Below are positions 1 through 64,000 of a stretch of DNA of 64,000 nt, piece by piece. Location: assembly GCF_019704555.1 (NCBI RefSeq), contig NZ_AP024745.1:566501-630500 (forward strand), in the 5' to 3' direction. The first letter of the stretch is position 1, and every line of letters begins with the position of its first letter. The notes beneath the pieces are model-generated. The model had not been told where the DNA came from. It made no database searches and worked only from the letters and a program-made list of their open reading frames with translations. Position numbers and translations under genes: made by a program. Source of the stretch: Actinoplanes sp. L3-i22 (GTDB taxonomy: Bacteria; Actinomycetota; Actinomycetes; Mycobacteriales; Micromonosporaceae).

Positions 1-1
1 A

Positions 2-721
2 CTGGTCCTGGTGCGCCACGCCGACGTGCTGACGCATCTGGAACAGGCGTTGAAGGCCGAGCCGAGCACGCACGTGGCCGTCGACCTGACCGAAGTCACC
101 TCAATGGACTCCTCCGGAGTCGCTCTGCTGCTGCTCGTGCGCCGGTGCGCGCGGCGCGCGGCCAAGACGTTCCACGTGGCCGGCACTCCCCCCGAGGTGC
201 TGAGACACCTCCATCTGGCCGGCCTGACCGTGTTCCTCGGCCTGCGCCCGCCGGACGACGCCCGCCTTTCACGCACCGGCGGCCCGGCCCCGCCGGAGTT
301 CGCCACCTCGGGCGGGCGCGCCGCGCCGCTCGCCGAGGTCCTCGACGAGGCGTTCGGCGGCGACAACATGGGACACATCCGGCGGCAGCTGTCCGGCTAC
401 GCCGACGGCCTGGCGATGTCCGGGCAGGAGCGCTACAACCTGCTGCTCGCGGCAACCGAGATCATGACCAACGCGGTACGTTACGGCGGCGGCTCGGGCC
501 ACATCACCGCTGCCGGACGCGGCAACCTGCTGTTCCTCAGCATCAGCGACAGCGGCCGCGGCATTCCCCGCCGCTACCGCGGCGAACGCCCCCGCCCGCG
601 CCCCGGCCACATCGGCCTCTACGGCCTGTGGCTGGTGGGCCAGATCTGCCAGCGGGTCGACATCGACACCGGCCCCGGCGGCACCAGGGTTCAGCTGACC
701 TTCGCGGTCGCGACCGGGTGA
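2..721 (+). CDS. STAS-HATPase fusion, partner-switching sigma regulator (5' partial)
   Basis: Fused anti-sigma-antagonist-like and anti-sigma-kinase-like protein. The frame is open to the window edge, so the true start lies upstream; the first internal GTG is at 11. Counting from that GTG, residues 1-75 form a STAS domain with the phosphorylatable DSSG motif (residues 33-36). Residues about 110-235 form a GHKL ATPase with an N-box (EIMTNAVRYGG), a G1 box (DSGRGIP) and a late G-rich strand (GPGGTR). In the family, RsbW-type kinases bind sigma factors or phosphorylate STAS antagonists at such a serine. Having both on one chain suggests internal regulation. The stop overlaps the start of the SpoIIE-type phosphatase gene, which would supply the dephosphorylating activity. 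The partner sigma factor is not in the window. Confidence 0.85.
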   Translation: MVLVRHADVLTHLEQALKAEPSTHVAVDLTEVTSMDSSGVALLLLVRRCARRAAKTFHVAGTPPEVLRHLHLAGLTVFLGLRPPDDARLSRTGGPAPPEFATSGGRAAPLAEVLDEAFGGDNMGHIRRQLSGYADGLAMSGQERYNLLLAATEIMTNAVRYGGGSGHITAAGRGNLLFLSISDSGRGIPRRYRGERPRPRPGHIGLYGLWLVGQICQRVDIDTGPGGTRVQLTFAVATG

Positions 722-2121
722 CCGTCCGGCACACCGCCATGAACGGCAACCAGCACGACGACGACGCGCCCGTCGAGGCCGGCGGTGCGGCCTGCCCCGA
801 CCGGGGACGGGATCTGCTCATCGCGGCGTACCGGACGCTGGGCCGGTCACTGAACCTCGACCGCACCGCCGCTGCCGCCGTCCGCCTCGCCCTCCCCGAG
901 CTGGCCCGGGTGGCGGTGCTCGTCCTCGCCGTCGACCGGCAGGAGGCGCGGTGGTGGGCGGCAGGTCAGGAGAGCGCGCCGGCCCCGAAACCGGATCAGG
1001 ACAACACGGTCGCTCAGGCCGACCTGCCCGGCTGGATCCAGGCAACCCTCACCGACTCCGGCGGCGCCCGGGTCCGGCCCATCCCGCCCGGCCGATGGGC
1101 CCTGCCCGACGGCGCCGAGCACCAGGGTCACGGCGTGATCGTCCGGGTGACGTACTCCTACCAGGGCCGGGGCGCGCTGCTGCTGTTGCGCGACCCCGAT
1201 CAGGCGACCTTCACCGAGGCCGGCCGATCGGTCGCGGCCGAGTTCGGGACCGCGGTCAATCGCGCGGTGACGGCGGCCGTGCTCTACCGCGAGCAGGCCG
1301 AGGTCGCCGAGACTCTGCGCACGGCGCTGCTGCCCGCGCCGATACCCGACGTCGCCGGTCTCGAGCTGGCGTCCGTGTACCGGCCGGCCCGCGAGGCGCT
1401 GCGCATCGGTGGCGACATCGTGCACGCCGAGCCGCGCACCGAGGGCGGCGTGTTCTGCGTCCTGGGCGACGTCTGCGGCAAGGGCGTCGAGGCGGCGGTG
1501 GCCGGCAACCGGCTACGACAGTCGCTCCAGGTGCTGCGCCGGATCAACGGACAACCCCTGGACATGCTGAACCTGCTGAACGCGGCGACCTTCGACCCGC
1601 ACTCCACCGAGGCGACGCAGTTCGCCACCCTGATCGTCGGCGTCGTCGAGGCGCTGCCGCACGGGGGTGCCCGGCTGCGACTGGCCGCCGGCGGCCACCC
1701 GCCACCACTGGTCGTGCGGCAGACCGGAACCGTGGACCCGGTACCCATCGGCGGCATGATGCTCGGCGTCGAACACCCGGCGACGTTCGCCGAGGCGACG
1801 ATCCAGCTCGCCCCGGAAGAGGCCTGCGTGCTCTACACCGACGGGGTCGTCGACGCCGAGGGCGGCCCGTACGGCGAGCCGTTCGGCCTGCGCCGTCTCG
1901 TCACCCTGCTGGGCGAGTACACCGGCATGCCGGCCGCCCTGGTGACCGAGCGGATCGGGCAGCGGACCGGCGACTGGCTGGGCCGAAGCGATCACGACGA
2001 CATCGCGGCCCTGGTCATCCGGGCCACCCCGGCGAAACGAAACCACCGCCGCCATGATCGACCCGTTGTTACCGATGAGTTTCCTAAGGTGCGGTCCGGG
2101 GTGCACAATCACCGATCATGA
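718..2121 (+). CDS. GAF-SpoIIE (PP2C-type) serine phosphatase
   Basis: Cytoplasmic phosphatase of the RsbU/SpoIIE class that would dephosphorylate a STAS anti-sigma antagonist. A GAF-like sensor region covers residues about 30-185 and the PP2C core residues 215-440. Metal-site motifs are visible: IGGD (about 230-233), GDVCGKG (about 250), YTDGV (about 373) and the late DDIAA. The GTG at 718 overlaps the stop of the upstream STAS-HATPase gene (GTGA), so the two are translationally coupled; ATG 739 is an alternative start. The usual second acidic residue in GGDxxD is replaced by histidine (GGDIVH). The C-terminus overlaps the next gene by 4 nt. Confidence 0.88.
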   Translation: MTVRHTAMNGNQHDDDAPVEAGGAACPDRGRDLLIAAYRTLGRSLNLDRTAAAAVRLALPELARVAVLVLAVDRQEARWWAAGQESAPAPKPDQDNTVAQADLPGWIQATLTDSGGARVRPIPPGRWALPDGAEHQGHGVIVRVTYSYQGRGALLLLRDPDQATFTEAGRSVAAEFGTAVNRAVTAAVLYREQAEVAETLRTALLPAPIPDVAGLELASVYRPAREALRIGGDIVHAEPRTEGGVFCVLGDVCGKGVEAAVAGNRLRQSLQVLRRINGQPLDMLNLLNAATFDPHSTEATQFATLIVGVVEALPHGGARLRLAAGGHPPPLVVRQTGTVDPVPIGGMMLGVEHPATFAEATIQLAPEEACVLYTDGVVDAEGGPYGEPFGLRRLVTLLGEYTGMPAALVTERIGQRTGDWLGRSDHDDIAALVIRATPAKRNHRRHDRPVVTDEFPKVRSGVHNHRS

Positions 2122-3356
2122 GCGATCGTTCACGTGATTTCGAGGTGGTCATCTACGGCGCCACCGGCTTCGTCGGTGTGCTGGTGGCGCGCTATCTCGC
2201 CGGGCACGCGCCGGCCGGCACCCGGATCGCGCTGGCCGGGCGCTCAGCGGCGAAACTGGCGGCGGTGAAGTCCCGGCTGAACGTGGACTGGCCGATTCTG
2301 ATCGCCGACGCGGCCGACCCGGACGCGCTGGCCACGCTGGCCGGGCGCACCCGCGTGGTGATCACCACGGTCGGGCCGTACGCGAAGTTCGGCCTTCCGC
2401 TCGTGCACGCCTGCGCCGCGGCCGGCACCGACTACGTCGACCTGACCGGTGAGGTGCTGTTCGCCCGGGACAGCATCGACCAGAACCACGAGCTCGCGCG
2501 CGGCACCGGTGCGCGGATCGTGCACTCGTGCGGCTTCGACTCCATCCCGTCCGACCTCGGCGTGCACGTCCTGCACCAGCTGATCGCCGCGGACGGCGCG
2601 GGCGAGCTGACCGACACCACGCTCGTCGTCACCAGCCTGCGCGGCGGGATCAGCGGCGGCACCATCGACTCGATGCGCAACCAGGTGGACGTGATGAAGC
2701 GGGAGCCGGCGCTGCGGCGGGTGGCCGGAAGCCCGTACTCGCTGAGCCCGGACCGCCAGGCCGAGCCGAAGGTGGGCCGGCAGAGCGACCTGGACACGTT
2801 CCCGGCCTCCGAAGTGGACCCGAAGCTGCGCGGCCGGCTCGCGCCGTTCGTGATGGCGTCCTACAACACCCGGGTGGTCCGGCGCAGCAACGCGTTGCGC
2901 TCCTGGGCGTACGGGCGGACCTTCAAGTACCGCGAGGCGATGAGCGTCGGCGCGTCACCGCTGTCCCCGGTGATCGCGATCGGGACGAAGCTGGGCCTGG
3001 GCGCGCTGTTCGCCGGGCTCGCGGTGCCGCCCACCCGCTTCCTGCTGGACCGGATCCTGCCGAAACCGGGCACCGGGCCGAGCGAGAAGTCGCAGCAGGA
3101 GGGCCACTTCACCATGGACATCTTCACGACGACGACGTCCGGCGCGCGGTACACCGCCCGGGTGCGGGCCAAGGGCGACCCGGGCTACGCGGCGACCTCG
3201 GTGATGCTCGGCGAGTCCGCGCTGGCCCTGGCGCTGGACCGGGCGGCGCTGCCGCCGTCCGAGGGCGGCGTCCTGACCCCGGCCACCGCCATCGGCGACG
3301 CGCTGGTCAGCCGCCTCCGGTCCGCCGGCCTCGAGATCACCGCCCGCCGACTCTGA
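2118..3356 (+). CDS. Saccharopine dehydrogenase-like NAD(P)-binding reductase
   Basis: 412 residues, beginning with a Rossmann nucleotide-binding motif (IYGATGFVG, about residues 12-20) typical of the saccharopine dehydrogenase/trans-acting enoyl reductase family. In mycobacteria, members act as lone enoyl reductases in lipid synthesis, but the substrate here cannot be assigned. There is no clear membrane segment, although the stretch GLGALFAGLAVPP near residue 290-305 is hydrophobic, as in family members that associate with membranes. The start ATG overlaps the phosphatase stop (ATGA), so this gene is co-translated with a signalling pair that it does not obviously belong to. Confidence 0.85.
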   Translation: MSDRSRDFEVVIYGATGFVGVLVARYLAGHAPAGTRIALAGRSAAKLAAVKSRLNVDWPILIADAADPDALATLAGRTRVVITTVGPYAKFGLPLVHACAAAGTDYVDLTGEVLFARDSIDQNHELARGTGARIVHSCGFDSIPSDLGVHVLHQLIAADGAGELTDTTLVVTSLRGGISGGTIDSMRNQVDVMKREPALRRVAGSPYSLSPDRQAEPKVGRQSDLDTFPASEVDPKLRGRLAPFVMASYNTRVVRRSNALRSWAYGRTFKYREAMSVGASPLSPVIAIGTKLGLGALFAGLAVPPTRFLLDRILPKPGTGPSEKSQQEGHFTMDIFTTTTSGARYTARVRAKGDPGYAATSVMLGESALALALDRAALPPSEGGVLTPATAIGDALVSRLRSAGLEITARRL

Positions 3357-3360
3357 CCCC

Positions 3361-3445
3361 GGCCGCTTTTGCTCACGGTCGCTGTTCCGCCCAAGGCCGC
3401 TGCTCCTCACGGAGATCAAGGGCCGCTTTCGGTACGACCGTGAGC
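3361..3445. repeat. Short direct repeats and long inverted repeat between convergent genes
   Basis: The 109-bp gap between convergent genes holds three copies of GGCCGCT (3361, 3395, 3421), the first two followed by a related ctcacgg. It also holds an 11-bp perfect inverted repeat, GCTCACGGTCG (3371-3381) with CGACCGTGAGC (3435-3445). It could fold into a long stem that ends transcription from both sides. No T tract is present, so terminator function is only a guess. Confidence 0.5.
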
Positions 3446-3465
3446 GCCGGCCGGCAAGGCTCGGG

Positions 3466-4149
3466 TCAGACCGGGCGCCGGGCGATCAGCTCGAACACGT
3501 GCCAGTGCTTGGGACCGCTGAAGGCCGGGCCGATCTCGTCCTGCTCGTGCCAGTGCTCGATGGTCAGGCCGTCGGCCAGCGCCCGCGCCCCGGCGGCGGT
3601 CAGGAACGTCATCCACGGCGTGGCGGACCAGGCGTCGTGGACGCCGAAGACGTCGACGGCGACCCGGCCGCCCGGGCGCAGTGCCGCGCGGATCAGGGTC
3701 CACACGCGATCGAAGGACGCGGGCTCCTGGAACGGCAGGGCGTAGCCGGCGTAGATCAGGTCGGCCGGCGGGAGCTCGGTGATCTGCTCGAAGCCGAGCA
3801 GGTGGGCGGTCAGCGCCGGGTGGCCGCGGTCGGCGGCGACCAGCATCGTCGGGTCGCTGTCGTAGGCGACGACCCGCCAGCCGTCGTCGAGCAGGGCGCG
3901 GGTCTCGCGGCCGGCGCCGCAACCCAGGTCGACGGCCGTCCGACCGGCGCCCCGGCCGGCCAGGTCCATCGCTCGGCGGCAGGTCTCACGGACAGGGCGG
4001 TCGGCCTGCTCGGCGTTGTAGGTCGCCCAGTGCCCGTCGGTGGTGGCGGGCAGGATCCGGCTGCCGGGAGCGGTCGCTGGCGTGGCCGGGCCGGCGGGCG
4101 GGATCGGCGGGGTGGGGCGGGATGGGGGCGTACCCGGGAAGTTGGACAT
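3466..4149 (-). CDS. Class I SAM-dependent methyltransferase
   Basis: 227 residues. The first 35 are Pro/Ala-rich and probably disordered. The SAM-binding motif I VDLGCGAGRE lies at about residues 73-82, followed by motif II (VVAYDSDPTM). Near residue 150 comes a post-I region, GGRVAVDVFG, typical of methyltransferase_11/25-type small-molecule enzymes. The substrate is unknown. It is transcribed alone, convergent with the reductase gene and divergent from the GNAT gene. The start ATG at 4149 lacks a good Shine-Dalgarno sequence, and an internal start after the Pro-rich segment is possible. Confidence 0.85.
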   Translation of the reverse strand: MSNFPGTPPSRPTPPIPPAGPATPATAPGSRILPATTDGHWATYNAEQADRPVRETCRRAMDLAGRGAGRTAVDLGCGAGRETRALLDDGWRVVAYDSDPTMLVAADRGHPALTAHLLGFEQITELPPADLIYAGYALPFQEPASFDRVWTLIRAALRPGGRVAVDVFGVHDAWSATPWMTFLTAAGARALADGLTIEHWHEQDEIGPAFSGPKHWHVFELIARRPV

Positions 4150-4309
4150 GGAGCAAATGCTGCCGTGCGCGACAAGCTGGGGTGAAGGGTGCCTGAAGGG
4201 CGCCCTGGATGAAATCGGTAATCCGACGGATCGGCGGTCAAGAATCGTCTGCTGTGACCTGTCGAATCGCCACTAGCCGCATACGGGTCTTTCTGGGCAG
4301 GATCTGGGG

Positions 4310-4918
4310 GTGACCGCCCGCCCGCTGCCGCACCCGCTGAGGTTGGCGGGCAATGGCGTCGTGCTGCGCGAATGGACGCCCGACGATCTGGAAGATCTCG
4401 TGGCAATGCTGGACGAGCCGGACATCGCGCGCTGGACGCCGATGCCGTCCCCGTTCGACGTCGAGGCGGGGCTGGCCTATCTGAAACGGGCCCGGCAGGG
4501 GCGGCTGACCGGGCGGCGGATCCAGCTCGCGATCACCACGGACGGGTTCACCCCGCTGGGTGAGGTGCTGCTGTTCGGGGTCGAGCCGGCCCTGGGCGAG
4601 GCCGAGCTGGGCTATCTGGTCGGGGCGGCCCATCGGCGGCGCGGGCTGGCGTCGGCCGCGTTGTCGCTGCTCACCGAGTATGCCTGCGGCACGCTGCGGT
4701 TGAGCCGGCTGCTGCTGCGGATCGACCCGGGCAACTCGGCGAGCACCGCGGTGGCCCGCCGGTGCGGCTACCGGCTGACCGGCGAGCCGCCGATCCCACA
4801 GGAGGGGCCGTACGGCCCGACCAGCCTCGACACCTGGGAGTACGTGGACGGCCTGCCCGGCGCGCGCCGCGAACGCCTGAGAAATGTCGCAGCCCGGCGG
4901 TACGGTCGTCGCACCTGA
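4310..4918 (+). CDS. GNAT-family N-acetyltransferase (RimJ-like)
   Basis: 202-residue GNAT protein with the layout of RimJ/RimL-type acetyltransferases: the N-terminal phrase LREWTPDDLEDL, the core strand ELGYLVG and the acetyl-CoA pyrophosphate loop RRRGLAS (about residues 108-114). The GTG start at 4310 is chosen because the protein aligns from there with no missing core element. The 160-bp gap upstream is shared with the divergent methyltransferase and should contain both promoters. The acceptor substrate cannot be inferred. Confidence 0.85.
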   Translation: MTARPLPHPLRLAGNGVVLREWTPDDLEDLVAMLDEPDIARWTPMPSPFDVEAGLAYLKRARQGRLTGRRIQLAITTDGFTPLGEVLLFGVEPALGEAELGYLVGAAHRRRGLASAALSLLTEYACGTLRLSRLLLRIDPGNSASTAVARRCGYRLTGEPPIPQEGPYGPTSLDTWEYVDGLPGARRERLRNVAARRYGRRT

Positions 4919-4937
4919 CCGACCGGGAGGTGGGCGA

Positions 4938-6029
4938 ATGATCAACGTGGATCGCACCCAGGTGATGGCCTTCCGCCTGGCCGCCCTCGGGCTCGCCGAG
5001 CGCGGCGACGCGCGGCCGGCCGACCTGCCGGTGCTCGACCTGGGCGTGCAGGAGTACACCCCGGGCTCGACCAGCGTCGCGCTGGCCGCGCGGACCAGTG
5101 CCGACCTGGAGGATGACCGCCTGGTCACGGTCTGGGCGGCGCGCGGGGCGCCGCAGCTGCACCGGCTGGGCGACGTCGCGGCGCTGAGCGAGCGGCTCTG
5201 GCCGGTCAGCGACGCCGACGCGAGCGCGCGGATCAAGAGCGGCGCGATCCCGCAGGCGGCGCGGCTCGGGGTCGCGGCGCTGCGGGCCACGGCGGAGGCG
5301 TTCCGCGAGGTGGTGCGCGAGCCGATGCCGCGCGGCGCGGCGAGCACCGGGGTCAGCGCGCTGGTGCCGCGCGAGCTGACCTTCGACTGCAAGGCCTGCC
5401 GGGCCCGGCACATCTCCGGGACGGTCTGGCAGCAGGCCGGGCTGGCCGGCGGCGTGCGGGTGCTGTCCCGGGGGCGGGACGCGATGCTCGGGCCGCTGGA
5501 CACCGGCCCGATCCCGGCCGCCAATCGGGGCATCGCCGAGCTGATCGCGACCTACCTGCGGTTCCTCGGTCCGGCCGGGCCCGCGGAGGTCGCGAAATAC
5601 CTGCTCAGCACTACTGCGGAGATTCGTGCGGTCTGGCCCGCCGAGCTGGTCGAGTTGCGGGTCGACGGGCGTAAGGCGTGGCTGCCGGCCGACCGGGTGG
5701 GCGCGCTGGAGTCGGCTGCCACGCCGACGCGGGCCCGGCTCCTGCCGGCGATGGATCCGCTGCTCCAGGGGCGGGATCGGGACGTTCTCGTGCCGGAGCG
5801 GGAGCGGCACAAAGAGGTGTGGCGGGTGCTCGGCAATCCCGGGGTGGTGCTGCTCGACGGGGAGATCGCCGGGGTGTGGCGTCCGCGGCTGTCCGGGAAG
5901 AAGCGGGTGGACCTGACGGTGACCGCCTTCGGGCCGCTCACGGCCGCCCGGCGCGAGCGGATCGAGGCCGAGGCGGCGCAGGTGGCCCGGGCCCGCGGGG
6001 TCCCGTCCGCCACCACGACCTTCGAGTGA
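4938..6029 (+). CDS. Winged-helix DNA-binding domain protein (AlkZ/YcaQ-like)
   Basis: 363 residues, resembling the HTH_42/winged-helix DNA-binding family that includes AlkZ glycosylases. Recognisable family phrases are LGVQEYTPGSTSVAL (near residue 28-42), DAMLGPLDT (mid) and MDPLLQGRDRD (near 275). The catalytic Q-x-Q pair of true AlkZ is not clearly present, so DNA glycosylase activity should not be assumed. ATG 4938 is chosen over 4884 because a GGGAGG ribosome site lies 8 nt upstream. No operon partner. Confidence 0.8.
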   Translation: MINVDRTQVMAFRLAALGLAERGDARPADLPVLDLGVQEYTPGSTSVALAARTSADLEDDRLVTVWAARGAPQLHRLGDVAALSERLWPVSDADASARIKSGAIPQAARLGVAALRATAEAFREVVREPMPRGAASTGVSALVPRELTFDCKACRARHISGTVWQQAGLAGGVRVLSRGRDAMLGPLDTGPIPAANRGIAELIATYLRFLGPAGPAEVAKYLLSTTAEIRAVWPAELVELRVDGRKAWLPADRVGALESAATPTRARLLPAMDPLLQGRDRDVLVPERERHKEVWRVLGNPGVVLLDGEIAGVWRPRLSGKKRVDLTVTAFGPLTAARRERIEAEAAQVARARGVPSATTTFE

Positions 6030-6196
6030 CCAGGCCGCTTCCGCCGCCCGTGTTTGTCGCACCCGGCTGCGGGCGCGGCGTGTGGCGTCTCGACGGCTGC
6101 GCGCGGGGCGTGTGGCGTGCTGGGTTGGGCTGCGGGTGCGGGCCCGGGGTGTTTGGGGTCGTGGGGTGATGCGGCAGGCTGGGCTTTGGTGGCCGC

Positions 6197-6202
6197 TACG
6201 GT
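6197..6202 (+). promoter_or_regulatory. Candidate -10 box of leaderless transcript
   Basis: TACGGT is followed by 6 nt and then the GTG at 6209. There is no Shine-Dalgarno site between them, which fits a leaderless mRNA. Confidence 0.5.
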
Positions 6203-6208
6203 GTTCGG

Positions 6209-6796
6209 GTGAGCACGATCGGGTTCCTGCATACCGCTGAGGTGCACGTGGCGACGTTCCGTGCGCTGGTCGCCGAGCTGGCGCCGGGGTGGCGGGACGA
6301 GCATGTGGTCGACCCGAGCCTGCTCGCCGACGCGCGGGCCGGGATTCCGGTCGAGGAACGGGTCCGGGCGCGGCTGGGGGAGCTGGCCGGGGCCGACGTG
6401 ATCGTCTGCACCTGCTCGACGATCGGGCCGGAGGCGGAACGCGCCGGGGTGGTTCGCGGGGACCGGCCGATGGCGCGGGCCGCGGTCGCCATCGGCGGGC
6501 GGATCGCGGTGGCCTACGCGGTGGAGTCCACGCTGGAGCCGACGACCGCTTTGCTGCTGGAGGAGGATCCCGGGGCGGATCTGGTGCCGGTGCCGTGCTT
6601 GGCGGCCTGGTCGTACTTCGAGGCCGGGGAGCTGGGCCGCTACCACGAGGCGATCGCGGCCCAGCTGCGTGACGTGGCGGCCGACGTGATCGTGCTGGCC
6701 CAGCCGAGCATGGCCCCGGCCGCCGCCCTGCTACCCGGCCGTCTGGTGCTGTCCAGCCCCCGAGCCGCCGTCCTCGCCGCCCTCCAGCACCCCTGA
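6209..6796 (+). CDS. Asp/Glu racemase-like protein
   Basis: 195 residues. The N-terminal HTAEVHV, the central VCTCSTIG (about residues 70-77) with a Cys in the position of a racemase nucleophile, and the C-terminal VLAQPSM match small Asp/Glu/hydantoin racemase superfamily proteins common in actinomycetes. The second catalytic Cys may be C123 in VPVPCLAAW. The true substrate is unknown. The start GTG directly follows a TANNNT box, so the transcript is probably leaderless. The gene end is duplicated in the downstream repeat array. Confidence 0.75.
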   Translation: MSTIGFLHTAEVHVATFRALVAELAPGWRDEHVVDPSLLADARAGIPVEERVRARLGELAGADVIVCTCSTIGPEAERAGVVRGDRPMARAAVAIGGRIAVAYAVESTLEPTTALLLEEDPGADLVPVPCLAAWSYFEAGELGRYHEAIAAQLRDVAADVIVLAQPSMAPAAALLPGRLVLSSPRAAVLAALQHP

Positions 6797-6875
6797 CCGC
6801 GAGCCGCCGCGTTCTAGTACTCCTGACCGCGAGGCGAGGCGTTCCAGTACTCCTGACCGCGAGGCGCCGCGCTCG
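6786..6875. repeat. 30-bp tandem repeat, three copies, starting at a stop codon
   Basis: Three 30-bp units start at 6786, 6816 and 6846. The first contains the last codons and the TGA of the racemase-like gene, so each later copy also carries an in-frame TGACCGCGAG. The copies differ at a few positions. Confidence 0.85.
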
Positions 6876-6890
6876 GACGCCGCGCCGACA

Positions 6891-6944
6891 CTGGTCCTGG
6901 TCCTGGTCCTGGTCCTGGTCCTGGTCCTGGTCCTGGGACTGGGA
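6891..6944. repeat. CTGGTC hexamer microsatellite
   Basis: Seven perfect CTGGTC units (6891-6932) followed by two CTGGGA variants (6933-6944), in the gap between convergent genes. There is no coding role. Confidence 0.95.
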
Positions 6945-6999
6945 CTCGGCCCGGGCTGAGGTTGGTTCCGGGCTGGCCTGGGCCTGGGTTGTGCTGCGC

Positions 7000-7120
7000 C
7001 CGAGCCGCGCCGAGCCGGGCCGGGCCGAGCCAGGCCGAGCCTAGCCGGGCCAGGCCGGGCCGAGCCGAGCCGGGCCGGGCCGGGCCGAGCCGAGCCGGGT
7101 GGGGTGGGGGCGGGCGGGCT
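7000..7120. repeat. GCCGA/GCCGG pentamer-rich tract
   Basis: A degenerate array of 5-bp units alternating GCCGA, GCCGG and GCCAG. With the two arrays above it fills most of the 395-bp non-coding gap 6797-7191, in which I see no gene. It encodes low-complexity open frames in several phases, none of them credible. Confidence 0.85.
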
Positions 7121-7191
7121 GGGCTGGGTGGGGCTGAGTGTGAGCGAGCCCGCGCCGTGCCGGGCGCGGGCTCGATCGGAGGAGGCCGGTC

Positions 7192-7467
7192 TCAGGGAGT
7201 GCGGAACTTGCGCAGGCGGTAGAACGCGCCGGCCGCGGTGACGAGGCTCCAGGCGGCGACGGTGACGGCGGCGATCCACCAGCCGACCGCACCGAGGACG
7301 ATCGCGGCGACGGCTATCGCGGCGGCGACGAAGAACAGGGCTAACGGGGGCCGGGGGGCCGGAACACTGAAGTTCCCGCCGCCCATCCGGGCGCAGAAGT
7401 CGGGGTCGTCGCGCCGGAGCTGGCGCTCCAGCTGTGCCAGCCGTCGGCTGTCCTCTTTGCTGAGCAT
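7192..7467 (-). CDS. DUF3040 membrane protein
   Basis: 91-residue small actinobacterial membrane protein of the DUF3040 family. The N-terminal amphipathic segment (LSKEDSRRLAQLERQL, residues 2-17) and DDPDF are the family signature. Two closely spaced membrane segments follow (about residues 40-60 and 63-83), ending with a short basic tail. Function is unknown; family members are abundant and often developmentally expressed. ATG 7467 is preceded by GGAAGG about 9 nt upstream. Confidence 0.88.
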   Translation of the reverse strand: MLSKEDSRRLAQLERQLRRDDPDFCARMGGGNFSVPAPRPPLALFFVAAAIAVAAIVLGAVGWWIAAVTVAAWSLVTAAGAFYRLRKFRTP

Positions 7468-7769
7468 GTTTTGCTACCTTCCGGTCGCCGCGCCGGTGAA
7501 GCAAGGATCGAGGGTCGGCTATCCCGATCAAAGCCCATTGTTACCTCTGAGTTGCTTCCGTGATACGTCTGCGTGTGCCGAATTTTTCGCCCGAACTACC
7601 TGTGGACCCGATCGACGCGCCCAGCGGGGGATATGACCGGAAAGGTGTTCGGCACCCGGTACAACGGCTTTGCCGTGTTTCGATGACGGTGCGAACCGTC
7701 CGAATGCCGTCCCACGGATCGAGCCGATCAGGTCAGATGGCGAGAGAAACGACTGGTCACGGGGCTGCG
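7468..7769. other. Non-coding gap upstream of DUF3040
   Basis: No gene seen. It holds the minus-strand promoter region of the DUF3040 gene and a small hairpin, GACGGT-gcga-ACCGTC (7685-7700). Base composition is slightly less GC-rich than its neighbours. Confidence 0.6.
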
Positions 7770-7802
7770 AAAAACGCGGCGCCCGAGTTATCGGGCGCCG
7801 CG
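7770..7802 (-). terminator. Intrinsic terminator of GT2-GtrA gene
   Basis: On the minus strand, a 12-bp perfect stem (CGCGGCGCCCGA / TCGGGCGCCGCG) with a 4-nt loop is followed directly by TTTTT. It sits 46 nt past the stop of the glycosyltransferase gene. Confidence 0.92.
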
Positions 7803-7847
7803 CAGTTGATGTTCCGAATCGAAGGATCGAAGACAGTGCGAGGGGGA

Positions 7848-9077
7848 TCAGGCGCGCTCCCGGGAACCGCGGAACACCCAGATGCGCATCAGCAGGAAGC
7901 GGACCGCGGTCGCGATCAGGTTGGCCAGCACCAGGATCGACAATTCGACCATCCGGGACGGCTGGGTGGCGGCCGCGTCCAGCAGGGCGAGCGAGCCACT
8001 GGTCAGCGCCAGGCCGATGCCGAACACCACGAGCCCCTGCGCCTGGTGCCGGAGCGCGCCGTCCGTGCCGCTCACGCCGAAGGTCAGCCGCCGGTTCGCC
8101 GCGGTGTTCGCCACCGCCGTGACCAGGAGCGCGATCAGGTTCGCCGCCTGCGGGCCGACACCGACCCGGAGCAGGGCGTAGAGCGCCAGGTACGCCAGCG
8201 TGCTGGCCACGCCCACCCCGGCGAAGCGGATCAGCTGCCCGGTCAGGCCGGTCGGCACGCCCTCGACCGGCAGCGGGTTGCGCCCGAGCTGTTCGCGGAG
8301 CGTCGCGATCGGGAGCTTTCCGCTGCTCAGCGCGCGGGTGATCCGGACGATGCCCTTCAGGTCCGCCATCGCGGTCGAGACGATGTCGACCCGGCTGTCC
8401 GGGTCGTCCACCCAGTCCACCGGCACCTCGTGGATGCGCAGGCCGGCCCGCTCGGCCAGGACCAGCATCTCGGTGTCGAAGAACCAGCCGGTGTCCTCCA
8501 CCATCGGCAGGAGCCGGCGGGCCACATCGGACCGGATCGCCTTGAAGCCACACTGCGCGTCGGAGAAGCGGGCGGCCATCGTCGTACGCAAAATCAGGTT
8601 GTAACTGCGGGAGATGAACTCGCGCTTGGCACCTCGGACGACGCGTGAGCCGCGGGCCAGCCGGGAACCGATCGCGAGGTCGGAGTGGCCCGAGATCAGC
8701 GGCGCGACCAGCGGCAACAGCGCGCCCAGATCGGTCGAGAGGTCGACGTCCATGTAGGCGAGGATCGCCGCGTCGGAGTGCGTCCAGACGTGGTTGAGCG
8801 CCCGGCCGCGGCCCTTCTGCGTCAGGTGCACCGCTTCGACCTCGGGAAACTCTGCCTTGAGACGCTGCGCCACGGCCGCGGTGCCGTCGATGCTCGCGTT
8901 GTCCGCGATGGTGACCCGGAACCGGTAGGGAAAATGCGCGGCGAGGTACGCGTGCAACCGCCGGACGCAGGGCTCGAGGTCGACCTCCTCGTTGTAGACC
9001 GGCACGACCACGTCGAGCACCGGTGCGGTGACGCGGGCCGAACCGGCGTCCTGCGAGGGCAGCGTCGAAAGGCTCAT
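7848..9077 (-). CDS. GT2 glycosyltransferase-GtrA fusion (polyprenyl-phosphate hexose synthase type)
   Basis: 409 residues in two parts. Residues about 20-260 are a GT2 catalytic domain: VVVPVYNEE, the nucleotide-binding aspartates (DVDLSTD) and the CGFKAI acceptor-site motif, as in dolichol-phosphate mannose/glucose synthases. Residues about 280-405 are a GtrA domain with four membrane segments, which in the family translocates or anchors the lipid-linked sugar. The fusion suggests that synthesis and membrane handling of polyprenyl-phosphate hexose are coupled. The adjacent upstream gene on the same strand is a GT39-type transferase that could use this donor. A strong terminator follows the gene. 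Confidence 0.88.
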   Translation of the reverse strand: MSLSTLPSQDAGSARVTAPVLDVVVPVYNEEVDLEPCVRRLHAYLAAHFPYRFRVTIADNASIDGTAAVAQRLKAEFPEVEAVHLTQKGRGRALNHVWTHSDAAILAYMDVDLSTDLGALLPLVAPLISGHSDLAIGSRLARGSRVVRGAKREFISRSYNLILRTTMAARFSDAQCGFKAIRSDVARRLLPMVEDTGWFFDTEMLVLAERAGLRIHEVPVDWVDDPDSRVDIVSTAMADLKGIVRITRALSSGKLPIATLREQLGRNPLPVEGVPTGLTGQLIRFAGVGVASTLAYLALYALLRVGVGPQAANLIALLVTAVANTAANRRLTFGVSGTDGALRHQAQGLVVFGIGLALTSGSLALLDAAATQPSRMVELSILVLANLIATAVRFLLMRIWVFRGSRERA

Positions 9078-9197
9078 GGGAACAATTTCCGTCCCGCGTC
9101 TTTGCGCGCTGTATAAGAAGGCTGTGGGCCAACTGTGAGTTGTTGAGCCTTTCTGTCCGCTTTGTATCAGGGATGTTTCGGACCATTCGGTACGACG

Positions 9198-9229
9198 AAA
9201 GCGGGCGGCCCCGGAAGGGAGCCGCCCGC
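9198..9229 (-). terminator. Intrinsic terminator of GT39 gene
   Basis: On the minus strand, GCGGGCGGC pairs with GCCGCCCGC across an 11-nt loop and is followed by TTTCG, 22 nt past the stop of the GT39-type gene. The two glycosyltransferase genes are therefore probably separate transcription units, at least partly. Confidence 0.8.
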
Positions 9230-9251
9230 GTGGGTCGGATGTGGAGGGTGG

Positions 9252-11417
9252 TCAGCTCGCGGTGAGGTCGTACACCGTGGTGCTGCCGACGGTCGTCGCG
9301 GTGAAGTTCTCGGTCACCCAGGCGGAGATCTGGCTGCTGTCGCTGCTGCCCGAGCTGCCACCGCCGCCGATCCCGCTGCCGCCGATGAAGTAGTGGATCT
9401 TCCCGGCCGCCACGTACTCCTGGAACTGGGCGAGCGTCGGGGACGGGTCGGTGCCGTTGAAGCCGCCGACCGCCATCACCGGTTTCTCGGTGGCGAGCTG
9501 GTAGCCCGAGGCGTTCTGCGAACCGATCGCCGCGGCGACCCAGGTGTACTTGCCGGCGTCCTGCTCCAGCAGGGCCTTCATCTCGGTGCTGACCGTCGCG
9601 GCGTTGAGCAGGCCGCCCATTCCGCCGCCGCCCATGCCTCGGCCGCCACGGGCGCCGTCACCCTGCGTACCGTCGCCCTGGGTGTTTCCGCCCTGGGTGT
9701 TGGTGTTGTTGCCACCCGGGGCCTGGCCGCCGCCGAAGTTTCCGCCACCGGGGAAACCGCCGCCGTTCTGACCGCCGCCCGGGAATCCGCCGCCGTTCTG
9801 GCCGCCACCGGGGAAGCCGCCCCCGCCGCCGCGGTTGCCGCCACCGCGACCGCCGCCCGGACCGCCCATGCCGCCGCTCGACGGGCCGGCCGTCGGGATC
9901 GACCCGGTGTGCGGCTGGGACGCGGTCTGCACCGCGTACGCCGCCGGCCCGGCCAGCGCCGTGATCAGCGCGATCACCCCGCCGACCAGGGCGATCCGCC
10001 GGCCCAGCCGGAACGAGGCGACCACCGCGACCGCCGCCACGATGCCGACGATCAGGACCGGCAGGCGCAGCCAGGGCAGGAAGTCCGAACTGCGGCCCAG
10101 CAGCGTGTACGACCACCAGGCGGTGACCGCGATCGTCGCGCCCAGGGTCAGCGCCGCGAAGATGTTCGCCCGGTGCTTCCAGAGCAGGGTCACGCCCATG
10201 CCGACCACCGCGCCGACCGCCGGGGCGAGCGCCACCGTGTAGTACGCGTGGAAGATGCCCTGCATGAAGCTGAAGATCAACCCGGTGATCAGCAGCCACG
10301 AGCCCCACAGCACGAGGCCGGCGCGCTGCAGGTCGGTGCGGGCCCGGCGGGCCGTGATCACCAGACCGGCGGCCAGCACGATCAGCGCGGCCGGCAGCAG
10401 CCAGGAGATCTGACCGCCCTGCGAGGAGTCGAACATCCGGCTCCAGCCGGTCTCGCCCCACATCCCGCCGCCGGCGCCACCGCCACCGCCGCCTCCGACG
10501 CTGCCGGTCTCCTCACCGTTGAGCCGGCCCAGGCCGTTGTAGCCGAGGGCGAGCTCGAGCAGGCTGTTGTTCTGCGAACCGCCGATGTACGGCCGGGCGG
10601 ACGCCGGCACCAGCTCGACGATCGCGATGTACCAGCCGGCCGAGACGATCAGGGCGCCGAGCGAGAGCAGCAGCTGCCAGACGCGTTTGAGTAGCTTGGG
10701 CGGGCCGGCGATCAGGTACGCCAGGCCGTACGCCGGGACCACCAGCAGCGCCTGGAGCATCTTGGTGAGGAAGCCGAAGCCGACGAACACCCCGGCGAGC
10801 ACGAGCCACTTGGTGGAGCCGCTCTCCACGGCGCGCAGCGTGGCGTACGCCCCGGCCACCATCAGCAGCACGAGCAGGGCGTCCGGGTTGTTGAAGCGGA
10901 ACATCAGCACGGCGACCGGGGTGAGCGCGGTGACCGTGCCGGCGATCAGGCCGGCCGCCGGGCCGAAGCCGCGTCGCACGGTGGCGTAGAGCAGGCCGGT
11001 GCTGGCCACGCCGAGCAGCGCCTGCGGGACCAGGATGCTCCAGGTGCTGAGGCCGAACATGCGTACCGAGATCGCCATGATCCACAGCGAGGCCGGAGTC
11101 TTGTCGACGGTGATCGAGTTGGCCGCGTCGGACGAGCCGTAGAAGAACGCCTTCCAGCTCGCCGAGCCGGCCTGGACCGCGGCCGAGTAGAACGCGTTGG
11201 ACCAGCCGGACGCGCCCAGGCCCCAGATGTAGAGGAACGCGGTGCCGATCAGCAGCGCGAACAGGGACGGGCGGATCCACGGGGCGTCGCTGCGGCCGAG
11301 GAGCCAGCGGGCGGCGCCGGTGCGGTCACGCGGTGGGGACGGCGTCTCGTCGACGACCGGCTCGCCCTCGACGACCGCTGCGGCGTCCGGCGGAGAGGTT
11401 GACGTAATCGAGGTCAT
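9252..11417 (-). CDS. GT39/ArnT-like membrane glycosyltransferase with Gly-rich region
   Basis: 721 residues. The N-terminal half is a multi-pass PMT_2/ArnT-like domain with about ten membrane segments and an acidic loop (YSAAVQAG followed by SITVDKTP) early in the sequence. Such enzymes transfer a sugar from a polyprenyl-phosphate donor on the outer face. Residues about 555-640 are a Gly/Asn/Gln tract with repeated FPGGGQNGG units. A soluble C-terminal domain (about 650-721) ends in another Gly-rich patch. ATG 11417 is chosen over upstream starts because GGGAG lies 9 nt before it. The GT2-GtrA gene downstream is a plausible donor supplier. Confidence 0.87.
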   Translation of the reverse strand: MTSITSTSPPDAAAVVEGEPVVDETPSPPRDRTGAARWLLGRSDAPWIRPSLFALLIGTAFLYIWGLGASGWSNAFYSAAVQAGSASWKAFFYGSSDAANSITVDKTPASLWIMAISVRMFGLSTWSILVPQALLGVASTGLLYATVRRGFGPAAGLIAGTVTALTPVAVLMFRFNNPDALLVLLMVAGAYATLRAVESGSTKWLVLAGVFVGFGFLTKMLQALLVVPAYGLAYLIAGPPKLLKRVWQLLLSLGALIVSAGWYIAIVELVPASARPYIGGSQNNSLLELALGYNGLGRLNGEETGSVGGGGGGGAGGGMWGETGWSRMFDSSQGGQISWLLPAALIVLAAGLVITARRARTDLQRAGLVLWGSWLLITGLIFSFMQGIFHAYYTVALAPAVGAVVGMGVTLLWKHRANIFAALTLGATIAVTAWWSYTLLGRSSDFLPWLRLPVLIVGIVAAVAVVASFRLGRRIALVGGVIALITALAGPAAYAVQTASQPHTGSIPTAGPSSGGMGGPGGGRGGGNRGGGGGFPGGGQNGGGFPGGGQNGGGFPGGGNFGGGQAPGGNNTNTQGGNTQGDGTQGDGARGGRGMGGGGMGGLLNAATVSTEMKALLEQDAGKYTWVAAAIGSQNASGYQLATEKPVMAVGGFNGTDPSPTLAQFQEYVAAGKIHYFIGGSGIGGGGSSGSSDSSQISAWVTENFTATTVGSTTVYDLTAS

Positions 11418-11513
11418 CGGGCGAACTCCCAGAGAGCTGGTGGATTCGTACTCGATGAACTGTTTACGCGGGCCCTGTCGCATCCTTGTGCCGTGGCTGT
11501 GTGGTCCCTGTGA

Positions 11514-11536
11514 GTCCCGCCCGATGTCGGCGGGAC
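11514..11536 (-). terminator. Hairpin after DAHP synthase gene
   Basis: GTCCCGCC (11514-11521) and GGCGGGAC (11529-11536) form a perfect 8-bp stem with a 7-nt loop, 17 nt past the aroF stop. There is no T tract, so it is a possible terminator of the actinobacterial U-less kind. Confidence 0.55.
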
Positions 11537-11552
11537 CCACCAGAACCCCTGG

Positions 11553-12617
11553 TCAGAGCGTCCGGCGCTTGGCCGACGCGGCCGCCAGCCGCTCCAGCAC
11601 CGCGACCGTGCCGTCCCAGCCCATGCACGCGTCGGTGACCGACTGGCCGTACGTCATCTCGGCGCCCAGCTCCTGGCGACCCGGCACCAGGAAACTCTCC
11701 AGCATCACGCCGCTGATCGCGTGCTGCCCGGCCTCCATCTGCCCGGCGATGTCCTCGGCCACCAGCGGCTGCCGGTTGTGGTCCTTGTTGCTGTTGCCGT
11801 GCGAGCAGTCGATCACCAGGCGCTCCGGCAGGCCGGCCTTGCGCAGCAGTGCGATCGACGCCTCGACGTCCGCGGCGCTGTAGTTCGGCTTGCCGCCGCC
11901 ACCGCGCAGCACCAGGTGACAGTCCGGGTTGCCGGTGGTGTGCAGGATCGCCGGGGTGCCCGAGTAGTCGATCCCCGGGAAGACGTGCTGCGCCGCGGCG
12001 GCGTGGATCGCGTCGACCGCGGTGGAGACGCTGCCGTCCGGGCGGTTCTTCATGCCGATCGGCATCGACAGGCCGGACGAGAGCTGGCGGTGCACCTGCG
12101 ACTCGACGGTCCGGGCGCCGATCGCACCCCAGGCCACGGTGTCCGCGATGTACTGCGGGGTGATCGGGTCGAGGAACTCGACGGCCACCGGCAGACCCCG
12201 GCCGACCACCTCGAGCAGCAGCTTGCGGGCGATCCGCAGGCCCTCGCCGACGTCACCGGTGCCGTCCAGGGCCGGGTCCATGATCAGACCCTTCCAGCCG
12301 ACCGTGGAGCGCGGCTTCTCGAAGTACACCCGCATCACGATCAGCAGGTCGTCCTTGAGCCGCTCGGCCTCGACCTGCAGCCGGTCGGCGTACTCGGCGG
12401 CGGCGGCCGGGTCGTGCACCGAACACGGGCCGACCACGACCAGCAGGCGCTGATCTCGGCCGTTCAGCACGTCCTCGACCTGCTTGCGGCCGGCCAGCAC
12501 GGTGTCGTGCAAATCGGTGGTCAGGGGCAGCTCGTGATGCAGCAGGGCCGGGCTCATCAGCGGCACGATCTTCTCGATCCGCTGGTCACGGACGCGCTGC
12601 ACCTCGGGGGCGGTCAT
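11553..12617 (-). CDS. aroF: 3-deoxy-7-phosphoheptulonate (DAHP) synthase, class I
   Basis: 354 residues, AroF/G/H-type enzyme that condenses phosphoenolpyruvate with erythrose 4-phosphate as the first step of the shikimate pathway. Class I hallmarks: GPCSVHD (near residue 63-69), MRVYFEKPR (near 95), GWKGLI, GARTVESQVHR and the C-terminal DACMGWD. Many actinomycetes rely on the class II enzyme, so class I here may be a second isozyme. The allosteric effector cannot be read from sequence and the symbol is by class only. AAGGAGAG precedes ATG 12617. A leader peptide and attenuator lie directly upstream and imply control by aromatic amino acids. Confidence 0.93.
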   Translation of the reverse strand: MTAPEVQRVRDQRIEKIVPLMSPALLHHELPLTTDLHDTVLAGRKQVEDVLNGRDQRLLVVVGPCSVHDPAAAAEYADRLQVEAERLKDDLLIVMRVYFEKPRSTVGWKGLIMDPALDGTGDVGEGLRIARKLLLEVVGRGLPVAVEFLDPITPQYIADTVAWGAIGARTVESQVHRQLSSGLSMPIGMKNRPDGSVSTAVDAIHAAAAQHVFPGIDYSGTPAILHTTGNPDCHLVLRGGGGKPNYSAADVEASIALLRKAGLPERLVIDCSHGNSNKDHNRQPLVAEDIAGQMEAGQHAISGVMLESFLVPGRQELGAEMTYGQSVTDACMGWDGTVAVLERLAAASAKRRTL

Positions 12618-12670
12618 CGGTGATCTCTCTCCTTCAACCGGCCCTGGACGAGAGCCGGTTTGCTCGGGGC

Positions 12671-12700
12671 AAACAAAAAGGCAGCGACGTCGTCGCTGCC
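12671..12700 (-). terminator. Attenuator terminator in aroF leader
   Basis: On the minus strand, GGCAGCGAC-gac-GTCGCTGCC is followed by TTTTTGTTT. It is a textbook intrinsic terminator between the leader peptide stop (12729) and the aroF start (12617). Its ascending arm overlaps GAGGCA (12697-12702), which can pair instead with TGCCTC (12745-12750) inside the leader hairpin. Confidence 0.92.
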
Positions 12701-12728
12701 TCAGCCGGCTCTGGCGGGGTGTCTCAGG

Positions 12729-12812
12729 TCATGCGGTCATGGCCGAGGCACCGGCTTGAGCCGGCCTCGTAAACCAATAGAACGACCACGTCCGAGACAC
12801 GCCCGCCAGCAT
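12729..12812 (-). CDS. Aromatic-rich leader peptide upstream of DAHP synthase
   Basis: 27-codon reading frame, ATG at 12812 and TGA at 12731-12729. Residues 9-14 read WSFYWF: two Trp, two Phe and one Tyr in six codons, far above chance in this GC-rich genome. Three bases beyond the last of these codons begins a strong hairpin (12745-12768), and the attenuator terminator follows. A ribosome stalled at the aromatic codons would cover the hairpin's 5' arm and free TGCCTC to pair with the terminator's ascending arm. That is the classical attenuation layout. The start lies 8 nt past the histidine kinase stop, so transcripts may also read in from that operon. No clear Shine-Dalgarno site is seen. 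Confidence 0.82.
   Translation of the reverse strand: MLAGVSRTWSFYWFTRPAQAGASAMTA
12745..12768 (-). promoter_or_regulatory. Leader (1:2) hairpin of aroF attenuator
   Basis: On the minus strand, GAGGC-CGGCT pairs with AGCCG-gt-GCCTC: ten base pairs with a 2-nt bulge and a 2-nt loop. It lies inside the leader reading frame, directly after the aromatic codons. Confidence 0.75.
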
Positions 12813-12819
12813 AGCCCGA

Positions 12820-14403
12820 TCAACCGACCCGTGGCAGATATGGCGTGTGATGTTCAGCTGATGGGACGACCTGCGAGGTCGCGGCCGGCAGCATCACGGT
12901 GAAGATGGTCTGCCCCGGCCGGCTCTGCACGCCGACCTTGCCGCGGTGCGACATCACCACCGCGTGCACGATCGACAGACCCAGGCCGGTGCTGCCGGCC
13001 GCGCGGGACCGCGAGCTGTCCCCGCGGGCGAACCGCTCGAAGATGTGCGGGACCAGATCGGCCTGGATGCCCTGACCGTTGTCGATCACCTGGAGCACGG
13101 CCGCGTTCGGCATCGTGCCGACCTTGACCGTGACGGTGGTGCCCTCCGGGGTGTGCGTGCGGGCGTTGGCCAGCAGATTCGCCAACACCTGGTGCAGCCG
13201 GGCGCCGTCGCCGATCACGGTGACCGGCTCGTCCGGCAGGTCCAGCTGCCAGTAGTGCCGGGGAGCGGTGGCGTGCGCGTCGCTGGTCGCGTCGACGGCC
13301 AGCATGGTCAGATCGACCGGGTCCTGCGCCAGCGGGCGGCCGGCGTCCAGCCGGGCGAGCAGCAGCAGGTCCTCGACCAGGGCGGTCATCCGCTTCGCCT
13401 CGGACTCGACCCGGCCCAGCACGTGGGCCAGCTCGTCCGGGACCGGCTGGCGGCTGCGCCGGCTCAGCTCGGCGTAGCCGCGGATCGCGGCCAGCGGCGT
13501 GCGCAGTTCGTGACTCGCGTCCGCGACGAACTGGCGGACCTGCATCTCGCTCGCGTGCCGCGACTCCAGCGCGCTGCCGATGTGGTCGAGCATCCGGTTC
13601 AGCGCGGCGCCGACCTGGCCGACCTCGGTGCGCGGGTCGGTGTCCTGCTCGGGCACTCGCTGCGCGAGTTGCACCTCGCCACGATCGAGGCGGAGCTCAG
13701 CGACGCGACTCGCGGTTGCGGCCACTCGGTCAAGAGGCTTGAGGGTACGGCGGACAATGAGCGCCCCACCCCACCCAGCGATCAGCAGCGACCCGAGGAC
13801 GATGCAACCGGTGAAGCCCGCGACGGTAAGCAACGTCGAGTTCGTGCGCTCCAGCGATAGGCCGACGTAATAGACGTCGCCCTCCCTCCGGACGACCCGG
13901 ACCATCAGGTACCGCGGCAGGTTGCTGCCGAGGTTGACGGTCACGACATCCCCGTTGGTGGGAACCTCGCTCAGGACGATTGCCTTGCCGGCCGCCGGAA
14001 GCTCGGCGATCTCCTGCGACGATTCGGTGAATTTCAGTACACCGCCGGACAGGGTGCCGTCGGATTCCTGCTCCAGCACGATGGTGTTGTCCGGGGTGCC
14101 GCCGGGTAGAGCGCTTTTGCTGTTCGTTCCGCTGGAGGAATTCGAGCCGCCCGGCCCACCCGGAGGGCTGCCGCCGAAATTCTTGGGCGCCTGGAATCCG
14201 ATTCGCCGGGAGACGTCGGTGAGCTGGTCGACGTTCTGCTTGCGCAGCGAGTTGTACAGATAGAGCTCGGCGGTGCCGCCGACGACCAGGCCCAGGACCG
14301 CGAGCAGGGCGATCATGGTGGCGACCAGCCGGGTACGCAGCGGCCAGCCCGCCGGGCTGCGCCAGCGGGCGGGGCGGGGGTGGGCCTTGTCGGCAGCGCG
14401 CAT
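12820..14403 (-). CDS. Sensor histidine kinase (HAMP, HisKA, HATPase)
   Basis: 527 residues. Membrane segment 1 is at about 24-46. An extracytoplasmic sensor follows to about 185, with a Gly/Ser/Asn-rich stretch near 75-100. Membrane segment 2 is at about 190-212, then HAMP. The phospho-acceptor His sits in ASHELRTPLAAIRGY (about residue 305). The ATPase boxes are NLLANARTHTPEG, DNGQGI and STGLGLSIV. ATG 14403 starts 2 nt after the stop of the response-regulator gene, which makes a tight two-gene operon. The layout resembles the actinobacterial TcrY/PrrB-type kinases; the signal is unknown. The leader of the DAHP synthase gene begins just past its stop. Confidence 0.9.
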   Translation of the reverse strand: MRAADKAHPRPARWRSPAGWPLRTRLVATMIALLAVLGLVVGGTAELYLYNSLRKQNVDQLTDVSRRIGFQAPKNFGGSPPGGPGGSNSSSGTNSKSALPGGTPDNTIVLEQESDGTLSGGVLKFTESSQEIAELPAAGKAIVLSEVPTNGDVVTVNLGSNLPRYLMVRVVRREGDVYYVGLSLERTNSTLLTVAGFTGCIVLGSLLIAGWGGALIVRRTLKPLDRVAATASRVAELRLDRGEVQLAQRVPEQDTDPRTEVGQVGAALNRMLDHIGSALESRHASEMQVRQFVADASHELRTPLAAIRGYAELSRRSRQPVPDELAHVLGRVESEAKRMTALVEDLLLLARLDAGRPLAQDPVDLTMLAVDATSDAHATAPRHYWQLDLPDEPVTVIGDGARLHQVLANLLANARTHTPEGTTVTVKVGTMPNAAVLQVIDNGQGIQADLVPHIFERFARGDSSRSRAAGSTGLGLSIVHAVVMSHRGKVGVQSRPGQTIFTVMLPAATSQVVPSAEHHTPYLPRVG

Positions 14404-14405
14404 GG

Positions 14406-15143
14406 TCAGTCGGCCGGCTTGAGTACGTAGCCGGCGCCGCGCATGGTGTGGATCATCGGCGCGCGGCCGGCGTCGATCTTCTTGCGCAGGTAAGAGATGT
14501 ACAGCTCCACGACGTTCGCCTGCCCACCGAAGTCGTAGTTCCAAACCCGGTCCAGGATCTGCGGCTTGCTGAGCACCCGGCGCGGGTTGCGCATCAGGTA
14601 GCGCAGCAGCTCGAACTCGGTCGCGGTCAGCGTGATCAGGTCACCGCCCCGGCGGACCTCGTGCGAGTCCTCGTCCAGGGTCAGGTCGCCGACGACGAGC
14701 TGCGACTCGGTGCGCATCGGGGCGTGCCCCATCCGGCGCATCAGCCCGCGCAGCCGGGCCACCACCTCTTCCAGGCTGAACGGCTTGGTGACGTAGTCGT
14801 CGCCACCGGCGGTGAGGCCGGTGATCCGGTCCTCCACCGAGTCCTTCGCGGTCAGGAACAGCACCGGCACCTCGGGCGACTCGCCGCGCAGTCGGCGCAG
14901 CACCTCCAGCCCGTCGATGTCCGGGAGCATCATGTCCAGGATGACGGCGTCGGGCCGGAAGTCCCGGGCCGTCCGCACCGCGCTGAGCCCGTCGCCGGCG
15001 CTCTTGACCTCCCAGCCCTCGTAGCGCAGCGCCATCGAGAGCAACTCGGCCAGCGTCGGCTCGTCGTCCACCACGAGTACGCGAACCGGGGTGCCGTCGG
15101 GCCGCCGGAGTTCGGTGCTGGAGTCTGCGTTCGCCATCGTCAT
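14406..15143 (-). CDS. OmpR/PhoB-type response regulator
   Basis: 245 residues. The receiver domain covers about 20-130, with the acidic pair DDEP, the phospho-acceptor Asp in VILDMMLP, and the TAKD and VTKPFS motifs. The winged-helix trans_reg_C domain covers about 150-243 (LTATEFELLRYL, VELYISYLRKKI, MRGAGYVLK). ATG 15143 has GGGGAC just upstream; ATG 15137 is an alternative. It is the first gene of an operon with the histidine kinase downstream. Targets are unknown. Confidence 0.93.
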   Translation of the reverse strand: MTMANADSSTELRRPDGTPVRVLVVDDEPTLAELLSMALRYEGWEVKSAGDGLSAVRTARDFRPDAVILDMMLPDIDGLEVLRRLRGESPEVPVLFLTAKDSVEDRITGLTAGGDDYVTKPFSLEEVVARLRGLMRRMGHAPMRTESQLVVGDLTLDEDSHEVRRGGDLITLTATEFELLRYLMRNPRRVLSKPQILDRVWNYDFGGQANVVELYISYLRKKIDAGRAPMIHTMRGAGYVLKPAD

Positions 15144-15406
15144 GTCCCCAACTGTGGTCGGCGACGCTCGGCGTCGGCTTTCCGTTTCCTGTGTAGCAGC
15201 TGTGGAAGTGCCCTATAGGAGAGAGGTGTCGTCTTGGTTTTCGGCACGGGCGGCTTCCGGTTCAAGCGTTAGCGGCATTTCTCCGTACGCAATAAGCAGT
15301 TTTGTTGGGTTTTGTCGGGAACCTGGGAGGGGTGGAACACTCGCTGTCGACCCGATGTTGTGCAAGCGTTGGTCAAAGTCGGCGGACGAGCGTGGGGAGC
15401 TGTCAC

Positions 15407-15778
15407 GTGGATCTTCTCGAGGAGTACCGCAGGGCCACTTTCTTCTTCGAGTCCGGCGACCCGCTCGGCGCGGCCCGGCTGCTCGAACCGATCGTCGAGG
15501 CGGAGCCGCACAACGCCGCGGTCCGTCAGCTGCTCGCCCGGGCCTACTTCAACTCGGCCCAGCTCAACGGGGCGGAGACGCAGCTCAGGGCACTGATCGA
15601 GCATGATCCGTCGGATCATTACGCGCATCACGTGCTGGGCCGCACCCTGGAGCGGGCCGGCCGGTTCCGGGAAGCGCTCCCGCACCTGCGGCTGGCCGCC
15701 GCGATGAAGCAGCAGGCTGATTACCAGGAAGCGCTGCGCCGGGTCGAGACCTGGCTCGGCAAGAACGCCGACGCATAG
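15407..15778 (+). CDS. Tetratricopeptide repeat protein
   Basis: 123 residues. It carries about two and a half TPR-like helical hairpins (GDPLGAARLLEPIVEAEP, NAAVRQLLARAYF, SDHYAHHVLGRTLERAG), as in small actinobacterial TPR proteins. The GTG at 15407 is chosen because GGGGAG lies 7 nt upstream and the sequence before it is not protein-like. The partner is unknown. It precedes the Smr-domain gene by 9 nt, so the two probably form an operon. Confidence 0.82.
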   Translation: MDLLEEYRRATFFFESGDPLGAARLLEPIVEAEPHNAAVRQLLARAYFNSAQLNGAETQLRALIEHDPSDHYAHHVLGRTLERAGRFREALPHLRLAAAMKQQADYQEALRRVETWLGKNADA

Positions 15779-15787
15779 GGTCTGACC

Positions 15788-16072
15788 ATGAAGCTGAAGC
15801 TCGACCTGCACGACATCTTCAACAAGGGCCAGGAGATCGACCGGGCCCTGCGGGGGATCATCGACGAGGCGATCCAGAAGAAGGCCGCCATGGTCGAGAT
15901 CATCCCGGGGAAGGGCAGTGGCGCCTTGAAGAAGAAGGTGATCCGCTTCCTCGACCAGAAGGACATCAAGCAGCTCTACCACCGGATCGAGAAGGACGGC
16001 GACAACTGGGGCCGCCTCTTCGTCCACTTCCGCCACGAGGCCCCGGCCGGCCGCCGCGGCCGGGGTAGGTAG
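15788..16072 (+). CDS. Smr-domain protein
   Basis: 94-residue stand-alone Smr-like domain. The N-terminal LDLHD is the conserved DLHG-like motif, and IIPGKGSGALKKKV (about residues 39-52) matches the GKGxHS..G-like nuclease loop of Smr domains. Stand-alone Smr proteins are nicking or RNA endonucleases in other bacteria; activity here is inferred only. The tail is basic (GRRGRGR). It lies 9 nt downstream of the TPR gene, and its end is 5 nt from the convergent M28 peptidase end. Confidence 0.83.
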   Translation: MKLKLDLHDIFNKGQEIDRALRGIIDEAIQKKAAMVEIIPGKGSGALKKKVIRFLDQKDIKQLYHRIEKDGDNWGRLFVHFRHEAPAGRRGRGR

Positions 16073-16077
16073 CTCGG

Positions 16078-18441
16078 CTAGAAGCTGTAGGTCTTCGCTA
16101 CCGCGACCATCTCGCTGCTGTGGGAGCCGAGGATGCCGACGCCGGCCGGGCGGGCGTGGAAGCCGGGCATCTCGGTGACGTTGTCGCTGGCGTCCATCGC
16201 CCGGACCTTCACCGGCCCGGCGCCGTGGATCGTCAGCACCACCTGAACGCCCTCGGCCGGCGGCGCGTGGAAGATGAAGCCGGTGCCCCAGCCACCCCCG
16301 GCGGACTTGTCGGCCGGGATCTGGACGCCCGCGACCGTCAGGTTGGTGACCTGTGTCGCCGCGGCCACGTGCAGCGTGGTGAACCGGACCGTGCGCTGCG
16401 GCTTCAGCAGCAGGCTGACGACCCGGTCACCGTTCGCCGCGGTGGTCTCGGACTCCTTCGTGACCATCGGCGCCGGCAGCGTGGCGGCCTGGGCCGGGCC
16501 GACCCGCAGTTCCCCGGCGCCGAACGCGGGCAGGGTCTCGGCCACCGGCTTCGGGCCGCCCGCGACGTACTGCGACGTCCACTTCTGGGTGGTTGCCTCG
16601 GTGCTGAGCCACTCGGCGGTGCCGGTGTCGGCGTCCAGCGCGTACATCAACTGGGTGAGCACCGGGTGCTTCGCGTCGAACCGGTCCACCGCCAGGCCGG
16701 TCACCGTGCAGACGATCGCGAGGAGCGAGGCGACCAGGGTGGCGAGCATGCCCCGGCGGCGGGCCCGCAGCGCCGGCAGGCCCTGGACCGGCTCCGCGGA
16801 CGGGTGGATCAGGTCGATCACCGGCAGCAGCGCGAGCAGGAGCAGCACGGTCAGGAACGCGCCGGCCGCGCCCATCGCCATGCCCAGCGCCGGGAACAGC
16901 ATGAACACGGTGGGCAGCAGGATCACCGTGGCGATCGCGCCGCCGACGGCGATCGCGGCGGTGGCGGCCAGGTCCCGTACGAACAGGGCGGTGAGCGCGG
17001 CCAGCGCGCCGGCCAGCGCCGGGACGGTCGCCAGGTAGGCGCCGCCCGGGGTGAGCGCGGCCAGCACCACGCCGAGCCCGGCCAGCCAGGCCAGACCCGC
17101 GACGGCCAGCGCGGTCGCGCCGAGCTTGCGGCGCAGCAGGGCGAACCAGCAGAAGACCACGGCGGCGGCGATCGCGATCACCGCGATGCGATAGAGACCC
17201 GGACGGTACGGATCGATCGGCAGCGCGCCGTACTCCGGCCGGACGAGCTTCAGCACCGTCCAGAAGACCTGGGCCAGCACCGGCGCCACCACGATCGGGG
17301 CGAGGGTGAGCGCGCCCGCGACGGCCAGGCGCTTCCCGGTCAGCCGGCCGCGCCGCCGGGCCAGCCAGCCGAGCGCCGCCACCGCGACCACGGCCAGCAC
17401 CGCCAGCGGCCAGACCAGCGCCCCGGGGTAGCGCACCAGCAGGCCGGGGACCGGGAAGTAGGTCGCGTCGCCGCCCGGGTGCAGCGCGGCCAGGTCGCGG
17501 TCGCCCAGCTCGCGGGCGACGGCCAGCGCGTTCGCCCCGTGGTGCTGCAGGCTGTCGTGATCCATCGCCGAGGGCAGGTCGGTGGGCGCGTGGTAGACCG
17601 CCGCGCCGTCGATGTACGCCGAGTTCAGCCCCTGGAAGCCGGCGTCCCGGAACGCGGTGAAGTCGGTGTCGTTGGGCAGCCGGCGGTAGATCTCCACCGC
17701 GAACGACGTGCCGACCGGGTCGGGGGCGTGCGCGTACGCCCCGACGAGCGCGGCGTTCCCGGTCGAGGTCTCGAACATGATCGCCGGGCCGGAGCTGCCG
17801 CGCGCCTCCAGGTTGAGCACCACGCCGCCGTCCCGCGCCAGGTCACTCTGCCGGACGAACGCCTCGGCGCCGCACAGGCAGGCCTCCTCGGCGTCGGTGA
17901 GCACCAGCACCACGTCGTTGCGCAGCTTGTCGCTCTGGGTCAGGGCGCGCGCGGTCTCCAGGATGGTGGCGACGCCGGCCGCGTCGTCGTTGCCGCCCGG
18001 GCCGGTCTGCGCCGAGTCGTAGTGCGCGACCAGGAACAGCCGCCCGGTGGAGGACCTGCCCGGGATCACCGCGATCACGTTGCGGACCCGGGCCAGGCCG
18101 GTGCCGCCGGCGCTGGCGGACAGCTCGCCGCCCTGCGCCGAGACGGTGTCCTGCACCTGCGGGCTCAGGCCCAGGCTGGTCAGGGCCTGGACCAGATAGT
18201 CCCGGACCCGGTCGTTGGCCGCGCTGCCGGCCGGATGCGGCACAGTGGCGATCGCCTGCACGGTCTGGAAGGCGCGCTCGGCGCTGAACTCGCCAGCCGG
18301 AGCCGAGACCGGGGCCGCGGACGGCGGCAGGATGGACCGGACCGCGGTGAGACCCGCGAGGGCGAGCACGGCGAGGACGGCCAGGGCGGCGAAGCCACGC
18401 CGAGCCGGCCGGACGAGAGCGGCGTCACGCATGGGTGACAT
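16078..18441 (-). CDS. M28-family membrane peptidase
   Basis: 787 residues. An N-terminal membrane anchor (about 15-37) precedes an extracytoplasmic M28 zinc aminopeptidase domain to about residue 320. All five metal ligands are visible: AHYDS, NDDAAG, TDAEEA, NDTDF and YHAPTD. After the catalytic domain come about eight membrane segments (about 340-570) and a soluble C-terminal domain, as in the eukaryotic-like Fxna/ERMP1 arrangement that occurs in actinomycetes. Substrate unknown. ATG 18432 is an alternative start. Divergent from the zinc-ribbon gene across a short promoter region that contains a palindrome. Confidence 0.88.
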   Translation of the reverse strand: MSPMRDAALVRPARRGFAALAVLAVLALAGLTAVRSILPPSAAPVSAPAGEFSAERAFQTVQAIATVPHPAGSAANDRVRDYLVQALTSLGLSPQVQDTVSAQGGELSASAGGTGLARVRNVIAVIPGRSSTGRLFLVAHYDSAQTGPGGNDDAAGVATILETARALTQSDKLRNDVVLVLTDAEEACLCGAEAFVRQSDLARDGGVVLNLEARGSSGPAIMFETSTGNAALVGAYAHAPDPVGTSFAVEIYRRLPNDTDFTAFRDAGFQGLNSAYIDGAAVYHAPTDLPSAMDHDSLQHHGANALAVARELGDRDLAALHPGGDATYFPVPGLLVRYPGALVWPLAVLAVVAVAALGWLARRRGRLTGKRLAVAGALTLAPIVVAPVLAQVFWTVLKLVRPEYGALPIDPYRPGLYRIAVIAIAAAVVFCWFALLRRKLGATALAVAGLAWLAGLGVVLAALTPGGAYLATVPALAGALAALTALFVRDLAATAAIAVGGAIATVILLPTVFMLFPALGMAMGAAGAFLTVLLLLALLPVIDLIHPSAEPVQGLPALRARRRGMLATLVASLLAIVCTVTGLAVDRFDAKHPVLTQLMYALDADTGTAEWLSTEATTQKWTSQYVAGGPKPVAETLPAFGAGELRVGPAQAATLPAPMVTKESETTAANGDRVVSLLLKPQRTVRFTTLHVAAATQVTNLTVAGVQIPADKSAGGGWGTGFIFHAPPAEGVQVVLTIHGAGPVKVRAMDASDNVTEMPGFHARPAGVGILGSHSSEMVAVAKTYSF

Positions 18442-18481
18442 CTAATCGTGGAGGTACGACATCCGGGTACCCGGTAGATCA

Positions 18482-18496
18482 ATTGCAACGTGCAAT
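18482..18496. promoter_or_regulatory. Palindrome ATTGCA-acg-TGCAAT, candidate operator
   Basis: A perfect 6-bp inverted repeat with a 3-nt spacer, in the 67-bp gap between divergent genes. Its last base is the first base of the TAGCGT box of the zinc-ribbon gene, so a bound protein would block that promoter. No regulator is assigned. Confidence 0.5.
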
Positions 18497-18501
18497 AGCG
18501 T
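18496..18501 (+). promoter_or_regulatory. Candidate -10 box of leaderless transcript
   Basis: TAGCGT, 7 nt, then GTG at 18509. There is no ribosome site in between. Confidence 0.5.
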
Positions 18502-18508
18502 TGTGGGG

Positions 18509-18865
18509 GTGACTACCTCGCTCGACCCCGCCGCCGTCATCGCGGAATTCATCGACGCGGTGGCCCCCTATGATCCTCAGCCGGACGCCGCCCCGGTGGC
18601 GCTGCTCGGACTCCGCACCGCCCGGGGCGACGAGATGTTCACCCTGAGTGATCATGTGATCCGCGCGATGTGCCGTGCCCTGGCGTCCTATCGCGACCCG
18701 GAGGACCGGGGGGAGTGCGTCGGCTGTGGCGGTCGCCACCTCGACGAGAACCTGCACTGCAAGAACTGTGGGCGGCTGCACGGCATCCTTGGCCAGGTGA
18801 TCGCTGATCATGCCCGCCGGGTGGCCGCGTCCGATGATGGCAACGCTCCCAGCGAGCCGGCGTGA
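18509..18865 (+). CDS. Hypothetical protein with C-terminal zinc ribbon
   Basis: About 118 residues, family not recognised. The C-terminal half has two CxxC pairs (CVGCGG and CKNCGR, about residues 70-93) that would bind one zinc. The N-terminal half is helical and acidic. GTG 18503, 18506-adjacent and 18509 are in frame; I prefer 18509 because it sits 7 nt after a TAGCGT box. It ends before the response-regulator phosphatase gene, with no overlap. Confidence 0.7.
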   Translation: MTTSLDPAAVIAEFIDAVAPYDPQPDAAPVALLGLRTARGDEMFTLSDHVIRAMCRALASYRDPEDRGECVGCGGRHLDENLHCKNCGRLHGILGQVIADHARRVAASDDGNAPSEPA

Positions 18866-18957
18866 GGCCAGGTCACGAGGTGGTGACCGGTGTTGTGCCG
18901 CCGCGTCCGGTGGTACACGATTTGCCGGTCACCTCTGCGTCGAGTGGGGATTCTCCG

Positions 18958-20156
18958 ATGACGGATCGTTCGCTCGCCTCCAGTACGTACGCGCTGCACC
19001 AGCAGCACCTGGAGCGATTGCGGATCCTGCTGGTCGAGGACGACGAGGGCGACGCCTTCCTGGTTCGCGAGCTGCTCACTGAGGCGCAGGCGCCGTTCGA
19101 CCTGACCGTCGCCAGCAGCCTGCGGGAGGCCCGCGAGCTGGTCGGCAACGCCGAGTGCGTGCTGCTCGACCTGGGCCTGCCGGACGCCGAGGGCATCGAC
19201 GGCCTGCGCAAACTGCTGGCGGTCGCCGGCAGCGCCGCGGTCTGCGTGCTCACCGGCCGCTCCGACGAGCACCTGGGCGTCCAGGCGGTCGCCGAGGGTG
19301 CCCAGGACTACCTGGTCAAGGGCCAGGTCGACGGGGTCTGGCTGGTCCGCGCGCTGCGCTACGCGGTCGAGCGGAAGCGGGCCGACGAGGCCTCCCGCCG
19401 GCTGCGCGAGGTGGAGCTGCGGCAGGAGGAGTCGGCCCGGCTGGAGCGCGGCCTGCTGCCCAAGCCGCTGATGCAGACCACCGAGGTGCTGGTCGAGACG
19501 TTCTACCGGTCCGGGCGCGCGGCCGGCCTGCTCGGCGGGGACTTCTTCGACGTGGTGCAGATCGGCGACGACAAGCTGCACGTGATCGTCGGTGACGTCT
19601 GCGGGCACGGGGTGGACGAGGCGGCGCTCGGCGTCGAGCTCCGGGTCGCCTGGCGCGCGCTGGTCCTCGCCGGGGTGCCCGAGGAGCAGGTGCTCGCGTC
19701 GCTGGAGAAGCTGTTGATGACCGAGCGCCGGGCCCGCGAGGTGTTCGCCACGGTCGCCTCGGCCACCATCCACCTGACCGAGAACCGCGCGACGGTACGC
19801 CTGGCCGGCCACCCGCCGCCGGTCGTGCTCAGCGCGGGTCGCGCCACGCCGGTGCACGCGCGTACCGGGATCGTGCTCGGGGTACGTCCTACCCCTACAC
19901 CCGCTACCGAGCTGGAGTTCACCGGCGATGACTGGTCTCTGCTGATGTACACCGACGGCCTGATCGAGGGGCACACCGGCGCCGGCAACGAGCGCCTGGA
20001 CGTGGACGGGCTCTGCCAGCTGCTGGACGAGCCGGCCGCCCGGAAGGTTCCGCTGAACGAGCTGCCGGCCTGGCTGGTCGCCCGCGCCGACCAGGACAAC
20101 GGTGGCCCGCTCACCGACGACGTGGCGATGCTGCTGATCTCCCGGGGTGGTGGGCG

Positions 20157-20160
<4 letters not shown>
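18958..20160 (+). CDS. Response regulator-SpoIIE phosphatase
   Basis: 400 residues. A receiver domain covers about 20-135 (EDDEGD acidic pocket, phospho-Asp in LLDLGLPD, LVKG in place of the usual KP loop). A short helical linker leads to a PP2C/SpoIIE domain at about 175-395 with GGDFFD, GDVCGHG, YTDGL and the final DDVAM. In RsbU-like systems, phosphorylation of the receiver switches on dephosphorylation of a STAS antagonist. ATG 18958 is preferred over an upstream start because GGGGA lies 8 nt before it. The stop overlaps the CHASE3 kinase start (ATGA). Confidence 0.9.
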
Positions 20161-21763
<1,603 letters not shown>

Positions 21764-21767
<4 letters not shown>

Positions 21768-22216
21768 GTATTGCTCGCGAGAGTGGGACCCCGATTGAGG
21801 TCCTGTTGGTCGAGGACGACCCGGGTGACGTGCTGATGACGCAGGAGGCGTTCGAGGAGCACAAGGTCCGCAACACGCTGAACGTGGTGTCGGACGGCGC
21901 CGAAGCGCTGGCCTATCTGCGTCGCGAGGGGCAGTATGCCGACGCCGTACGGCCGGATCTGATTCTTCTTGATCTGAATCTGCCGCGGCGGGACGGCCGT
22001 GAGGTGCTCGAGGAGATCAAGAAGGACGACGAGCTGGGGCGGATCCCGGTGGTCGTGCTCACCACGTCCTCCGCGGACGAGGACATCCTGCGCAGCTACC
22101 AGCTGCACGCGAACGCGTACGTGACCAAGCCGGTCGACTTCGAGCGGTTCATCGCGGTGATCCGGCAGATCGACGAGTTCTTCGTCAGCGTCGTGAAGTT
22201 GCCACCGCGTGCTTGA
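21764..22216 (+). CDS. Single-domain response regulator (Rcp1-like)
   Basis: 150 residues, receiver domain only. It has EDDPGDVLM, the phospho-Asp in [22 protein letters not shown] and [10 protein letters not shown]. The long insert and the NLPRRDG phrase are typical of regulators paired with phytochrome-like kinases. With no output domain it may act by protein contact or as a phosphate sink for the kinase. The GTG start overlaps the kinase stop (GTGA), and the end overlaps the next gene. Confidence 0.92.
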
Positions 22217-23027
22217 TCAAGTTTCCGGTCTCATCCGTGAGGTCGCACAGACGATCGTGCTGCCCCGCTTCCGGACGATGACCGCCGACGAGGTGCACCA
22301 GAAGTCGCCCGGCGACCTGGTCACCATCGCCGACCAGGAGTCCGAGCGCGCGCTGACCAGCGGTCTGACCGCGATCCTGCCGGGTTCCGTGGTGGTCGGC
22401 GAGGAGGCGGTCGCGGCCGACCCCGCGGTCCGCGACCGGATCGGCGCGGGCGGTGCGGTGTGGATCGTCGACCCGGTCGACGGCACCAACAACTTCGCCG
22501 CCGGGAAGACGCCGTTCTGCGTGATGGTCGCGCTGGTCCAGGACGGTGAGACGACGGCCGGCTGGATCCTCGACGTGGTCGAGGACCGGCTCACGGTCGC
22601 CGAGCGGGGCGCCGGCGCGTTCCGCGACGGGGTGCGGCTCAAGGCCCGCGACGACGCTCCGGCGGCGGCCGACCTGCACGGGGTGATCTCCCGGAAGTAC
22701 CTGCCGGAGCACCTGCGGGACCAGGTCGACGCGCACGGCGGCGCGCTGGGCGGATACACCACCGGGCGGCACTGCGCGGGCTATGAATACCCGGCGATCG
22801 CCACCGACGTGCAGCAGTTCGGCCTGTTCTGGCGGATCCAGCCGTGGGACCATGCGCCCGGCTCGCTGATCGTGCGGGAGTCCGGCGGCGTCGCGCGGCA
22901 CCTGGACGGCCTCGAATACCAGCCGGTGAACCGGCAGCGCGGGCTGCTGATCGCGGCGAACGAGGAGATCTGGCAGACGGTACAAAACGTCCTTTTCCCG
23001 GACGGGCCGCCGATCATCGAAGACTGA
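22209..23027 (+). CDS. Inositol monophosphatase-family protein
   Basis: 272 residues. The metal-binding motif [13 protein letters not shown] (about residues 87-99) and the earlier EEAV are characteristic of IMPase/SuhB/CysQ phosphatases. The second family motif is present in altered form near the end ([10 protein letters not shown] instead of WDxAAG). Substrate could be inositol phosphate, histidinol phosphate or a nucleotide; sequence alone does not decide. The GTG start lies inside the end of the response-regulator gene (GTGCTTGA), so it is translated with the signalling cassette. Confidence 0.87.
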
Positions 23028-23083
23028 TTCGGGTACGCCGTGTCGGATCTCACAGTGCGATCCGAAGCGGTCACCCGGGGATC

Positions 23084-23089
23084 TACCGT
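23084..23089 (+). promoter_or_regulatory. Candidate -10 box of leaderless transcript
   Basis: TACCGT, 6 nt, then ATG at 23096. Confidence 0.5.
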
Positions 23090-23095
23090 GCGGGG

Positions 23096-23869
23096 ATGAC
23101 CTCGTACCTCGATGAGCTCTTCGGGTTGAGCGGGCGGACCGCGGTGGTGACCGGCGGCAGCTCCGGAATCGGCCGGGAGATCGCCCTCGCCCTCGGGCGG
23201 GCCGGCGCCCGCGTCGTGCTGCTGGCGCGGCGGCCGGAACCGCTCGCCGAAGTGGTCGCCGAGCTGGCGAAACTCGGCGCCGAAGGCGGCGCGATCGCCG
23301 CCGATCTCGCCGGCCGCGAGGCCGTCAAGGCCGCGATTTCCAAGATCATTGAGGGGTACGGCGTTCCGGACGTGCTGGTGAACTCGGCCGGCGTCAACCT
23401 GCGACCGCCGCTCGGCGAGCTCACCGAGGACGTCTGGGACCTCACCCTGGCCGCCAACCTGACCGCGCCGTTCCTGCTCGGGCAGGCGTTCGGGCCGACC
23501 ATGGCGGAACGCGGCTGGGGGCGGATCATCAACATCGTCTCGCAGCAGGCGTTCCGTGCCTACGGCAACAGCGGCGCCTACGGAGCGGCCAAGGCCGGCC
23601 TGGTCGGGCTCACCCGCTCGCAGGCCGAGGCCTGGTCGCGGCACGGCGTCATGGTCAACGCGATCGCGCCCGGAGTGGTGCACACGCCGCTGACCGAAGC
23701 GGTCTTCGCCGATCCCACGAAAGTGTCCGCGCACGCCGCACGGACGATGATCGGCCGGAACGGATTGCCCAGTGATTTCGCCGGATGTGCCGTTTTCCTG
23801 GCGAGTGCGGCGAGTCAAGCGGTGACCGGGCAGACACTCTTCGTCGATGGTGGATATTCGGCCACCTGA
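23096..23869 (+). CDS. Short-chain dehydrogenase/reductase (FabG-like)
   Basis: 257 residues, classical SDR. It has TGGSSGIG (about 17-24), NSAGV, the catalytic Ser in NIVSQQAF, YGAAK (Tyr-x-x-x-Lys, about 160-164) and a C-terminal FVDGGYSAT. FabG-like 3-oxoacyl or sugar/steroid reductase activity is possible; the substrate is not clear. ATG 23096 is chosen since the Rossmann fold starts 15 residues later and a TACCGT box lies 6 nt upstream. It stands alone after the signalling cassette. Confidence 0.9.
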   Translation: MTSYLDELFGLSGRTAVVTGGSSGIGREIALALGRAGARVVLLARRPEPLAEVVAELAKLGAEGGAIAADLAGREAVKAAISKIIEGYGVPDVLVNSAGVNLRPPLGELTEDVWDLTLAANLTAPFLLGQAFGPTMAERGWGRIINIVSQQAFRAYGNSGAYGAAKAGLVGLTRSQAEAWSRHGVMVNAIAPGVVHTPLTEAVFADPTKVSAHAARTMIGRNGLPSDFAGCAVFLASAASQAVTGQTLFVDGGYSAT

Positions 23870-23932
23870 TCGATCTCCCTCTCTCCAGGTCCGGCACGGT
23901 AAAGTACCGGCGCTCCCGACTTGGAGGTTTCC

Positions 23933-24979
23933 GTGGCGGTCATCCCCCCGCTTGGTTTCCGCGCCGTGTCTTCTGGCCGGTCCGCCGGCGGCCGCGGTGT
24001 GCTGGTCCTCTTGCTGACGACCGTGGTCGCGGCCGTCCTCGCCGTGTCCGGAACAGCGGCCTGGGCCGCCGACCCGGAAGGCGGCACCAAGAAGCTGCGC
24101 GCCAACCTGGAAGCCGCCGCCAAGGGCTACGACCAGGCGAAGACGAAGCTGGCCGCGTCCAAGAAACGACAGGTCCAGCTCGCCGCCACGATGAAGGCGG
24201 CGCAGGGCCGGGCCGACAAGCTCACCACCCGGGTCGCCGCGGTCGCCAACCGGTCGTACCAGATGGGCCGGATGAGCACCGTCATGCTGCTGCTGAACAG
24301 CAACTCGGCGGACAGCTTCGTCGAACGGGTCCAGGGGCTCGACATGCTCGCCCAGGTGGACGGCAGCACGCTCGCGTCGTACAAGGACGACATCGCCACC
24401 ACCAAGAAGGCACAGAGCGCACTCGCCGCCGAGATCATCGAGCAGAAGCGCCAGGTCTCGGTGATGGACCAGAAGAAGAAGCAGGCCGAGACCGCGCTCG
24501 GCGAAGTGGGCGGGGGATCGGCCGGCGGCTTCGTCGACCCGTCCTCGCCGGCCGCCGACCCGGCGCCGCGCAACTCGGACGGCTCGTGGCCGAAGGAGTC
24601 CTGCACCGTCGACGACCCGACGTCGACCGGGTGCATCACGCCGCGGATGCTGCACGCCTACCAGCAGGCCCGGGCGGACGGGTTCACCCACTACACCGTG
24701 TGCTGGAGCCAGCGGTCGTCCGGTGAACACCCGAAGGGGCGGGCCTGCGACTTCTCGTCGAACGCCACCACCTACAAGAACGCGGCGGCGACCGGCGCGG
24801 ACAAGGCTTACGGTGACCGGCTCGCGGCGTACTTCGTGAAGAACGCGGACAAGCTCGGCGTGATGTATGTGATCTGGTACCGCCAGATCTGGACGCCGAG
24901 CACCGGCTGGCGCGCGTACAGCGCCAGCGGCGGCCCGTCCGTGGTGCACACCAACCACGTCCACCTCTCCATGCTCTGA
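23933..24979 (+). CDS. Secreted coiled-coil protein with ARB_07466/VldE-like C-terminal domain
   Basis: 348 residues. A long signal peptide or anchor (residues about 18-45, ending AAWAAD) is followed by a coiled coil at about 48-200 (Lys/Ala/Gln-rich heptads), like the activator segments of actinobacterial cell-wall hydrolases. The C-terminal domain (about 215-348) has paired cysteines, GRACDFSS and a final HTNHVHLSM, which match the ARB_07466-like/peptidase M15-related domain. A role near peptidoglycan is inferred. The GTG at 23933 is chosen because GGAGG lies 5 nt upstream. Confidence 0.8.
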   Translation: MAVIPPLGFRAVSSGRSAGGRGVLVLLLTTVVAAVLAVSGTAAWAADPEGGTKKLRANLEAAAKGYDQAKTKLAASKKRQVQLAATMKAAQGRADKLTTRVAAVANRSYQMGRMSTVMLLLNSNSADSFVERVQGLDMLAQVDGSTLASYKDDIATTKKAQSALAAEIIEQKRQVSVMDQKKKQAETALGEVGGGSAGGFVDPSSPAADPAPRNSDGSWPKESCTVDDPTSTGCITPRMLHAYQQARADGFTHYTVCWSQRSSGEHPKGRACDFSSNATTYKNAAATGADKAYGDRLAAYFVKNADKLGVMYVIWYRQIWTPSTGWRAYSASGGPSVVHTNHVHLSML

Positions 24980-25003
24980 TCCGCTTCATGCTCTGACTGC
25001 TCC
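24968..25003. repeat. 17-bp duplication at a gene end
   Basis: ATGCTCTGA occurs at 24971 and again 17 bp later, so the last two codons and the stop of the secreted protein gene are copied once into the 3' region. Confidence 0.75.
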
Positions 25004-25007
25004 ACCC

Positions 25008-25040
25008 AGCGCCCGTCCCGTTCCCGGGGCGGGCGCTTCC
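25008..25040 (+). terminator. Terminator of secreted coiled-coil gene
   Basis: AGCGCCCG (25008-25015) pairs with CGGGCGCT (25030-25037), with further G-C pairs inside and a short TTCC after. It lies 28 nt past the stop. Confidence 0.75.
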
Positions 25041-25079
25041 GCACACGCCGCTCCCACACGCCGCCCGCCTGCCCGTGCC

Positions 25080-25300
25080 GCACCCGCCCTGCCTGCGGCT
25101 TGCCCTGCCTGCGCTTGCCCTGCCTGCGCCGCGCTCGCCCTATTGCAGCGCGCCCGCTCGCGCCGCCCGCCCTGCCCGCGCCGCGCCCGCTCGCGCCGCC
25201 CGCCCTGCCCGCGCCGCGCTCGCTCGCCCTGCCCGCACTGCCCGTGCCGCCCGCGCTGGCTTGTGCCCGCGCCCGCTTGTGTCGCCCGCGCGGCTTGTGT
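25080..25300. repeat. CGCCCGC/CTGCCCG-rich degenerate array
   Basis: Low-complexity units such as CGCGCCCGCTCGCGCCGCC, repeated at about 52-bp spacing near 25148-25215. It fills most of the 425-bp gap 24980-25404, in which I see no gene other than the downstream promoter. Confidence 0.75.
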
Positions 25301-25391
25301 CGCCCGCGCTGCGTGGGTGGCGCGGGGCGGGCTTTCGGGTGTGGCGGGTGGGCGGCGCGTGGCGGGTGGGGTGGGAGCGGCTGAGGACGGA

Positions 25392-25397
25392 TAGCAT
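25392..25397 (+). promoter_or_regulatory. Candidate -10 box of leaderless transcript
   Basis: TAGCAT, 7 nt, then ATG at 25405. Confidence 0.55.
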
Positions 25398-25404
25398 CCC
25401 GGCG

Positions 25405-26916
25405 ATGGAGAACGCGCCGCCCCGCGCCCTGCCGACGGCCCTGGCCAATGCCCTGGCCTTCGGCTCCAGCGGTGCCGTCCTGGTCCTGGAGATCGTCGCC
25501 CTGCGCCTGGTCGGCCCCTACGTCGGCGTCACCCTGCAGGTCAGCAGCTCGGTGATCGGCATCTCGCTGGCCGCCATCGCCTACGGCGCGTGGCTCGGCG
25601 GCCGTCTCGCCGACAAGTTCGACCCGCGAATGCTGCTCGCCCCCGCCCTGATCCTCGGCGCGATCGGCACCGCCGTGACCCTGCCCCTGGTCCGCTGGGG
25701 CGGCGAACTGCTCCGCGGCGGCGCCGCCCCAGCCGTACTCATGCTCGCCGCCATGGCCGTCTTCCTCCCCGCCTTCGTCCTCGCCACGATCCCTCCGATG
25801 GTCGTCAAACTGCAGCTCAGCAGCCTGCGTGAGGCCGGCACCGTGGTCGGCCGGCTGTCCAGCATCGGCACCCTCGGCGCGATCACCGCGACGCTGGGCA
25901 CCGGGTTCGTCTTCGTCGCCGCGATGCCGAGCAGCGCGATCATCCTGAGCCTGGCCGTCCTGCTCGCGCTGGGTGGTCTGGTGCTCGGCTGGTGGCTGCG
26001 CCGCGACGAGAACCACCCCGAGCTGCCCGGCTCACCCCGCTTCCGCTCCGTGCTCGCCACGATCGGCCTGCTCGGCGCCGGGCTGGGCGCGATCTCGCCG
26101 AACCCCTGCGACGTGGAGACCGCCTACCACTGCGCCCGGGTGGTGACCGATCCGAACAATCCCGGCGGTCGCACCCTGCTGCTCAATTCGGCCTCGCACT
26201 CGTACGTCGATCTGAACAACCCCCTCCATCTCGAGTTCGAATACATCCAGTGGATCGCCGCGGTCGCCGACGTGTTCCGCCCGGCCGGCGCCCCGATCGA
26301 CGCCCTGCACGTGGGTGGCGGCGGGTTCACCGTCCCCGGCTACCTCCGCGCCACCCGGCCGGGCAGCGACCAGTTGGTGCTCGAGCTCGACGGCGGCCTG
26401 GTCGACCTCGACCGGCGCAAGCTCGGCCTGGTCACCGGCCCCGACCTGCGCGTCCGGATCGGTGACGCCCGGGTCGGCGTGGCCGAGCGCCCGTCCGGGA
26501 GCTACGACCTGGTCGTCGGGGACGCCTTCGGCCACCAGGTGGTGCCCTGGCACCTGGCCACCCGGGAGATGGCCACGGACATCTCCCGCACCCTGCGCGC
26601 CGACGGCGTCTACGCCCAGAACGTGATCGACTACCCGCCGGACCGCCTCATCCGAGCCGAACTGGCCACCGTCGCGGCGGCTTTCCCGAACGTCGCCCTG
26701 ATCGCCCCGGCGGACGCCCTGGCCGGCGAGGTCGGCTCCAACTTCGTGATCGTCGCCTCCCGCAGCCCGTTACCGCTGACCGCCCTGAACACCCGGCTCG
26801 CCCGGATCGAGAAGCCGGTCAAGCTCTTGGCCGGTGCCGACCTGACCACCTACATCGGCGACGCCAGGGTCTTGACCGACGACTACGCCCCGGTCGACCA
26901 GCTCCTCCCGGGCTGA
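25405..26916 (+). CDS. Spermidine synthase-like domain fused to membrane transporter-like half
   Basis: 503 residues. The N-terminal half (about 10-205) has six or so hydrophobic segments of the fused-MFS/spermidine-synthase type. The C-terminal half (about 290-495) is a spermidine-synthase-like Rossmann domain with VGGGGF, ELDGGLVDL, GDAR and YDLVVGDAF. In true spermidine synthases the motif after the Gly loop binds the aminopropyl donor; here GGGDG is altered to GGGGF, so polyamine synthesis is uncertain. The start at ATG 25405 is supported by a TAGCAT box 7 nt upstream, which implies leaderless translation. Its 3' end is duplicated downstream. Confidence 0.83.
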   Translation: MENAPPRALPTALANALAFGSSGAVLVLEIVALRLVGPYVGVTLQVSSSVIGISLAAIAYGAWLGGRLADKFDPRMLLAPALILGAIGTAVTLPLVRWGGELLRGGAAPAVLMLAAMAVFLPAFVLATIPPMVVKLQLSSLREAGTVVGRLSSIGTLGAITATLGTGFVFVAAMPSSAIILSLAVLLALGGLVLGWWLRRDENHPELPGSPRFRSVLATIGLLGAGLGAISPNPCDVETAYHCARVVTDPNNPGGRTLLLNSASHSYVDLNNPLHLEFEYIQWIAAVADVFRPAGAPIDALHVGGGGFTVPGYLRATRPGSDQLVLELDGGLVDLDRRKLGLVTGPDLRVRIGDARVGVAERPSGSYDLVVGDAFGHQVVPWHLATREMATDISRTLRADGVYAQNVIDYPPDRLIRAELATVAAAFPNVALIAPADALAGEVGSNFVIVASRSPLPLTALNTRLARIEKPVKLLAGADLTTYIGDARVLTDDYAPVDQLLPG

Positions 26917-27077
26917 CCCCCGCCCCGGCCGCGAGCCACCCAGCCGGCGATTTCGCAGGCCGCTTGGGCTGAGCCCCCGCGAGCGGCCCAGCTCCTCCCG
27001 GGCTGACCCCCGCCCCGGCCGCGAGCCGCCCAGCCGGCGAATTCGCAGGCTGCCTGGGCTAAGCCCCCGCAAGTCGC
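26898..27077. repeat. 90-bp tandem duplication spanning a gene end
   Basis: Two copies, 90 bp apart (26901 versus 26991), about 90% identical. The first contains the last five codons and the TGA of the spermidine-synthase-like gene. The second recreates the same in-frame end outside the gene. The 280-bp gap 26917-27196 holds no other gene. Confidence 0.9.
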
Positions 27078-27196
27078 CCGACCGGCGCGTCCGCATGCCG
27101 TCCGGAACAGGGGGCGGCGGACCGTTCCGGCGGCGAATCCGCACGGGTTTCGGTGTGCGGCTCCGGAGGATGAGCCGCGCGGGCGAGAATCGGCGC

Positions 27197-28990
27197 ATGG
27201 GGCGTACGGAGCGAAACGGTCACGAAGGATCGCTTCGCCTCGCCGGGCGCTATCGCCTCGTCGAGAAGCTCGGCACCGGCGGCATGTCGGTCGTCTGGCG
27301 GGGTTTCGACGAGACCCTGGGCCGCGAGGTCGCGGTGAAGGTGCTCGCCCCGCAGCTGGCCACCGATCGGACGTTCCGTGACCGCCTGCGCCAGGAGGCG
27401 CTGGCCGCGGCTCGGCTCTGCCACCCGCACATCACCGGCATCTACGACTTCGGCGAAGCGCTGCTCTCGGAGCACCTGACCGTCCCTTACGTGGTGATGG
27501 AGCTGAACGACGGCGAGTCGGTCGGCGCCCGGATCGGCCGGCAGGGCTCGCTGGACTGGCGGGAGGCGGTGATGGTCTGCGCCGAGGTCGCCTCGGCGCT
27601 GGCCACCGCGCACGCCCGTGGCGTGGTGCACCGGGACGTGACTCCGGCCAACGTGATGCTCACCGGGTCCGGCGCGAAGGTGGTGGACTTCGGCATCTCG
27701 GCGGTGGTCGGCCAGCGGGACGCCGGCCCGGACGGCAGCCTGCTCGGCACGCCCGCCTACCTCGCGCCGGAACGTCTCGGCGGCGCGCCGGTCTCGCCGG
27801 CCACCGATGTCTACGCCCTCGGGCTGCTCCTCTACCGCGCGCTCACCGGCCGGATGCCCTGGCCGGCCGAGAACACCACGCAAGCGCTCCGCGCCCACCT
27901 TTACGCCGACCCCGAACCGGTCCCGGAACTCCCCGGGATGCCGGTCGCGGTGGCCGATCTGTGCCTGCGCTGCCTCGCCAAGGACCCGGTGGACCGGCCG
28001 CCCTCGGTCGAGCTGGCCCGCGCCCTGGCCGCGACCGTCGGGGTACGCCCGATCATCCCGCCGCTGCGCCCGGGGGAGCGGCCGCTGGCCATCGCCGCCC
28101 GGGCGACGGTGCCCGCTCCGGCCGGCTCGGACGGCCGTCGCCGCTCCGGGTGGATTCCCGGCCCGCCACGCATCCAGGTGCGCCAGCTGCGCCTGCGGAC
28201 CGCGCTCAAGATCGGCGCTGTGCTGCGGATGGGCCGGGTACGGCCGCTGGGCGGCGGGCTGTTCATCGGTGCCCGGCTGCGGCGGTCCGGATCGGCCGTC
28301 GCGGGGATGCGGCGCGGACGCCCGGCCCCGGGCCGGAACCCGCTGTCGGTGGCCGCCGCGTTGATCACGGTGGTGCTGCTCGCCGGCAGCGCACTGAGCT
28401 GGTCGGCCCGGCGCGAGGCCGCGGAGGCCGACCAGTCCAGCGCCGCCGCCGCCGGAGCCGCCCCGGAGGGCGCCGCCGTGCAGCGGGTGCGCTGTTCGGT
28501 CCGATACCAGGTACAGCGGGACTCGGGCGGTTCCTTTGAAGCGCGGATGACGGTGCTCACGACGGGCGGCCCGGGCGACTGGCGGGTGGACTTCACCTTC
28601 CCCGGCACGCAGCAGCTGGCCGGCTCGCCCACCTCGGTCGCCCAGCGCGGCCGGCACGTCATGGTGCACGGCCAGGGCCAGAGCCGGGTGGTCACGCTGC
28701 GCGGCGGTTACCGGGACCGCAATCCGCTGCCGCTCACCTTCGCCATGAACGGTCACCCGTGCCGGGCCGAGGTGCTGGGCAGCGTCGGCGAGCCCACGCC
28801 GGTCAAGGACGACTCGGTGAGCGCCGCCTCGGCGAAGGACCGGTCGGAGGAGACGATCCGCAAGCGCAAACGCCAGCCGGCGCGCCCGGGCGGCACCGTG
28901 CGCAAGCGGCCCACGCCGCAGACGGCGACGCGTTCCCCGGCCCCGGCCCCGGCGCACAAGCGGACCGGTGGCTTCTCGCTGGCCCTCTGA
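27197..28990 (+). CDS. Ser/Thr protein kinase with extracytoplasmic CBM2-like domain
   Basis: 597 residues. A Hanks-type kinase covers about 15-285: GTGGMSVVW glycine loop, AVKVL lysine, HRDVTPANVM catalytic loop, VDFGIS and GTPAYLAPE. The usual Lys of HRDxKPxN is Thr. A basic juxtamembrane region leads to one membrane segment (about 390-410). The exterior (about 430-530) begins with CSVRYQV and ends with FAMNGHPC, the paired-Cys frame of a CBM2 carbohydrate-binding domain, followed by a basic Pro-rich tail. Wall-polysaccharide sensing is inferred. Start choice is uncertain: ATG 27170 touches a GGAGG, ATG 27197 lies nearer the kinase domain. Confidence 0.82.
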   Translation: MGRTERNGHEGSLRLAGRYRLVEKLGTGGMSVVWRGFDETLGREVAVKVLAPQLATDRTFRDRLRQEALAAARLCHPHITGIYDFGEALLSEHLTVPYVVMELNDGESVGARIGRQGSLDWREAVMVCAEVASALATAHARGVVHRDVTPANVMLTGSGAKVVDFGISAVVGQRDAGPDGSLLGTPAYLAPERLGGAPVSPATDVYALGLLLYRALTGRMPWPAENTTQALRAHLYADPEPVPELPGMPVAVADLCLRCLAKDPVDRPPSVELARALAATVGVRPIIPPLRPGERPLAIAARATVPAPAGSDGRRRSGWIPGPPRIQVRQLRLRTALKIGAVLRMGRVRPLGGGLFIGARLRRSGSAVAGMRRGRPAPGRNPLSVAAALITVVLLAGSALSWSARREAAEADQSSAAAAGAAPEGAAVQRVRCSVRYQVQRDSGGSFEARMTVLTTGGPGDWRVDFTFPGTQQLAGSPTSVAQRGRHVMVHGQGQSRVVTLRGGYRDRNPLPLTFAMNGHPCRAEVLGSVGEPTPVKDDSVSAASAKDRSEETIRKRKRQPARPGGTVRKRPTPQTATRSPAPAPAHKRTGGFSLAL

Positions 28991-29013
28991 GGTTTCCGCC
29001 CGGACGGCGTGGA

Positions 29014-29019
29014 TAGGGT
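29014..29019 (+). promoter_or_regulatory. Candidate -10 box of leaderless transcript
   Basis: TAGGGT, 7 nt, then ATG at 29027. A GAGG within the 7 nt could also serve as a weak ribosome site. Confidence 0.45.
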
Positions 29020-29026
29020 CGAGGTC

Positions 29027-29752
29027 ATGACAAGACTGGCAGTGGTCACCGGCGGCGGAACCGGAATCGGCCGGGCGACCGCCGGCATGCTCGCGGGCGA
29101 GGGCTACGACGTGATCATCGTCGGACGCCGGCCCGAGGTGCTCGCCGACGCGGTGAAATGGATCGGCCCGCAGGCCTCCGCCGTGACCGCGGACGCCGGC
29201 GACCCGGCGCAGGTGCCGGACGTTGTCGCGGCGGTGGCCGGCCGCGCGGTGGATGTCCTGGTCAACAATGCCGGCGCGTTCGTCGGCGGCGACGAGGGCA
29301 CGCTCGACGCGGTGGCCGCGCGCTGGCGGGCGAACCTGGACTCCAACGTGCTCACCGCGGTGCTGATGACCACCGCGCTGCTGCCACACCTGCGCCGGCC
29401 GGGCGGAAAGATCATCCTGACCAGCTCGATCGCGGCGCAGCGCGGTGGGGGCGGGCCCTACTCCGCGGCCAAGGCGGCGCTGCACGGATATGTCCTGGAC
29501 CTGGCGACCAACCTCGGTGCGGAGGGGATCACGGCCAACGTGATCTCGCCCGGTTACATCACCGACAGCGAGTTCTTCGACGGCCGGATGACGCCCGAGG
29601 GGCACGCCAAACGGGTGGCGTCCGCGCTGGTCAAGCGGGCCGGCGAGCCGTCGGAGGTGGCCGAGGCGGTGCGCTGGCTGGTCGGGCCGGGCGGTGGGTT
29701 CGTCACGGGACAGATCATCAACGTCAACGGCGGGACCGTGCTGGGCCGCTGA
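29027..29752 (+). CDS. Short-chain dehydrogenase/reductase
   Basis: 241 residues, classical SDR: TGGGTGIG near the N-terminus, NNAGAF, catalytic Ser in ILTSSIAA, YSAAK (about 149-153) and a C-terminal INVNGG. The oxidoreductase substrate is unknown. It follows the kinase gene by 36 nt but has its own TANNNT box, so it may be an independent unit. It is convergent with the DUF3052-like gene. Confidence 0.9.
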   Translation: MTRLAVVTGGGTGIGRATAGMLAGEGYDVIIVGRRPEVLADAVKWIGPQASAVTADAGDPAQVPDVVAAVAGRAVDVLVNNAGAFVGGDEGTLDAVAARWRANLDSNVLTAVLMTTALLPHLRRPGGKIILTSSIAAQRGGGGPYSAAKAALHGYVLDLATNLGAEGITANVISPGYITDSEFFDGRMTPEGHAKRVASALVKRAGEPSEVAEAVRWLVGPGGGFVTGQIINVNGGTVLGR

Positions 29753-29820
29753 GCCCGGGCCCCGGCCGGGCACGAGCGGGACCGGGCTCAACGTCGTACG
29801 GCGAAAGCAGGAATTTGAAT

Positions 29821-29851
29821 CTCCGGCGGGCGGCGGGACCGACCGCCGGAG
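29821..29851 (-). terminator. Hairpin after DUF3052-like gene
   Basis: CTCCGGCGG (29821-29829) and CCGCCGGAG (29843-29851) form a perfect 9-bp stem. On the minus strand it is followed by ATTCAAATTC, an AT-rich tail. Confidence 0.7.
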
Positions 29852-29865
29852 CGGATGTCCACCGG

Positions 29866-30264
29866 TCATTGACTGCCTCCGGTGAAACGGCCCTCGTCCG
29901 CCCGGTTCGGCCGGAAGCGCAGCCCGGACCAGCGTTCGTCGATCGCCACCTGGCCGCACGGGCGCATGTCGAAATCGGCCACGATCGGCCACAGTGTGTC
30001 CCGGTTGATGTCGGCCTGGTTGCCCTTCGGATAGGCGATCCAGAAGGCGCTCGGCTTGTCCAGGTCGTTCTGATGTTCGGTGAGCTCGGCACGCACGCTC
30101 GCGGCGTCCTCGGCGAAGAGCACGGCGGTGCCCGCGGTGGCCAGCGTCCCGGTCTCCCGCACGCCCTCCGGCATCGGGGTGAGCAGCGGCAGGCGGGACG
30201 GCTGGTTGAGCCAGACGGTGGAGTTCGGCTTGATCAGCAGCTTCTCGGCGATGGTTTTGCTCAT
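29866..30264 (-). CDS. DUF3052-like conserved protein
   Basis: 132 residues. The opening IAEKLLIKPNSTV and the central AFWIAYPKGNQADINRDTL followed by VAIDERWSGLRFRP match the pattern of small DUF3052-related actinobacterial proteins (AEKLxxKPG, W-x-x-x-PK, W-S-x-x-R). Function unknown. The true start ATG 30264 is inside a much longer spurious frame and is chosen because similarity begins there. It is divergent from the RecQ-like helicase, with two DnaA-box-like sequences between the genes. Confidence 0.72.
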   Translation of the reverse strand: MSKTIAEKLLIKPNSTVWLNQPSRLPLLTPMPEGVRETGTLATAGTAVLFAEDAASVRAELTEHQNDLDKPSAFWIAYPKGNQADINRDTLWPIVADFDMRPCGQVAIDERWSGLRFRPNRADEGRFTGGSQ

Positions 30265-30507
30265 GTCCTGAGACTTCCATTCAGGAGTGGGTCCGGGTCG
30301 GATTTGCGCTTGAAGCGAGGGCCGGCTGCCCGGCAACCCGCCTGGGCGGCCGGGGTGGTGGTCGTGCTCCGGCGTCGCCGTCGCCCGGCCGGAGCCGGCT
30401 CGATCGGTTGGCGGTGGCCTGTCGCATGGCGTCCTCCTGCCGCTCGCGAACGGATGCCCACGAGCTTGGCCCGGCGCCGCCGACTCCGCTCCATTTTCTT
30501 TTCGACC

Positions 30508-30533
30508 TGTGGATAACCGCGGGCTGTGGATAA
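30508..30533. promoter_or_regulatory. Two direct DnaA-box-like sequences
   Basis: TGTGGATAA at 30508-30516 and at 30525-30533, 17 bp apart, each the reverse complement of the consensus box TTATCCACA. They lie 38 nt before the RecQ-like gene. Confidence 0.6.
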
Positions 30534-30570
30534 CTCCGGTTCTGTCGGTGCGGGCTGATAGACATGCCGG

Positions 30571-32715
30571 GTGACCGAGACGACGCGGATGACGGCTGAT
30601 GCGGCCGAGCGGGCGAGTGTGCGGGAGCGCGCCGAGGAGGTGCTGCGCCGGCTCGCCGGAGAGCACGCGAGACTGCGTGAGGATCAGTGGCGCGCCATCG
30701 AGGCGCTCACCATCGACCGTCGCCGGGTGCTCTGCGTGCAGCGCACCGGGTGGGGCAAGTCGGCGGTCTACTTCGTGGCCACCGCACTGCTGCGGGCCGG
30801 CGGGACGACCGGGCCGACGGTGATCGTGTCCCCTCTGCTCGCCCTGATGCGCAACCAGGTGGACGCCGCGGCCCGGGCCGGCATCCGCGCCCGCACCATC
30901 AACTCGGCGAACCTGGAGGAGTGGTCCGAGATCGAGCGGGAGATCCGGGCCGGCACGGTGGACGTGCTGCTGATCAGCCCGGAGCGGCTGAACAATCCGG
31001 ACTTCCGGGATAACGTGCTGCCCGGTCTCGCGCACAGCACCGGCCTGCTCGTGGTCGACGAGGCGCACTGCGTCTCCGACTGGGGGCACGACTTCCGGCC
31101 GGACTACCGGCGGTTGCGGACGTTCCTGGAGGGCCTGCCCGGCCGCACGCCGGTGCTCGCCACCACCGCGACCGCCAACTCCCGCGTCACCGCCGACGTC
31201 GCCGACCAGCTCGGTGACGCCCTGGTGCTGCGTGGGCCGCTGGGCCGTGACTCGTTGCGCCTGGCGGCGTTGCGACTGCCCGACGCGTCACATCGGCTGG
31301 CCTGGCTCGTCGACCATCTCGACCAGCTGCCCGGCTCGGGCATCATCTACACGCTGACCGTGGCCGGGGCCACCGAGACCGCCGACTTCCTGCGCTCACG
31401 CGGGTTCCCCGTGGCGTCCTATACCGGCCAGCTGGACGATGCCGAGCGCCGCGCCGCCGAGCAGGACCTGCTGGACAACAAGATCAAGGCGCTGATCGCG
31501 ACGTCCGCGCTCGGTATGGGTTATGACAAGCCGGATCTGGGGTTCGTCGTGCACCTGGGCGCGCCGAATTCGCCGATCGCCTACTACCAGCAGGTCGGCC
31601 GGGCCGGCCGGGCCGTCGAGCACGCCGAGGTGGTGCTGCTCCCCGGCCCGGAAGACGCCGCGATCTGGCGATACTTCGCCTCCCTGGCCTTCCCGCCCGA
31701 GGATCAGGTGCGGGCGGTGCTGGCGCAGCTCTCCGCCGACCGGGCGATGTCCACCCAGGCCCTGGAGCCGCTGGTCGACATGCGGCGCACCCGGCTGGAG
31801 CTGATGCTCAAGGTGCTCGACGTGGACGGCGCGGTGCGGCGCACCCGTGGCGGCTGGCTCGCCACCGGCCGACAGTGGGACTACGACACCGCCCGATTGC
31901 AGCGCGTCGCCGAGGCCCGGGACGCCGAACAAAAAACCATGATTGAGTACGCGGTGACCTCCGCCTGCCGGATGGAGTTCCTCCGCCGCTGCCTGGACGA
32001 TCCGGAGGCGACGCCGTGCGGGCGGTGTGACAACTGCGCGGGGCCGCTCTTCGACGCCGAGGTGTCGTCGAGCTCGCTGGCGGCCGCGGAGGCGTTCCTC
32101 GGGCGCCCCGGCGTGGAGATCGCGCCGAAGAAGATGTGGCCCACCGGTCTGGCCGCGATCGGCATCTCGCTGAAGGGCAAGATCGGGCCGAGCGAGCAGA
32201 TCAAGCAGGGCCGGTCCGTGGGACGCCTGTCCGACCTGGGCTGGGGCACGCGGCTGCGTGGCGTGGTCGGGCCGGAGTCGCCGGACGCGCCGATCCCGGC
32301 CGAGCTGGCCGCGGCGGTGGTCGAGGTGCTCAAGGCCTGGGCGCGCGGGGAGGACGCCTGGGAGCAGCGCCCGGTCGGGGTCGTGGCGGTCGGCTCGCAC
32401 CGTCATCCACAGCTTGTCCACAGCCTCGCCGAGCACATCTCGACGGTGGGGCGGTTGCCGCTGCTCGGGGCGTTGAACGCGGTGCGGTCGGGGGCGGAGA
32501 GTTATCGCGGGAACAGTGCTCAGCGGGTTCGGGCGCTGCATGACGCCTTCATCGTTCCGCCGGAGGTCGCCGCGGGGATCCAGGCGCAGCCCGGCCCGAT
32601 CCTGCTCGTCGACGACCTGGTCGACTCCGGTTGGACGATGGCGTTGGCTGGGCGCGCGGTGCGTAAGGCCGGTGCCGAGTCGATTCTGCCGTTGGCGCTC
32701 GCCGTGGCCGGCTGA
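30571..32715 (+). CDS. RecQ-like ATP-dependent DNA helicase with C-terminal phosphoribosyltransferase-like region
   Basis: 714 residues. An SF2 helicase core (about 20-370) carries TGWGKS (Walker A), VDEAHCVSDWGHDF (the RecQ DEAH box and aromatic loop) and QQVGRAGRA (motif VI). A Cys-rich zinc site follows (CRMEFLRRC ... CGRCDNC, about 465-495). The C-terminal 150 residues end with ILLVDDLVDSGWTMA, the phosphoribosyl-pyrophosphate-binding signature of type I phosphoribosyltransferases. The same fusion occurs in other actinobacteria as I recall. A role in DNA repair is inferred. GTG 30571 is preceded by TAGACA 6 nt upstream, near the leaderless pattern. Confidence 0.88.
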   Translation: MTETTRMTADAAERASVRERAEEVLRRLAGEHARLREDQWRAIEALTIDRRRVLCVQRTGWGKSAVYFVATALLRAGGTTGPTVIVSPLLALMRNQVDAAARAGIRARTINSANLEEWSEIEREIRAGTVDVLLISPERLNNPDFRDNVLPGLAHSTGLLVVDEAHCVSDWGHDFRPDYRRLRTFLEGLPGRTPVLATTATANSRVTADVADQLGDALVLRGPLGRDSLRLAALRLPDASHRLAWLVDHLDQLPGSGIIYTLTVAGATETADFLRSRGFPVASYTGQLDDAERRAAEQDLLDNKIKALIATSALGMGYDKPDLGFVVHLGAPNSPIAYYQQVGRAGRAVEHAEVVLLPGPEDAAIWRYFASLAFPPEDQVRAVLAQLSADRAMSTQALEPLVDMRRTRLELMLKVLDVDGAVRRTRGGWLATGRQWDYDTARLQRVAEARDAEQKTMIEYAVTSACRMEFLRRCLDDPEATPCGRCDNCAGPLFDAEVSSSSLAAAEAFLGRPGVEIAPKKMWPTGLAAIGISLKGKIGPSEQIKQGRSVGRLSDLGWGTRLRGVVGPESPDAPIPAELAAAVVEVLKAWARGEDAWEQRPVGVVAVGSHRHPQLVHSLAEHISTVGRLPLLGALNAVRSGAESYRGNSAQRVRALHDAFIVPPEVAAGIQAQPGPILLVDDLVDSGWTMALAGRAVRKAGAESILPLALAVAG

Positions 32716-32886
32716 GCCCCACGGGCGGGGCCGGCCGGCGCGGTCCCCGCGCAGCCGAGCCTGCCAGCAGGTCGGCGGGCCCGGCTCGCTGCGGTTCCCA
32801 CAGCCCGGTCTGCCGCCGACCCGGCGAGTTCCGGCGGCCCGGGGTCGGCCGGGTTGGGCTTGCTCGGCGAGGCGGGTGGGCGGTGG

Positions 32887-33342
32887 TCAGGCGAGGCCGA
32901 GGATGGCGTTGCGGGTGGGGCGGTGGTCGATCTCCATGAAGCGGCCCGGGCCGGCGAGCGGGGTGAAGCCCGAGCGGCGGTAGACCTCGTGGGCGTCGCG
33001 GGTGGCCAGCAGCAGGCGGAGGATTCCGCGGCCGGTCATGTCCTCGACGATGCTGTCGACCAGCCAGCCGCCCAGGCCGTGGCCGCGGTGCCGCTCGTCG
33101 ATGAAGACGTCGCAGATCCAGGCGAAGGTGGCGCCGTCGGTGACCACGCGGGCGAAGCCGACCTGCTCGTCGCCGTGCCGGATCGAGTAGGGCAGCGAGC
33201 CTTCGATCGAGCGGTTGACCAGTTCCAGCGAGCGGCCGGCGGCCCAGTAGGACTCCTCGGACAGCCAGCGGTGCACACGGTCGATGTCGACCCGGCTCAC
33301 GTCGTCGGTCAGGACGTAGCCGTCCCGTTCGCGGTCTCCCAC
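32887..33342 (-). CDS. GNAT-family N-acetyltransferase
   Basis: 151 residues. It has VDIDRVHRWLSEESYW at the N-terminus, the DVFIDERHRGHGLGGWL acetyl-CoA loop (about residues 84-100) and a late ATRDAHEVYRRSGF, as in small ElaA/Eis-unrelated GNATs. Substrate unknown. The GTG at 33342 follows AAGGAG by 5 nt. It is convergent with the helicase gene across a 171-bp GC-rich gap without a visible gene. Confidence 0.87.
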   Translation of the reverse strand: MGDRERDGYVLTDDVSRVDIDRVHRWLSEESYWAAGRSLELVNRSIEGSLPYSIRHGDEQVGFARVVTDGATFAWICDVFIDERHRGHGLGGWLVDSIVEDMTGRGILRLLLATRDAHEVYRRSGFTPLAGPGRFMEIDHRPTRNAILGLA

Positions 33343-33484
33343 AATCGCTCCTTCAGCGTTTCCGAAATTCGCCGCATCCTGCCATGGATCGTGGGCGGGT
33401 CCGCCAACGCTTTCCCACTGGACGGGGAAGCGCGGGCGAACGGCCCGGTGGCCTGTCGGCGGCGCTGGGAGGTGGTGGGCGCCG

Positions 33485-33611
33485 GGCGGGCCAAGCCCGG
33501 CGATGCGGGCGGCGTGCGAAAGGGGCAGACCAGGCCGGCGATGCCGGGGAAGCGTGCGAAAGGGGCAGGCCAGGCCGGCGGTGTCGGGAAGCGTGCGAAT
33601 GGGGCGGGTCA
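33485..33611. repeat. 39-40-bp tandem repeat reaching a stop codon (minus-strand gene)
   Basis: Units beginning GCGTGCGAA start at 33512, 33552 and 33591, with a degenerate partial copy before them. The unit nearest the AbiEii-like gene includes the position of its stop codon (TCA at 33609-33611), so this array also begins at a gene end. Confidence 0.8.
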
Positions 33612-34568
33612 GGGGGCCGGGGCGAGACCCGGGAGTGCGGATGCCAGGCGGGCGAGCCAGGGTGCGGGCCCGCCGGGCAGGTCGCCGTTGACGGACCAGG
33701 TGTCCAGGGCGGCCGAGGAGAGCGAACGCACCCCACCGCTCATCGCATACTCATGAAGGCGGGGCGAGAGGCCGATGCCGGGAAGCTCCGCGAGGAGAAC
33801 CGCGTCATACAGATCCTTGGCGTCGGAGTACTGACGGCCGGCCTGGTCGGCGGCCAGCCAGTGCAGCTTCCAGGCCAGGGACAACTCCCGGCTCGCGGTG
33901 AGCAGACCGACCGGCGCGCGCCCGCCGGCCCGCGGGACGACGGTCAGCACCGGCGGCTCCGGCACCGGCTCGTCGAACGCGACGTCCACGTCGACCTGCC
34001 CTTTCTCGCCGTCGGGTGTCGTCCAGGGGAACCAGATCCGGGTCCGGGTGCCGCTGGTCGCGCCGAGAGCGCCGTACTCCCCGTCGTCGTCATACTCCGT
34101 GGACTCGAGCTCGTCGACGGCCTTGAGATCGAATTCCACCCCTTCCGGAGTACGCGGACTGGCCGCCACCAGCTCCCGCAGGAAGTCGGCGGTGTAGCCG
34201 GTCTCGGTCAGATCCTCCTCGGTGATCCAGTGCAGGCCCTCGGGCGGCAGCCGGGGACGGCGGCCACCGGTGTCGAACTCCTCGAACGTCCACATCTCGT
34301 TCCGTGCACCACCGTGCACCGCCTCCGGCCAGTGCTGGGCCGGGTCGATCCGGTTGACGAACGGCCACGGCGCGAGATCGTCGACCGGGAACACCCCGTC
34401 GGAGAGCACCACCCAGTCCAGGTCGGCGGGCACCCGGGCGCGCGAACCGACCCAGGCCGGCATCAGCATGCTGCCGCGCAGCATCAGCACGTCCGCCCAG
34501 GACGACTCGGCGATCAGCCCCAGCACGTGGTCGAGCGCGGATCGGTGCGCCGCGTCCCGCGGATCCAT
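33609..34568 (-). CDS. AbiEii/AbiGii-like nucleotidyltransferase
   Basis: 319 residues. MLRGSMLM followed by ADLDWVVL (about residues 28-60) is the G-S and D-x-D metal site of the nucleotidyltransferase superfamily. The later LAWKLHWL and SDAKDLYDAVLL match the helical C-terminal motif of AbiEii-type proteins. Such proteins are the toxin half of AbiE systems, but no AbiEi-type antitoxin is adjacent. This may therefore be a domesticated or housekeeping member. ATG 34568 is chosen because the D-x-D fold starts soon after. Divergent from csoR. Confidence 0.72.
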   Translation of the reverse strand: MDPRDAAHRSALDHVLGLIAESSWADVLMLRGSMLMPAWVGSRARVPADLDWVVLSDGVFPVDDLAPWPFVNRIDPAQHWPEAVHGGARNEMWTFEEFDTGGRRPRLPPEGLHWITEEDLTETGYTADFLRELVAASPRTPEGVEFDLKAVDELESTEYDDDGEYGALGATSGTRTRIWFPWTTPDGEKGQVDVDVAFDEPVPEPPVLTVVPRAGGRAPVGLLTASRELSLAWKLHWLAADQAGRQYSDAKDLYDAVLLAELPGIGLSPRLHEYAMSGGVRSLSSAALDTWSVNGDLPGGPAPWLARLASALPGLAPAP

Positions 34569-34611
34569 CCTCACGAGGTCAGACGCTAACGCCCGGGTGT
34601 GACACTTTCCC

Positions 34612-34630
34612 CATACCGGTCGGGGGTATG
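34612..34630. promoter_or_regulatory. CsoR-type operator overlapping the csoR promoter
   Basis: Inverted repeat CATACC-ggtcggg-GGTATG, very like known CsoR operators (TATACCC...GGGTATA). Its last four bases overlap the TATGCT -10 box, so apo-CsoR bound here would block transcription. Confidence 0.72.
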
Positions 34631-34632
34631 CT
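34627..34632 (+). promoter_or_regulatory. -10 box of csoR, leaderless
   Basis: TATGCT, 6 nt, then ATG at 34639. It overlaps the CsoR operator. Confidence 0.6.
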
Positions 34633-34638
34633 GGTGGC

Positions 34639-34944
34639 ATGTCTGAGGAGGCGAGCCCGCCGCACGGTCCGCACGGCTACTCCGGTGACAAGGCGGCGCT
34701 GCTCGGCCGTCTGCGCCGGATCGAGGGCCAGATCCGCGGGTTGCAGCGGATGGTCGACGAGGATACGTACTGCATCGATGTCCTGACCCAGATCTCCGCG
34801 GCGAAGAGTGCGCTGCAGGCGGTCGCGGTCGGGCTGCTCGAGGATCATCTCGCGCACTGCGTCGTGGACGCGGCTCGTTCCGGTGACCCGTCCGCCAAGG
34901 TCAAAGAGGCGTCCGACGCGATCGCCCGGTTGATCAAGTCCTGA
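34639..34944 (+). CDS. csoR: CsoR-family copper-sensing repressor
   Basis: 101 residues, all-helical DUF156/CsoR fold. The Cu(I) ligand set is intact with the canonical spacing: Cys45 (DTYCIDVL), His70 and Cys74 (LEDHLAHC), 25 and 4 residues apart as in the Mycobacterium tuberculosis protein. The signature LRRIEGQIRGLQRMV is at about 25-39. Copper binding should release it from the operator at its own promoter. The copZ-like gene is 55 nt downstream. The N-terminal tail carries two extra histidines (HGPH). Confidence 0.93.
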   Translation: MSEEASPPHGPHGYSGDKAALLGRLRRIEGQIRGLQRMVDEDTYCIDVLTQISAAKSALQAVAVGLLEDHLAHCVVDAARSGDPSAKVKEASDAIARLIKS

Positions 34945-34999
34945 GGTCGGAGCCTCTAAAGTGGCGGAAACCGTATAAAACCCCTGAAAGGCGATTGTC

Positions 35000-35212
35000 A
35001 TGGCTGTGACCAGCACCTACACCGTCAAGGGCATGACCTGCTCGCACTGCGTCAACGCGGTGACCGAGGAGATCTCGGCGCTCCCGGGGGTGTCCGGCGT
35101 GCAGATCGACCTGGGGTCCGGCGGAGTGACCGTGACCAGCGAGGCGCCGCTCACCGGCGATGCGGTGCGCGCCGCGGTCGACGAGGCCGGCTACGAGCTC
35201 GCGGATGCCTGA
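35000..35212 (+). CDS. copZ: CopZ-like copper chaperone (HMA domain)
   Basis: 70-residue single heavy-metal-associated domain. The metal site MTCSHC (residues 12-17) binds Cu(I) in the family. Chaperones of this kind deliver copper to CopA-type ATPases, but no P-type ATPase lies in the following genes, so the client must be elsewhere. GAAAGGCGA lies upstream of ATG 35000 and a TATAAA box at 34974-34979 could give it a separate promoter. Its stop overlaps the start of the His-rich membrane protein. Confidence 0.9.
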   Translation: MAVTSTYTVKGMTCSHCVNAVTEEISALPGVSGVQIDLGSGGVTVTSEAPLTGDAVRAAVDEAGYELADA

Positions 35213-36344
35213 CCATCCCGGCGAAGCCGAGGCGGAAAAGGCACCCGAAGAGGCCGCTGCGGAAACGACAAGAGCGGTAAATCCGGAAAAGTCGGTCGCT
35301 ACTGAAGCGCCGGCGGCGACCGGTGCGGTACCAGTGAGAAACGTGGACGCACCAACCGAGCGAAGCCCTCGCAAGAAGTCCCGATGGTCCCTGACCGAGA
35401 CCGACGAAGCGGAGATCCCGGAGCCGGCGCCGCCCGCCGAGCACGAGCGGACCTCCAGCTTCCGCCTCGCCGCGTACGGCGCCGTGCTGATCGTCGTGCT
35501 CTTCGCCGGGTACGGCCTGGGCCGCCTCAACAACGGCACCGGGACGAGCACCACCACGACCCCCGCGGCCGTCACCAGCGCCGGCACCACCGTGATCAAC
35601 GAGAACATGCCGCACACCCACGGCGCGTCCGGCACCGGCGCGGCGGCGACCGGCGCCCCGATCGGCGGCCTCTCGCTCAGCGCCGACGGGCTCACCCTGC
35701 GCCCGGCCACCACCACGTTCCAGGCCGGGAAGAAGCAGCGGCTCAGCTTCACGATCGTCGCGACCGGGGGCGCCCCGGTCACCTCGTACGCGATCGTCCA
35801 CGACAAGCCGCTGCACCTGATCGTGGCCCGGCGTGACCTGACCGGCTTCCAGCATCTGCACCCGGAGATGGCCGACGACGGCACCTGGAGCATCGACCTG
35901 ACGCTGGCCCAGCCCGGCATCTACCGGATGATCGCCGACTTCACCGCTCTGGTCGGCGGCCAGCAGATCGCCACCACCCTGGGCACCGATCTCGTGGTCG
36001 CCGGCGACTACGCGCCGCAGGCGCTGCCCGCGGCGGGCAACACGGCGACGGTCGCCGGGCTCACCGTCACGTACGAGGGAAAACCGGACACCAAAGCGGT
36101 CCAGCCCATGCTGATGACCGTCACCGGCGGGGCCGTCGAGCCCTACCTCGGCGCGTTCGGCCACCTCGTGGTGCTGCGCCAGGGGGACGTCGCCTACCTG
36201 CACGTCCACCCGGAGCAGCAACTCGTCGACGGGAAGGTCAAGTTCTGGGTGACGGCGCCCAGCGCCGGCGATTACCGGATGTTCTTCGACTTCCAGGTCG
36301 CCGGCCAGGTGCACACCGCCGAATGGACGCTGACCGTCCCCTAG
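35205..36344 (+). CDS. Membrane-anchored His-rich protein of copper cluster
   Basis: 379 residues, family not certain. An acidic Ala/Glu-rich cytoplasmic region (1-85) leads to one membrane segment (about 88-108), a Thr-rich linker and an extracytoplasmic beta-rich region with two Ig-like halves. Possible metal ligands: MPHTHG, IVHDKPLHL, FQHLHPEM and YLHVHPEQQ. The ATG lies inside the end of copZ, so it is translationally coupled to the chaperone. That context and the HxH motifs suggest a periplasm-facing copper-binding role. No catalytic signature seen. Confidence 0.72.
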   Translation: MPDHPGEAEAEKAPEEAAAETTRAVNPEKSVATEAPAATGAVPVRNVDAPTERSPRKKSRWSLTETDEAEIPEPAPPAEHERTSSFRLAAYGAVLIVVLFAGYGLGRLNNGTGTSTTTTPAAVTSAGTTVINENMPHTHGASGTGAAATGAPIGGLSLSADGLTLRPATTTFQAGKKQRLSFTIVATGGAPVTSYAIVHDKPLHLIVARRDLTGFQHLHPEMADDGTWSIDLTLAQPGIYRMIADFTALVGGQQIATTLGTDLVVAGDYAPQALPAAGNTATVAGLTVTYEGKPDTKAVQPMLMTVTGGAVEPYLGAFGHLVVLRQGDVAYLHVHPEQQLVDGKVKFWVTAPSAGDYRMFFDFQVAGQVHTAEWTLTVP

Positions 36345-36382
36345 CCGGGACCGGGCCGCCCATTAGCCAGGGCCGGGCCCTA
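36342..36382. repeat. 22-bp duplication at the junction of two convergent genes
   Basis: TAGCC(G/A)GG(A/G)CCGGGCC occurs at 36342 and 36364. The first copy starts with the stop codon of the His-rich protein gene. The convergent methyltransferase stop is at 36380-36382. Confidence 0.7.
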
Positions 36383-37525
36383 GTCGCGACCGAGCAGGGC
36401 GGCCAGCGCCGGCTTGACCTGCCACTCGCCGATCAGCGCGGCATATTCCGCGCGCTGGTCGGCGCTCGGCTCGGCCCCCGTGCGGCGGGCGCGCAGCATC
36501 AGGTTGCGCGGGGTGTGCGCCGAGTCGATGAACTCCACCACGTCGACCCGGTAGCCGTGCAGCCGCAGCAGGCCGGCGCGCAGCGAGTCGGTGAGCACGT
36601 CCGCGAAGCGCTCGCGGAGGATCGCGTGCCGGGTGAACTCGCCGTAGGGCGACGGGGAGGAATTGCCCTTGAGCTGGGCGGCGATGTCGTGGTGGCAGCA
36701 CGGAGCGGCGAGCACCCAGCGCGCGTCCCACTGCACGGCGCGGGCCAGCGCCTGGTCGGTGGCGGTGTCGCAGGCGTGCAGCGCGAGCACGAGATCGGGC
36801 GTGAACGGCAGCTCGGCCGCCTCGATGGTGCCGGCCACGAAGGTCACCTCGTCGGAACAACCGAGCTCGGCGGCGACCTGACCGTTGCGTACCCTCTGGT
36901 CCTCGCGGACATCGACCCCGGCGACCTGGACCGAGACGCCCCGCCCGGCCAGATATCGGTAGGCGGCGAAGGTCAGATAGGCATTGCCGCAGCCGAGATC
37001 GACGACGCGCAGCGTCGGCGGAAGCTGGTCGGGCAGCGTCGCGGCGAGCGCCCGCAGGAACGCGTCGATCTGCCGCCGCTTGGCCGCGTTGCCCCCGATC
37101 ACCTCGAAGAGCGGATCGCCCGGGTCGAGCAGCCACTGCTTGGGCCGGTCGTGATCCTGAACGGTCACCGGGGGAGCGGTGGCGTCGGCGCGATGCACCT
37201 GGGCCTCACCCTTCTTGGTGATCCGAACCTGCACGGTGGCCGAGGACGTCTCCACGTGCCAGTTGCCGAACGGCTCGGCCAGCAGCTCGTCGACCGCGGC
37301 GGCGGCCTCGTCGCCGGGCGTGACGTTGCGGGTGAACGGGCGGACGCCGTCCTCGGTGACGATCTGGAGCTTGGGACCGCTCTTCAACGTGACGGGGCGA
37401 ACCTGGGCGCGTGTGACCGAGGGCACATGCCCGCGGCGACGGCCGGCCGCGACGGCCCGGGTCAGCCCCGGAGCGAGAAGGAGTTCGCGCACCTCGGCGA
37501 GTGCTTGATCGAGCGGTTGTGGCAT
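36380..37525 (-). CDS. SAM-dependent methyltransferase (Methyltransf_32-like)
   Basis: 381 residues. After an N-terminal domain of about 170 residues comes a SAM fold with VVDLGCGNAYLTFAAY (about 199-214), AGVDVRED, and LHACDTATDQAL followed by APCCHHD. The HACD and CCHH phrases are hallmarks of the Methyltransf_32 family, some of whose members modify RNA. A metal-binding role of the CCHH cluster is possible. The substrate is not known. The ATG at 37525 is chosen because the upstream extension is not protein-like. Divergent from the heme-oxygenase-like gene across a palindrome. Confidence 0.83.
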   Translation of the reverse strand: MPQPLDQALAEVRELLLAPGLTRAVAAGRRRGHVPSVTRAQVRPVTLKSGPKLQIVTEDGVRPFTRNVTPGDEAAAAVDELLAEPFGNWHVETSSATVQVRITKKGEAQVHRADATAPPVTVQDHDRPKQWLLDPGDPLFEVIGGNAAKRRQIDAFLRALAATLPDQLPPTLRVVDLGCGNAYLTFAAYRYLAGRGVSVQVAGVDVREDQRVRNGQVAAELGCSDEVTFVAGTIEAAELPFTPDLVLALHACDTATDQALARAVQWDARWVLAAPCCHHDIAAQLKGNSSPSPYGEFTRHAILRERFADVLTDSLRAGLLRLHGYRVDVVEFIDSAHTPRNLMLRARRTGAEPSADQRAEYAALIGEWQVKPALAALLGRD

Positions 37526-37564
37526 GTCCCCATTCTGCCCCGCACCCGGGATCGGCCCGGCGGG

Positions 37565-37588
37565 CCTGTGGACAACGTTATCCACAGG
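37565..37588. promoter_or_regulatory. 24-bp palindrome of two inverted DnaA-box-like halves
   Basis: CCTGTGGACAAC joined directly to GTTATCCACAGG: one mismatch in 12 bp. The halves hold TGTGGACAA (reverse complement TTGTCCACA, the Streptomyces-type box) and TTATCCACA. It lies between two divergent genes and could be an operator or a DnaA site. Confidence 0.6.
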
Positions 37589-37646
37589 GGCTGTGGCGCC
37601 CGGCTTCATCTCGCTAGGTTGTTCCGGAGCGGAGGGGGACGATCCT

Positions 37647-38303
37647 ATGTGGCATCTGACCAATACGCCGGTGACCGGCGCACTCTCCTCCCCGGTGCGG
37701 AAAATCCTCGCCGAGGGATTCGCCGCGACCCGGCAGAGTCGCTTCGTCCAGAGCCTCGCCGCCGGCCAGTTGCCGATCGCCGCCTACGCCGAGCTCACCG
37801 CGCAGCACTGGTTCGTCTACGAGTCGCTCGAGCTGGCCACGGCCGCGATGGCCGGCGATCCGGTGGCCGGCCGTTTCTACTTCCCGGAGCTGTTCCGGCT
37901 CCGGGCGATCGAGGCCGACCTGCGTTTCCTGCAGGGCCCGCGCTGGCAGAGCCGGATCGCCGCGCTGCCGGCCACCACGACCTACTGCACACGGATCCGA
38001 TCTGCCGCGTTCGACCAGGCCACGGGCTATGTGGCGCACCACTGCGCGCGCTACCTGGCGGATCTCGACGGCGGCCAGTGGCTCGGCGCCGCGGTGCTCT
38101 CGGCCTACCGTTTCCGCCGCCAGGGCTACCGCTTCTTCGTCTTCGACGGCATCGATCCGGAGCTGTTCCCGGCGAGGTACCACGAGCGCCTGGACACGAC
38201 GCCGTGGAGCCGCGCCGAGCAGACCACGTTCCTGACCGAGATGACCACGGCCGTCCAGCTCAACCTCGACCTGCTCAGCGACCTCGAAACCCGATGGACC
38301 TGA
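37647..38303 (+). CDS. Heme oxygenase-like protein without the expected proximal His
   Basis: 218 residues, heme oxygenase/TenA-like helical fold. The distal-helix signature is nearly intact: YVAHHCARYLADLDGGQ (about residues 128-144) resembles YxxHxYxRYLGDLSGGQ. The N-terminal helix that normally carries the proximal heme-ligand His (T-x-x-x-H-x-x-A) reads AEGFAATRQSRF, with Phe at the expected position. Either another residue ligates heme or the protein has another function. GGAGGGGG lies 9 nt before ATG 37647. Downstream lie a partial duplication of its 3' end and a 7-bp repeat array. Confidence 0.75.
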   Translation: MWHLTNTPVTGALSSPVRKILAEGFAATRQSRFVQSLAAGQLPIAAYAELTAQHWFVYESLELATAAMAGDPVAGRFYFPELFRLRAIEADLRFLQGPRWQSRIAALPATTTYCTRIRSAAFDQATGYVAHHCARYLADLDGGQWLGAAVLSAYRFRRQGYRFFVFDGIDPELFPARYHERLDTTPWSRAEQTTFLTEMTTAVQLNLDLLSDLETRWT

Positions 38304-38361
38304 AAACCAAAACCCGATTGGGGTACGAACAAAGCCCCGCCACCCGTGAGCGAAACTGACC

Positions 38362-38457
38362 GGCGCTGGGCGCTGGGCGCTGGGCGCTGGGCGCTGGGCG
38401 CTGGGCGCTGGGCGCTGGGCGCTGGGCGCTGGGCGCTGGGCGCTGGGCGCTGGGCGC
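38362..38457. repeat. GGCGCTG heptamer microsatellite, about 13.7 copies
   Basis: Perfect 7-bp units over 96 bp, between convergent genes. Such arrays vary in length by slippage. It is not in a coding frame that matters. Confidence 0.97.
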
Positions 38458-38552
38458 GCCGTGATCAAGAGCAGCCGCAAGACCGGTCGTGATCGAGACG
38501 CGTCCGCGAGACCAGGCTGCGATCAGAAGCGGTCAGACCGCCAGCCGGGTGC

Positions 38553-38586
38553 AGAAAAGCCTGGGACCGCGGGGCGGTCCCAGGCT
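38553..38586 (-). terminator. Intrinsic terminator of DEAD-box helicase gene
   Basis: Minus strand: AGCCTGGGACCGC-ccc-GCGGTCCCAGGCT, a 13-bp perfect stem with a 3-nt loop, followed by TTTCTG. It starts 12 nt past the helicase stop. Confidence 0.93.
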
Positions 38587-38597
38587 CACTAGGTGGA

Positions 38598-40817
38598 TCA
38601 GGCCTCGGCAGTTCCCACGCCGGCCTCGGAACCGCTGGTCACGCTCTCGGCGTGCTCGTCAGCGCCGGCACCCGCGGCGGTCCGCCGACGGCGGCGGCGC
38701 GGACGCGACTCCTCGGCAGGCGTCTCGCCGGCCGAAGCAGCCGGCTCGACGCCGGCCGAAGCGGACTGCCCAGCGGCAGCCGGAGCAGCCGGAGCGGCAG
38801 ACGACCCGGCAGCAGCCGGAGCGGACGACTCAGCAGCCGCAACGGACGGCGCAGCCGAGGCGGCAGCGATCGGTGCGGTCGAGGCGGCCGTGACCGACGG
38901 CGCGGTGGCTGTCGCGGACGGCGCGGCGGCCAGGGCGGCCGAGTCCGCGGCGACGAGCGGAGCCCCCGCCGTGCCCTCGCCCGGAGCGGAGTCCGAGAAG
39001 GTCACCGCGGTGGCCGGGGCGCGCCGGCGACGGGTCCGAGCACGGGGCGCCGCCTCCTCCGCGGACGTCGACGCCGAAACGGGCGAGGTCGCCGAATCGG
39101 ACGAGGATGCCGAAACGGATGACGGCGCCGAGACGGGCGCGGACGACGCGGCGACGGGCGCGGCCGTGGATGCGGAAGACGTGGAGACAGCCGACGGGGT
39201 CGACGACGGCGCGGATGCGGCCGTCAGCTCGCCGGCACCGTTCGTACCGCCGAGGTCTGCACCCGGACCCTCGACGACCTTGCGCCGACGCCGCTGCCGC
39301 TTGGGCCGGTCAGCCCCCTCCTCGGGAGAGGAGGGCGTGGCCGAGCCGTCAGGCGAGGCCGAGCCCGAGGCCGGAGCCGAGCCACCCCGCCGGTCACGGT
39401 CGCGGTCGCGGCCGTCCCGGCTGTCGCGGCTGTCGCGGCTGTCGCGGCTGTCGCGTCCACCGCGACCGCCGGTGCTGGGCCCGGTGCGGGACCGCCGGCC
39501 GCGACCGCTGCCGCCGAGGTCTTCCTCGATCTCGGCGGACAGGCCGGCCCGGTTCCGCTCGGCGGTCGGCAGTGTGCCGGAGATGTCGGTCGGAATGTCC
39601 AGGTCCGCGTAGAGCGCCGGGCTGGTGTGGTAGGTCTCCGGCGGCTCCGGCATGCCGAGCACGAGCGACTTGTCGATCAGCACCCAGCGCGGCATGTCCT
39701 CCCAGTCGACGAACGTCACCGCGACACCGGTGGCACCGGCGCGACCGGTTCGGCCGATGCGGTGCGTGTACGTCTCGGGGTCTTCCGGGCAGTCGTAGTT
39801 GATCACGTGGGTGACGCCGGAGACGTCCAGGCCACGGGCCGCGACGTCGGTCGCGACGAGCACGTCGATCTTGCCGCTGCGGAACGCCCGCAGCGCCCGC
39901 TCGCGCGCGCCCTGGCCCAGGTCACCGTGGACCGCGGCGACCGCGAAGCCGCGGAAGTCCAGCTCCTCGGCGACCTTGTCGGCGGCCCGCTTGGTCCGCG
40001 TGAAGATCATCGTGAGGCTGCGGTCCTTGGCCTGCAGGATCCGCGACACCATCTCGATCTTGTTGAGCGGGTGGGTGCGGTAGACGACCTGCTTGGTCAG
40101 CGGGTTCGGACCGCTCTCGGTGGTGTGACCGGCGTGAATGGTCATCGGGTTGCGCAGGAACCGGCGGGACAGCGCCACGATCGGGTCCGGCATGGTGGCC
40201 GAGAACAGCATGGTCTGCCGCTCGGCCGGGATCATCGCCAGGATCTTCTCGACGTCGTCGAGGAAGCCCAGGTCGAGCATCCGGTCGGCCTCGTCGAGCA
40301 CCAGTGCGTGCACGGCGTTCAGCTTCAGGTGCTTCTGCTTGGCCAGGTCGAGCAGACGGCCGGGGGTGCCGACGAGGATCTCGACGCCCTTCTTGAGGGT
40401 GTCGACCTGCGGCTCGTACGCCACGCCGCCGTAGATCGGGAGAACCCGGACGCCGCGCGTGCTGCCGGCGGCGGCGATGTCGCGGGCCACCTGGAGGCCC
40501 AGCTCACGGGTGGGGACGACGATCAGGGCCTGCGGCCGGCCGTCGGCGCCCTCGGACGGGGCGAGGACCCGCTCCAGCAGCGGAAGGCCGAAGCCGAGGG
40601 TCTTGCCGGTGCCGGTCGGCGCCTGGCCGATCAGGTCGGAGCCGCGCATCGCGATGGGCAGCGCGTACTCCTGGATGGCGAAGGCGTGCGTGATGCCCGC
40701 CGCGGCCAGCGCGTCCACGGTCTCGGGACGAACACCCAGCTCAGCGAAGGTGGGGCTGTTCGGCCGAACCGGAGCACGATTCGTCACAGGGATTAGAGCT
40801 TGCTCAATGTCGGTCAT
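38598..40817 (-). CDS. DEAD-box RNA helicase with long low-complexity tail
   Basis: 739 residues. The helicase core covers about 20-395 with every motif: Q motif AIQEYALP, APTGTGKT, PTRELG, GTPGR, DEAD, SAT, ARGLD and HRIGRTGRAG. The remaining 340 residues are disordered: an Arg/Asp-repeat patch (SRDSRDSRD, about 450-465), a Lys/Arg cluster (KRQRRRR), a long Ala/Ser/Pro tract and a final RPRRRRRR cluster. Such tails bind RNA and favour condensates in other bacteria. It probably acts in ribosome assembly or mRNA turnover. It matches the position of rhlE in the mycobacterial order. Confidence 0.93.
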   Translation of the reverse strand: MTDIEQALIPVTNRAPVRPNSPTFAELGVRPETVDALAAAGITHAFAIQEYALPIAMRGSDLIGQAPTGTGKTLGFGLPLLERVLAPSEGADGRPQALIVVPTRELGLQVARDIAAAGSTRGVRVLPIYGGVAYEPQVDTLKKGVEILVGTPGRLLDLAKQKHLKLNAVHALVLDEADRMLDLGFLDDVEKILAMIPAERQTMLFSATMPDPIVALSRRFLRNPMTIHAGHTTESGPNPLTKQVVYRTHPLNKIEMVSRILQAKDRSLTMIFTRTKRAADKVAEELDFRGFAVAAVHGDLGQGARERALRAFRSGKIDVLVATDVAARGLDVSGVTHVINYDCPEDPETYTHRIGRTGRAGATGVAVTFVDWEDMPRWVLIDKSLVLGMPEPPETYHTSPALYADLDIPTDISGTLPTAERNRAGLSAEIEEDLGGSGRGRRSRTGPSTGGRGGRDSRDSRDSRDSRDGRDRDRDRRGGSAPASGSASPDGSATPSSPEEGADRPKRQRRRRKVVEGPGADLGGTNGAGELTAASAPSSTPSAVSTSSASTAAPVAASSAPVSAPSSVSASSSDSATSPVSASTSAEEAAPRARTRRRRAPATAVTFSDSAPGEGTAGAPLVAADSAALAAAPSATATAPSVTAASTAPIAAASAAPSVAAAESSAPAAAGSSAAPAAPAAAGQSASAGVEPAASAGETPAEESRPRRRRRRTAAGAGADEHAESVTSGSEAGVGTAEA

Positions 40818-40988
40818 GAAGTTTTACGGGTGCCCTCTCGTGGTGCGCCCGTTGAATGTCTAGGGCGCGATCTGGTTTGGCGCGGGCCGCACGCTCGAAA
40901 GCGGGCCACACGCGGGGCCGTCAGTCGACTGATCGACGACGACACCAGACCACTCTACCCGACCCAATAGCAGACGCACGCGAGAGCA

Positions 40989-41030
40989 GTTACGGGAGGG
41001 AGCTCTGTTGCTGGAGCGCCCTCCCGTTAC
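40989..41030 (-). terminator. Long hairpin between DUF3107 and helicase genes
   Basis: A 17-bp stem (40989-41005 with 41014-41030) with two mismatches and an 8-nt loop, 5 nt past the DUF3107 stop on the minus strand. No T tract, so a U-less terminator is likely. Confidence 0.7.
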
Positions 41031-41034
41031 CGCA

Positions 41035-41259
41035 TCAGCGGGTGGTGAAGCCGAACGGCCGGTGTGAAGCCTCGGCGATCTCCACGTAGGCGAGCTTGGC
41101 GACCGGGATGATCACCTTGCGGCCCTTTTCATCGGTAAGCGAAAGGACGCCGTCCTTGGCCAGAGCCTCGGACACGGCCTGCTCGACCTCCGCCGGGGTC
41201 TGAGCGCTTTCCAGCACCAGCTCACGCGGCGAATGTTGCACGCCGATCTTGACCTCCAC
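41035..41259 (-). CDS. DUF3107 family protein (TB9.4-like)
   Basis: 74 residues: VEVKIGVQHSPRELVLE, AEVEQAVSEAL and KVIIPVAKLAYVEI make up the single small domain of DUF3107, an actinobacteria-specific family. Function unknown. The GTG at 41259 is chosen over the in-frame ATG 41277, since AGGAGGA lies 5 nt before the GTG and the extra residues would be encoded by the ribosome site. It lies beside a TetR gene and the DEAD-box helicase, an order shared with mycobacteria. Confidence 0.9.
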   Translation of the reverse strand: MEVKIGVQHSPRELVLESAQTPAEVEQAVSEALAKDGVLSLTDEKGRKVIIPVAKLAYVEIAEASHRPFGFTTR

Positions 41260-41298
41260 GGAGTCCTCCTCTGTCAACCCGTGTACCGCTTGGAAAGG

Positions 41299-41958
41299 CT
41301 ATCCGATTTCCGGTGCCGTTCCGGCCGATGAACCGCCCTGGAGGGGGAAGCTCGCGATCCCACGCCAGATCAGCGCAGCTACGAGCGCTTCGGCTTCAGC
41401 TTTGGGCGTACGCCGCCCGTTCGCCAGCCAGTACTGAGCGGCCGCCCCGGAGGCGCCGGCCAGACCGGAGGCGAGCAGCTGGGCCTGATCGGGCCGCAGG
41501 CCGGTGTCCGAGATGATCGTCTCGGTCAGCGCCTCGATGCAGCCCTGCTCGACCCGTTCGACCCGCTGCCGCACCTGCGGGTCGTTGCGCAGGTCGGACT
41601 CGAAGACCAGGCGGAACGCCTCGCTCTCGTGATCCATGAAGTCGAAGTACGCACGCACCGCGCCCTTGACCCGCTCCTTGTTGTCCGGCGTCGCCAGCAA
41701 CGCGCTGCGCACCTTGGCGATTATCGCGTCACAGTGCGTGTCCAACAGGGCCAGGTACAGCTCGAGCTTGCCGGGAAAGTGTTGATAGAGCACGGGCTTG
41801 GAGACACCCGCCCGCTCGGCGATGTCGTCCATCGCAGCGGCGTGGTAGCCGTGCGCGACGAAAATCTGCTGAGCAGCGGCCAGCAGCTGCTTTCGGCGTG
41901 CCGAACGCGGCAGCCGGGTGGGGCGGGTGGTCTGAGCCCCGCCGGACGCGGCGGTCAT
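41299..41958 (-). CDS. TetR-family regulator
   Basis: 219 residues. The N-terminal HTH (about 18-65) reads RRKQLLAAAQQIFVAHGYHAAAMDDIAERAGVSK in the usual order, with the recognition-helix phrase VSKPVLYQHF. The C-terminal ligand domain has FDFMDHESEAFRLVFESDLR. GGAGG lies 10 nt before ATG 41958. Same strand and 39 nt from the DUF3107 gene, which may be co-transcribed. Equivalent of the TetR gene next to TB9.4 in mycobacteria, as I recall. The divergent gene is the Pro-rich protein, and three TTGTCG elements lie upstream (41994, 42023, 42044). Confidence 0.9.
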   Translation of the reverse strand: MTAASGGAQTTRPTRLPRSARRKQLLAAAQQIFVAHGYHAAAMDDIAERAGVSKPVLYQHFPGKLELYLALLDTHCDAIIAKVRSALLATPDNKERVKGAVRAYFDFMDHESEAFRLVFESDLRNDPQVRQRVERVEQGCIEALTETIISDTGLRPDQAQLLASGLAGASGAAAQYWLANGRRTPKAEAEALVAALIWRGIASFPLQGGSSAGTAPEIG

Positions 41959-42116
41959 ATCTGGTGAACCTCCAGGGGGTCGGTCCCCGCGGTTTGTCGT
42001 CGCGGATTGCCCGGATCGGCGCTTGTCGCGGTCGTGCGGGCAATTGTCGCGACGCTGCAACTTATCGCCACTGCAACCACACGGTAGCCTCAGCGGGGGC
42101 GAGCGAGGAGCACGCG

Positions 42117-43994
42117 GTGGATGAAACAGGGCATTCCGGAGACACCGGAGCCGCGGGTGGCGGCAACGGTGCCGACGCGCATGACCGCAATCGGATGAAT
42201 GGCTGGACGAACGGCGAAAACCCGTGGTCGAACACGGGCGCCACGCTGGAGAACGAGTCGGACCTGCCGCCGTGGCGGCGTGGCGGCGTCAGCCGGCAGC
42301 CGTTTCCGGAGCGCCCGTTCGGGACCGCGCCGAGCTCGGCGGTGCCGGCCCAGGCACCTCCGCCGCCGGGGTTCGTGGACCCGTCACAGCCCACCGAGAT
42401 TCCCCCTTCCGGGAACACCGACATACCGTCGCCATGGCCCGGCGATCGCAGCCGGTTGGCTGACATTCTCGGTCACCGGCCGCGTCCGGTCGATCCGGCG
42501 TCGCCCGCTCCGTCCAGTGCGCCCCCTTTTCCGTACGAGGGTGACCTCGACGATTCGTATCGGGTCACCCCGTCGCCGTCGCCGATCCAGCGCGCCGCCG
42601 TGCCGATGGCCCGTCCCACGGGCCCGACCCAGGGAGATCCACTGAGCCGTCCCGACTCGCCGTCCGAACCGATCCGCTCCCGGCACGCACTGGTCAACGA
42701 CACGTTGGCGCAGGGCCTTCCCCGGGTGGACTCCGCGGCACCCGCGGGGGACCAGCGTTCGGTGGACAACGAGCCCGGCCTGGGCCTGCCCACGTACGAT
42801 GCCGCAGGTTTCTCCCGCCGGAGTTACGATCCGGCCCCGTACCCTCCGGAGAGTTTGAGTTCCGCCCTGGGTGAGCCGAGCGGGGCCCTGCCGCAGCGCG
42901 TGCCGGCCCAGCCGGACGTGCCCCGAGTCCCGGAGCCGCCCGCCGTGGAACCGTCGGCCGAGGCCCCCGCCCTGGCCCGCATCGCGACGCACCTGCGCCG
43001 CGGTGACGTGGTGCCCGCGCAGGAGCGCCAGGAGGGCTTCGACGTGCAGGCCATCCTGGCCGCGGTGCGCGAGGTCCCGGGCGTGCGGGACGCGTCGCTG
43101 CGGGCCACCCCGGCCGGCGCGCACAGCCTGCGGCTGGACCTCTCCGACGGCGCCGACGCGGCCGAGGTGAGCCGCCAGGTCGCCCGTCTCCTCTCCGAGC
43201 GGATGGGGCTGGACGCGGCGATGCCCGGTGCGTTCGGCGCGCTGGCCGAGCCGGTCGCCCCGGCCGCTCCGCCCGCCCGGCCGGCCGCGTTCGTGCCCGC
43301 GCAGAGCACCCGGCCCGGCCGCGCCTCGGTCAAGCCGGTCTCCCCGGCGCCGCTGCCGGCCGCCGCGACGTCCGCGCCCCCGGCGCCCGCCCCGGCTCCG
43401 GTCTCGGCCGCCCCGGTCTCCGCGATGCCGGTCACCGCGCCACCGGCGATGACGCCGCCGGTCCGGCCCACCCCGCTGATGGCGCCCCCGCCGCCGCTGC
43501 CGGTCCCGAAACCCGAGCCGGCGCCCGCCGCCCTGGCTCCGCGGGACCTGAACAAGCCTCGCCCGCTCGACCCGGGCGACCGCCCCGGCCCGCGCGTCCT
43601 GATCGAGAACGTGCACGTCAACACGTTCGGGGCGGACGCCACCGTGGAGGTGCGGCTGCGCGCCGGCGACCGGAGCGCCTCCGGCGTCGCCACCGGCCCG
43701 GCGGTCGACGGCTACCTGCTCCGGCTCTGCGCCACCGCGACCGCCGGTGCGGTCGACGAGTTGCTCTCCGCGTCCACGCACGCTGACGGGCCGGCCCGCT
43801 GCTTCGTCGAGCACGCGGCCGCGGTCTCGTTCGGCTCCACCCAGGTCGCGGTCGTGGTGCTGCTGCTGTCCTGCGCGGGCGGCTGGGTCGAGCAGCTCTC
43901 CGGCTCGGCGGTGGTCACCGGCGACGACCGGCACGCCATGGTGCGCGCCACATTGGCTGCCGTGAACCGTCGCGTCGAGGCACTGTTGGCCTAG
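42117..43994 (+). CDS. Pro/Ala-rich protein with C-terminal folded domain
   Basis: 625 residues, family not recognised. Residues 1-290 are disordered and Pro/Ser-rich. A small alpha/beta segment (about 295-370, VQAILAAVREVPGV) and a second Pro/Ala-rich linker follow. The folded C-terminal domain (about 495-625) begins VLIENVHVNTFGADATVEVRLR and recalls the LeuA regulatory-domain fold, with low certainty. The GTG at 42117 has GGAG 7 nt upstream. Its TAG overlaps the GTG of the alpha/beta hydrolase by one base, so the two are coupled. Confidence 0.72.
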   Translation: MDETGHSGDTGAAGGGNGADAHDRNRMNGWTNGENPWSNTGATLENESDLPPWRRGGVSRQPFPERPFGTAPSSAVPAQAPPPPGFVDPSQPTEIPPSGNTDIPSPWPGDRSRLADILGHRPRPVDPASPAPSSAPPFPYEGDLDDSYRVTPSPSPIQRAAVPMARPTGPTQGDPLSRPDSPSEPIRSRHALVNDTLAQGLPRVDSAAPAGDQRSVDNEPGLGLPTYDAAGFSRRSYDPAPYPPESLSSALGEPSGALPQRVPAQPDVPRVPEPPAVEPSAEAPALARIATHLRRGDVVPAQERQEGFDVQAILAAVREVPGVRDASLRATPAGAHSLRLDLSDGADAAEVSRQVARLLSERMGLDAAMPGAFGALAEPVAPAAPPARPAAFVPAQSTRPGRASVKPVSPAPLPAAATSAPPAPAPAPVSAAPVSAMPVTAPPAMTPPVRPTPLMAPPPPLPVPKPEPAPAALAPRDLNKPRPLDPGDRPGPRVLIENVHVNTFGADATVEVRLRAGDRSASGVATGPAVDGYLLRLCATATAGAVDELLSASTHADGPARCFVEHAAAVSFGSTQVAVVVLLLSCAGGWVEQLSGSAVVTGDDRHAMVRATLAAVNRRVEALLA

Positions 43995-44953
43995 TGAAGG
44001 GCGCGGTGTTGGCCGGCGACAGCGAGCTGTTGCCGGAAGGTGAGGTGCCGCCACCCTGGCCCGCGCGGCGGGTCGTGGTGGGTGGCGCGATGCTGCACGT
44101 GCGGGACACGCCGGCCACCCGGCCGGAGGCCGAGCCAGCGGTCTACGTGCACGGCCTCGGCGGCTCCTCGCAGAACTTCACCGACCTGGCCGGCCTGCTC
44201 GCCGACCGGTTCGACGGGCAGGCCGTCGACCTGCCCGGGTTCGGCTACAGCGACCCCAGTCCGAGGTATTCGATTCCGGCCTTCGCGGCCACCCTGATCG
44301 ACTACCTGGACGCGTCCGGCCGCGGCCCGGTCCACCTGGTCGGCAACTCGCTGGGCGGCTCCATCTCGGTGCGGGTCGCCGCGCTGCGCCCCGACCTGGT
44401 GCGCACGCTCACGCTGATCTCGCCGGCGATGCCGTTCCTCAACCCGCGCCGCACCGCGCAGGGCCCGATGCTCCCGCTGCTCGCGATGCCCGGCGCGGAA
44501 CGCCTGATGGCCTGGGGGCTGACCCGGATCACCGCGGAGGAGATGGCCGAGCAGGTGCTCGCCGCCTGCTTCGGGGACACCAGCAAGGTGCATCCGCAGC
44601 GCCGGCTGGAGGCGATGGAGGAGATCCAGCTGCGCTACACCGTGGCGCACTACCCGCGGGCCTACCTCGGCACGCTGCGCGGGCTGGTCGGCAGTTTCCT
44701 CCGGGCCTACCTGCCCGGCGTCAACTCGCAGTGGCGGCTGGCCGCCCGGGTGCAGGCGCCGACGCTGGTCGTGGGCGGCCTCAACGACAAGCTGGTCGAT
44801 CCGCGGGTGCCGGCCCAGGTGGCCAGGGCGATTCCGGACGGCCGCCTGCTGATCCTGCCCGGGGTCGGGCACGTGGCGCAGATGGAGGTGCCGCGGCTGG
44901 TCGCGCGCGGGATCGTCGGCATGCTGCGGGACGTGCGTCCGGCCGTGGCGTGA
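43994..44953 (+). CDS. Alpha/beta hydrolase
   Basis: 319 residues. Oxyanion-hole motif HGLGGS (about 53-58), nucleophile elbow GNSLGGS (about 117-123), acid near LNDKLVD and catalytic His in GVGHVAQ (about 294-300). The cap region is helical. This is the lipase/haloperoxidase-like branch; the substrate is unknown. It overlaps the Pro-rich gene by one base at its start. In mycobacteria a hydrolase gene sits in a similar place near moeZ, which I have not checked. Confidence 0.88.
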   Translation: MKGAVLAGDSELLPEGEVPPPWPARRVVVGGAMLHVRDTPATRPEAEPAVYVHGLGGSSQNFTDLAGLLADRFDGQAVDLPGFGYSDPSPRYSIPAFAATLIDYLDASGRGPVHLVGNSLGGSISVRVAALRPDLVRTLTLISPAMPFLNPRRTAQGPMLPLLAMPGAERLMAWGLTRITAEEMAEQVLAACFGDTSKVHPQRRLEAMEEIQLRYTVAHYPRAYLGTLRGLVGSFLRAYLPGVNSQWRLAARVQAPTLVVGGLNDKLVDPRVPAQVARAIPDGRLLILPGVGHVAQMEVPRLVARGIVGMLRDVRPAVA

Positions 44954-45030
44954 CCGGGACGCGGCGTCCGTCACTCAAGATCGTTTCGGGCGGGTGCGAT
45001 TGACCTTCGTGTGCGAGGCTCAAGCGCAAG

Positions 45031-45942
45031 ATGATCGCTCCAGTCACTCCCGTACACGAACCGGACACCCAGCCGCCCGCGGGTGATCGGTGGCGCCAAT
45101 GGTGGCTCGCGCTGTTCGCGGTCACGCTGGTGCTGCTCGCCGTGATCGCGGTGGCCTCGCAGCGGCCGGCTCCGACCGCCGCTCCGGTGTCCGATTCCGC
45201 CCCCGTGCCGTCCGCGAGCGCCACGCCGACGCCGTCCGCGCCGTCCGCGACGCCCTCGCCGTCGGCCTCCACGCCGATCCTGGAATCCGCCTCGGCTTCG
45301 CCATCGGCACCCACATCGCTGGTGGACCCCGAGCTCCTGCAGATCCCCGGCGTGGTCCCGACGCATGCTTCAGGCGATTTTGCGTACGCGGTCAAGCGCG
45401 GCTCGATCCTCGGCCGCAAAGGGCAGCTGAAACGCTTCCGGGTGGCGGTGGAGAAGGGCAGCGGGGAGGACCCGGACGCGTTCGCCGCCCAGGTGGTGAG
45501 CACGCTCGGCGACGATCGCGGCTGGGTCGGGAACGGGACGTTGCGGCTGCTCATGGTCAACGGGGACGAGCGGGCCGACTTCACGGTGTACCTGGCGACC
45601 CGGGACACGGCCGGCGCGATGTGCCAGGCGGGCGGCACGAACATCCGGATCGGCGGGGTGCCGTACACGTCCTGCCGGGCCACCGGGAAGGCGATCATCA
45701 ACCTGGACCGCTATCGGAAGTCGTCGAAGCCGTACCTGAACGCGAAGATCCCGCTGGCGGTGTACCGGAACTACGTGATCAATCACGAGGTCGGTCACGA
45801 GCTCGGGCATCATCACGAGGGCTGCCCGAAGTCGGGTGGTCCGGCGCCGGTGATGGTCCAGCAGACGCTGACCACCCGGGGGTGCGTGCCGTATGCGTGG
45901 CCCCGCCTGCACGACAAGGCGTTCTCCGGCCCGGCCCTCTGA
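45031..45942 (+). CDS. DUF3152 protein, metzincin-like, short paralogue
   Basis: 303 residues. One membrane segment (about 18-40), a Ser/Pro/Ala linker and an extracytoplasmic DUF3152 domain (about 105-300). The domain holds the full metzincin zinc motif HEVGHELGHHH (HExxHxxGxxH) and, 17 residues on, a Met-turn candidate (APVMVQQ). Four Cys could form disulfides. Zinc protease activity is inferred from the motif. It sits in tandem with a second, much larger DUF3152 gene and just before moeZ. Confidence 0.85.
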   Translation: MIAPVTPVHEPDTQPPAGDRWRQWWLALFAVTLVLLAVIAVASQRPAPTAAPVSDSAPVPSASATPTPSAPSATPSPSASTPILESASASPSAPTSLVDPELLQIPGVVPTHASGDFAYAVKRGSILGRKGQLKRFRVAVEKGSGEDPDAFAAQVVSTLGDDRGWVGNGTLRLLMVNGDERADFTVYLATRDTAGAMCQAGGTNIRIGGVPYTSCRATGKAIINLDRYRKSSKPYLNAKIPLAVYRNYVINHEVGHELGHHHEGCPKSGGPAPVMVQQTLTTRGCVPYAWPRLHDKAFSGPAL

Positions 45943-46040
45943 CTCGCCGGAGGCTCTGGGGCGGCTGGGGCTCGGTTCTTCCGGTGGGGAATTCGATTCT
46001 GCTGTGACGGACGGAGAGTCATGGCAGGCTGGCTGTTGTT

Positions 46041-49000
46041 ATGGCAAACGCGACAAATGCCTCCCCTGATCCGGCGAATGGCGCGAACCCGCCCGCCGCC
46101 GCCCGGCGTGCCCGCAACGAGCTGGCCAGCGCGAAGACGACGTCGGCGGCGACCGCGAAGTCCGTGAAGTCGGTCGTCACGGCGCAGACCGGCTCCGCGA
46201 AGCCGTCGAAGAACGTCGTGACGGCGCAGACCGGCACCCCGGCGAAGTCCACCCGGACGAGGAACCCCGCGGCCGAGCCGGCCCCGGCGCCCACCTCCCG
46301 CGCGGTGTCCCCGTCGGCCGCCGCCAAGCCGAAGCCGACCACGGCCAAGCCGACCGCCGGCGGGGCCAAAGCGGCTCCGGCCGGCGCGAAGCCCGTGGCA
46401 TCACCGGCCCGCAAGACAGTCGGGAAGCCGGCCGGGAAGCCCGCGCCGGGGACCACCGGGGCAGCGGACCGGGGGACCGCGGCGCGAGCCCGCAAGAGCC
46501 TGCGCGAAGCGGTCACCGGCGACCTCGAGACGACGGCCCGGGCGCGCAAGAGCGTGCGGGAGACCGTGCCGGGTGACACCGGGACGACGGCGCGCGCCCG
46601 CAAGAGCCTGCGCGCCGGTGACGGCGGTCGCGCGGTGCCGGCCGAGACCGCGGCACGGGCCGAGACCGCGGCGCGGGCCCGCAAGACGGTGGGCACCGGC
46701 ACGCCGGCTCGGAGCCGGGCGGTGCCGGCGGAGACGAGCACGGCGTCGCGGCCCCGCAAGACGTTGTCCAGCGACACCCAGCCGGGTGCGGCGGCTACCC
46801 CGCGCAAGAGCATCGGCCGCGGGGCTGACACGGTTCGGGCGGCCATGCACGCGGCAGATGATCGAGACCTTTCCGGTGGACGGCACCGCCGGACCGCCGA
46901 GCCGATCGACGACTCGACCGGACGTCACCGGATGTCCGCGGACGCACCCCCGCGGCATCGCGCCGAACAGCACCCCGCCCACGCGATCGGCGGACCGGAC
47001 GCCCCCGCGGGCCTTGATGATTCCGCAGGTCAAAGCAGGTCGGCGCCCGAGAACGATGCCGCGCACGGGGACCGGCCGGGACCGGTGCAGCCGACTGCGC
47101 GGCATGCTCAGCCGCAGCTCGCGAAGCCGCCGGTGGACCCGGAGACCGGACTCCCGCCGGGGATGACCCGCGGGATCCTGGAGCTGGCCGCCGAACGCCT
47201 GGCCGCCTCCCGCGCCGCCCAGGCCGCCCAGGAAGCCCAGGCCGCTGACGACGACGGCGACGAGCCCGAGACGGACGAGCCGGAACCCACCGACGAGACC
47301 CAGCGCCCGGCCACCCGTCGCGGCGGTCGCTCCATGGGCGGCGCCGGCCTGCGCAATCCCGGCGCGGCCGGCACTCGTCCCGGCTCGGGTTCGCGCCCGC
47401 CCCTGGCCTCCCGGCCGCCGGCCGGCCCACCCGAGGCCGTCCGCCCGCCGACGAACCCGCCCCCCGCCGGAGCCTTCGGCTATCCGCCGAACGCGGTGCC
47501 GGGCCTCGTCCCGCCGATGGCGATGCCCGACGCGGACCGGTCCGACGACCCGATGGCCACCAGCGGCTATCCGGACCCGACCGGGCTGAGTGAGACCGAG
47601 GCCGGCTGGCCGATCAGCACCCGCCGGCCGCGCGGCACCCGGCCGGCCCCGGCGCCGCCCGAGGACGAATCGGTCCTGTCGCAGGAGCCGGCCCCCGGCA
47701 TCCCGCAGCTCGTGCGCCCGATCCGGGCCGGCCGTCCGGCGCCGGCCCCGGTCGAGCCCGACGACTCCGCCGACCACCTGCCGCACACCGAACCGGACCC
47801 GGCCACCCAGACCGACCGTTCGCCGCGCCGCCGCCCGATCGTCCGCGCGAACCCGGCCACGCCCGGCAGCCCGCACCCGGACTTCTACCGCACCCCGGCC
47901 GGCGCGACCCCGGTCGCCCCGCCGTCGCACCCAGGAGCGCTCTCCTACCCGGACGAGTCGTACCCGGAGCCGTACCCAGGAGCGGAGAACCCGGCGGCGC
48001 CGGGCACAACGCCGTACCCAGGAATGGTTGTGCCGCAAGCCCAAGCGGCCCGGCAGCCGGCCGCCCAGCGTCCGGACACCGTCGAGATTCCGCAGGTCCT
48101 GCCGGAGGTAGAGACCGAGGACGGCGCCTGGTTCTGGTCCACCACCGACCATCCGCCGGTCGGCCTCCCGGAGAGCCTCCGTCTCCCGGTGGGCATCCCG
48201 GAGGGCCTCTGGCACCCGGCCGAGCGCGATCAGGGCGACGACCGTCCGACCCGTGAGCAGCCGATCTACACGGAGGCCGCCGAGCCCGGGGTGGCGGAGG
48301 ACGCCGCGCCGCCGAGCGAGACCGGGCCGAGCGAGACCGGGCCGATCGAGACCGCGCCGATCGAGACCGCGCCGATCGAGACCGGGCCGGCCGAGCCGGA
48401 GGCGGCGCCGCCCGCGATCGAGACCCGGGAGACCCTGGTCCCGCACCAGATCCTGCCGGCCAGCGCGGACGCCCCGCTGGTCGAGATCGACCGGACCGTC
48501 CCGCCGCCGGACGTCGACGGCCGCGAGGAGATCCGCGCCGAGCTGACGCCGAACGGCCGCAAGCTGCTGCGACGGCGCCGCCGGGTGACCTTCATGGCGT
48601 ACCTCCTGGCGGTTTCCCTGGTTTTGATCGTCGGCCATGAGCTGCGCGATCGGGAGCGGCCGGTCGCCGACCGGGCGCCGGACCCGATCGGCGCGGTCGC
48701 GCCGCAGAACCAGGACCAGCCGTCCCAGGATCAGAATCCGAACCAGGAAGACCAGGACAAGGTGGGCTCGGTGCAGGGTGCGCCGACCGCCGCCGGCGAG
48801 GCGTCGGGCCAGGCAGAGCATTTCCGGTACGTCACCACGAGCGGCCCGCTCCTCGGCAAGGCCGGCGAGCTGCACCGTTTCCGGGTGGCCGTCGAGGAGA
48901 CCGTGCCGGACGTCGAGCCGACCGCCTTCGCCAAGGTGATCGACCGCACGCTGGGCGACAAGCGCAGCTGGATCGCGAGCGGGAAGGTACGCCTGCGCCG

Positions 49001-49370
49001 GGTGCCGAAGTCGGCCGAGACGGACTTCATCATCTATCTCGCGTCCGCGGCGACCTCGGAGAAGATGTGCGCCGCGGGCGGCCTGCACACCGAGGGCTTC
49101 ACCTCGTGCCGGGTCCCCGGCCGGGTGATCATCAACGCCGACCGCTGGGCCGACGGAACCCCGGATTACGAGGGTGAGCTGGCCCAATACCGCCAGTACG
49201 CGATCAACCACGAGGTCGGTCACGAGCTCGGACACGGTCACGAGGCCTGCCCGGGCAAGGGGAAGCCGGCGCCGGTGATGCTGCAGCAGACCTACGGTCT
49301 GGACGGCTGCATCCGCAATGCCTGGCCCTATCGCAGCGGCAAGCGGTACGAGGGTGACCCGGTCCCGTAA
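46041..49370 (+). CDS. DUF3152 protein, metzincin-like, with very long disordered N-terminus
   Basis: 1109 residues. Residues 1-850 are low-complexity: Ala/Lys-rich, with at least seven RK(S/T)(L/V/I) motifs at about 150-260, then His/Arg and Pro-rich stretches, and IETAPIETAPIETGP-type repeats near 770. One membrane segment is at about 855-875. The exterior DUF3152 domain (about 925-1105) has the metzincin motif HEVGHELGHGH and a Met-turn candidate APVMLQQ. The disordered part should face the cytoplasm, and the RKS/RKT sites could be kinase targets. moeZ follows by 110 nt. The antisense frame is long too but not coding. Confidence 0.83.
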   Translation: MANATNASPDPANGANPPAAARRARNELASAKTTSAATAKSVKSVVTAQTGSAKPSKNVVTAQTGTPAKSTRTRNPAAEPAPAPTSRAVSPSAAAKPKPTTAKPTAGGAKAAPAGAKPVASPARKTVGKPAGKPAPGTTGAADRGTAARARKSLREAVTGDLETTARARKSVRETVPGDTGTTARARKSLRAGDGGRAVPAETAARAETAARARKTVGTGTPARSRAVPAETSTASRPRKTLSSDTQPGAAATPRKSIGRGADTVRAAMHAADDRDLSGGRHRRTAEPIDDSTGRHRMSADAPPRHRAEQHPAHAIGGPDAPAGLDDSAGQSRSAPENDAAHGDRPGPVQPTARHAQPQLAKPPVDPETGLPPGMTRGILELAAERLAASRAAQAAQEAQAADDDGDEPETDEPEPTDETQRPATRRGGRSMGGAGLRNPGAAGTRPGSGSRPPLASRPPAGPPEAVRPPTNPPPAGAFGYPPNAVPGLVPPMAMPDADRSDDPMATSGYPDPTGLSETEAGWPISTRRPRGTRPAPAPPEDESVLSQEPAPGIPQLVRPIRAGRPAPAPVEPDDSADHLPHTEPDPATQTDRSPRRRPIVRANPATPGSPHPDFYRTPAGATPVAPPSHPGALSYPDESYPEPYPGAENPAAPGTTPYPGMVVPQAQAARQPAAQRPDTVEIPQVLPEVETEDGAWFWSTTDHPPVGLPESLRLPVGIPEGLWHPAERDQGDDRPTREQPIYTEAAEPGVAEDAAPPSETGPSETGPIETAPIETAPIETGPAEPEAAPPAIETRETLVPHQILPASADAPLVEIDRTVPPPDVDGREEIRAELTPNGRKLLRRRRRVTFMAYLLAVSLVLIVGHELRDRERPVADRAPDPIGAVAPQNQDQPSQDQNPNQEDQDKVGSVQGAPTAAGEASGQAEHFRYVTTSGPLLGKAGELHRFRVAVEETVPDVEPTAFAKVIDRTLGDKRSWIASGKVRLRRVPKSAETDFIIYLASAATSEKMCAAGGLHTEGFTSCRVPGRVIINADRWADGTPDYEGELAQYRQYAINHEVGHELGHGHEACPGKGKPAPVMLQQTYGLDGCIRNAWPYRSGKRYEGDPVP

Positions 49371-49479
49371 ATATTCCGCGATCCCGCATGTCGGGCCCGT
49401 GTCCGACGTCATGGGCGGGAAGCCGTTCGACGAGCGACAATGGGCGACGATCCTTACCACCGAACCCGGGGAGTGAACT

Positions 49480-50661
49480 GTGGCTCTGCCCCCGCTCGTC
49501 GAGCCGGCCGCTGAGCTGAGCATCGACGAGATCCGCCGCTATTCGCGTCACCTGATCATCCCCGACGTCGGGATGGACGGGCAGAAGCGCCTGAAGAACG
49601 CGAAGGTCCTCGCGGTCGGCGCGGGCGGCCTCGGCTCGCCGGCGCTGCTCTACCTGGCCGCGGCCGGCGTGGGCACGCTCGGCATCATCGACTTCGACAC
49701 CGTCGATGAGTCGAACCTGCAGCGCCAGATCATCCACGGCGTCTCCGACGTCGGCACGCCCAAGGCGGAGTCGGCGGCGCGCAGCATCGCCGAGATCAAC
49801 CCGCTGGTGAACGTGATCGTTCACAACACCGCGCTGGACCGCGACAACGTCAAAGAGATCTTCAGTCAGTACGACCTGATCGTCGACGGCACCGACAACT
49901 TCGCCACGCGGTACATGGTGAACGACGCGGCCGTGCTGCTCGGCAAGCCGTATGTCTGGGGCTCGATCTACCGCTTCGACGGCCAGGCCTCGGTCTTCTG
50001 GGAGGAGCACGGTCCCTGCTACCGCTGCCTCTACCCGGAGCCGCCGCCGCCCGGCATGGTGCCGAGCTGTGCCGAGGGCGGCGTCCTCGGCGTGCTCTGC
50101 GCGTCGATCGGCTCGATCCAGGTCAACGAGGCGATCAAGCTGATCACCGGCATCGGTGAGCCGCTGGTCGGTCGCCTGATGGTCTACGACGCCCTGGAGA
50201 TGGAGTACCGCAAGATCAAGGTCCGCAAGGACCCGAACTGCGCGCTCTGCGGCGACAACCCGACCGTCACCGACCTGCTCGAGGACTACGAGGACTTCTG
50301 CGGCGCGGTCTCCGAGGAGGCGCAGGAGGCGATCAGCGGCTCCACGATCACCGCCCGCGAGCTGAAGGACTGGCAGGACAGCGGCAAGGACATCTTCCTG
50401 GTCGACGTCCGCGAGCCGGCCGAGTGGGAGATCAACCGGATCCCCGGCGCGACCCTGATCCCCAAGGGCGACATCCTCTCCGGCGAGGCGCTGGCGAAGT
50501 TCCCGCAGGACCGGCAGATCGTGCTGCACTGCAAGTCGGGCGTCCGCTCGGCGGAGGCGCTGGCCGCGCTGAAGGCGGCCGGGTTCAAGGACGCGGTGCA
50601 CGTCCAGGGCGGCATCGTGTCCTGGGTCAACACGGTCGACCCGTCACTGCCGTCGTACTGA
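49480..50661 (+). CDS. moeZ: MoeZ: adenylyltransferase/sulfurtransferase
   Basis: 393 residues in two domains. Residues 1-270 are E1-like MoeB/ThiF: GAGGLGSPALLYLAAAGVG, the DxxNLQRQ loop, and zinc Cys pairs (CYRC and CALC). Residues 285-393 are rhodanese with the active-site loop HCKSGVRSAE. It activates C-terminal Gly-Gly sulfur-carrier proteins by adenylation and thiocarboxylation for molybdopterin, thiamine or cysteine pathways. The GTG at 49480 is preceded by GGGGAG. Neighbour order DUF3152-moeZ is conserved in actinobacteria. A strong hairpin follows. Confidence 0.96.
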   Translation: MALPPLVEPAAELSIDEIRRYSRHLIIPDVGMDGQKRLKNAKVLAVGAGGLGSPALLYLAAAGVGTLGIIDFDTVDESNLQRQIIHGVSDVGTPKAESAARSIAEINPLVNVIVHNTALDRDNVKEIFSQYDLIVDGTDNFATRYMVNDAAVLLGKPYVWGSIYRFDGQASVFWEEHGPCYRCLYPEPPPPGMVPSCAEGGVLGVLCASIGSIQVNEAIKLITGIGEPLVGRLMVYDALEMEYRKIKVRKDPNCALCGDNPTVTDLLEDYEDFCGAVSEEAQEAISGSTITARELKDWQDSGKDIFLVDVREPAEWEINRIPGATLIPKGDILSGEALAKFPQDRQIVLHCKSGVRSAEALAALKAAGFKDAVHVQGGIVSWVNTVDPSLPSY

Positions 50662-50663
50662 TT

Positions 50664-50701
50664 TCACACTGGGGAGTCATGATCTTGGCTCCCCAGTGTG
50701 A
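50664..50701 (+). terminator. Terminator hairpin of moeZ
   Basis: TCACACTGGGGAG (50664-50676) pairs perfectly with CTCCCCAGTGTGA (50689-50701): 13 bp, 12-nt loop, 2 nt after the moeZ stop. It has no T tract. Confidence 0.88.
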
Positions 50702-50771
50702 CAGTGCCACTACCGAATCGGACCATTGCGACAGATGGTCGAACGCGGCACCGAATCACAGAATCGGCGGG

Positions 50772-50777
50772 TAGCGT
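50772..50777 (+). promoter_or_regulatory. Candidate -10 box of leaderless transcript
   Basis: TAGCGT, 7 nt, then GTG at 50785. Confidence 0.55.
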
Positions 50778-50784
50778 CTCCACC

Positions 50785-51591
50785 GTGGTCGATATCGATG
50801 CCGCCATCGGATACGTGATGGCCCATGGTGACCCGGTCGAACGCGCACGTCTGTCGTATCTGCGGACAGGTGAGCCAGCGTCGCCCGAGATCATCGACCG
50901 CATCTCCGGCGGTCAAATGGTGGAGGGCGGCTGGCCCGCCTCGGCCGACGGGCAGGTGCCCTCGGTCGATGCCACCTGTTTCCGCCTCGGCGAGCTCGAC
51001 GATCTCGGCGGCCTGCAGGCCGGCCCGGTCGCCGAGCGGGCCCTGCACTGGCTGGCCGGCGCCCAGCGACCGGACGGGACCTGGCAGGAGCACGAGTCGC
51101 TGACCGGCGAGGCCCCGGCCTGGGCGATGCCCGGCGACCCGGAGGCCACGCTCTACCTGACGTCGGCGGCCGGCTTCTGGCTGACCGCGGCCGCCGTGGA
51201 GATCGACCCCTATCAGACCCGCGGGCGCTACGACAACGTGCTGGCCTCGGCGGCCGGCTTCGTCGCCGGCCAGATCCGGCCGGACGGCACGTGGCCGTCG
51301 TTCCTGGCGGCCGGCTGGCACGCCGCCGGGCTGCTCCACCAGCAGCAGTATTTCTACGAGTCGTCCCGGGTGCAGCTGGTCCTCGGCGAGCGGCTGCCCG
51401 AGATGGGCCCGGCGGATGTCGCCCAGATGGCGGCCGCGCTGCGCCGGGTCAACCTGGGCGACGACTGGCTGCTGCGGAACGCCCGGAAGCGGCTGGCGGA
51501 GACGCAGCGGTCGGACGGCGGGTGGGACAGCAACGAGGGCCCGATCTTCGACGTCAACATCACGCTGACCACGCTGCGCGCCTGTCGTTGA
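50785..51591 (+). CDS. Terpenoid cyclase/prenyltransferase-fold protein
   Basis: 268 residues with repeats of an alpha/alpha toroid: GGQMVEGGWPASADGQVPS, AGAQRPDGTWQE, IRPDGTWPSF and TQRSDGGWDS are QW-like motifs of the squalene cyclase fold. No DxDD catalytic motif is seen, so it is not a typical hopene cyclase. Length fits small single-domain members found next to moeZ in actinobacteria. Function unknown. The GTG at 50785 is preferred over 50698 because of the TAGCGT box 7 nt upstream and because the upstream part overlaps the moeZ terminator region. Confidence 0.8.
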   Translation: MVDIDAAIGYVMAHGDPVERARLSYLRTGEPASPEIIDRISGGQMVEGGWPASADGQVPSVDATCFRLGELDDLGGLQAGPVAERALHWLAGAQRPDGTWQEHESLTGEAPAWAMPGDPEATLYLTSAAGFWLTAAAVEIDPYQTRGRYDNVLASAAGFVAGQIRPDGTWPSFLAAGWHAAGLLHQQQYFYESSRVQLVLGERLPEMGPADVAQMAAALRRVNLGDDWLLRNARKRLAETQRSDGGWDSNEGPIFDVNITLTTLRACR

Positions 51592-51599
51592 GACGCTTT

Positions 51600-51631
51600 C
51601 GCCCGGCCGATCACTCTCGATCGACCGGGCG
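51600..51631. terminator. Bidirectional terminator between convergent genes
   Basis: CGCCCGG-c-CGATC pairs with GATCG-a-CCGGGCG across a 6-nt loop, 8 nt past the cyclase-fold gene and 37 nt past the GT2 gene end on the other strand. Confidence 0.8.
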
Positions 51632-51667
51632 GCAGCGCGTTCAGGCCAACCCCTCAGCCCTGAACTG

Positions 51668-53173
51668 TCAGACCGCGAAGCCGCGGTGGCGCCGCACCAG
51701 CTTGCGCATCATGAAGACGGTCTGCGCGATGGTGGCGAGGTAGAGGATCGGCCAGCCCAGCGACAGGATCGCCGACTGCACCCCGACGCTCTGCTGGCTC
51801 CAGGCGTAGATCCCGCCACCGAGGATCGCGACCAGCACGATCAGCGGCATGACGTACGCCGAGCCCTTGCCCTTCTCCGCGTTCGCCTGCGCGGCCCAGT
51901 TGTCCTTGTCGGTCTGCGCGAGGAACTGCGTCCAGGCCGAGACGAAGTGGCCCATCCGGATCCACATGTAGAGCTCGGCCGGGAAGAACAGCGCGGCGTA
52001 CAGCAGGTCGGAGGCGCTCTTGTCCTTCATCGCCAGAGCCAGGCGCAGGTTCAGCAGCATCGCGATGACCGGCGGGATCAGCCAGATCGGGTTGAACACG
52101 AACGCGTGGATCGACAGCGCCGCCATCAGCAGCAGCATGAAGCCGATCCGGGACCCGATGTTGAACCCCATCGAGATGTTCTCGTACCAGCGCAGCCGCA
52201 GGTTCGGGTGCAGCGGCTGGCCCTTGTTGTCGCCGCGCTGGCCGGGCCAGAACAGGTCGATGGCGCCGAAGTTCCACTTGACCTGCTGACCGTGCAGGGC
52301 GCGGAGGTTCGTCATCGGGCCGACGAAGGCTCGGGCGGTCGCGCTGATCTTCGTACTGAAGCCGGCGTCCTTGATCTGGAGTGACAGCTTGCTGTCCTCC
52401 ACCTCGCTGTCGCGCACCCAGGGCGCCTGCTGGTGGTGGCGGACCATCACCATCTCCAGCGCGCGGATGCTGAAGAGGCTGCACTGGCCGCCGAGCACCG
52501 CCATGTTCCGGCCGCGGAGCAGGTTGTCCATGTTGAACGCGCCGAACTGGGCCCGCTGGCCGGCCACCAGGAACCGGGCCATCAGCCCGCGGTACCGGCT
52601 CTTGTCGATCGTGTAGATGGCGCTCAGCCCGCCGATCCGCGGGTCGTCGGTCATCTCCAGTTCGAGCCGCTCCACGGTGTCCCGGGCGAGCGTGGTGTCG
52701 CCGTCGACGCCGAGGATGTAGTCGAAGCCGCGGGACAGGAAGTAGCCGTAGTTGAGCGCGCCGACCTTCTTGTCGGGGTTCACGCCCATGTCGTGGACGT
52801 GGATCTCGGTGACGAACTCCTCGCCCTTGATCGTCCGGGTGTGCTGGCCCTCGAAGCCGCGGGCGATCTCCGGGGTGTCGTCATCGGTGTTGTTGATGAT
52901 GACGTGGATGACGTCCGGCAGCCGGGTCTGGGCGAGCAGGCTCTTCAGGACGTCGGCGATCGTCTCCTGCTCGTTGTAGCAGGGGATGATGCAGCTGATC
53001 GTGGCGTGCCGGGGCTTGGCCGCGGCGATCTCGTTGGACACCGCCTCCGCCGTCTCCAGCAGGGCCAGCTGCGGGATGGCCGGCGGCAGCGCCAGTGGTC
53101 CCGCCTTGTTGCTGCGCGGCATGAGAATGCGTCGGTCGGTAGCTCGGCGAAGGCCGGAACTCGTCTCGGTCAT
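51668..53173 (-). CDS. GT2 membrane glycosyltransferase (polysaccharide synthase type)
   Basis: 501 residues. The cytoplasmic GT2 domain (about 55-330) shows IIPCYNEQ, VDGDTT (D-x-D), EDSKLSLQIKDAG (acceptor Asp) and GQQVKWNFG (Q-x-x-x-W-like), which together indicate a processive or cellulose-synthase-like enzyme. Five membrane segments follow (about 345-490). It would extend or export a surface polysaccharide; the product is unknown. The ATG overlaps the stop of the lipoprotein gene (ATGA), so lipoprotein and synthase are co-translated. Confidence 0.87.
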   Translation of the reverse strand: MTETSSGLRRATDRRILMPRSNKAGPLALPPAIPQLALLETAEAVSNEIAAAKPRHATISCIIPCYNEQETIADVLKSLLAQTRLPDVIHVIINNTDDDTPEIARGFEGQHTRTIKGEEFVTEIHVHDMGVNPDKKVGALNYGYFLSRGFDYILGVDGDTTLARDTVERLELEMTDDPRIGGLSAIYTIDKSRYRGLMARFLVAGQRAQFGAFNMDNLLRGRNMAVLGGQCSLFSIRALEMVMVRHHQQAPWVRDSEVEDSKLSLQIKDAGFSTKISATARAFVGPMTNLRALHGQQVKWNFGAIDLFWPGQRGDNKGQPLHPNLRLRWYENISMGFNIGSRIGFMLLLMAALSIHAFVFNPIWLIPPVIAMLLNLRLALAMKDKSASDLLYAALFFPAELYMWIRMGHFVSAWTQFLAQTDKDNWAAQANAEKGKGSAYVMPLIVLVAILGGGIYAWSQQSVGVQSAILSLGWPILYLATIAQTVFMMRKLVRRHRGFAV

Positions 53174-53802
53174 CGGGTGGCACCATTCGTGAGCAGAGGC
53201 AGGGCCAGAGTGTCCAGCGCGGTGGAGCGGTAGTAGCTGTTCGCCTTGGGGGCGGTCTCCACCAGCAGGTCCATCCGGATCGTGAGCGTGAGCGCCGTCG
53301 CTCCCGCCGTCGCGGCCGGCACCGTCACCACGGTGTTGTAGGGGTACGGCGGGGTGACGTCGAACTTGCCGCTGTCGGTGGCGACCACCGACCGGTTCGT
53401 GCCGTCGTCCTGGGTCACCTGGAAGGTGCTGATGGTGACCCGGTGGCTGCTGTCGGCGTCCTCGATGTGGGCGGCGACGTTGATCGTCTTGATCGACTCG
53501 GCGGTGTAGGTCTTCGCGTTGTCGGAGGTCCAGTACGTCAACTGGACCGTGAAGTTGCCCTGCTTCAGCCGGTGGGTGACCGTGCCGGTGTCCAGCGCGC
53601 CGCTCGCGCGGGCCACCTTGGTGACCGTCGCGGATGCCGTGGTCGAAGACGGCGACGGCTTAGCGGTCGGACTGCTGGTCGACTTGGTGCCGCCCAGCGG
53701 CTTACTGCTGCTGGTCAACTGTTCGAGGCTGTCGCAGCCGCTGAGGCTGCCGCAGAGCACAACGGCTGCGATGGCAGCTGCCGCACTTCGATGGAGGCGC
53801 AC
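53170..53802 (-). CDS. Lipoprotein partner of GT2 synthase
   Basis: 210 residues, family not recognised. The N-terminal VRLHRSAAAAI leads to a lipobox LSGC, with the lipid Cys at about residue 22. After a Ser/Thr/Lys linker comes a beta-rich domain (about 75-205). Export and lipid anchoring on the outer face are predicted. The GTG at 53802 has AGAGG 7 nt upstream and gives a normal signal peptide. It overlaps the GT2 gene by 4 nt. That suggests it acts with the nascent polysaccharide. Confidence 0.82.
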   Translation of the reverse strand: MRLHRSAAAAIAAVVLCGSLSGCDSLEQLTSSSKPLGGTKSTSSPTAKPSPSSTTASATVTKVARASGALDTGTVTHRLKQGNFTVQLTYWTSDNAKTYTAESIKTINVAAHIEDADSSHRVTISTFQVTQDDGTNRSVVATDSGKFDVTPPYPYNTVVTVPAATAGATALTLTIRMDLLVETAPKANSYYRSTALDTLALPLLTNGATR

Positions 53803-54022
53803 TGATGACCTCTTTGCTGGGAGACTGGCGATGGCAACGGGGGGACAGGCCGTAGATCGGTTCTTTCCGGCCCGGTCCAAGGGTTCGTGCGGAATCACCC
53901 CGTTGCGTGCGAGCCCGGGGTCGAGGGCCCAAGTCGGCGACCGGCACGCGCACTTGAGCGTTCCCGCGGCGACCTCGCCAGGAGCATCCGTTCGGCCGCC
54001 CAGCAGCGGCCGAAGGGAGACG

Positions 54023-54058
54023 AAAAACGACCGCGGCGGGCTGGAGCCGCCGCGGTCG
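54023..54058 (-). terminator. Intrinsic terminator of proBA
   Basis: Minus strand: CGACCGCGGCGG / CCGCCGCGGTCG, 12-bp perfect stem with a 7-nt loop, followed by TTTTTCG. It begins 19 nt past proA. Confidence 0.95.
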
Positions 54059-54076
54059 CCGGGGTTACCGTGCCGG

Positions 54077-55321
54077 TCAGCCCCGGGTGTGGCCGTTCCC
54101 GGTGACGACGTACTTCGTCGAGGTCAGCTCGGGCAGGCCCATCGGGCCGCGGGCGTGCAGCTTCTGCGTGCTGATGCCGATCTCCGCGCCGAAGCCGAAC
54201 TCGCCGCCGTCGGTGAACCGGGTGGACGCGTTGATCATCACCGCGGCCGCGTCGACGCCGGCCGTGAACCGCCGGGTCGCGCCGACCGCCTCGCTGACGA
54301 TCGCCTCGGTGTGCCCCGTGCCGAACCGCCGGATGTGGTCCAGCGCGTCCTCCAGCGAGTCGACCACCGCGACCGAGATGTCGGCGGACAGGTATTCGGT
54401 GCCCCAGTCCTGCTCGGTGGCGGGGACCACGGCGTCGCTGTAACCGGCGACCCTCGCGTCGCCGTGCACCGTGACGCCCTTGGCCGCGAACTCCTCGAGG
54501 ACCAGCGGCAGGAACGCGTCGGCGATCTCGGTGTGCACCAGCAGCGACTCGGCCGCGTTGCAGACCGAGTTCCGCTGGGTCTTCGAGTTGATCGTGATGG
54601 CCAGCGCCTTCTCCAGGTCGGCGGCGGCGTCCACGTACACGTGGCAGTTGCCGACGCCGGTCTCGATCACCGGGACCGTGGACTGCTCGACCACGGTCCG
54701 GATCAGGTCGGCGCCGCCGCGCGGGATCAGCACGTCGACCAGGCCGCGGGCGCGCATCAGTTCCTTCACCGAGTCGCGGGTGGTGGCGTCCAGCAGCTGG
54801 ATGGCGTCGGCCGGCAGGCCCGCGTCGGCGACCGCCTTGCGCAGCACCGACACGATCGCCGCGTTCGACGAGAAGGCCGAGCCGGAGCCGCGCAGCAGCG
54901 CCGCGTTGCCGGACTTCAGGCAGATGCCGGCGGCGTCCGCGGTCACGTTCGGCCGACCCTCGTAGATCATGCCGACCACCCCGAACGGCACCCGGACCTG
55001 CCGCAACTCCAGGCCGTTGGCCAGCGTCGAGCCGCGCACCACGTCACCGACCGGGTCCGGCAGCGCGGCGAGCTGGCGCAGGCCGTCGGCCATCGCGGCG
55101 ACCCGCTCCGGGCTCAGCGCGAGCCGGTCGATCATCGCCTCGGAGATGCCGTTCGCCCGCGCGTTCGCGACGTCGACCGCGTTCGCCGCGACGATGTCGC
55201 CGGCCCGCTCGACCAGCCGGTCGGCCATCAGCAGCAGCGCCGCGTCCTTCTCCGCCCGAGTCGCCCCGGCGAGATCGATGGCGGCGATCCTTGCGGCTGC
55301 GGCCTGCTCCAGCACGCTCAT
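54077..55321 (-). CDS. proA: Gamma-glutamyl phosphate reductase
   Basis: 414 residues, second enzyme of proline synthesis: reduces gamma-glutamyl phosphate to glutamate semialdehyde with NADPH. Landmarks: [15 protein letters not shown] (about 119-133), LRGSGSA, IPRGG and [11 protein letters not shown], which contains the catalytic Cys, and [11 protein letters not shown] near the C-terminus. Full length for the family. Placed 27 nt after proB on the same strand, so the two form an operon. Confidence 0.97.
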
Positions 55322-55348
55322 GAAAAACCCTTCTTTGCCCGTACGTCG

Positions 55349-56470
55349 TCAGAGGAGAACCAGGTCGTCGCGGTGCACGACCTCTCGTTCATATCCCGGC
55401 CCGAGCGCCGCCGCCAATTCCGGAGTGGACCGTCCGAGCAGCGCCGGCAACTCCACCGCGTCGTAGTTGACCAGCCCGCGCGCCACCGGGGCGCCGGACC
55501 CGGCGTCGACCAGGTCGACCGGGTCCCCGGCCGCGAACGAGCCGTCCACCGCGGTGATCCCGGCCGGCAGCAGCGACTTGCGCCGGCCCACCACCGCGGC
55601 GACCGCCCCCGCGTCCAGGTGCAGCCGGCCGCGCGGCGCGGTCGCGTGGGCCAGCCAGAACAGCCGGGCGGCCGGGCGGCTCGCGGCCGCCTCGAAGAGC
55701 GTGCCCACCTCGTCACCGGCCAGCACCTGCCCGGCCAGCGGCGCGGCGGTCAGCACCACCGGGATGCCGAACCCGGTGGCGATCCGGGCCGCCTCGACCT
55801 TGGTCACCATGCCGCCGGTGCCGACGCCGGACTTGCCGGCCGAGCCGATCGCGATGCCCGCCAGGTCGCGCTCGTCGCGGACCAGCGGGATCTTCCGCGC
55901 CGACGGGTCGGCCGGGTTGCCGGTGTAGAGCGCGTCCACATCGGATAGCAGCACCAGCAGGTCGGCGTCGACCAGCGCGGCGACCAGCGCGGCCAGCCGG
56001 TCGTTGTCGCCGAACCGGATCTCCTCGGTGGCGACGGTGTCGTTCTCGTTCACGATCGGCAGCGCGCCGAGGTCGAGCAGTTTCCGCAGCGTCCGGTACG
56101 CGTTGCGGTAGTGCGCGCGCCGGGTCACGTCGTCGACGGTCAGCAGCACCTGCGCGACGGTCAGGTCGTGCCGGGCGAACCCGGCGGTGTAGCGCGCGAT
56201 CAGCCGGCCCTGGCCGACCGCGGCGGCGGCCTGCTGGGTGGCCAGGTCCCGCGGCCGGCGGGGCAGGTGCAGCGGGGCCAGCCCGGCGGCGATCGCGCCG
56301 CTGGAGACGAGAACCACCTCACGGCCCGCGCCGGCCAGGCCGCCCAGGATGTCGATCAAAGTGTCCAGACGCTGCTCGTCGATGCCGCCCGACGCGGTGG
56401 TCAGTGAGGACGACCCCACCTTCACCACGATCCGATGCGCACCGGTCACCACTTCCCGCACCCGGCCCAT
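55349..56470 (-). CDS. proB: Glutamate 5-kinase
   Basis: 373 residues. First step of proline synthesis, ATP-dependent phosphorylation of glutamate. Kinase domain about 1-255: VVKVGSSSLT, VSSGAIAAG, NENDTV, FGDNDRLAA and GTGGMVTKVEAA. A C-terminal PUA domain covers about 280-365. ATG 56470 is used; GTG codons a few residues later are alternatives. First gene of a proBA operon and divergent from the alkyltransferase-like gene. Confidence 0.97.
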   Translation of the reverse strand: MGRVREVVTGAHRIVVKVGSSSLTTASGGIDEQRLDTLIDILGGLAGAGREVVLVSSGAIAAGLAPLHLPRRPRDLATQQAAAAVGQGRLIARYTAGFARHDLTVAQVLLTVDDVTRRAHYRNAYRTLRKLLDLGALPIVNENDTVATEEIRFGDNDRLAALVAALVDADLLVLLSDVDALYTGNPADPSARKIPLVRDERDLAGIAIGSAGKSGVGTGGMVTKVEAARIATGFGIPVVLTAAPLAGQVLAGDEVGTLFEAAASRPAARLFWLAHATAPRGRLHLDAGAVAAVVGRRKSLLPAGITAVDGSFAAGDPVDLVDAGSGAPVARGLVNYDAVELPALLGRSTPELAAALGPGYEREVVHRDDLVLL

Positions 56471-56509
56471 TCTGCTCGGCCGCCCGGTGAAGATCCGCGT
56501 CCGATCCCA

Positions 56510-56515
56510 TATCGT
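56510..56515 (+). promoter_or_regulatory. Candidate -10 box of leaderless transcript
   Basis: TATCGT, 8 nt, then ATG at 56524. Confidence 0.45.
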
Positions 56516-56523
56516 GGCCGGTG

Positions 56524-56847
56524 ATGACACCGGAGGAGTACCTCGAAGCCGTTCTCGCGTTGGTCGAGAGCATCCCGGAGGGCCGGGTGATGTCGTACGG
56601 CGCGATCGCCGACGCGCTGGCCGACCGCTCCGGCCGTAACTCGCCCCGCCAGATCGGGAGCATCATGGCCCGGCACGGCGGCGGGGTGCCGTGGCACCGG
56701 GTGGTGAACAGCGCCGGCCGGATGCCGCCCGGCCACGAGCAGGAAGCGCGGGCGCGACTGCTGTCCGAGGGCGTACCGTTGCGCGGCGACCGGGTAGTGA
56801 TCGACAAGGCCGGGTGGAGCCCTGATGCAGACCGGACAGGCGAGTAG
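56524..56847 (+). CDS. Alkyltransferase-like protein (MGMT DNA-binding domain, no active Cys)
   Basis: 107 residues, only the DNA-binding half of O6-methylguanine methyltransferase. In the active-site motif PCHRV the Cys is replaced by Trp (PWHRVVN, about residues 57-63), the hallmark of ATL proteins. These bind O6-alkylguanine and hand it to nucleotide excision repair. GRVMSYGAIA and GRNSPRQIGSIM hold the HTH and Arg finger. GTG 56521 is an alternative start. An ATL gene is also found near moeZ in mycobacteria. Its 3' end overlaps the methyltransferase start by 23 nt. Confidence 0.9.
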   Translation: MTPEEYLEAVLALVESIPEGRVMSYGAIADALADRSGRNSPRQIGSIMARHGGGVPWHRVVNSAGRMPPGHEQEARARLLSEGVPLRGDRVVIDKAGWSPDADRTGE

Positions 56848-57625
56848 GACCGCGTACGCGGCGGCGCGTTATCGAGCCGCCCACCAGGTGCTGGAGCACG
56901 GCTCGATCTTCACCGACCCGCTTGCCCTGCGGATCCTCGGCCACCAGCCGGAGGAGTTGCTCGGCGACGAGCCCCGGCGCGGGATGCGTCTGTTCATCGC
57001 GGCCCGGCACCGGTTCGCCGAGGATCACCTGGCCGCGGCGGTGAGTCGCGGGGTGCGGACCGCCGTGGTGCTCGGGGCCGGGCTGGACACCTTCGCGTAC
57101 CGGAATCCGCACCCGTCGCTGCGGGTGATCGAAATCGATCACCCGGACACGCAGGCGTGGAAGCGGGAGCGGCTCGCGGAGGCCGGGATCGACCTACCGG
57201 ACAACATGCGATATGTCGGGATTGATTTCGAGCGGGAGAGCCTCCGTCTCGATCTTGACGAGCCGGCCTTCTTCCTGTGGATGGGTGTCGTGCCGTACCT
57301 CACCGCGGACGGGTTCGCGGAGACGCTGCGCTTCGTGGCGACCGTCGAGGGCAACGAGGTGGTCTTCGACTACGCCCAGTCGCCGGAGCGGATGCCGGCC
57401 GCGCGCCGGGCCGCGCTGGAGGCCCGGGCCGCCCGGGTCGCCAAGATCGGCGAGCCGTGGCTGACCTTCTTCGAGCCGGAGGAGATCGCGGCGCTGCTGG
57501 GCGAGCACAGCTTCGGCGACATCGAGGACCTGGGGCCGTCGGGCCTGGCGGCGCGCTACTTCAACCGCCCCGACGTGCCCCCGGACACCGCCGGCGGCCA
57601 CGTCATCCACACCCGCCGCGAGTAG
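56825..57625 (+). CDS. Leucine carboxyl methyltransferase-family SAM methyltransferase
   Basis: 266 residues of the PF04072/TIGR00027-like family. SAM motif VVLGAGLDTFAYR (about 80-92), acidic motif VIEIDHPDTQAWK, and FLWMGVVPYLT (about 151-161). Actinomycetes have many paralogues, mostly of unknown substrate. The ATG lies inside the end of the ATL gene in another frame, so the two are translationally linked. The 3' end is repeated in a 45-bp array. Confidence 0.87.
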   Translation: MQTGQASRTAYAAARYRAAHQVLEHGSIFTDPLALRILGHQPEELLGDEPRRGMRLFIAARHRFAEDHLAAAVSRGVRTAVVLGAGLDTFAYRNPHPSLRVIEIDHPDTQAWKRERLAEAGIDLPDNMRYVGIDFERESLRLDLDEPAFFLWMGVVPYLTADGFAETLRFVATVEGNEVVFDYAQSPERMPAARRAALEARAARVAKIGEPWLTFFEPEEIAALLGEHSFGDIEDLGPSGLAARYFNRPDVPPDTAGGHVIHTRRE

Positions 57626-57935
57626 CCCGCCCGCCCCGGCGCCTGGGCCGAACAAATCCGCCGCGAGTAGCCCGCCCACCCCGGCGCCTGGGCCGAACAA
57701 ATCCGCCGCGGATAGCGCGCCCGCCCCGGCGCCCGGCCGAACAAATCCGCCGCGAGTAGTCCGCGGGCCGCGGCACCCGGCCGGACAAACCGCCGCAGCT
57801 GGGCCCGCTCCTGGGGCCCGCGGCCGGACGGCCCCGCCGGGAACAGCCCGCTTGCTGGAGCGCCCGGCTGGACGAATCCGCTGCGAGTGGCCCGGGTGCC
57901 GTGGTGCCCGGCTGGACGAATCCGTTGCGGCGACG
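57613..57935. repeat. 45-bp degenerate tandem array starting at a stop codon
   Basis: Units beginning CCGCCGCGAGTAG start at 57613, 57658, 57703 (GGATAG) and 57747, then degenerate copies continue to about 57935. The first unit includes the last codons and TAG of the methyltransferase gene, so each early copy carries an in-frame stop. First part of the 713-bp gap 57626-58338, which holds no gene. Confidence 0.88.
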
Positions 57936-57981
57936 TTAGTAGCTGCGGCGACGTTAGTACTGGTCGTAGTCATGTGCGGGT

Positions 57982-58016
57982 AAAAAAAACAGGGCCCGCC
58001 CATCCCAAGGGGGGCC
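57982..58016 (-). terminator. Strong terminator far downstream of TetR gene
   Basis: Minus strand: GGCCCCCC pairs with GGGCGGGCC (one bulge) and is followed by CTG and eight T. It lies 320 nt past the TetR stop. It ends either a long TetR 3' UTR or a separate small RNA. Confidence 0.78.
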
Positions 58017-58338
58017 ACCGCCTCTGCCGTAATTGTCGCTCGATTTTTCAAGATCGTGCGGGGTGCCTGTGGATGGCCCGTCAGTGTGGATAACTCCCAC
58101 GGGTTCGGATCTTGGGGTAAGGCGCAGCCATCCGCGGAGCCGAGACAGCCTCGGTGGCCGTTCCGGGTTTTGGGGTAAACCGTGCCCACCCTCGGACGTC
58201 GCCCTGTAGGGCCTCGCGTTCTGGGCGCCCCGCGCCCTGCGAGGCCCGGAAGGGTCCCCGCGGGAGCGACGATCAGTTATTGGCCGCAGCCGAGGCAATG
58301 AAGAATTTGACCTTGATCGGGCGCAGCCCGGCGAAGCA
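58017..58338 (-). ncRNA. Possible small RNA or long 3' UTR between TetR stop and terminator
   Basis: No protein-like frame is seen. The region is less GC-rich than its surroundings. It has an inverted repeat GGCCTCGC/GCGAGGCC (58210-58217 with 58239-58246) and two related TTGGGGTAA segments about 65 bp apart (near 58112 and 58176). It also holds one DnaA-box-like TGTGGATAA (58085-58093). A transcript from the TetR side would end at the T8 terminator. Whether a distinct RNA exists is not known. Confidence 0.35.
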
Positions 58339-59022
58339 TTAACCCAGGCCGGCGAACGCGCCCGTCGCCCGCATCTGCCACTCGAAGAAACCGCGGCGAT
58401 CCTCGTCGACGGAGTTGTTCAGCTGGCCGAAGAGTTCCGCGCTGATCGCGCCGCAGAGGTGGATGAAGCCGGACATTCCGGCGCCGACCAGATGGGCCGG
58501 CACGCCGACGCCGAACTGCTCGGCGACCCTCGCCAGCTCCTCCCCGAAGCGCCCCTCGGGCTGTGGCGGGACCGAGGTGATCCGGCCGCTCTCGATGCCG
58601 GCCCGGAGCGTTCCGGCCAGCGCGAAGATCACCCTGGTGGCGGGCACGATGGTGTCCTGCGGCGCCTGGTAGCCGGGGACCGGGCTGCCGTAGATCAGCG
58701 CCCACTGGTGCGGGTTGGCCAGCGCCCAGTCGCGGACCGCGTGCCCGATCGCGACCCAGCGTTCGACCAGGTCGTCCTGTGCGGCGGCGGCGACCTCGGC
58801 CGCCTCGCCGACCGCGTCGTAGGCGTCGATGATCATCGCGGTGAGCAGATCGTCGCGGCTCGCGAAGTAGCGGTAGACCGCGGACGAGGCCATGCCCAGA
58901 TCCCGTGCGACCGCCCGTAACGACAGGTTTGCCCCGTCGGTTGCCAGGTGGCGGCCGGCCACCTGCTTGATCTCTTCGGTCATTTCGGCCCGGACCCGGG
59001 CCCGCAGGTTGGCGGCGCTCAT
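58339..59022 (-). CDS. TetR-family regulator, probably controlling adjacent epimerase
   Basis: 227 residues. The HTH at about 15-62 has SLRAVARDLGMASSAVYRYFASRDDL in family order. The ligand domain resembles TetR_C_13 (WALIYGSPVPGY). Start ATG 59022 is chosen because HTH spacing is then normal. Divergent from the epimerase gene, with two copies of the palindrome AGAGCA-c-TGCTC(T) between them. Autoregulation and repression of the epimerase gene are likely; the ligand is unknown. Confidence 0.9.
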   Translation of the reverse strand: MSAANLRARVRAEMTEEIKQVAGRHLATDGANLSLRAVARDLGMASSAVYRYFASRDDLLTAMIIDAYDAVGEAAEVAAAAQDDLVERWVAIGHAVRDWALANPHQWALIYGSPVPGYQAPQDTIVPATRVIFALAGTLRAGIESGRITSVPPQPEGRFGEELARVAEQFGVGVPAHLVGAGMSGFIHLCGAISAELFGQLNNSVDEDRRGFFEWQMRATGAFAGLG

Positions 59023-59043
59023 GTTTGCCAGTGTGCCACAACG

Positions 59044-59056
59044 AGAGCACTGCTCT
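59044..59056. promoter_or_regulatory. TetR operator copy 1
   Basis: AGAGCACTGCTCT, a perfect 6-1-6 inverted repeat, 21 nt before the TetR start. Confidence 0.72.
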
Positions 59057-59096
59057 TGCAAAACCGAAATCCCTGTGGAACAGTTGTCCTCAACAG

Positions 59097-59109
59097 AGAG
59101 CACTGCTCG
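59097..59109. promoter_or_regulatory. TetR operator copy 2
   Basis: AGAGCACTGCTCG, same palindrome with one end mismatch, 53 bp from copy 1 and just before the AAAGGAG ribosome site of the epimerase gene. Confidence 0.72.
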
Positions 59110-59123
59110 CAAAGGAGAACATC

Positions 59124-60047
59124 ATGCACGTCGTCGTCGGTTCCGGCCCGATCGGCTCGAATGTCGCCCGTCTGCTCGCCGAGCAGGGTGAGCAGGTCCG
59201 GATCGTCACGCGCAGTGGCAGCGGCCCCGAGCACGCGCTGATCGAGCGGGTCGCCGCGGACGCGTCCGACGCCCGCCGCCTGACCGAGCTGACCCAGGGC
59301 GCCGAGGTGCTCTACAACTGTGCGAACCCGAAGTACACCGAGTGGGCCGACAAGTGGTTCCCGATGAACGACGCGATGATCGCCGCCGCCAAGGCGTCCG
59401 GCGCGATCTACGCGATCACCGGCAACCTGTATGGCTACGGCCCGCAGCCCGGCGGCCGGATGACCGAGGACACCCCGCTCGCCGCGGTCGGCCGCAAGGG
59501 CAAGATCCGCATCAAGATGTGGCAGGACGCGCTGGCCAGCGGCGTCCGGACGATCGAGGCCCGGGCGTCGGACTACGTCGGCGCCGGCGCGGCCAGCGTC
59601 TTCTCGCTGGTGCTGCTGCCGGCCATCCAGAAGGGCCGCACCGCGTTCGGCCCGGCCGACATGGATCAGCCGCACACCTTCACCTACACCGGCGACATGG
59701 CCCGCACGCTTGTCACGCTGGCGCGCGACGAGCGGGCCTGGGGCCGCGCCTGGCACGTGCCGTCGCCGGCCGCGATCACCATCCGGGCGATGGCCGCGCG
59801 GTACTGCGAGGTCGCCGGGGTGCCGCAGGTCAAGGTGCACGGCCTGCCGCGCTTCACGATGCGCGCGGCCGGGGCGGTCGTCCCGATGGCCCGCGAGATG
59901 GCCGAGATGGACTACCAGTTCTACGCGCCGTTCCAGATGGACAGCTCGCGCACCGAGCGGACGTTCGGGCTGCAGCCCACCGACCTGGACGTGGCGCTGC
60001 GCGAGGTCGCGGACGCGGCCGAGGTCACCGCGGCCCGCCGGATGTGA
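59124..60047 (+). CDS. NAD-dependent epimerase/dehydratase-family protein
   Basis: 307 residues, extended SDR (atypical). VVGSGPIGSNVA (about 4-15) is the dinucleotide loop; NLYGYGPQPG (about 98-107) is the Tyr region, where TGNLYGY replaces the usual SSxxYG. The C-terminal half binds a substrate of unknown kind. AAAGGAG lies 7 nt before ATG 59124. The gene is presumably repressed by the divergent TetR. Role may be detoxification or sugar modification. Confidence 0.85.
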   Translation: MHVVVGSGPIGSNVARLLAEQGEQVRIVTRSGSGPEHALIERVAADASDARRLTELTQGAEVLYNCANPKYTEWADKWFPMNDAMIAAAKASGAIYAITGNLYGYGPQPGGRMTEDTPLAAVGRKGKIRIKMWQDALASGVRTIEARASDYVGAGAASVFSLVLLPAIQKGRTAFGPADMDQPHTFTYTGDMARTLVTLARDERAWGRAWHVPSPAAITIRAMAARYCEVAGVPQVKVHGLPRFTMRAAGAVVPMAREMAEMDYQFYAPFQMDSSRTERTFGLQPTDLDVALREVADAAEVTAARRM

Positions 60048-60051
60048 CAGG

Positions 60052-60057
60052 TAAGCT
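60052..60057 (+). promoter_or_regulatory. Candidate -10 box of leaderless transcript
   Basis: TAAGCT, 8 nt, then GTG at 60066, just past the epimerase stop. Confidence 0.45.
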
Positions 60058-60065
60058 CCGTGCTC

Positions 60066-61247
60066 GTGTCCACCGAGCCGGCGTTGATGGATCGCGTTCC
60101 CGAGGCCGCCGACCAGCCCGCGGGCGGTCGGCGGGCGAGCCGGATCGGGCTGCTCGCGGTCTGGCCGGCGCTGGTGATCTACACGATCACCCACGTCATC
60201 GACCTGCTGGCGGTCTGGCGCGCGGCGACCGACATCCACCGGCCGCTGATCGTCACGCTGAGTCGCTACGACGCGTTCTCCTACGTCTCGATCGCGACCC
60301 GGGGGTACGACCCGGCCATCCCGCTGAAGCCGGACGGCACGCTCAGCACCACGAACCTGGCGTTCTTCCCGCTGTTCCCCGGCCTGAGCGCGCTGGTCGA
60401 CCCGATCCTGCCGGGCGACGGCCGGATCGCCGGCGTGGTGATCTCCTGGCTGGCCGGCCTCGCCGCCGCCTGGGGCCTGTTCGCGGTCGGCACCCACCTG
60501 CGGGACCGGCGCACCGGCATCATCCTGGCCGTGCTCTGGGGCGTCCTGCCGCTGGCCTGGGTGCAGGCGATGGGCTACTCGGAGACGCTGTTCACCGCGC
60601 TGGCCGCCTGGACGCTCTACGCGGTGCTCCGCCGCAACTGGCTGCTCGCCGGTCCGCTCTGCCTGCTGGCCGGCCTGACCCGGCCGACCGCCGCCGCGCT
60701 GGTCGCCGCGGTCGGCCTGGCCGCCCTGGTCGCGGTGATCCGGCGGCAGGACGGCTGGCGACCGTGGGTCGGCGGGGCGCTCGCGCCGCTGGGCTTCCTG
60801 GGGTACGTCGCCTGGGTCGGCGCCCGGCTGGGTCGGGCCGACGGCTACTTCCACGTGCAGAACGACTCGTGGAAGATGCGGTACGACGACGGGTCGTACA
60901 CCCTCCGGATGCTGCACAAGCTGTTCACCGGCCCGCAGCCGCTGGCCTTCTACGTGATCACCGCGCTCCTCTGCCTGGCCGTGGTCCTGCTGCTCCTCGC
61001 GATCCCGGACGTGCCCTGGCCGCTGCTGGTCTACGCCGCGGTGATCGTGGTCCTGGCGCTGTTCGGCGACGGCTACTTCAACGCCAAGGCGCGCCTGATC
61101 CTGCCGGCCTTCCCGCTGCTGCTGCCGGTCGCCTTCGCGCTCGGCCGGGCCCGCTGGTGGACCGTCACGGTGATCCTGGGCAGCCTGGCCGGCTTCGCCG
61201 CGATCTACGCGGTCTACCTGACCACGATCTGGAAGTTCAGCCCGTAG
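60066..61247 (+). CDS. PIG-V-like mannosyltransferase, membrane
   Basis: 393 residues with about nine membrane segments. LSRYDAFSYVSIATRGYDP (about 65-83) with the D in the first exterior loop, and NLAFFPLFPGL (about 96-106), are signature features of PIG-V/GPI-mannosyltransferase-like proteins that use polyprenyl-phosphate mannose. The GTG at 60066 fits the TAAGCT box; GTG 60060 is the alternative. Acceptor unknown: a lipoglycan or protein are options. It follows the epimerase gene closely but has its own promoter candidate. Confidence 0.83.
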   Translation: MSTEPALMDRVPEAADQPAGGRRASRIGLLAVWPALVIYTITHVIDLLAVWRAATDIHRPLIVTLSRYDAFSYVSIATRGYDPAIPLKPDGTLSTTNLAFFPLFPGLSALVDPILPGDGRIAGVVISWLAGLAAAWGLFAVGTHLRDRRTGIILAVLWGVLPLAWVQAMGYSETLFTALAAWTLYAVLRRNWLLAGPLCLLAGLTRPTAAALVAAVGLAALVAVIRRQDGWRPWVGGALAPLGFLGYVAWVGARLGRADGYFHVQNDSWKMRYDDGSYTLRMLHKLFTGPQPLAFYVITALLCLAVVLLLLAIPDVPWPLLVYAAVIVVLALFGDGYFNAKARLILPAFPLLLPVAFALGRARWWTVTVILGSLAGFAAIYAVYLTTIWKFSP

Positions 61248-61248
61248 G

Positions 61249-62640
61249 TCACAGCAGCAGCCCGACGCCGCCGCGCCGGGGATCGCCCGCGGCGCCGGCC
61301 TGGCCGACCGCGGTCACCCCGCCGAAGTAGTGGTTGAGGTCGGGCCACTCGACCACCTGCCAGCCGGCCGCCCGCAACGCGGCCAGTTCGGCCGGCGGGC
61401 ACCCGTGCTCGGCGTGGATGGTGTCCTCCACCGCGTGGAACCGTGGCCGGGCGATCGCCTCGGCCACGCCCAGGTCGTCCACCAGCACCCCGAGCAGCGT
61501 GTCGAGCAGGGCGGTCCGGATCCGTGACGCCCCCGCCGAGCCCGCCGCCACGGTCAGCGTGCCGTCCGGCCCGATCACCACGAGCGGGCACATGTACGAC
61601 GACATCCGCCGCCCCGGCACCAACTCCTCGGTGAGCAGCTCACCCTCGCCGAGCATGGAGTTCAGGTTGATGCCGAGCCCGGGCAGCCACACGCCGGCGC
61701 CCAGCCCGAGCGTCGTCGTGATCACGCAGGCGTTGCCCTCCGGGTCGACCACCGAGACGTTCGTGGTGTCGCCCAGCCGCTGCACCCCGCGGTTCCGCAG
61801 CGCGGTGGCCACCCCGGGGGCGCGGCCGGGCCGGGACAGGTCGGCCGGCAGCCCGCCGATGGTGTCCACGGTCCGGTTCAGGTCGTGCCGGGCGCAGACC
61901 CGGTGGCCGGCCAGCATGGCGTGGTCGACCGGCACCTGGGCCACCCGGTAGCCGGCCAGGTCGGCCGGGCCGAGCGTGCCGCCGGCCTCGCGGACCGTCG
62001 AGACCAGCAGCTCGGCGTACTCCCCGGTGTAGAACACCCCGGGACCGACCGTCGCCAGCGCGTCCATCGCGGTCGCCAGGCCCTGGTGGAAGAGCAGCTC
62101 GTCGCTCTCCAGCAGGCGCCCGTGCGGCTGGTAGGAGGCCGCGCCGTCGCCGTAGGCCAGCGCCGGCGCGCACGACTTCAGGGTGTTGGCGTGCGCGGCC
62201 GGCAGCAGCACCCCGGTCCGGGCCAGGCCGGCCGCCGGGGCCACCACTTCGGACCAGGGCAGCCGGCCCCAGCGCCGGTGCACCTCGCCGAGCCCGGCCG
62301 GCACCCCGGGCACGGCCACGCTGGCCCCGCCGATCGAATAGATCTGTGGCAGGCCGCCGAAGAACACGTCGACCGCGACCATCGGCTCCGGTTTCCGGTC
62401 GCCGTCCAGGCCCGGCACCGCCACGAAGAAGTCCAGGCAGGTGACCTCGCCGGTACGCGCGTCGAAGTAGGTGGCGAACCCGCCGCCACCCAGCCCGGTG
62501 TAGATCGTCTCGGCGACGCAGCAGGCCAGGACGGCGGCGACCGCCGCGTCGGCGGCGGTTCCGCCCGCCTCGAGAATCCGCACTCCGGTGCGGGTGGTCG
62601 CCGGATGGCTCGCGGCGACGCCGGCCGCAACGCTTCCCAT
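61249..62640 (-). CDS. ggt: Gamma-glutamyltransferase-family Ntn hydrolase
   Basis: 463 residues. HPATTRTGVRIL and GGTAADAAVAAVL at the N-terminus; TGLGGGGFATYFDA; self-processing Thr in DTTNVSVVDPEGN (about residues 315-327); then NSMLGEGE and GSAGASRI. In true GGT the motif is TTHxSVVD; here His is Asn. The enzyme should be made as a precursor and cleaved at the Thr. No signal peptide is evident, unlike secreted GGTs. ATG 62640 is preferred: a TACGCT box lies 7 nt upstream. ATG 62700 (GGGAGAGGG upstream) would overlap the divergent gene. Confidence 0.85.
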   Translation of the reverse strand: MGSVAAGVAASHPATTRTGVRILEAGGTAADAAVAAVLACCVAETIYTGLGGGGFATYFDARTGEVTCLDFFVAVPGLDGDRKPEPMVAVDVFFGGLPQIYSIGGASVAVPGVPAGLGEVHRRWGRLPWSEVVAPAAGLARTGVLLPAAHANTLKSCAPALAYGDGAASYQPHGRLLESDELLFHQGLATAMDALATVGPGVFYTGEYAELLVSTVREAGGTLGPADLAGYRVAQVPVDHAMLAGHRVCARHDLNRTVDTIGGLPADLSRPGRAPGVATALRNRGVQRLGDTTNVSVVDPEGNACVITTTLGLGAGVWLPGLGINLNSMLGEGELLTEELVPGRRMSSYMCPLVVIGPDGTLTVAAGSAGASRIRTALLDTLLGVLVDDLGVAEAIARPRFHAVEDTIHAEHGCPPAELAALRAAGWQVVEWPDLNHYFGGVTAVGQAGAAGDPRRGGVGLLL

Positions 62641-62647
62641 GCGAGCG

Positions 62648-62653
62648 AGCGTA
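62648..62653 (-). promoter_or_regulatory. Candidate -10 box of leaderless transcript
   Basis: Minus strand TACGCT, 7 nt, then ATG at 62640. Confidence 0.5.
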
Positions 62654-62675
62654 GGCGGCAAGGCCCGATCGTGGT

Positions 62676-62681
62676 TACCAT
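62676..62681 (+). promoter_or_regulatory. Candidate -10 box of leaderless transcript
   Basis: TACCAT, 8 nt, then ATG at 62690. It faces the ggt -10 box 22 bp away. Confidence 0.5.
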
Positions 62682-62689
62682 GCGCGTCG

Positions 62690-64000
62690 ATGACGCCCAT
62701 CGGTCCCTCTCCCGTGGTAACCCGGCCGAGTGTCCTGCCCCGGGGGGTTTTGGCTGGGTATGCCCTTGGCTCCCTGGTCACCGGGGCGTTCGGGACCGTG
62801 CCCGGTTTGCTTCTTCTGCCCTATCTGACGGACACGCTGGGGGTCGCCGCGGGCGTTTCCGGCCTGCTCGTACTGCTGCCGAAGGCGTGGGACGTGCTGG
62901 TCAACCCGCTGGCCGGTCGGATCTCGGACCGGAGCGGCTCCCGTCGCCCGTTCCTGCTGGTCGCGGGGCTGCTGCTGGGCGTGCTGTTCGCGGCCATCTT
63001 CGGGGCGCCGTTCACCGGGGAGGCGGCGTCCGGGGCGTACGTCGCGATCGCCTTTCTCCTGGCCGCCACGGCCTACGCGTTCTTCCAGGTGCCCTACGTC
63101 GCGATGCCGGCCGAGCTGACCGACGGCTACGCCGAGCGCACCCGCCTGATGACCTGGCGGGTCGCGGTCCTGGCGGTGGCCATCCTGATCTCCGGCGCGA
63201 TCGCGCCGCTGGTGGTCGACGCCACCGGCGGCGGCCGGACCGGCCACCGGTGGTCCGGGTTGTTCGTCGGCCTGCTCATCGCGGTGGGCACGGTCGCCAC
63301 CTTCCTGGGTACGCGGAAAGCCTCGTCCCGAACCGCATCGGAGGCCGAACCGAGCCTCGCCGCCCAACTATGCGTGGCCTCGGCGAACGCCCCGTTCCGC
63401 GCGCTGCTGCTGTGCTGGGTCGTGCAGGCCGCCGGGATCGGCACGATGCTCGCCGGCGTGCAGTACTTCGCCGACCACGTGATCCACCAGAAGGCCGGCG
63501 GCACGTTCCTGTTCGCCGCGTTCGTCGGCCCGGCGCTGCTGGTGATGCCGCTCTGGAGCCGGGTCGGCCGGCGGCACGGCAAGCTCCGCTCGCTGATCGC
63601 CGGCTCGCTGCTGTTCGCCGGCGGCGCGCTGGTCCTGCTCGCCTCGCCGACGCTGCCGCCGGTCGCGGTCTACCTGGTCGTCGCCGTGGTCGGCGCCGGG
63701 TACGCCGGCCAGCAGGTGTTCGCGATGGCGATGCTGCCGGACTGCATCGCCTACGACACCGCGCGCACCGGCCGCCGCCAGGCCGGCGTCTTCACCGGCC
63801 TGTGGACCGCGGGGGAGACCCTCGGCCTGGCGCTCGGCCCGGGCATCTACGCGCTGGTGCTGCAGCTCTTCGGGTACGTCTCCTCGGCCACCGGGGAGGC
63901 CGCCGCGCAGGACGCCACGGCCCGGCTCGGCGTGCTGCTCGGCTTCACCGTGCTGCCGGCGCTGCTGGTCGGCGTGGCCGTACTCCTCCTCCGTGGTTAC
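62690..64000 (+). CDS. MFS transporter, GPH sugar:cation symporter type (3' partial)
   Basis: At least 437 residues, running off the window. About twelve membrane segments. VLLPKAWDVLVNPLAGRISDRSGSRRPF (given here as KAWDVLVNPLAGRISDR, about 62-78) is the loop 2-3 signature of the glycoside-pentoside-hexuronide:cation family. A later LWTAGETLGLALGPG matches the family's second half. Sugar or drug substrate unknown. ATG 62690 is inferred from a TACCAT box and the N-terminus MTPIGPSPVV. Divergent from ggt. Confidence 0.85.
   Translation, partial: MTPIGPSPVVTRPSVLPRGVLAGYALGSLVTGAFGTVPGLLLLPYLTDTLGVAAGVSGLLVLLPKAWDVLVNPLAGRISDRSGSRRPFLLVAGLLLGVLFAAIFGAPFTGEAASGAYVAIAFLLAATAYAFFQVPYVAMPAELTDGYAERTRLMTWRVAVLAVAILISGAIAPLVVDATGGGRTGHRWSGLFVGLLIAVGTVATFLGTRKASSRTASEAEPSLAAQLCVASANAPFRALLLCWVVQAAGIGTMLAGVQYFADHVIHQKAGGTFLFAAFVGPALLVMPLWSRVGRRHGKLRSLIAGSLLFAGGALVLLASPTLPPVAVYLVVAVVGAGYAGQQVFAMAMLPDCIAYDTARTGRRQAGVFTGLWTAGETLGLALGPGIYALVLQLFGYVSSATGEAAAQDATARLGVLLGFTVLPALLVGVAVLLLRGY

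Follow-up and report, generated by a model that had tools for sequence, protein, structure and literature searches.

The analysed window, a 64-kb stretch of DNA, covers positions 566501-630500 of a 12.0-Mb single-contig genome of an Actinoplanes relative. Among the matches listed for its DAHP synthase, the first seven named relatives were Actinoplanes species with 91-95% identity. The gene order on the minus strand is histidine kinase (stop codon at 12822-12820), leader, terminator and class I DAHP synthase. The identity assigned to the downstream gene in a preliminary description was confirmed by a PF00793 match, and the ribosome site placed before it is present as an SD-like sequence at 12634-12627. 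The genes and leader features are as follows:

11553..12617, minus strand: class I DAHP synthase gene (aroF-like), ATG at 12617, 354 aa, PF00793 E 1.4e-84
12627..12634, minus strand: SD-like AAGGAGAG before the DAHP synthase gene
12729..12800, minus strand: leader ORF VSRTWSFYWFTRPAQAGASAMTA ending in a stop codon, 23 codons, GTG start, probably leaderless, as judged from the sequence and its relatives
12808..12813, minus strand: -10 box TATGCT, 7 nt before the GTG start, found as TANNNT in 80 of 80 named loci
12771..12788, minus strand: control codons TGG TCG TTC TAT TGG TTT (WSFYWF), identified by codon counts, with the rare TAT and TTT kept in relatives

A profile search of the whole genome with PF00793 returned the DAHP synthase of the window as the sole match. 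A class II DAHP synthase (PF01474) is present elsewhere in the genome (L241, C1:1773434-1774717), and an aromatic leader with a -10 box was absent from the 400 nt preceding that match. A TAGGCT box lies 6 nt 5′ of an ATG at L241. The sequence suggests that the class II enzyme is encoded by a leaderless gene without an aromatic leader. No Rfam 15 covariance model matched the window at the gathering score. Against 15 related loci, with E up to 1, only two mir-5881 matches were returned, both below the gathering score and outside the L056 leader; the match at L056:237-300 (E 4.6e-5) scored 34.9 bits, where the gathering score is 87.

A 27-codon frame had been described 8 nt past the kinase gene. 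The frame is present on the minus strand, from ATG 12812 to the TGA at 12731-12729, but it begins 7 nt past the kinase stop codon and its likely start is GTG 12800. Initiation at 12812, as proposed earlier, is not supported, since this ATG sits inside the -10 box TATGCT. In the named set, which comprised 80 named loci with class I DAHP synthase (the best 80 of 568 relatives), all 80 loci carried a TANNNT box, 7 nt (62 loci) or 6 nt (18 loci) before the leader start, and the aromatic frame started with GTG in 69 and ATG in 11. GTG 12800 is the most likely start codon in the window. As TATGCT includes ATG 12812, the opening codons of the longer frame, MLAG, would be promoter, and with this box 7 nt upstream of GTG 12800 the leader is probably translated in a leaderless manner. 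No conserved -35 element was found upstream of the leaders.

In 80 of 80 named loci (best 80 of 568 relatives), the DAHP synthase gene comes after a short ORF that contains codons for Trp, Tyr and Phe, which bears out both the aromatic leader peptide and the expected conservation of its aromatic codons. Across all six frames of the 64 kb, WSFYWF was the only six-codon window to have five or more aromatic residues, and none occurred in ten first-order Markov-randomised windows, so the run exceeds chance. In the 80 named leaders (best 80 of 568), which are from related loci and thus do not give independent counts, Tyr was encoded by TAT in 80 of 81 cases compared to 0 of 420 in the enzyme genes, and Phe by TTT in 95 of 109 compared to 5 of 349. 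The enzyme-gene codons were counted in the first 1020 nt of the enzyme matches at the same loci; TAT and TTT are genome-rare. Codons ending in A or T made up 30-37% of the other leader codons versus 5.8% of the genes' codons. The shift to TAT and TTT is therefore partly general to the leader and mostly specific to the aromatic codons. Phe and Tyr codons ending in U are read by wobble, and wobble-read TAT and TTT would heighten the sensitivity of the ribosome to tRNA supply. Among the 80 named loci (best 80 of 568), the last aromatic codon specified Phe in 63, always as TTT, and Trp in 17; among 40 other loci it was Phe in 37 and Trp in 3. A shortage of Phe or Trp should therefore act most directly.

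Among the matches listed, an aromatic leader was present in 105 of 107 loci with DAHP synthase relatives, corresponding to 98 distinct sequences; some species occur both named and unnamed in these 107. In the order-wide sample, the enzyme was detected in 210 of 348 genomes at E 1e-40 and the leader in 35 of 40 upstream regions from 39 genomes. The class-wide sample contained the enzyme in 58 of 296 genomes and the leader in 11 of 20 regions, with 0 of 9 in family f31. The leader was found in 3 of 13 further genomes and was absent from 9 of the 12 loci fetched there. Regions without a leader were kept in all counts (L027 and L028 of the 107; L146, L158, L162, L163 and L164 of the 40; nine f31 regions, L198-L206), and 12 of all 18 such later regions were re-read. 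The f-labels denote anonymous families, and taxon names attached to them are guesses. Examples of leaders are VTRSYRWFRQPARTPVTSP (Micromonospora), VKRCYWRFFEWPALVPGDSADR (Kribbella), VQRYFWFSGPALGGPAGGLAAR (f15), MTNRWYAYFSLALEGPASN (f18) and MRNWRFYFEWGSGR (f8, small genome). L158 and L162 belong to one genus and have no recognisable leader peptide by our search; a GAGCCGG...CGGCTCG-like palindrome is retained in L158. Micromonospora and Salinispora loci (L060, L068, L083 and others) contain CACGGT...ACCGTG just before the DAHP synthase start, which may form a putative hairpin across the start codon, with the SD lying in its loop.

The RNA elements of the window are the following:

12792..12800, minus strand: 5′ strand of helix P0 at the RNA 5′ end, pairing with 12719-12728; clear in Actinoplanes, Micromonospora and Phytohabitans
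12719..12728, minus strand: 3′ strand of P0, CCTGAGACAC, directly past the leader stop, from comparison
12758..12766, minus strand: element A, GGCCGGCTC, codons immediately 3′ of the aromatic run, with B or C as candidate partner, from clade comparison
12745..12756, minus strand: element B, AGCCGGTGCCTC, 3′ arm of the A:B hairpin, from clade comparison and folding
12741..12750, minus strand: TGCCTCGGCC, putative antiterminator strand with partner 12697-12706, confined to part of the Actinoplanes-type leaders
12703..12711, minus strand: element C, GAGCCGGCT, abutting the terminator, with A or D as candidate partner, from clade comparison and covariation
12678..12702, minus strand: intrinsic terminator hairpin with an 11-bp perfect stem, from folding and covariation
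12671..12679, minus strand: T tract TTTTTGTTT, from the sequence
12652..12660, minus strand: element D, AACCGGCTC, second candidate partner of C that also pairs with E; C:D equalled by 0 of 2000 derangements
12636..12643, minus strand: element E, GGCCGGTT, pairing with D just 5′ of the SD, with weaker support

Several of these structures had been named before. The hairpin after the aromatic codons (GAGGCCGGCTCAAGCCGGTGCCTC, 12768-12745) is present, but it folds as 9 bp with a 2-nt bulge and not as 10 bp. The perfect intrinsic terminator with its T tract was recovered with an 11-bp stem at 12702-12678, and the pairing of TGCCTC with GAGGCA extends to 10 bp (12750-12741 with 12706-12697).

Complementarity between A, past the aromatic run, and C, before the terminator, recurs across clades with differing sequences (GGCCGGCTC/GAGCCGGCT in the window, GGCTCCGGGTGG/CCACCCGGAGCC in f34, TTGGCTCTGGAGG/CCTTCAGAGCCAA in f18 and CCGGCCCGGAATGG/CCATTCCGAGCCGG in f15a). 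An alignment-free species-swap test compared the pairing of an element with its own partner and with partners from other clades, using 2000 clade derangements and 59 sequences of 16 clades that were hand-picked (19 of 105, 26 of 30 and 14 of 14 leaders). A first A:C test on the unpatterned 48 nt past the stop gave a mean clade z of -1.55. With element C located by a pattern written after the sequences had been seen, the mean clade z was -1.84 for A:C, negative in every clade, and -1.17 for C:D, negative in all 16 clades; together with A:B (-0.81), each was equalled by 0 of 2000 derangements. D:E was weak (-0.41, 1 of 2000 as good). In the same test, B:C (244 of 2000 as good) and element A with the 5′ arm of the terminator (305 of 2000) were unsupported, and no support was obtained for the control pairings A:D, B:D, 5′ end:B and 5′ end:D. 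In 59 of 59 sequences, the distance from the last aromatic codon to the first C-paired nucleotide of A was 0-6 nt, where 0 is a lower bound by construction as the search began at that codon; the terminator began 0-3 nt after A:C in 43 of 44. Given known footprints, a ribosome paused at the final aromatic codon would occupy the 5′ half of A.

Covariation was scored in two alignments. Alignment A2 (24 sequences from clades other than that of the window; A:C and terminator, 22 pairs) had 91.7% of cells paired. Both partners had changed in 11 of the 22 pairs (A:C 4 of 12, terminator 7 of 10), and 6 of the 12 A:C pairs never varied. Its covariation score was reached by 0 of 500 shuffles, and RNAalifold predicted the A:C and terminator helices unaided. 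The covarying terminator stem anticipated in relatives is thus conserved. In alignment A3 (18 sequences from the window's side), element A is nearly invariant and A:C hardly varies; its covariation was not above shuffles (160 of 500 as high), and RNAalifold returned an A:B-type hairpin and the terminator, not A:C. The assignment of A:C in the window therefore rests on the comparison between clades. Helix P0 was equalled by 37 of 2000 derangements overall, with clade z of -3.4 in Actinoplanes and -1.8 in both Micromonospora and Phytohabitans; it was weak in f1g20, f3 and f34 (-1.1 to -1.3) and absent in the remaining clades. In 89 Micromonosporaceae loci, the 5′ end paired with its own post-stop segment over a mean of 6.4 nt versus 4.6 nt for swapped segments. 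Sequence comparison supports a widely conserved scheme in which A would pair with C, and C alternatively with D beyond the terminator.

A terminator between leader and gene was detected by script in 102 of 105 loci, with short T tracts in several clades. No T-tract terminator was found after C in clades f15b and f8noc, and the output of the switch may differ there. In f15b (L147-L161) and f8noc (L165-L172), a direct hairpin between C and D, CGAGCCGG...CCGGCTCG, is possible instead. The antiterminator pairing behind the mutually exclusive structures of classical attenuation, as first described, is available in the window and is supported locally, in Actinoplanes (clade z -3.2), but left no signal over 14 clades, where B with the terminator 5′ arm was equalled by 1336 of 2000 derangements. 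An antiterminator helix of at least 8 bp occurred in 18 of 46 distinct Actinoplanes-type leaders; the counts were 3 of 33 for the Micromonospora type, 1 of 15 for Kribbella and 1 of 3 for Phytohabitans. When transcripts truncated before the 3′ arm of the terminator were folded with the ribosome stretch masked, the antiterminator formed in four of seven Actinoplanes-type sequences, that of the window included; the other three and nine sequences from other clades gave no antiterminator fold. At equilibrium, the whole terminator had a mean pair probability of 0.77-1.00 in all three ribosome states over 16 sequences. Because the terminator dominates whatever is masked, switching must be kinetic or of another kind. 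Since it is not conserved across clades, a classical antiterminator was rejected as the general mechanism. These models make classical antitermination by kinetics plausible in the window, but it seems not to be what the clades have in common.

Both leader and attenuator are genuine and kept in relatives, and we consider it likely, on comparative grounds, that they control the class I DAHP synthase gene by ribosome-mediated transcription attenuation. From the spacing of the -10 box, transcription would start at or next to GTG 12800, and a ribosome would load on the leaderless 5′ end. When charged aromatic tRNA is ample, the ribosome would reach the stop codon and A would pair with B or C; the terminator would then be unblocked, and transcription would end near 12671. 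When aromatic tRNA is short, the ribosome would wait on the TAT, TGG and TTT codons and cover the start of A. In the window, B would then pair over 10 bp with the 3′ end of C and the terminator 5′ arm, and the antiterminator so formed would allow RNA polymerase to read on into the DAHP synthase gene. A:C may set the efficiency of the adjoining terminator, and D may capture C after read-through. The clade comparison supports A:B, A:C and C:D as alternative pairings; translation of the leader, stalling and read-through are predicted.

Other explanations were weighed against attenuation of this kind. Termination might be modulated without an antiterminator, with C, once freed from A, weakening the adjoining terminator directly or exposing the RNA to Rho. 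This would suit the position of A:C next to the terminator (0-3 nt in 43 of 44 sequences), the short T tracts of several clades and the lack of an antiterminator conserved across clades, but its physical basis is conjectural and the window has a long T tract and a possible antiterminator; we regard it as rather unlikely. Mainly translational control, in which C:D versus D:E would open or close the ribosome site of the DAHP synthase gene, appears more improbable still. Although C:D has a negative z in all 16 clades, the D:E hairpin ends beside the SD, a T-tract terminator after C is missing from two clades, and the control in Corynebacterium glutamicum is termed translational in the excerpted text of PMC7356990, D:E is weak, and sequestering D changed the opening cost of the ribosome site by a mean of 0.01 kcal/mol over 16 clades with no consistent sign (10 clades up, 5 down and 1 near zero).

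A nascent peptide (WFxxPA or similar), rather than the supply of charged tRNA, could also stall the ribosome, and many clades do have a Pro-Ala or Ala-Pro-Gly-Gly segment after the aromatic run. The amino acids that A encodes, however, vary by clade (RPA, APGG, LALEG) while the pairing with C is kept, so that the A segment looks conserved as RNA, and the use of rare TAT and TTT favours tRNA supply; an arrest peptide is thus highly unlikely. That the ORF arose by chance between two genes, the hairpin being merely the terminator of the kinase gene, is scarcely credible: the frame follows the kinase stop by 7 nt, but all 80 named relatives (best 80 of 568) have the ORF together with a -10 box of its own, and it is kept in clades with differing sequences, and this conservation already contradicts the idea.

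A covariance model of A:C and the terminator (R1) was run on the 296 class-wide genomes and matched 46 of them, missing known positives such as G040. The matches included ten f31 genomes and one f34 genome (G601), all of which had given no enzyme match earlier:

L229-L239, in genomes G510, G606, G567, G422, G492, G452, G519, G385, G590, G501 and G601: leader with A:C and terminator before another gene

The short ORFs at these loci, e.g., MNRSFAFIEPAPGSRS or MGRYSSFTRPAPGGPVA, contain Phe in 11 of 11, Tyr in 7 of 11 and Trp in 0 of 11 leaders. In the three tested cases (L229, L238 and L239), the gene behind the leader combines a partial DAHP_synth_1 domain with chorismate mutase (CM_2), and five more look alike by eye. 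The three fusion genes presumably lack the usual catalytic motifs. The missing Trp fits an enzyme that would belong to the Phe/Tyr branch; Trp is also absent from 7 of 40 true DAHP synthase leaders outside the first set, so the rule is not strict. In the genome of the window, model R2 found one convincing copy, that of the window (E 6e-30). A second R2 match (L240, E 0.007) was dismissed, as no aromatic leader was seen. A broader reading is possible, and we put it forward tentatively as falling short of probable. The locus may represent an old actinomycete RNA switch responsive to aromatic amino acids that has no classical antiterminator, in which a leaderless ORF would gate the exclusive helices A:B, A:C, C:D and, weakly, D:E around the terminator, and which as a module would have moved to the fusion of partial DAHP synthase and chorismate mutase, the control codons changing with the target (Trp dropped).

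If attenuation of DAHP synthase is confirmed, a single RNA device would govern entry into aromatic synthesis in many actinomycetes, including antibiotic producers. The conserved pairing scheme differs from that of a textbook attenuator, which was unexpected, and A:C and C:D had been missed in the preliminary description. The pairings and codons to mutate are now named. They raise the testable question of how attenuation proceeds if the leader has its conserved partner next to the terminator and not in it. Through the codon bias, it can also be tested cleanly whether rare codons read by wobble act as sensors of starvation.

Canestrari et al. reportedly described leaderless polycysteine attenuators of mycobacteria in 2020; these share a leaderless regulatory short ORF with the present locus, but use cysteine codons. 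Neshat et al. are said to have described the aroR-aroF attenuator of C. glutamicum in 2014. Our literature search found no aroF leader of Micromonosporaceae. The trp operon attenuators of Streptomyces and Corynebacterium (Seliverstov et al., 2005, PMC1262725) resemble the window, as far as the consulted sections describe them, in combining a short ORF rich in end-product codons with a GC-rich terminator. They involve other genes and codons, and conserved antiterminator complementarity is reported there, whereas it is not conserved across clades here. The same sections cover trp, cys and leu elements only, with no conserved structures upstream of the other amino acid pathway genes examined and no conserved terminator hairpin upstream of mycobacterial cys operons. 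The Streptomyces lividans trpL is reported to be leaderless in the consulted part of a survey (PMC8079986), where the word aroF does not occur.

The precedent of an aroF leader in C. glutamicum, cited in the preliminary description, was upheld by the portions consulted of papers on that leader (PMC11802643, PMC4046766, PMC3890552, PMC7356990), one of which (PMC7356990) calls the control translational. According to the excerpt of a review, Phe limitation raises aroF transcription through the leader in a stalling-dependent manner, and Tyr availability has no effect. The pattern of last aromatic codons in our loci fits this report, and both, by analogy, warn against taking all three aromatic amino acids as sensed. 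Like the window, aroR-aroF has a leader peptide with Phe and Tyr codons before a DAHP synthase gene; the excerpts name only Phe-Tyr-Phe for aroR, whereas Trp, Tyr and Phe are all present in the leaders studied here. L179 and L182 (genomes of 2.4-2.7 Mb with WRFYF leaders; their assignment to Corynebacterium is presumed from genome size and the FYF leader) carry an A:C-type pairing and a terminator, with clade z of -1.9 for A:C and -0.4 for C:D. From these sequences, the attenuator of the window is probably an orthologue or close relative of aroR-aroF.
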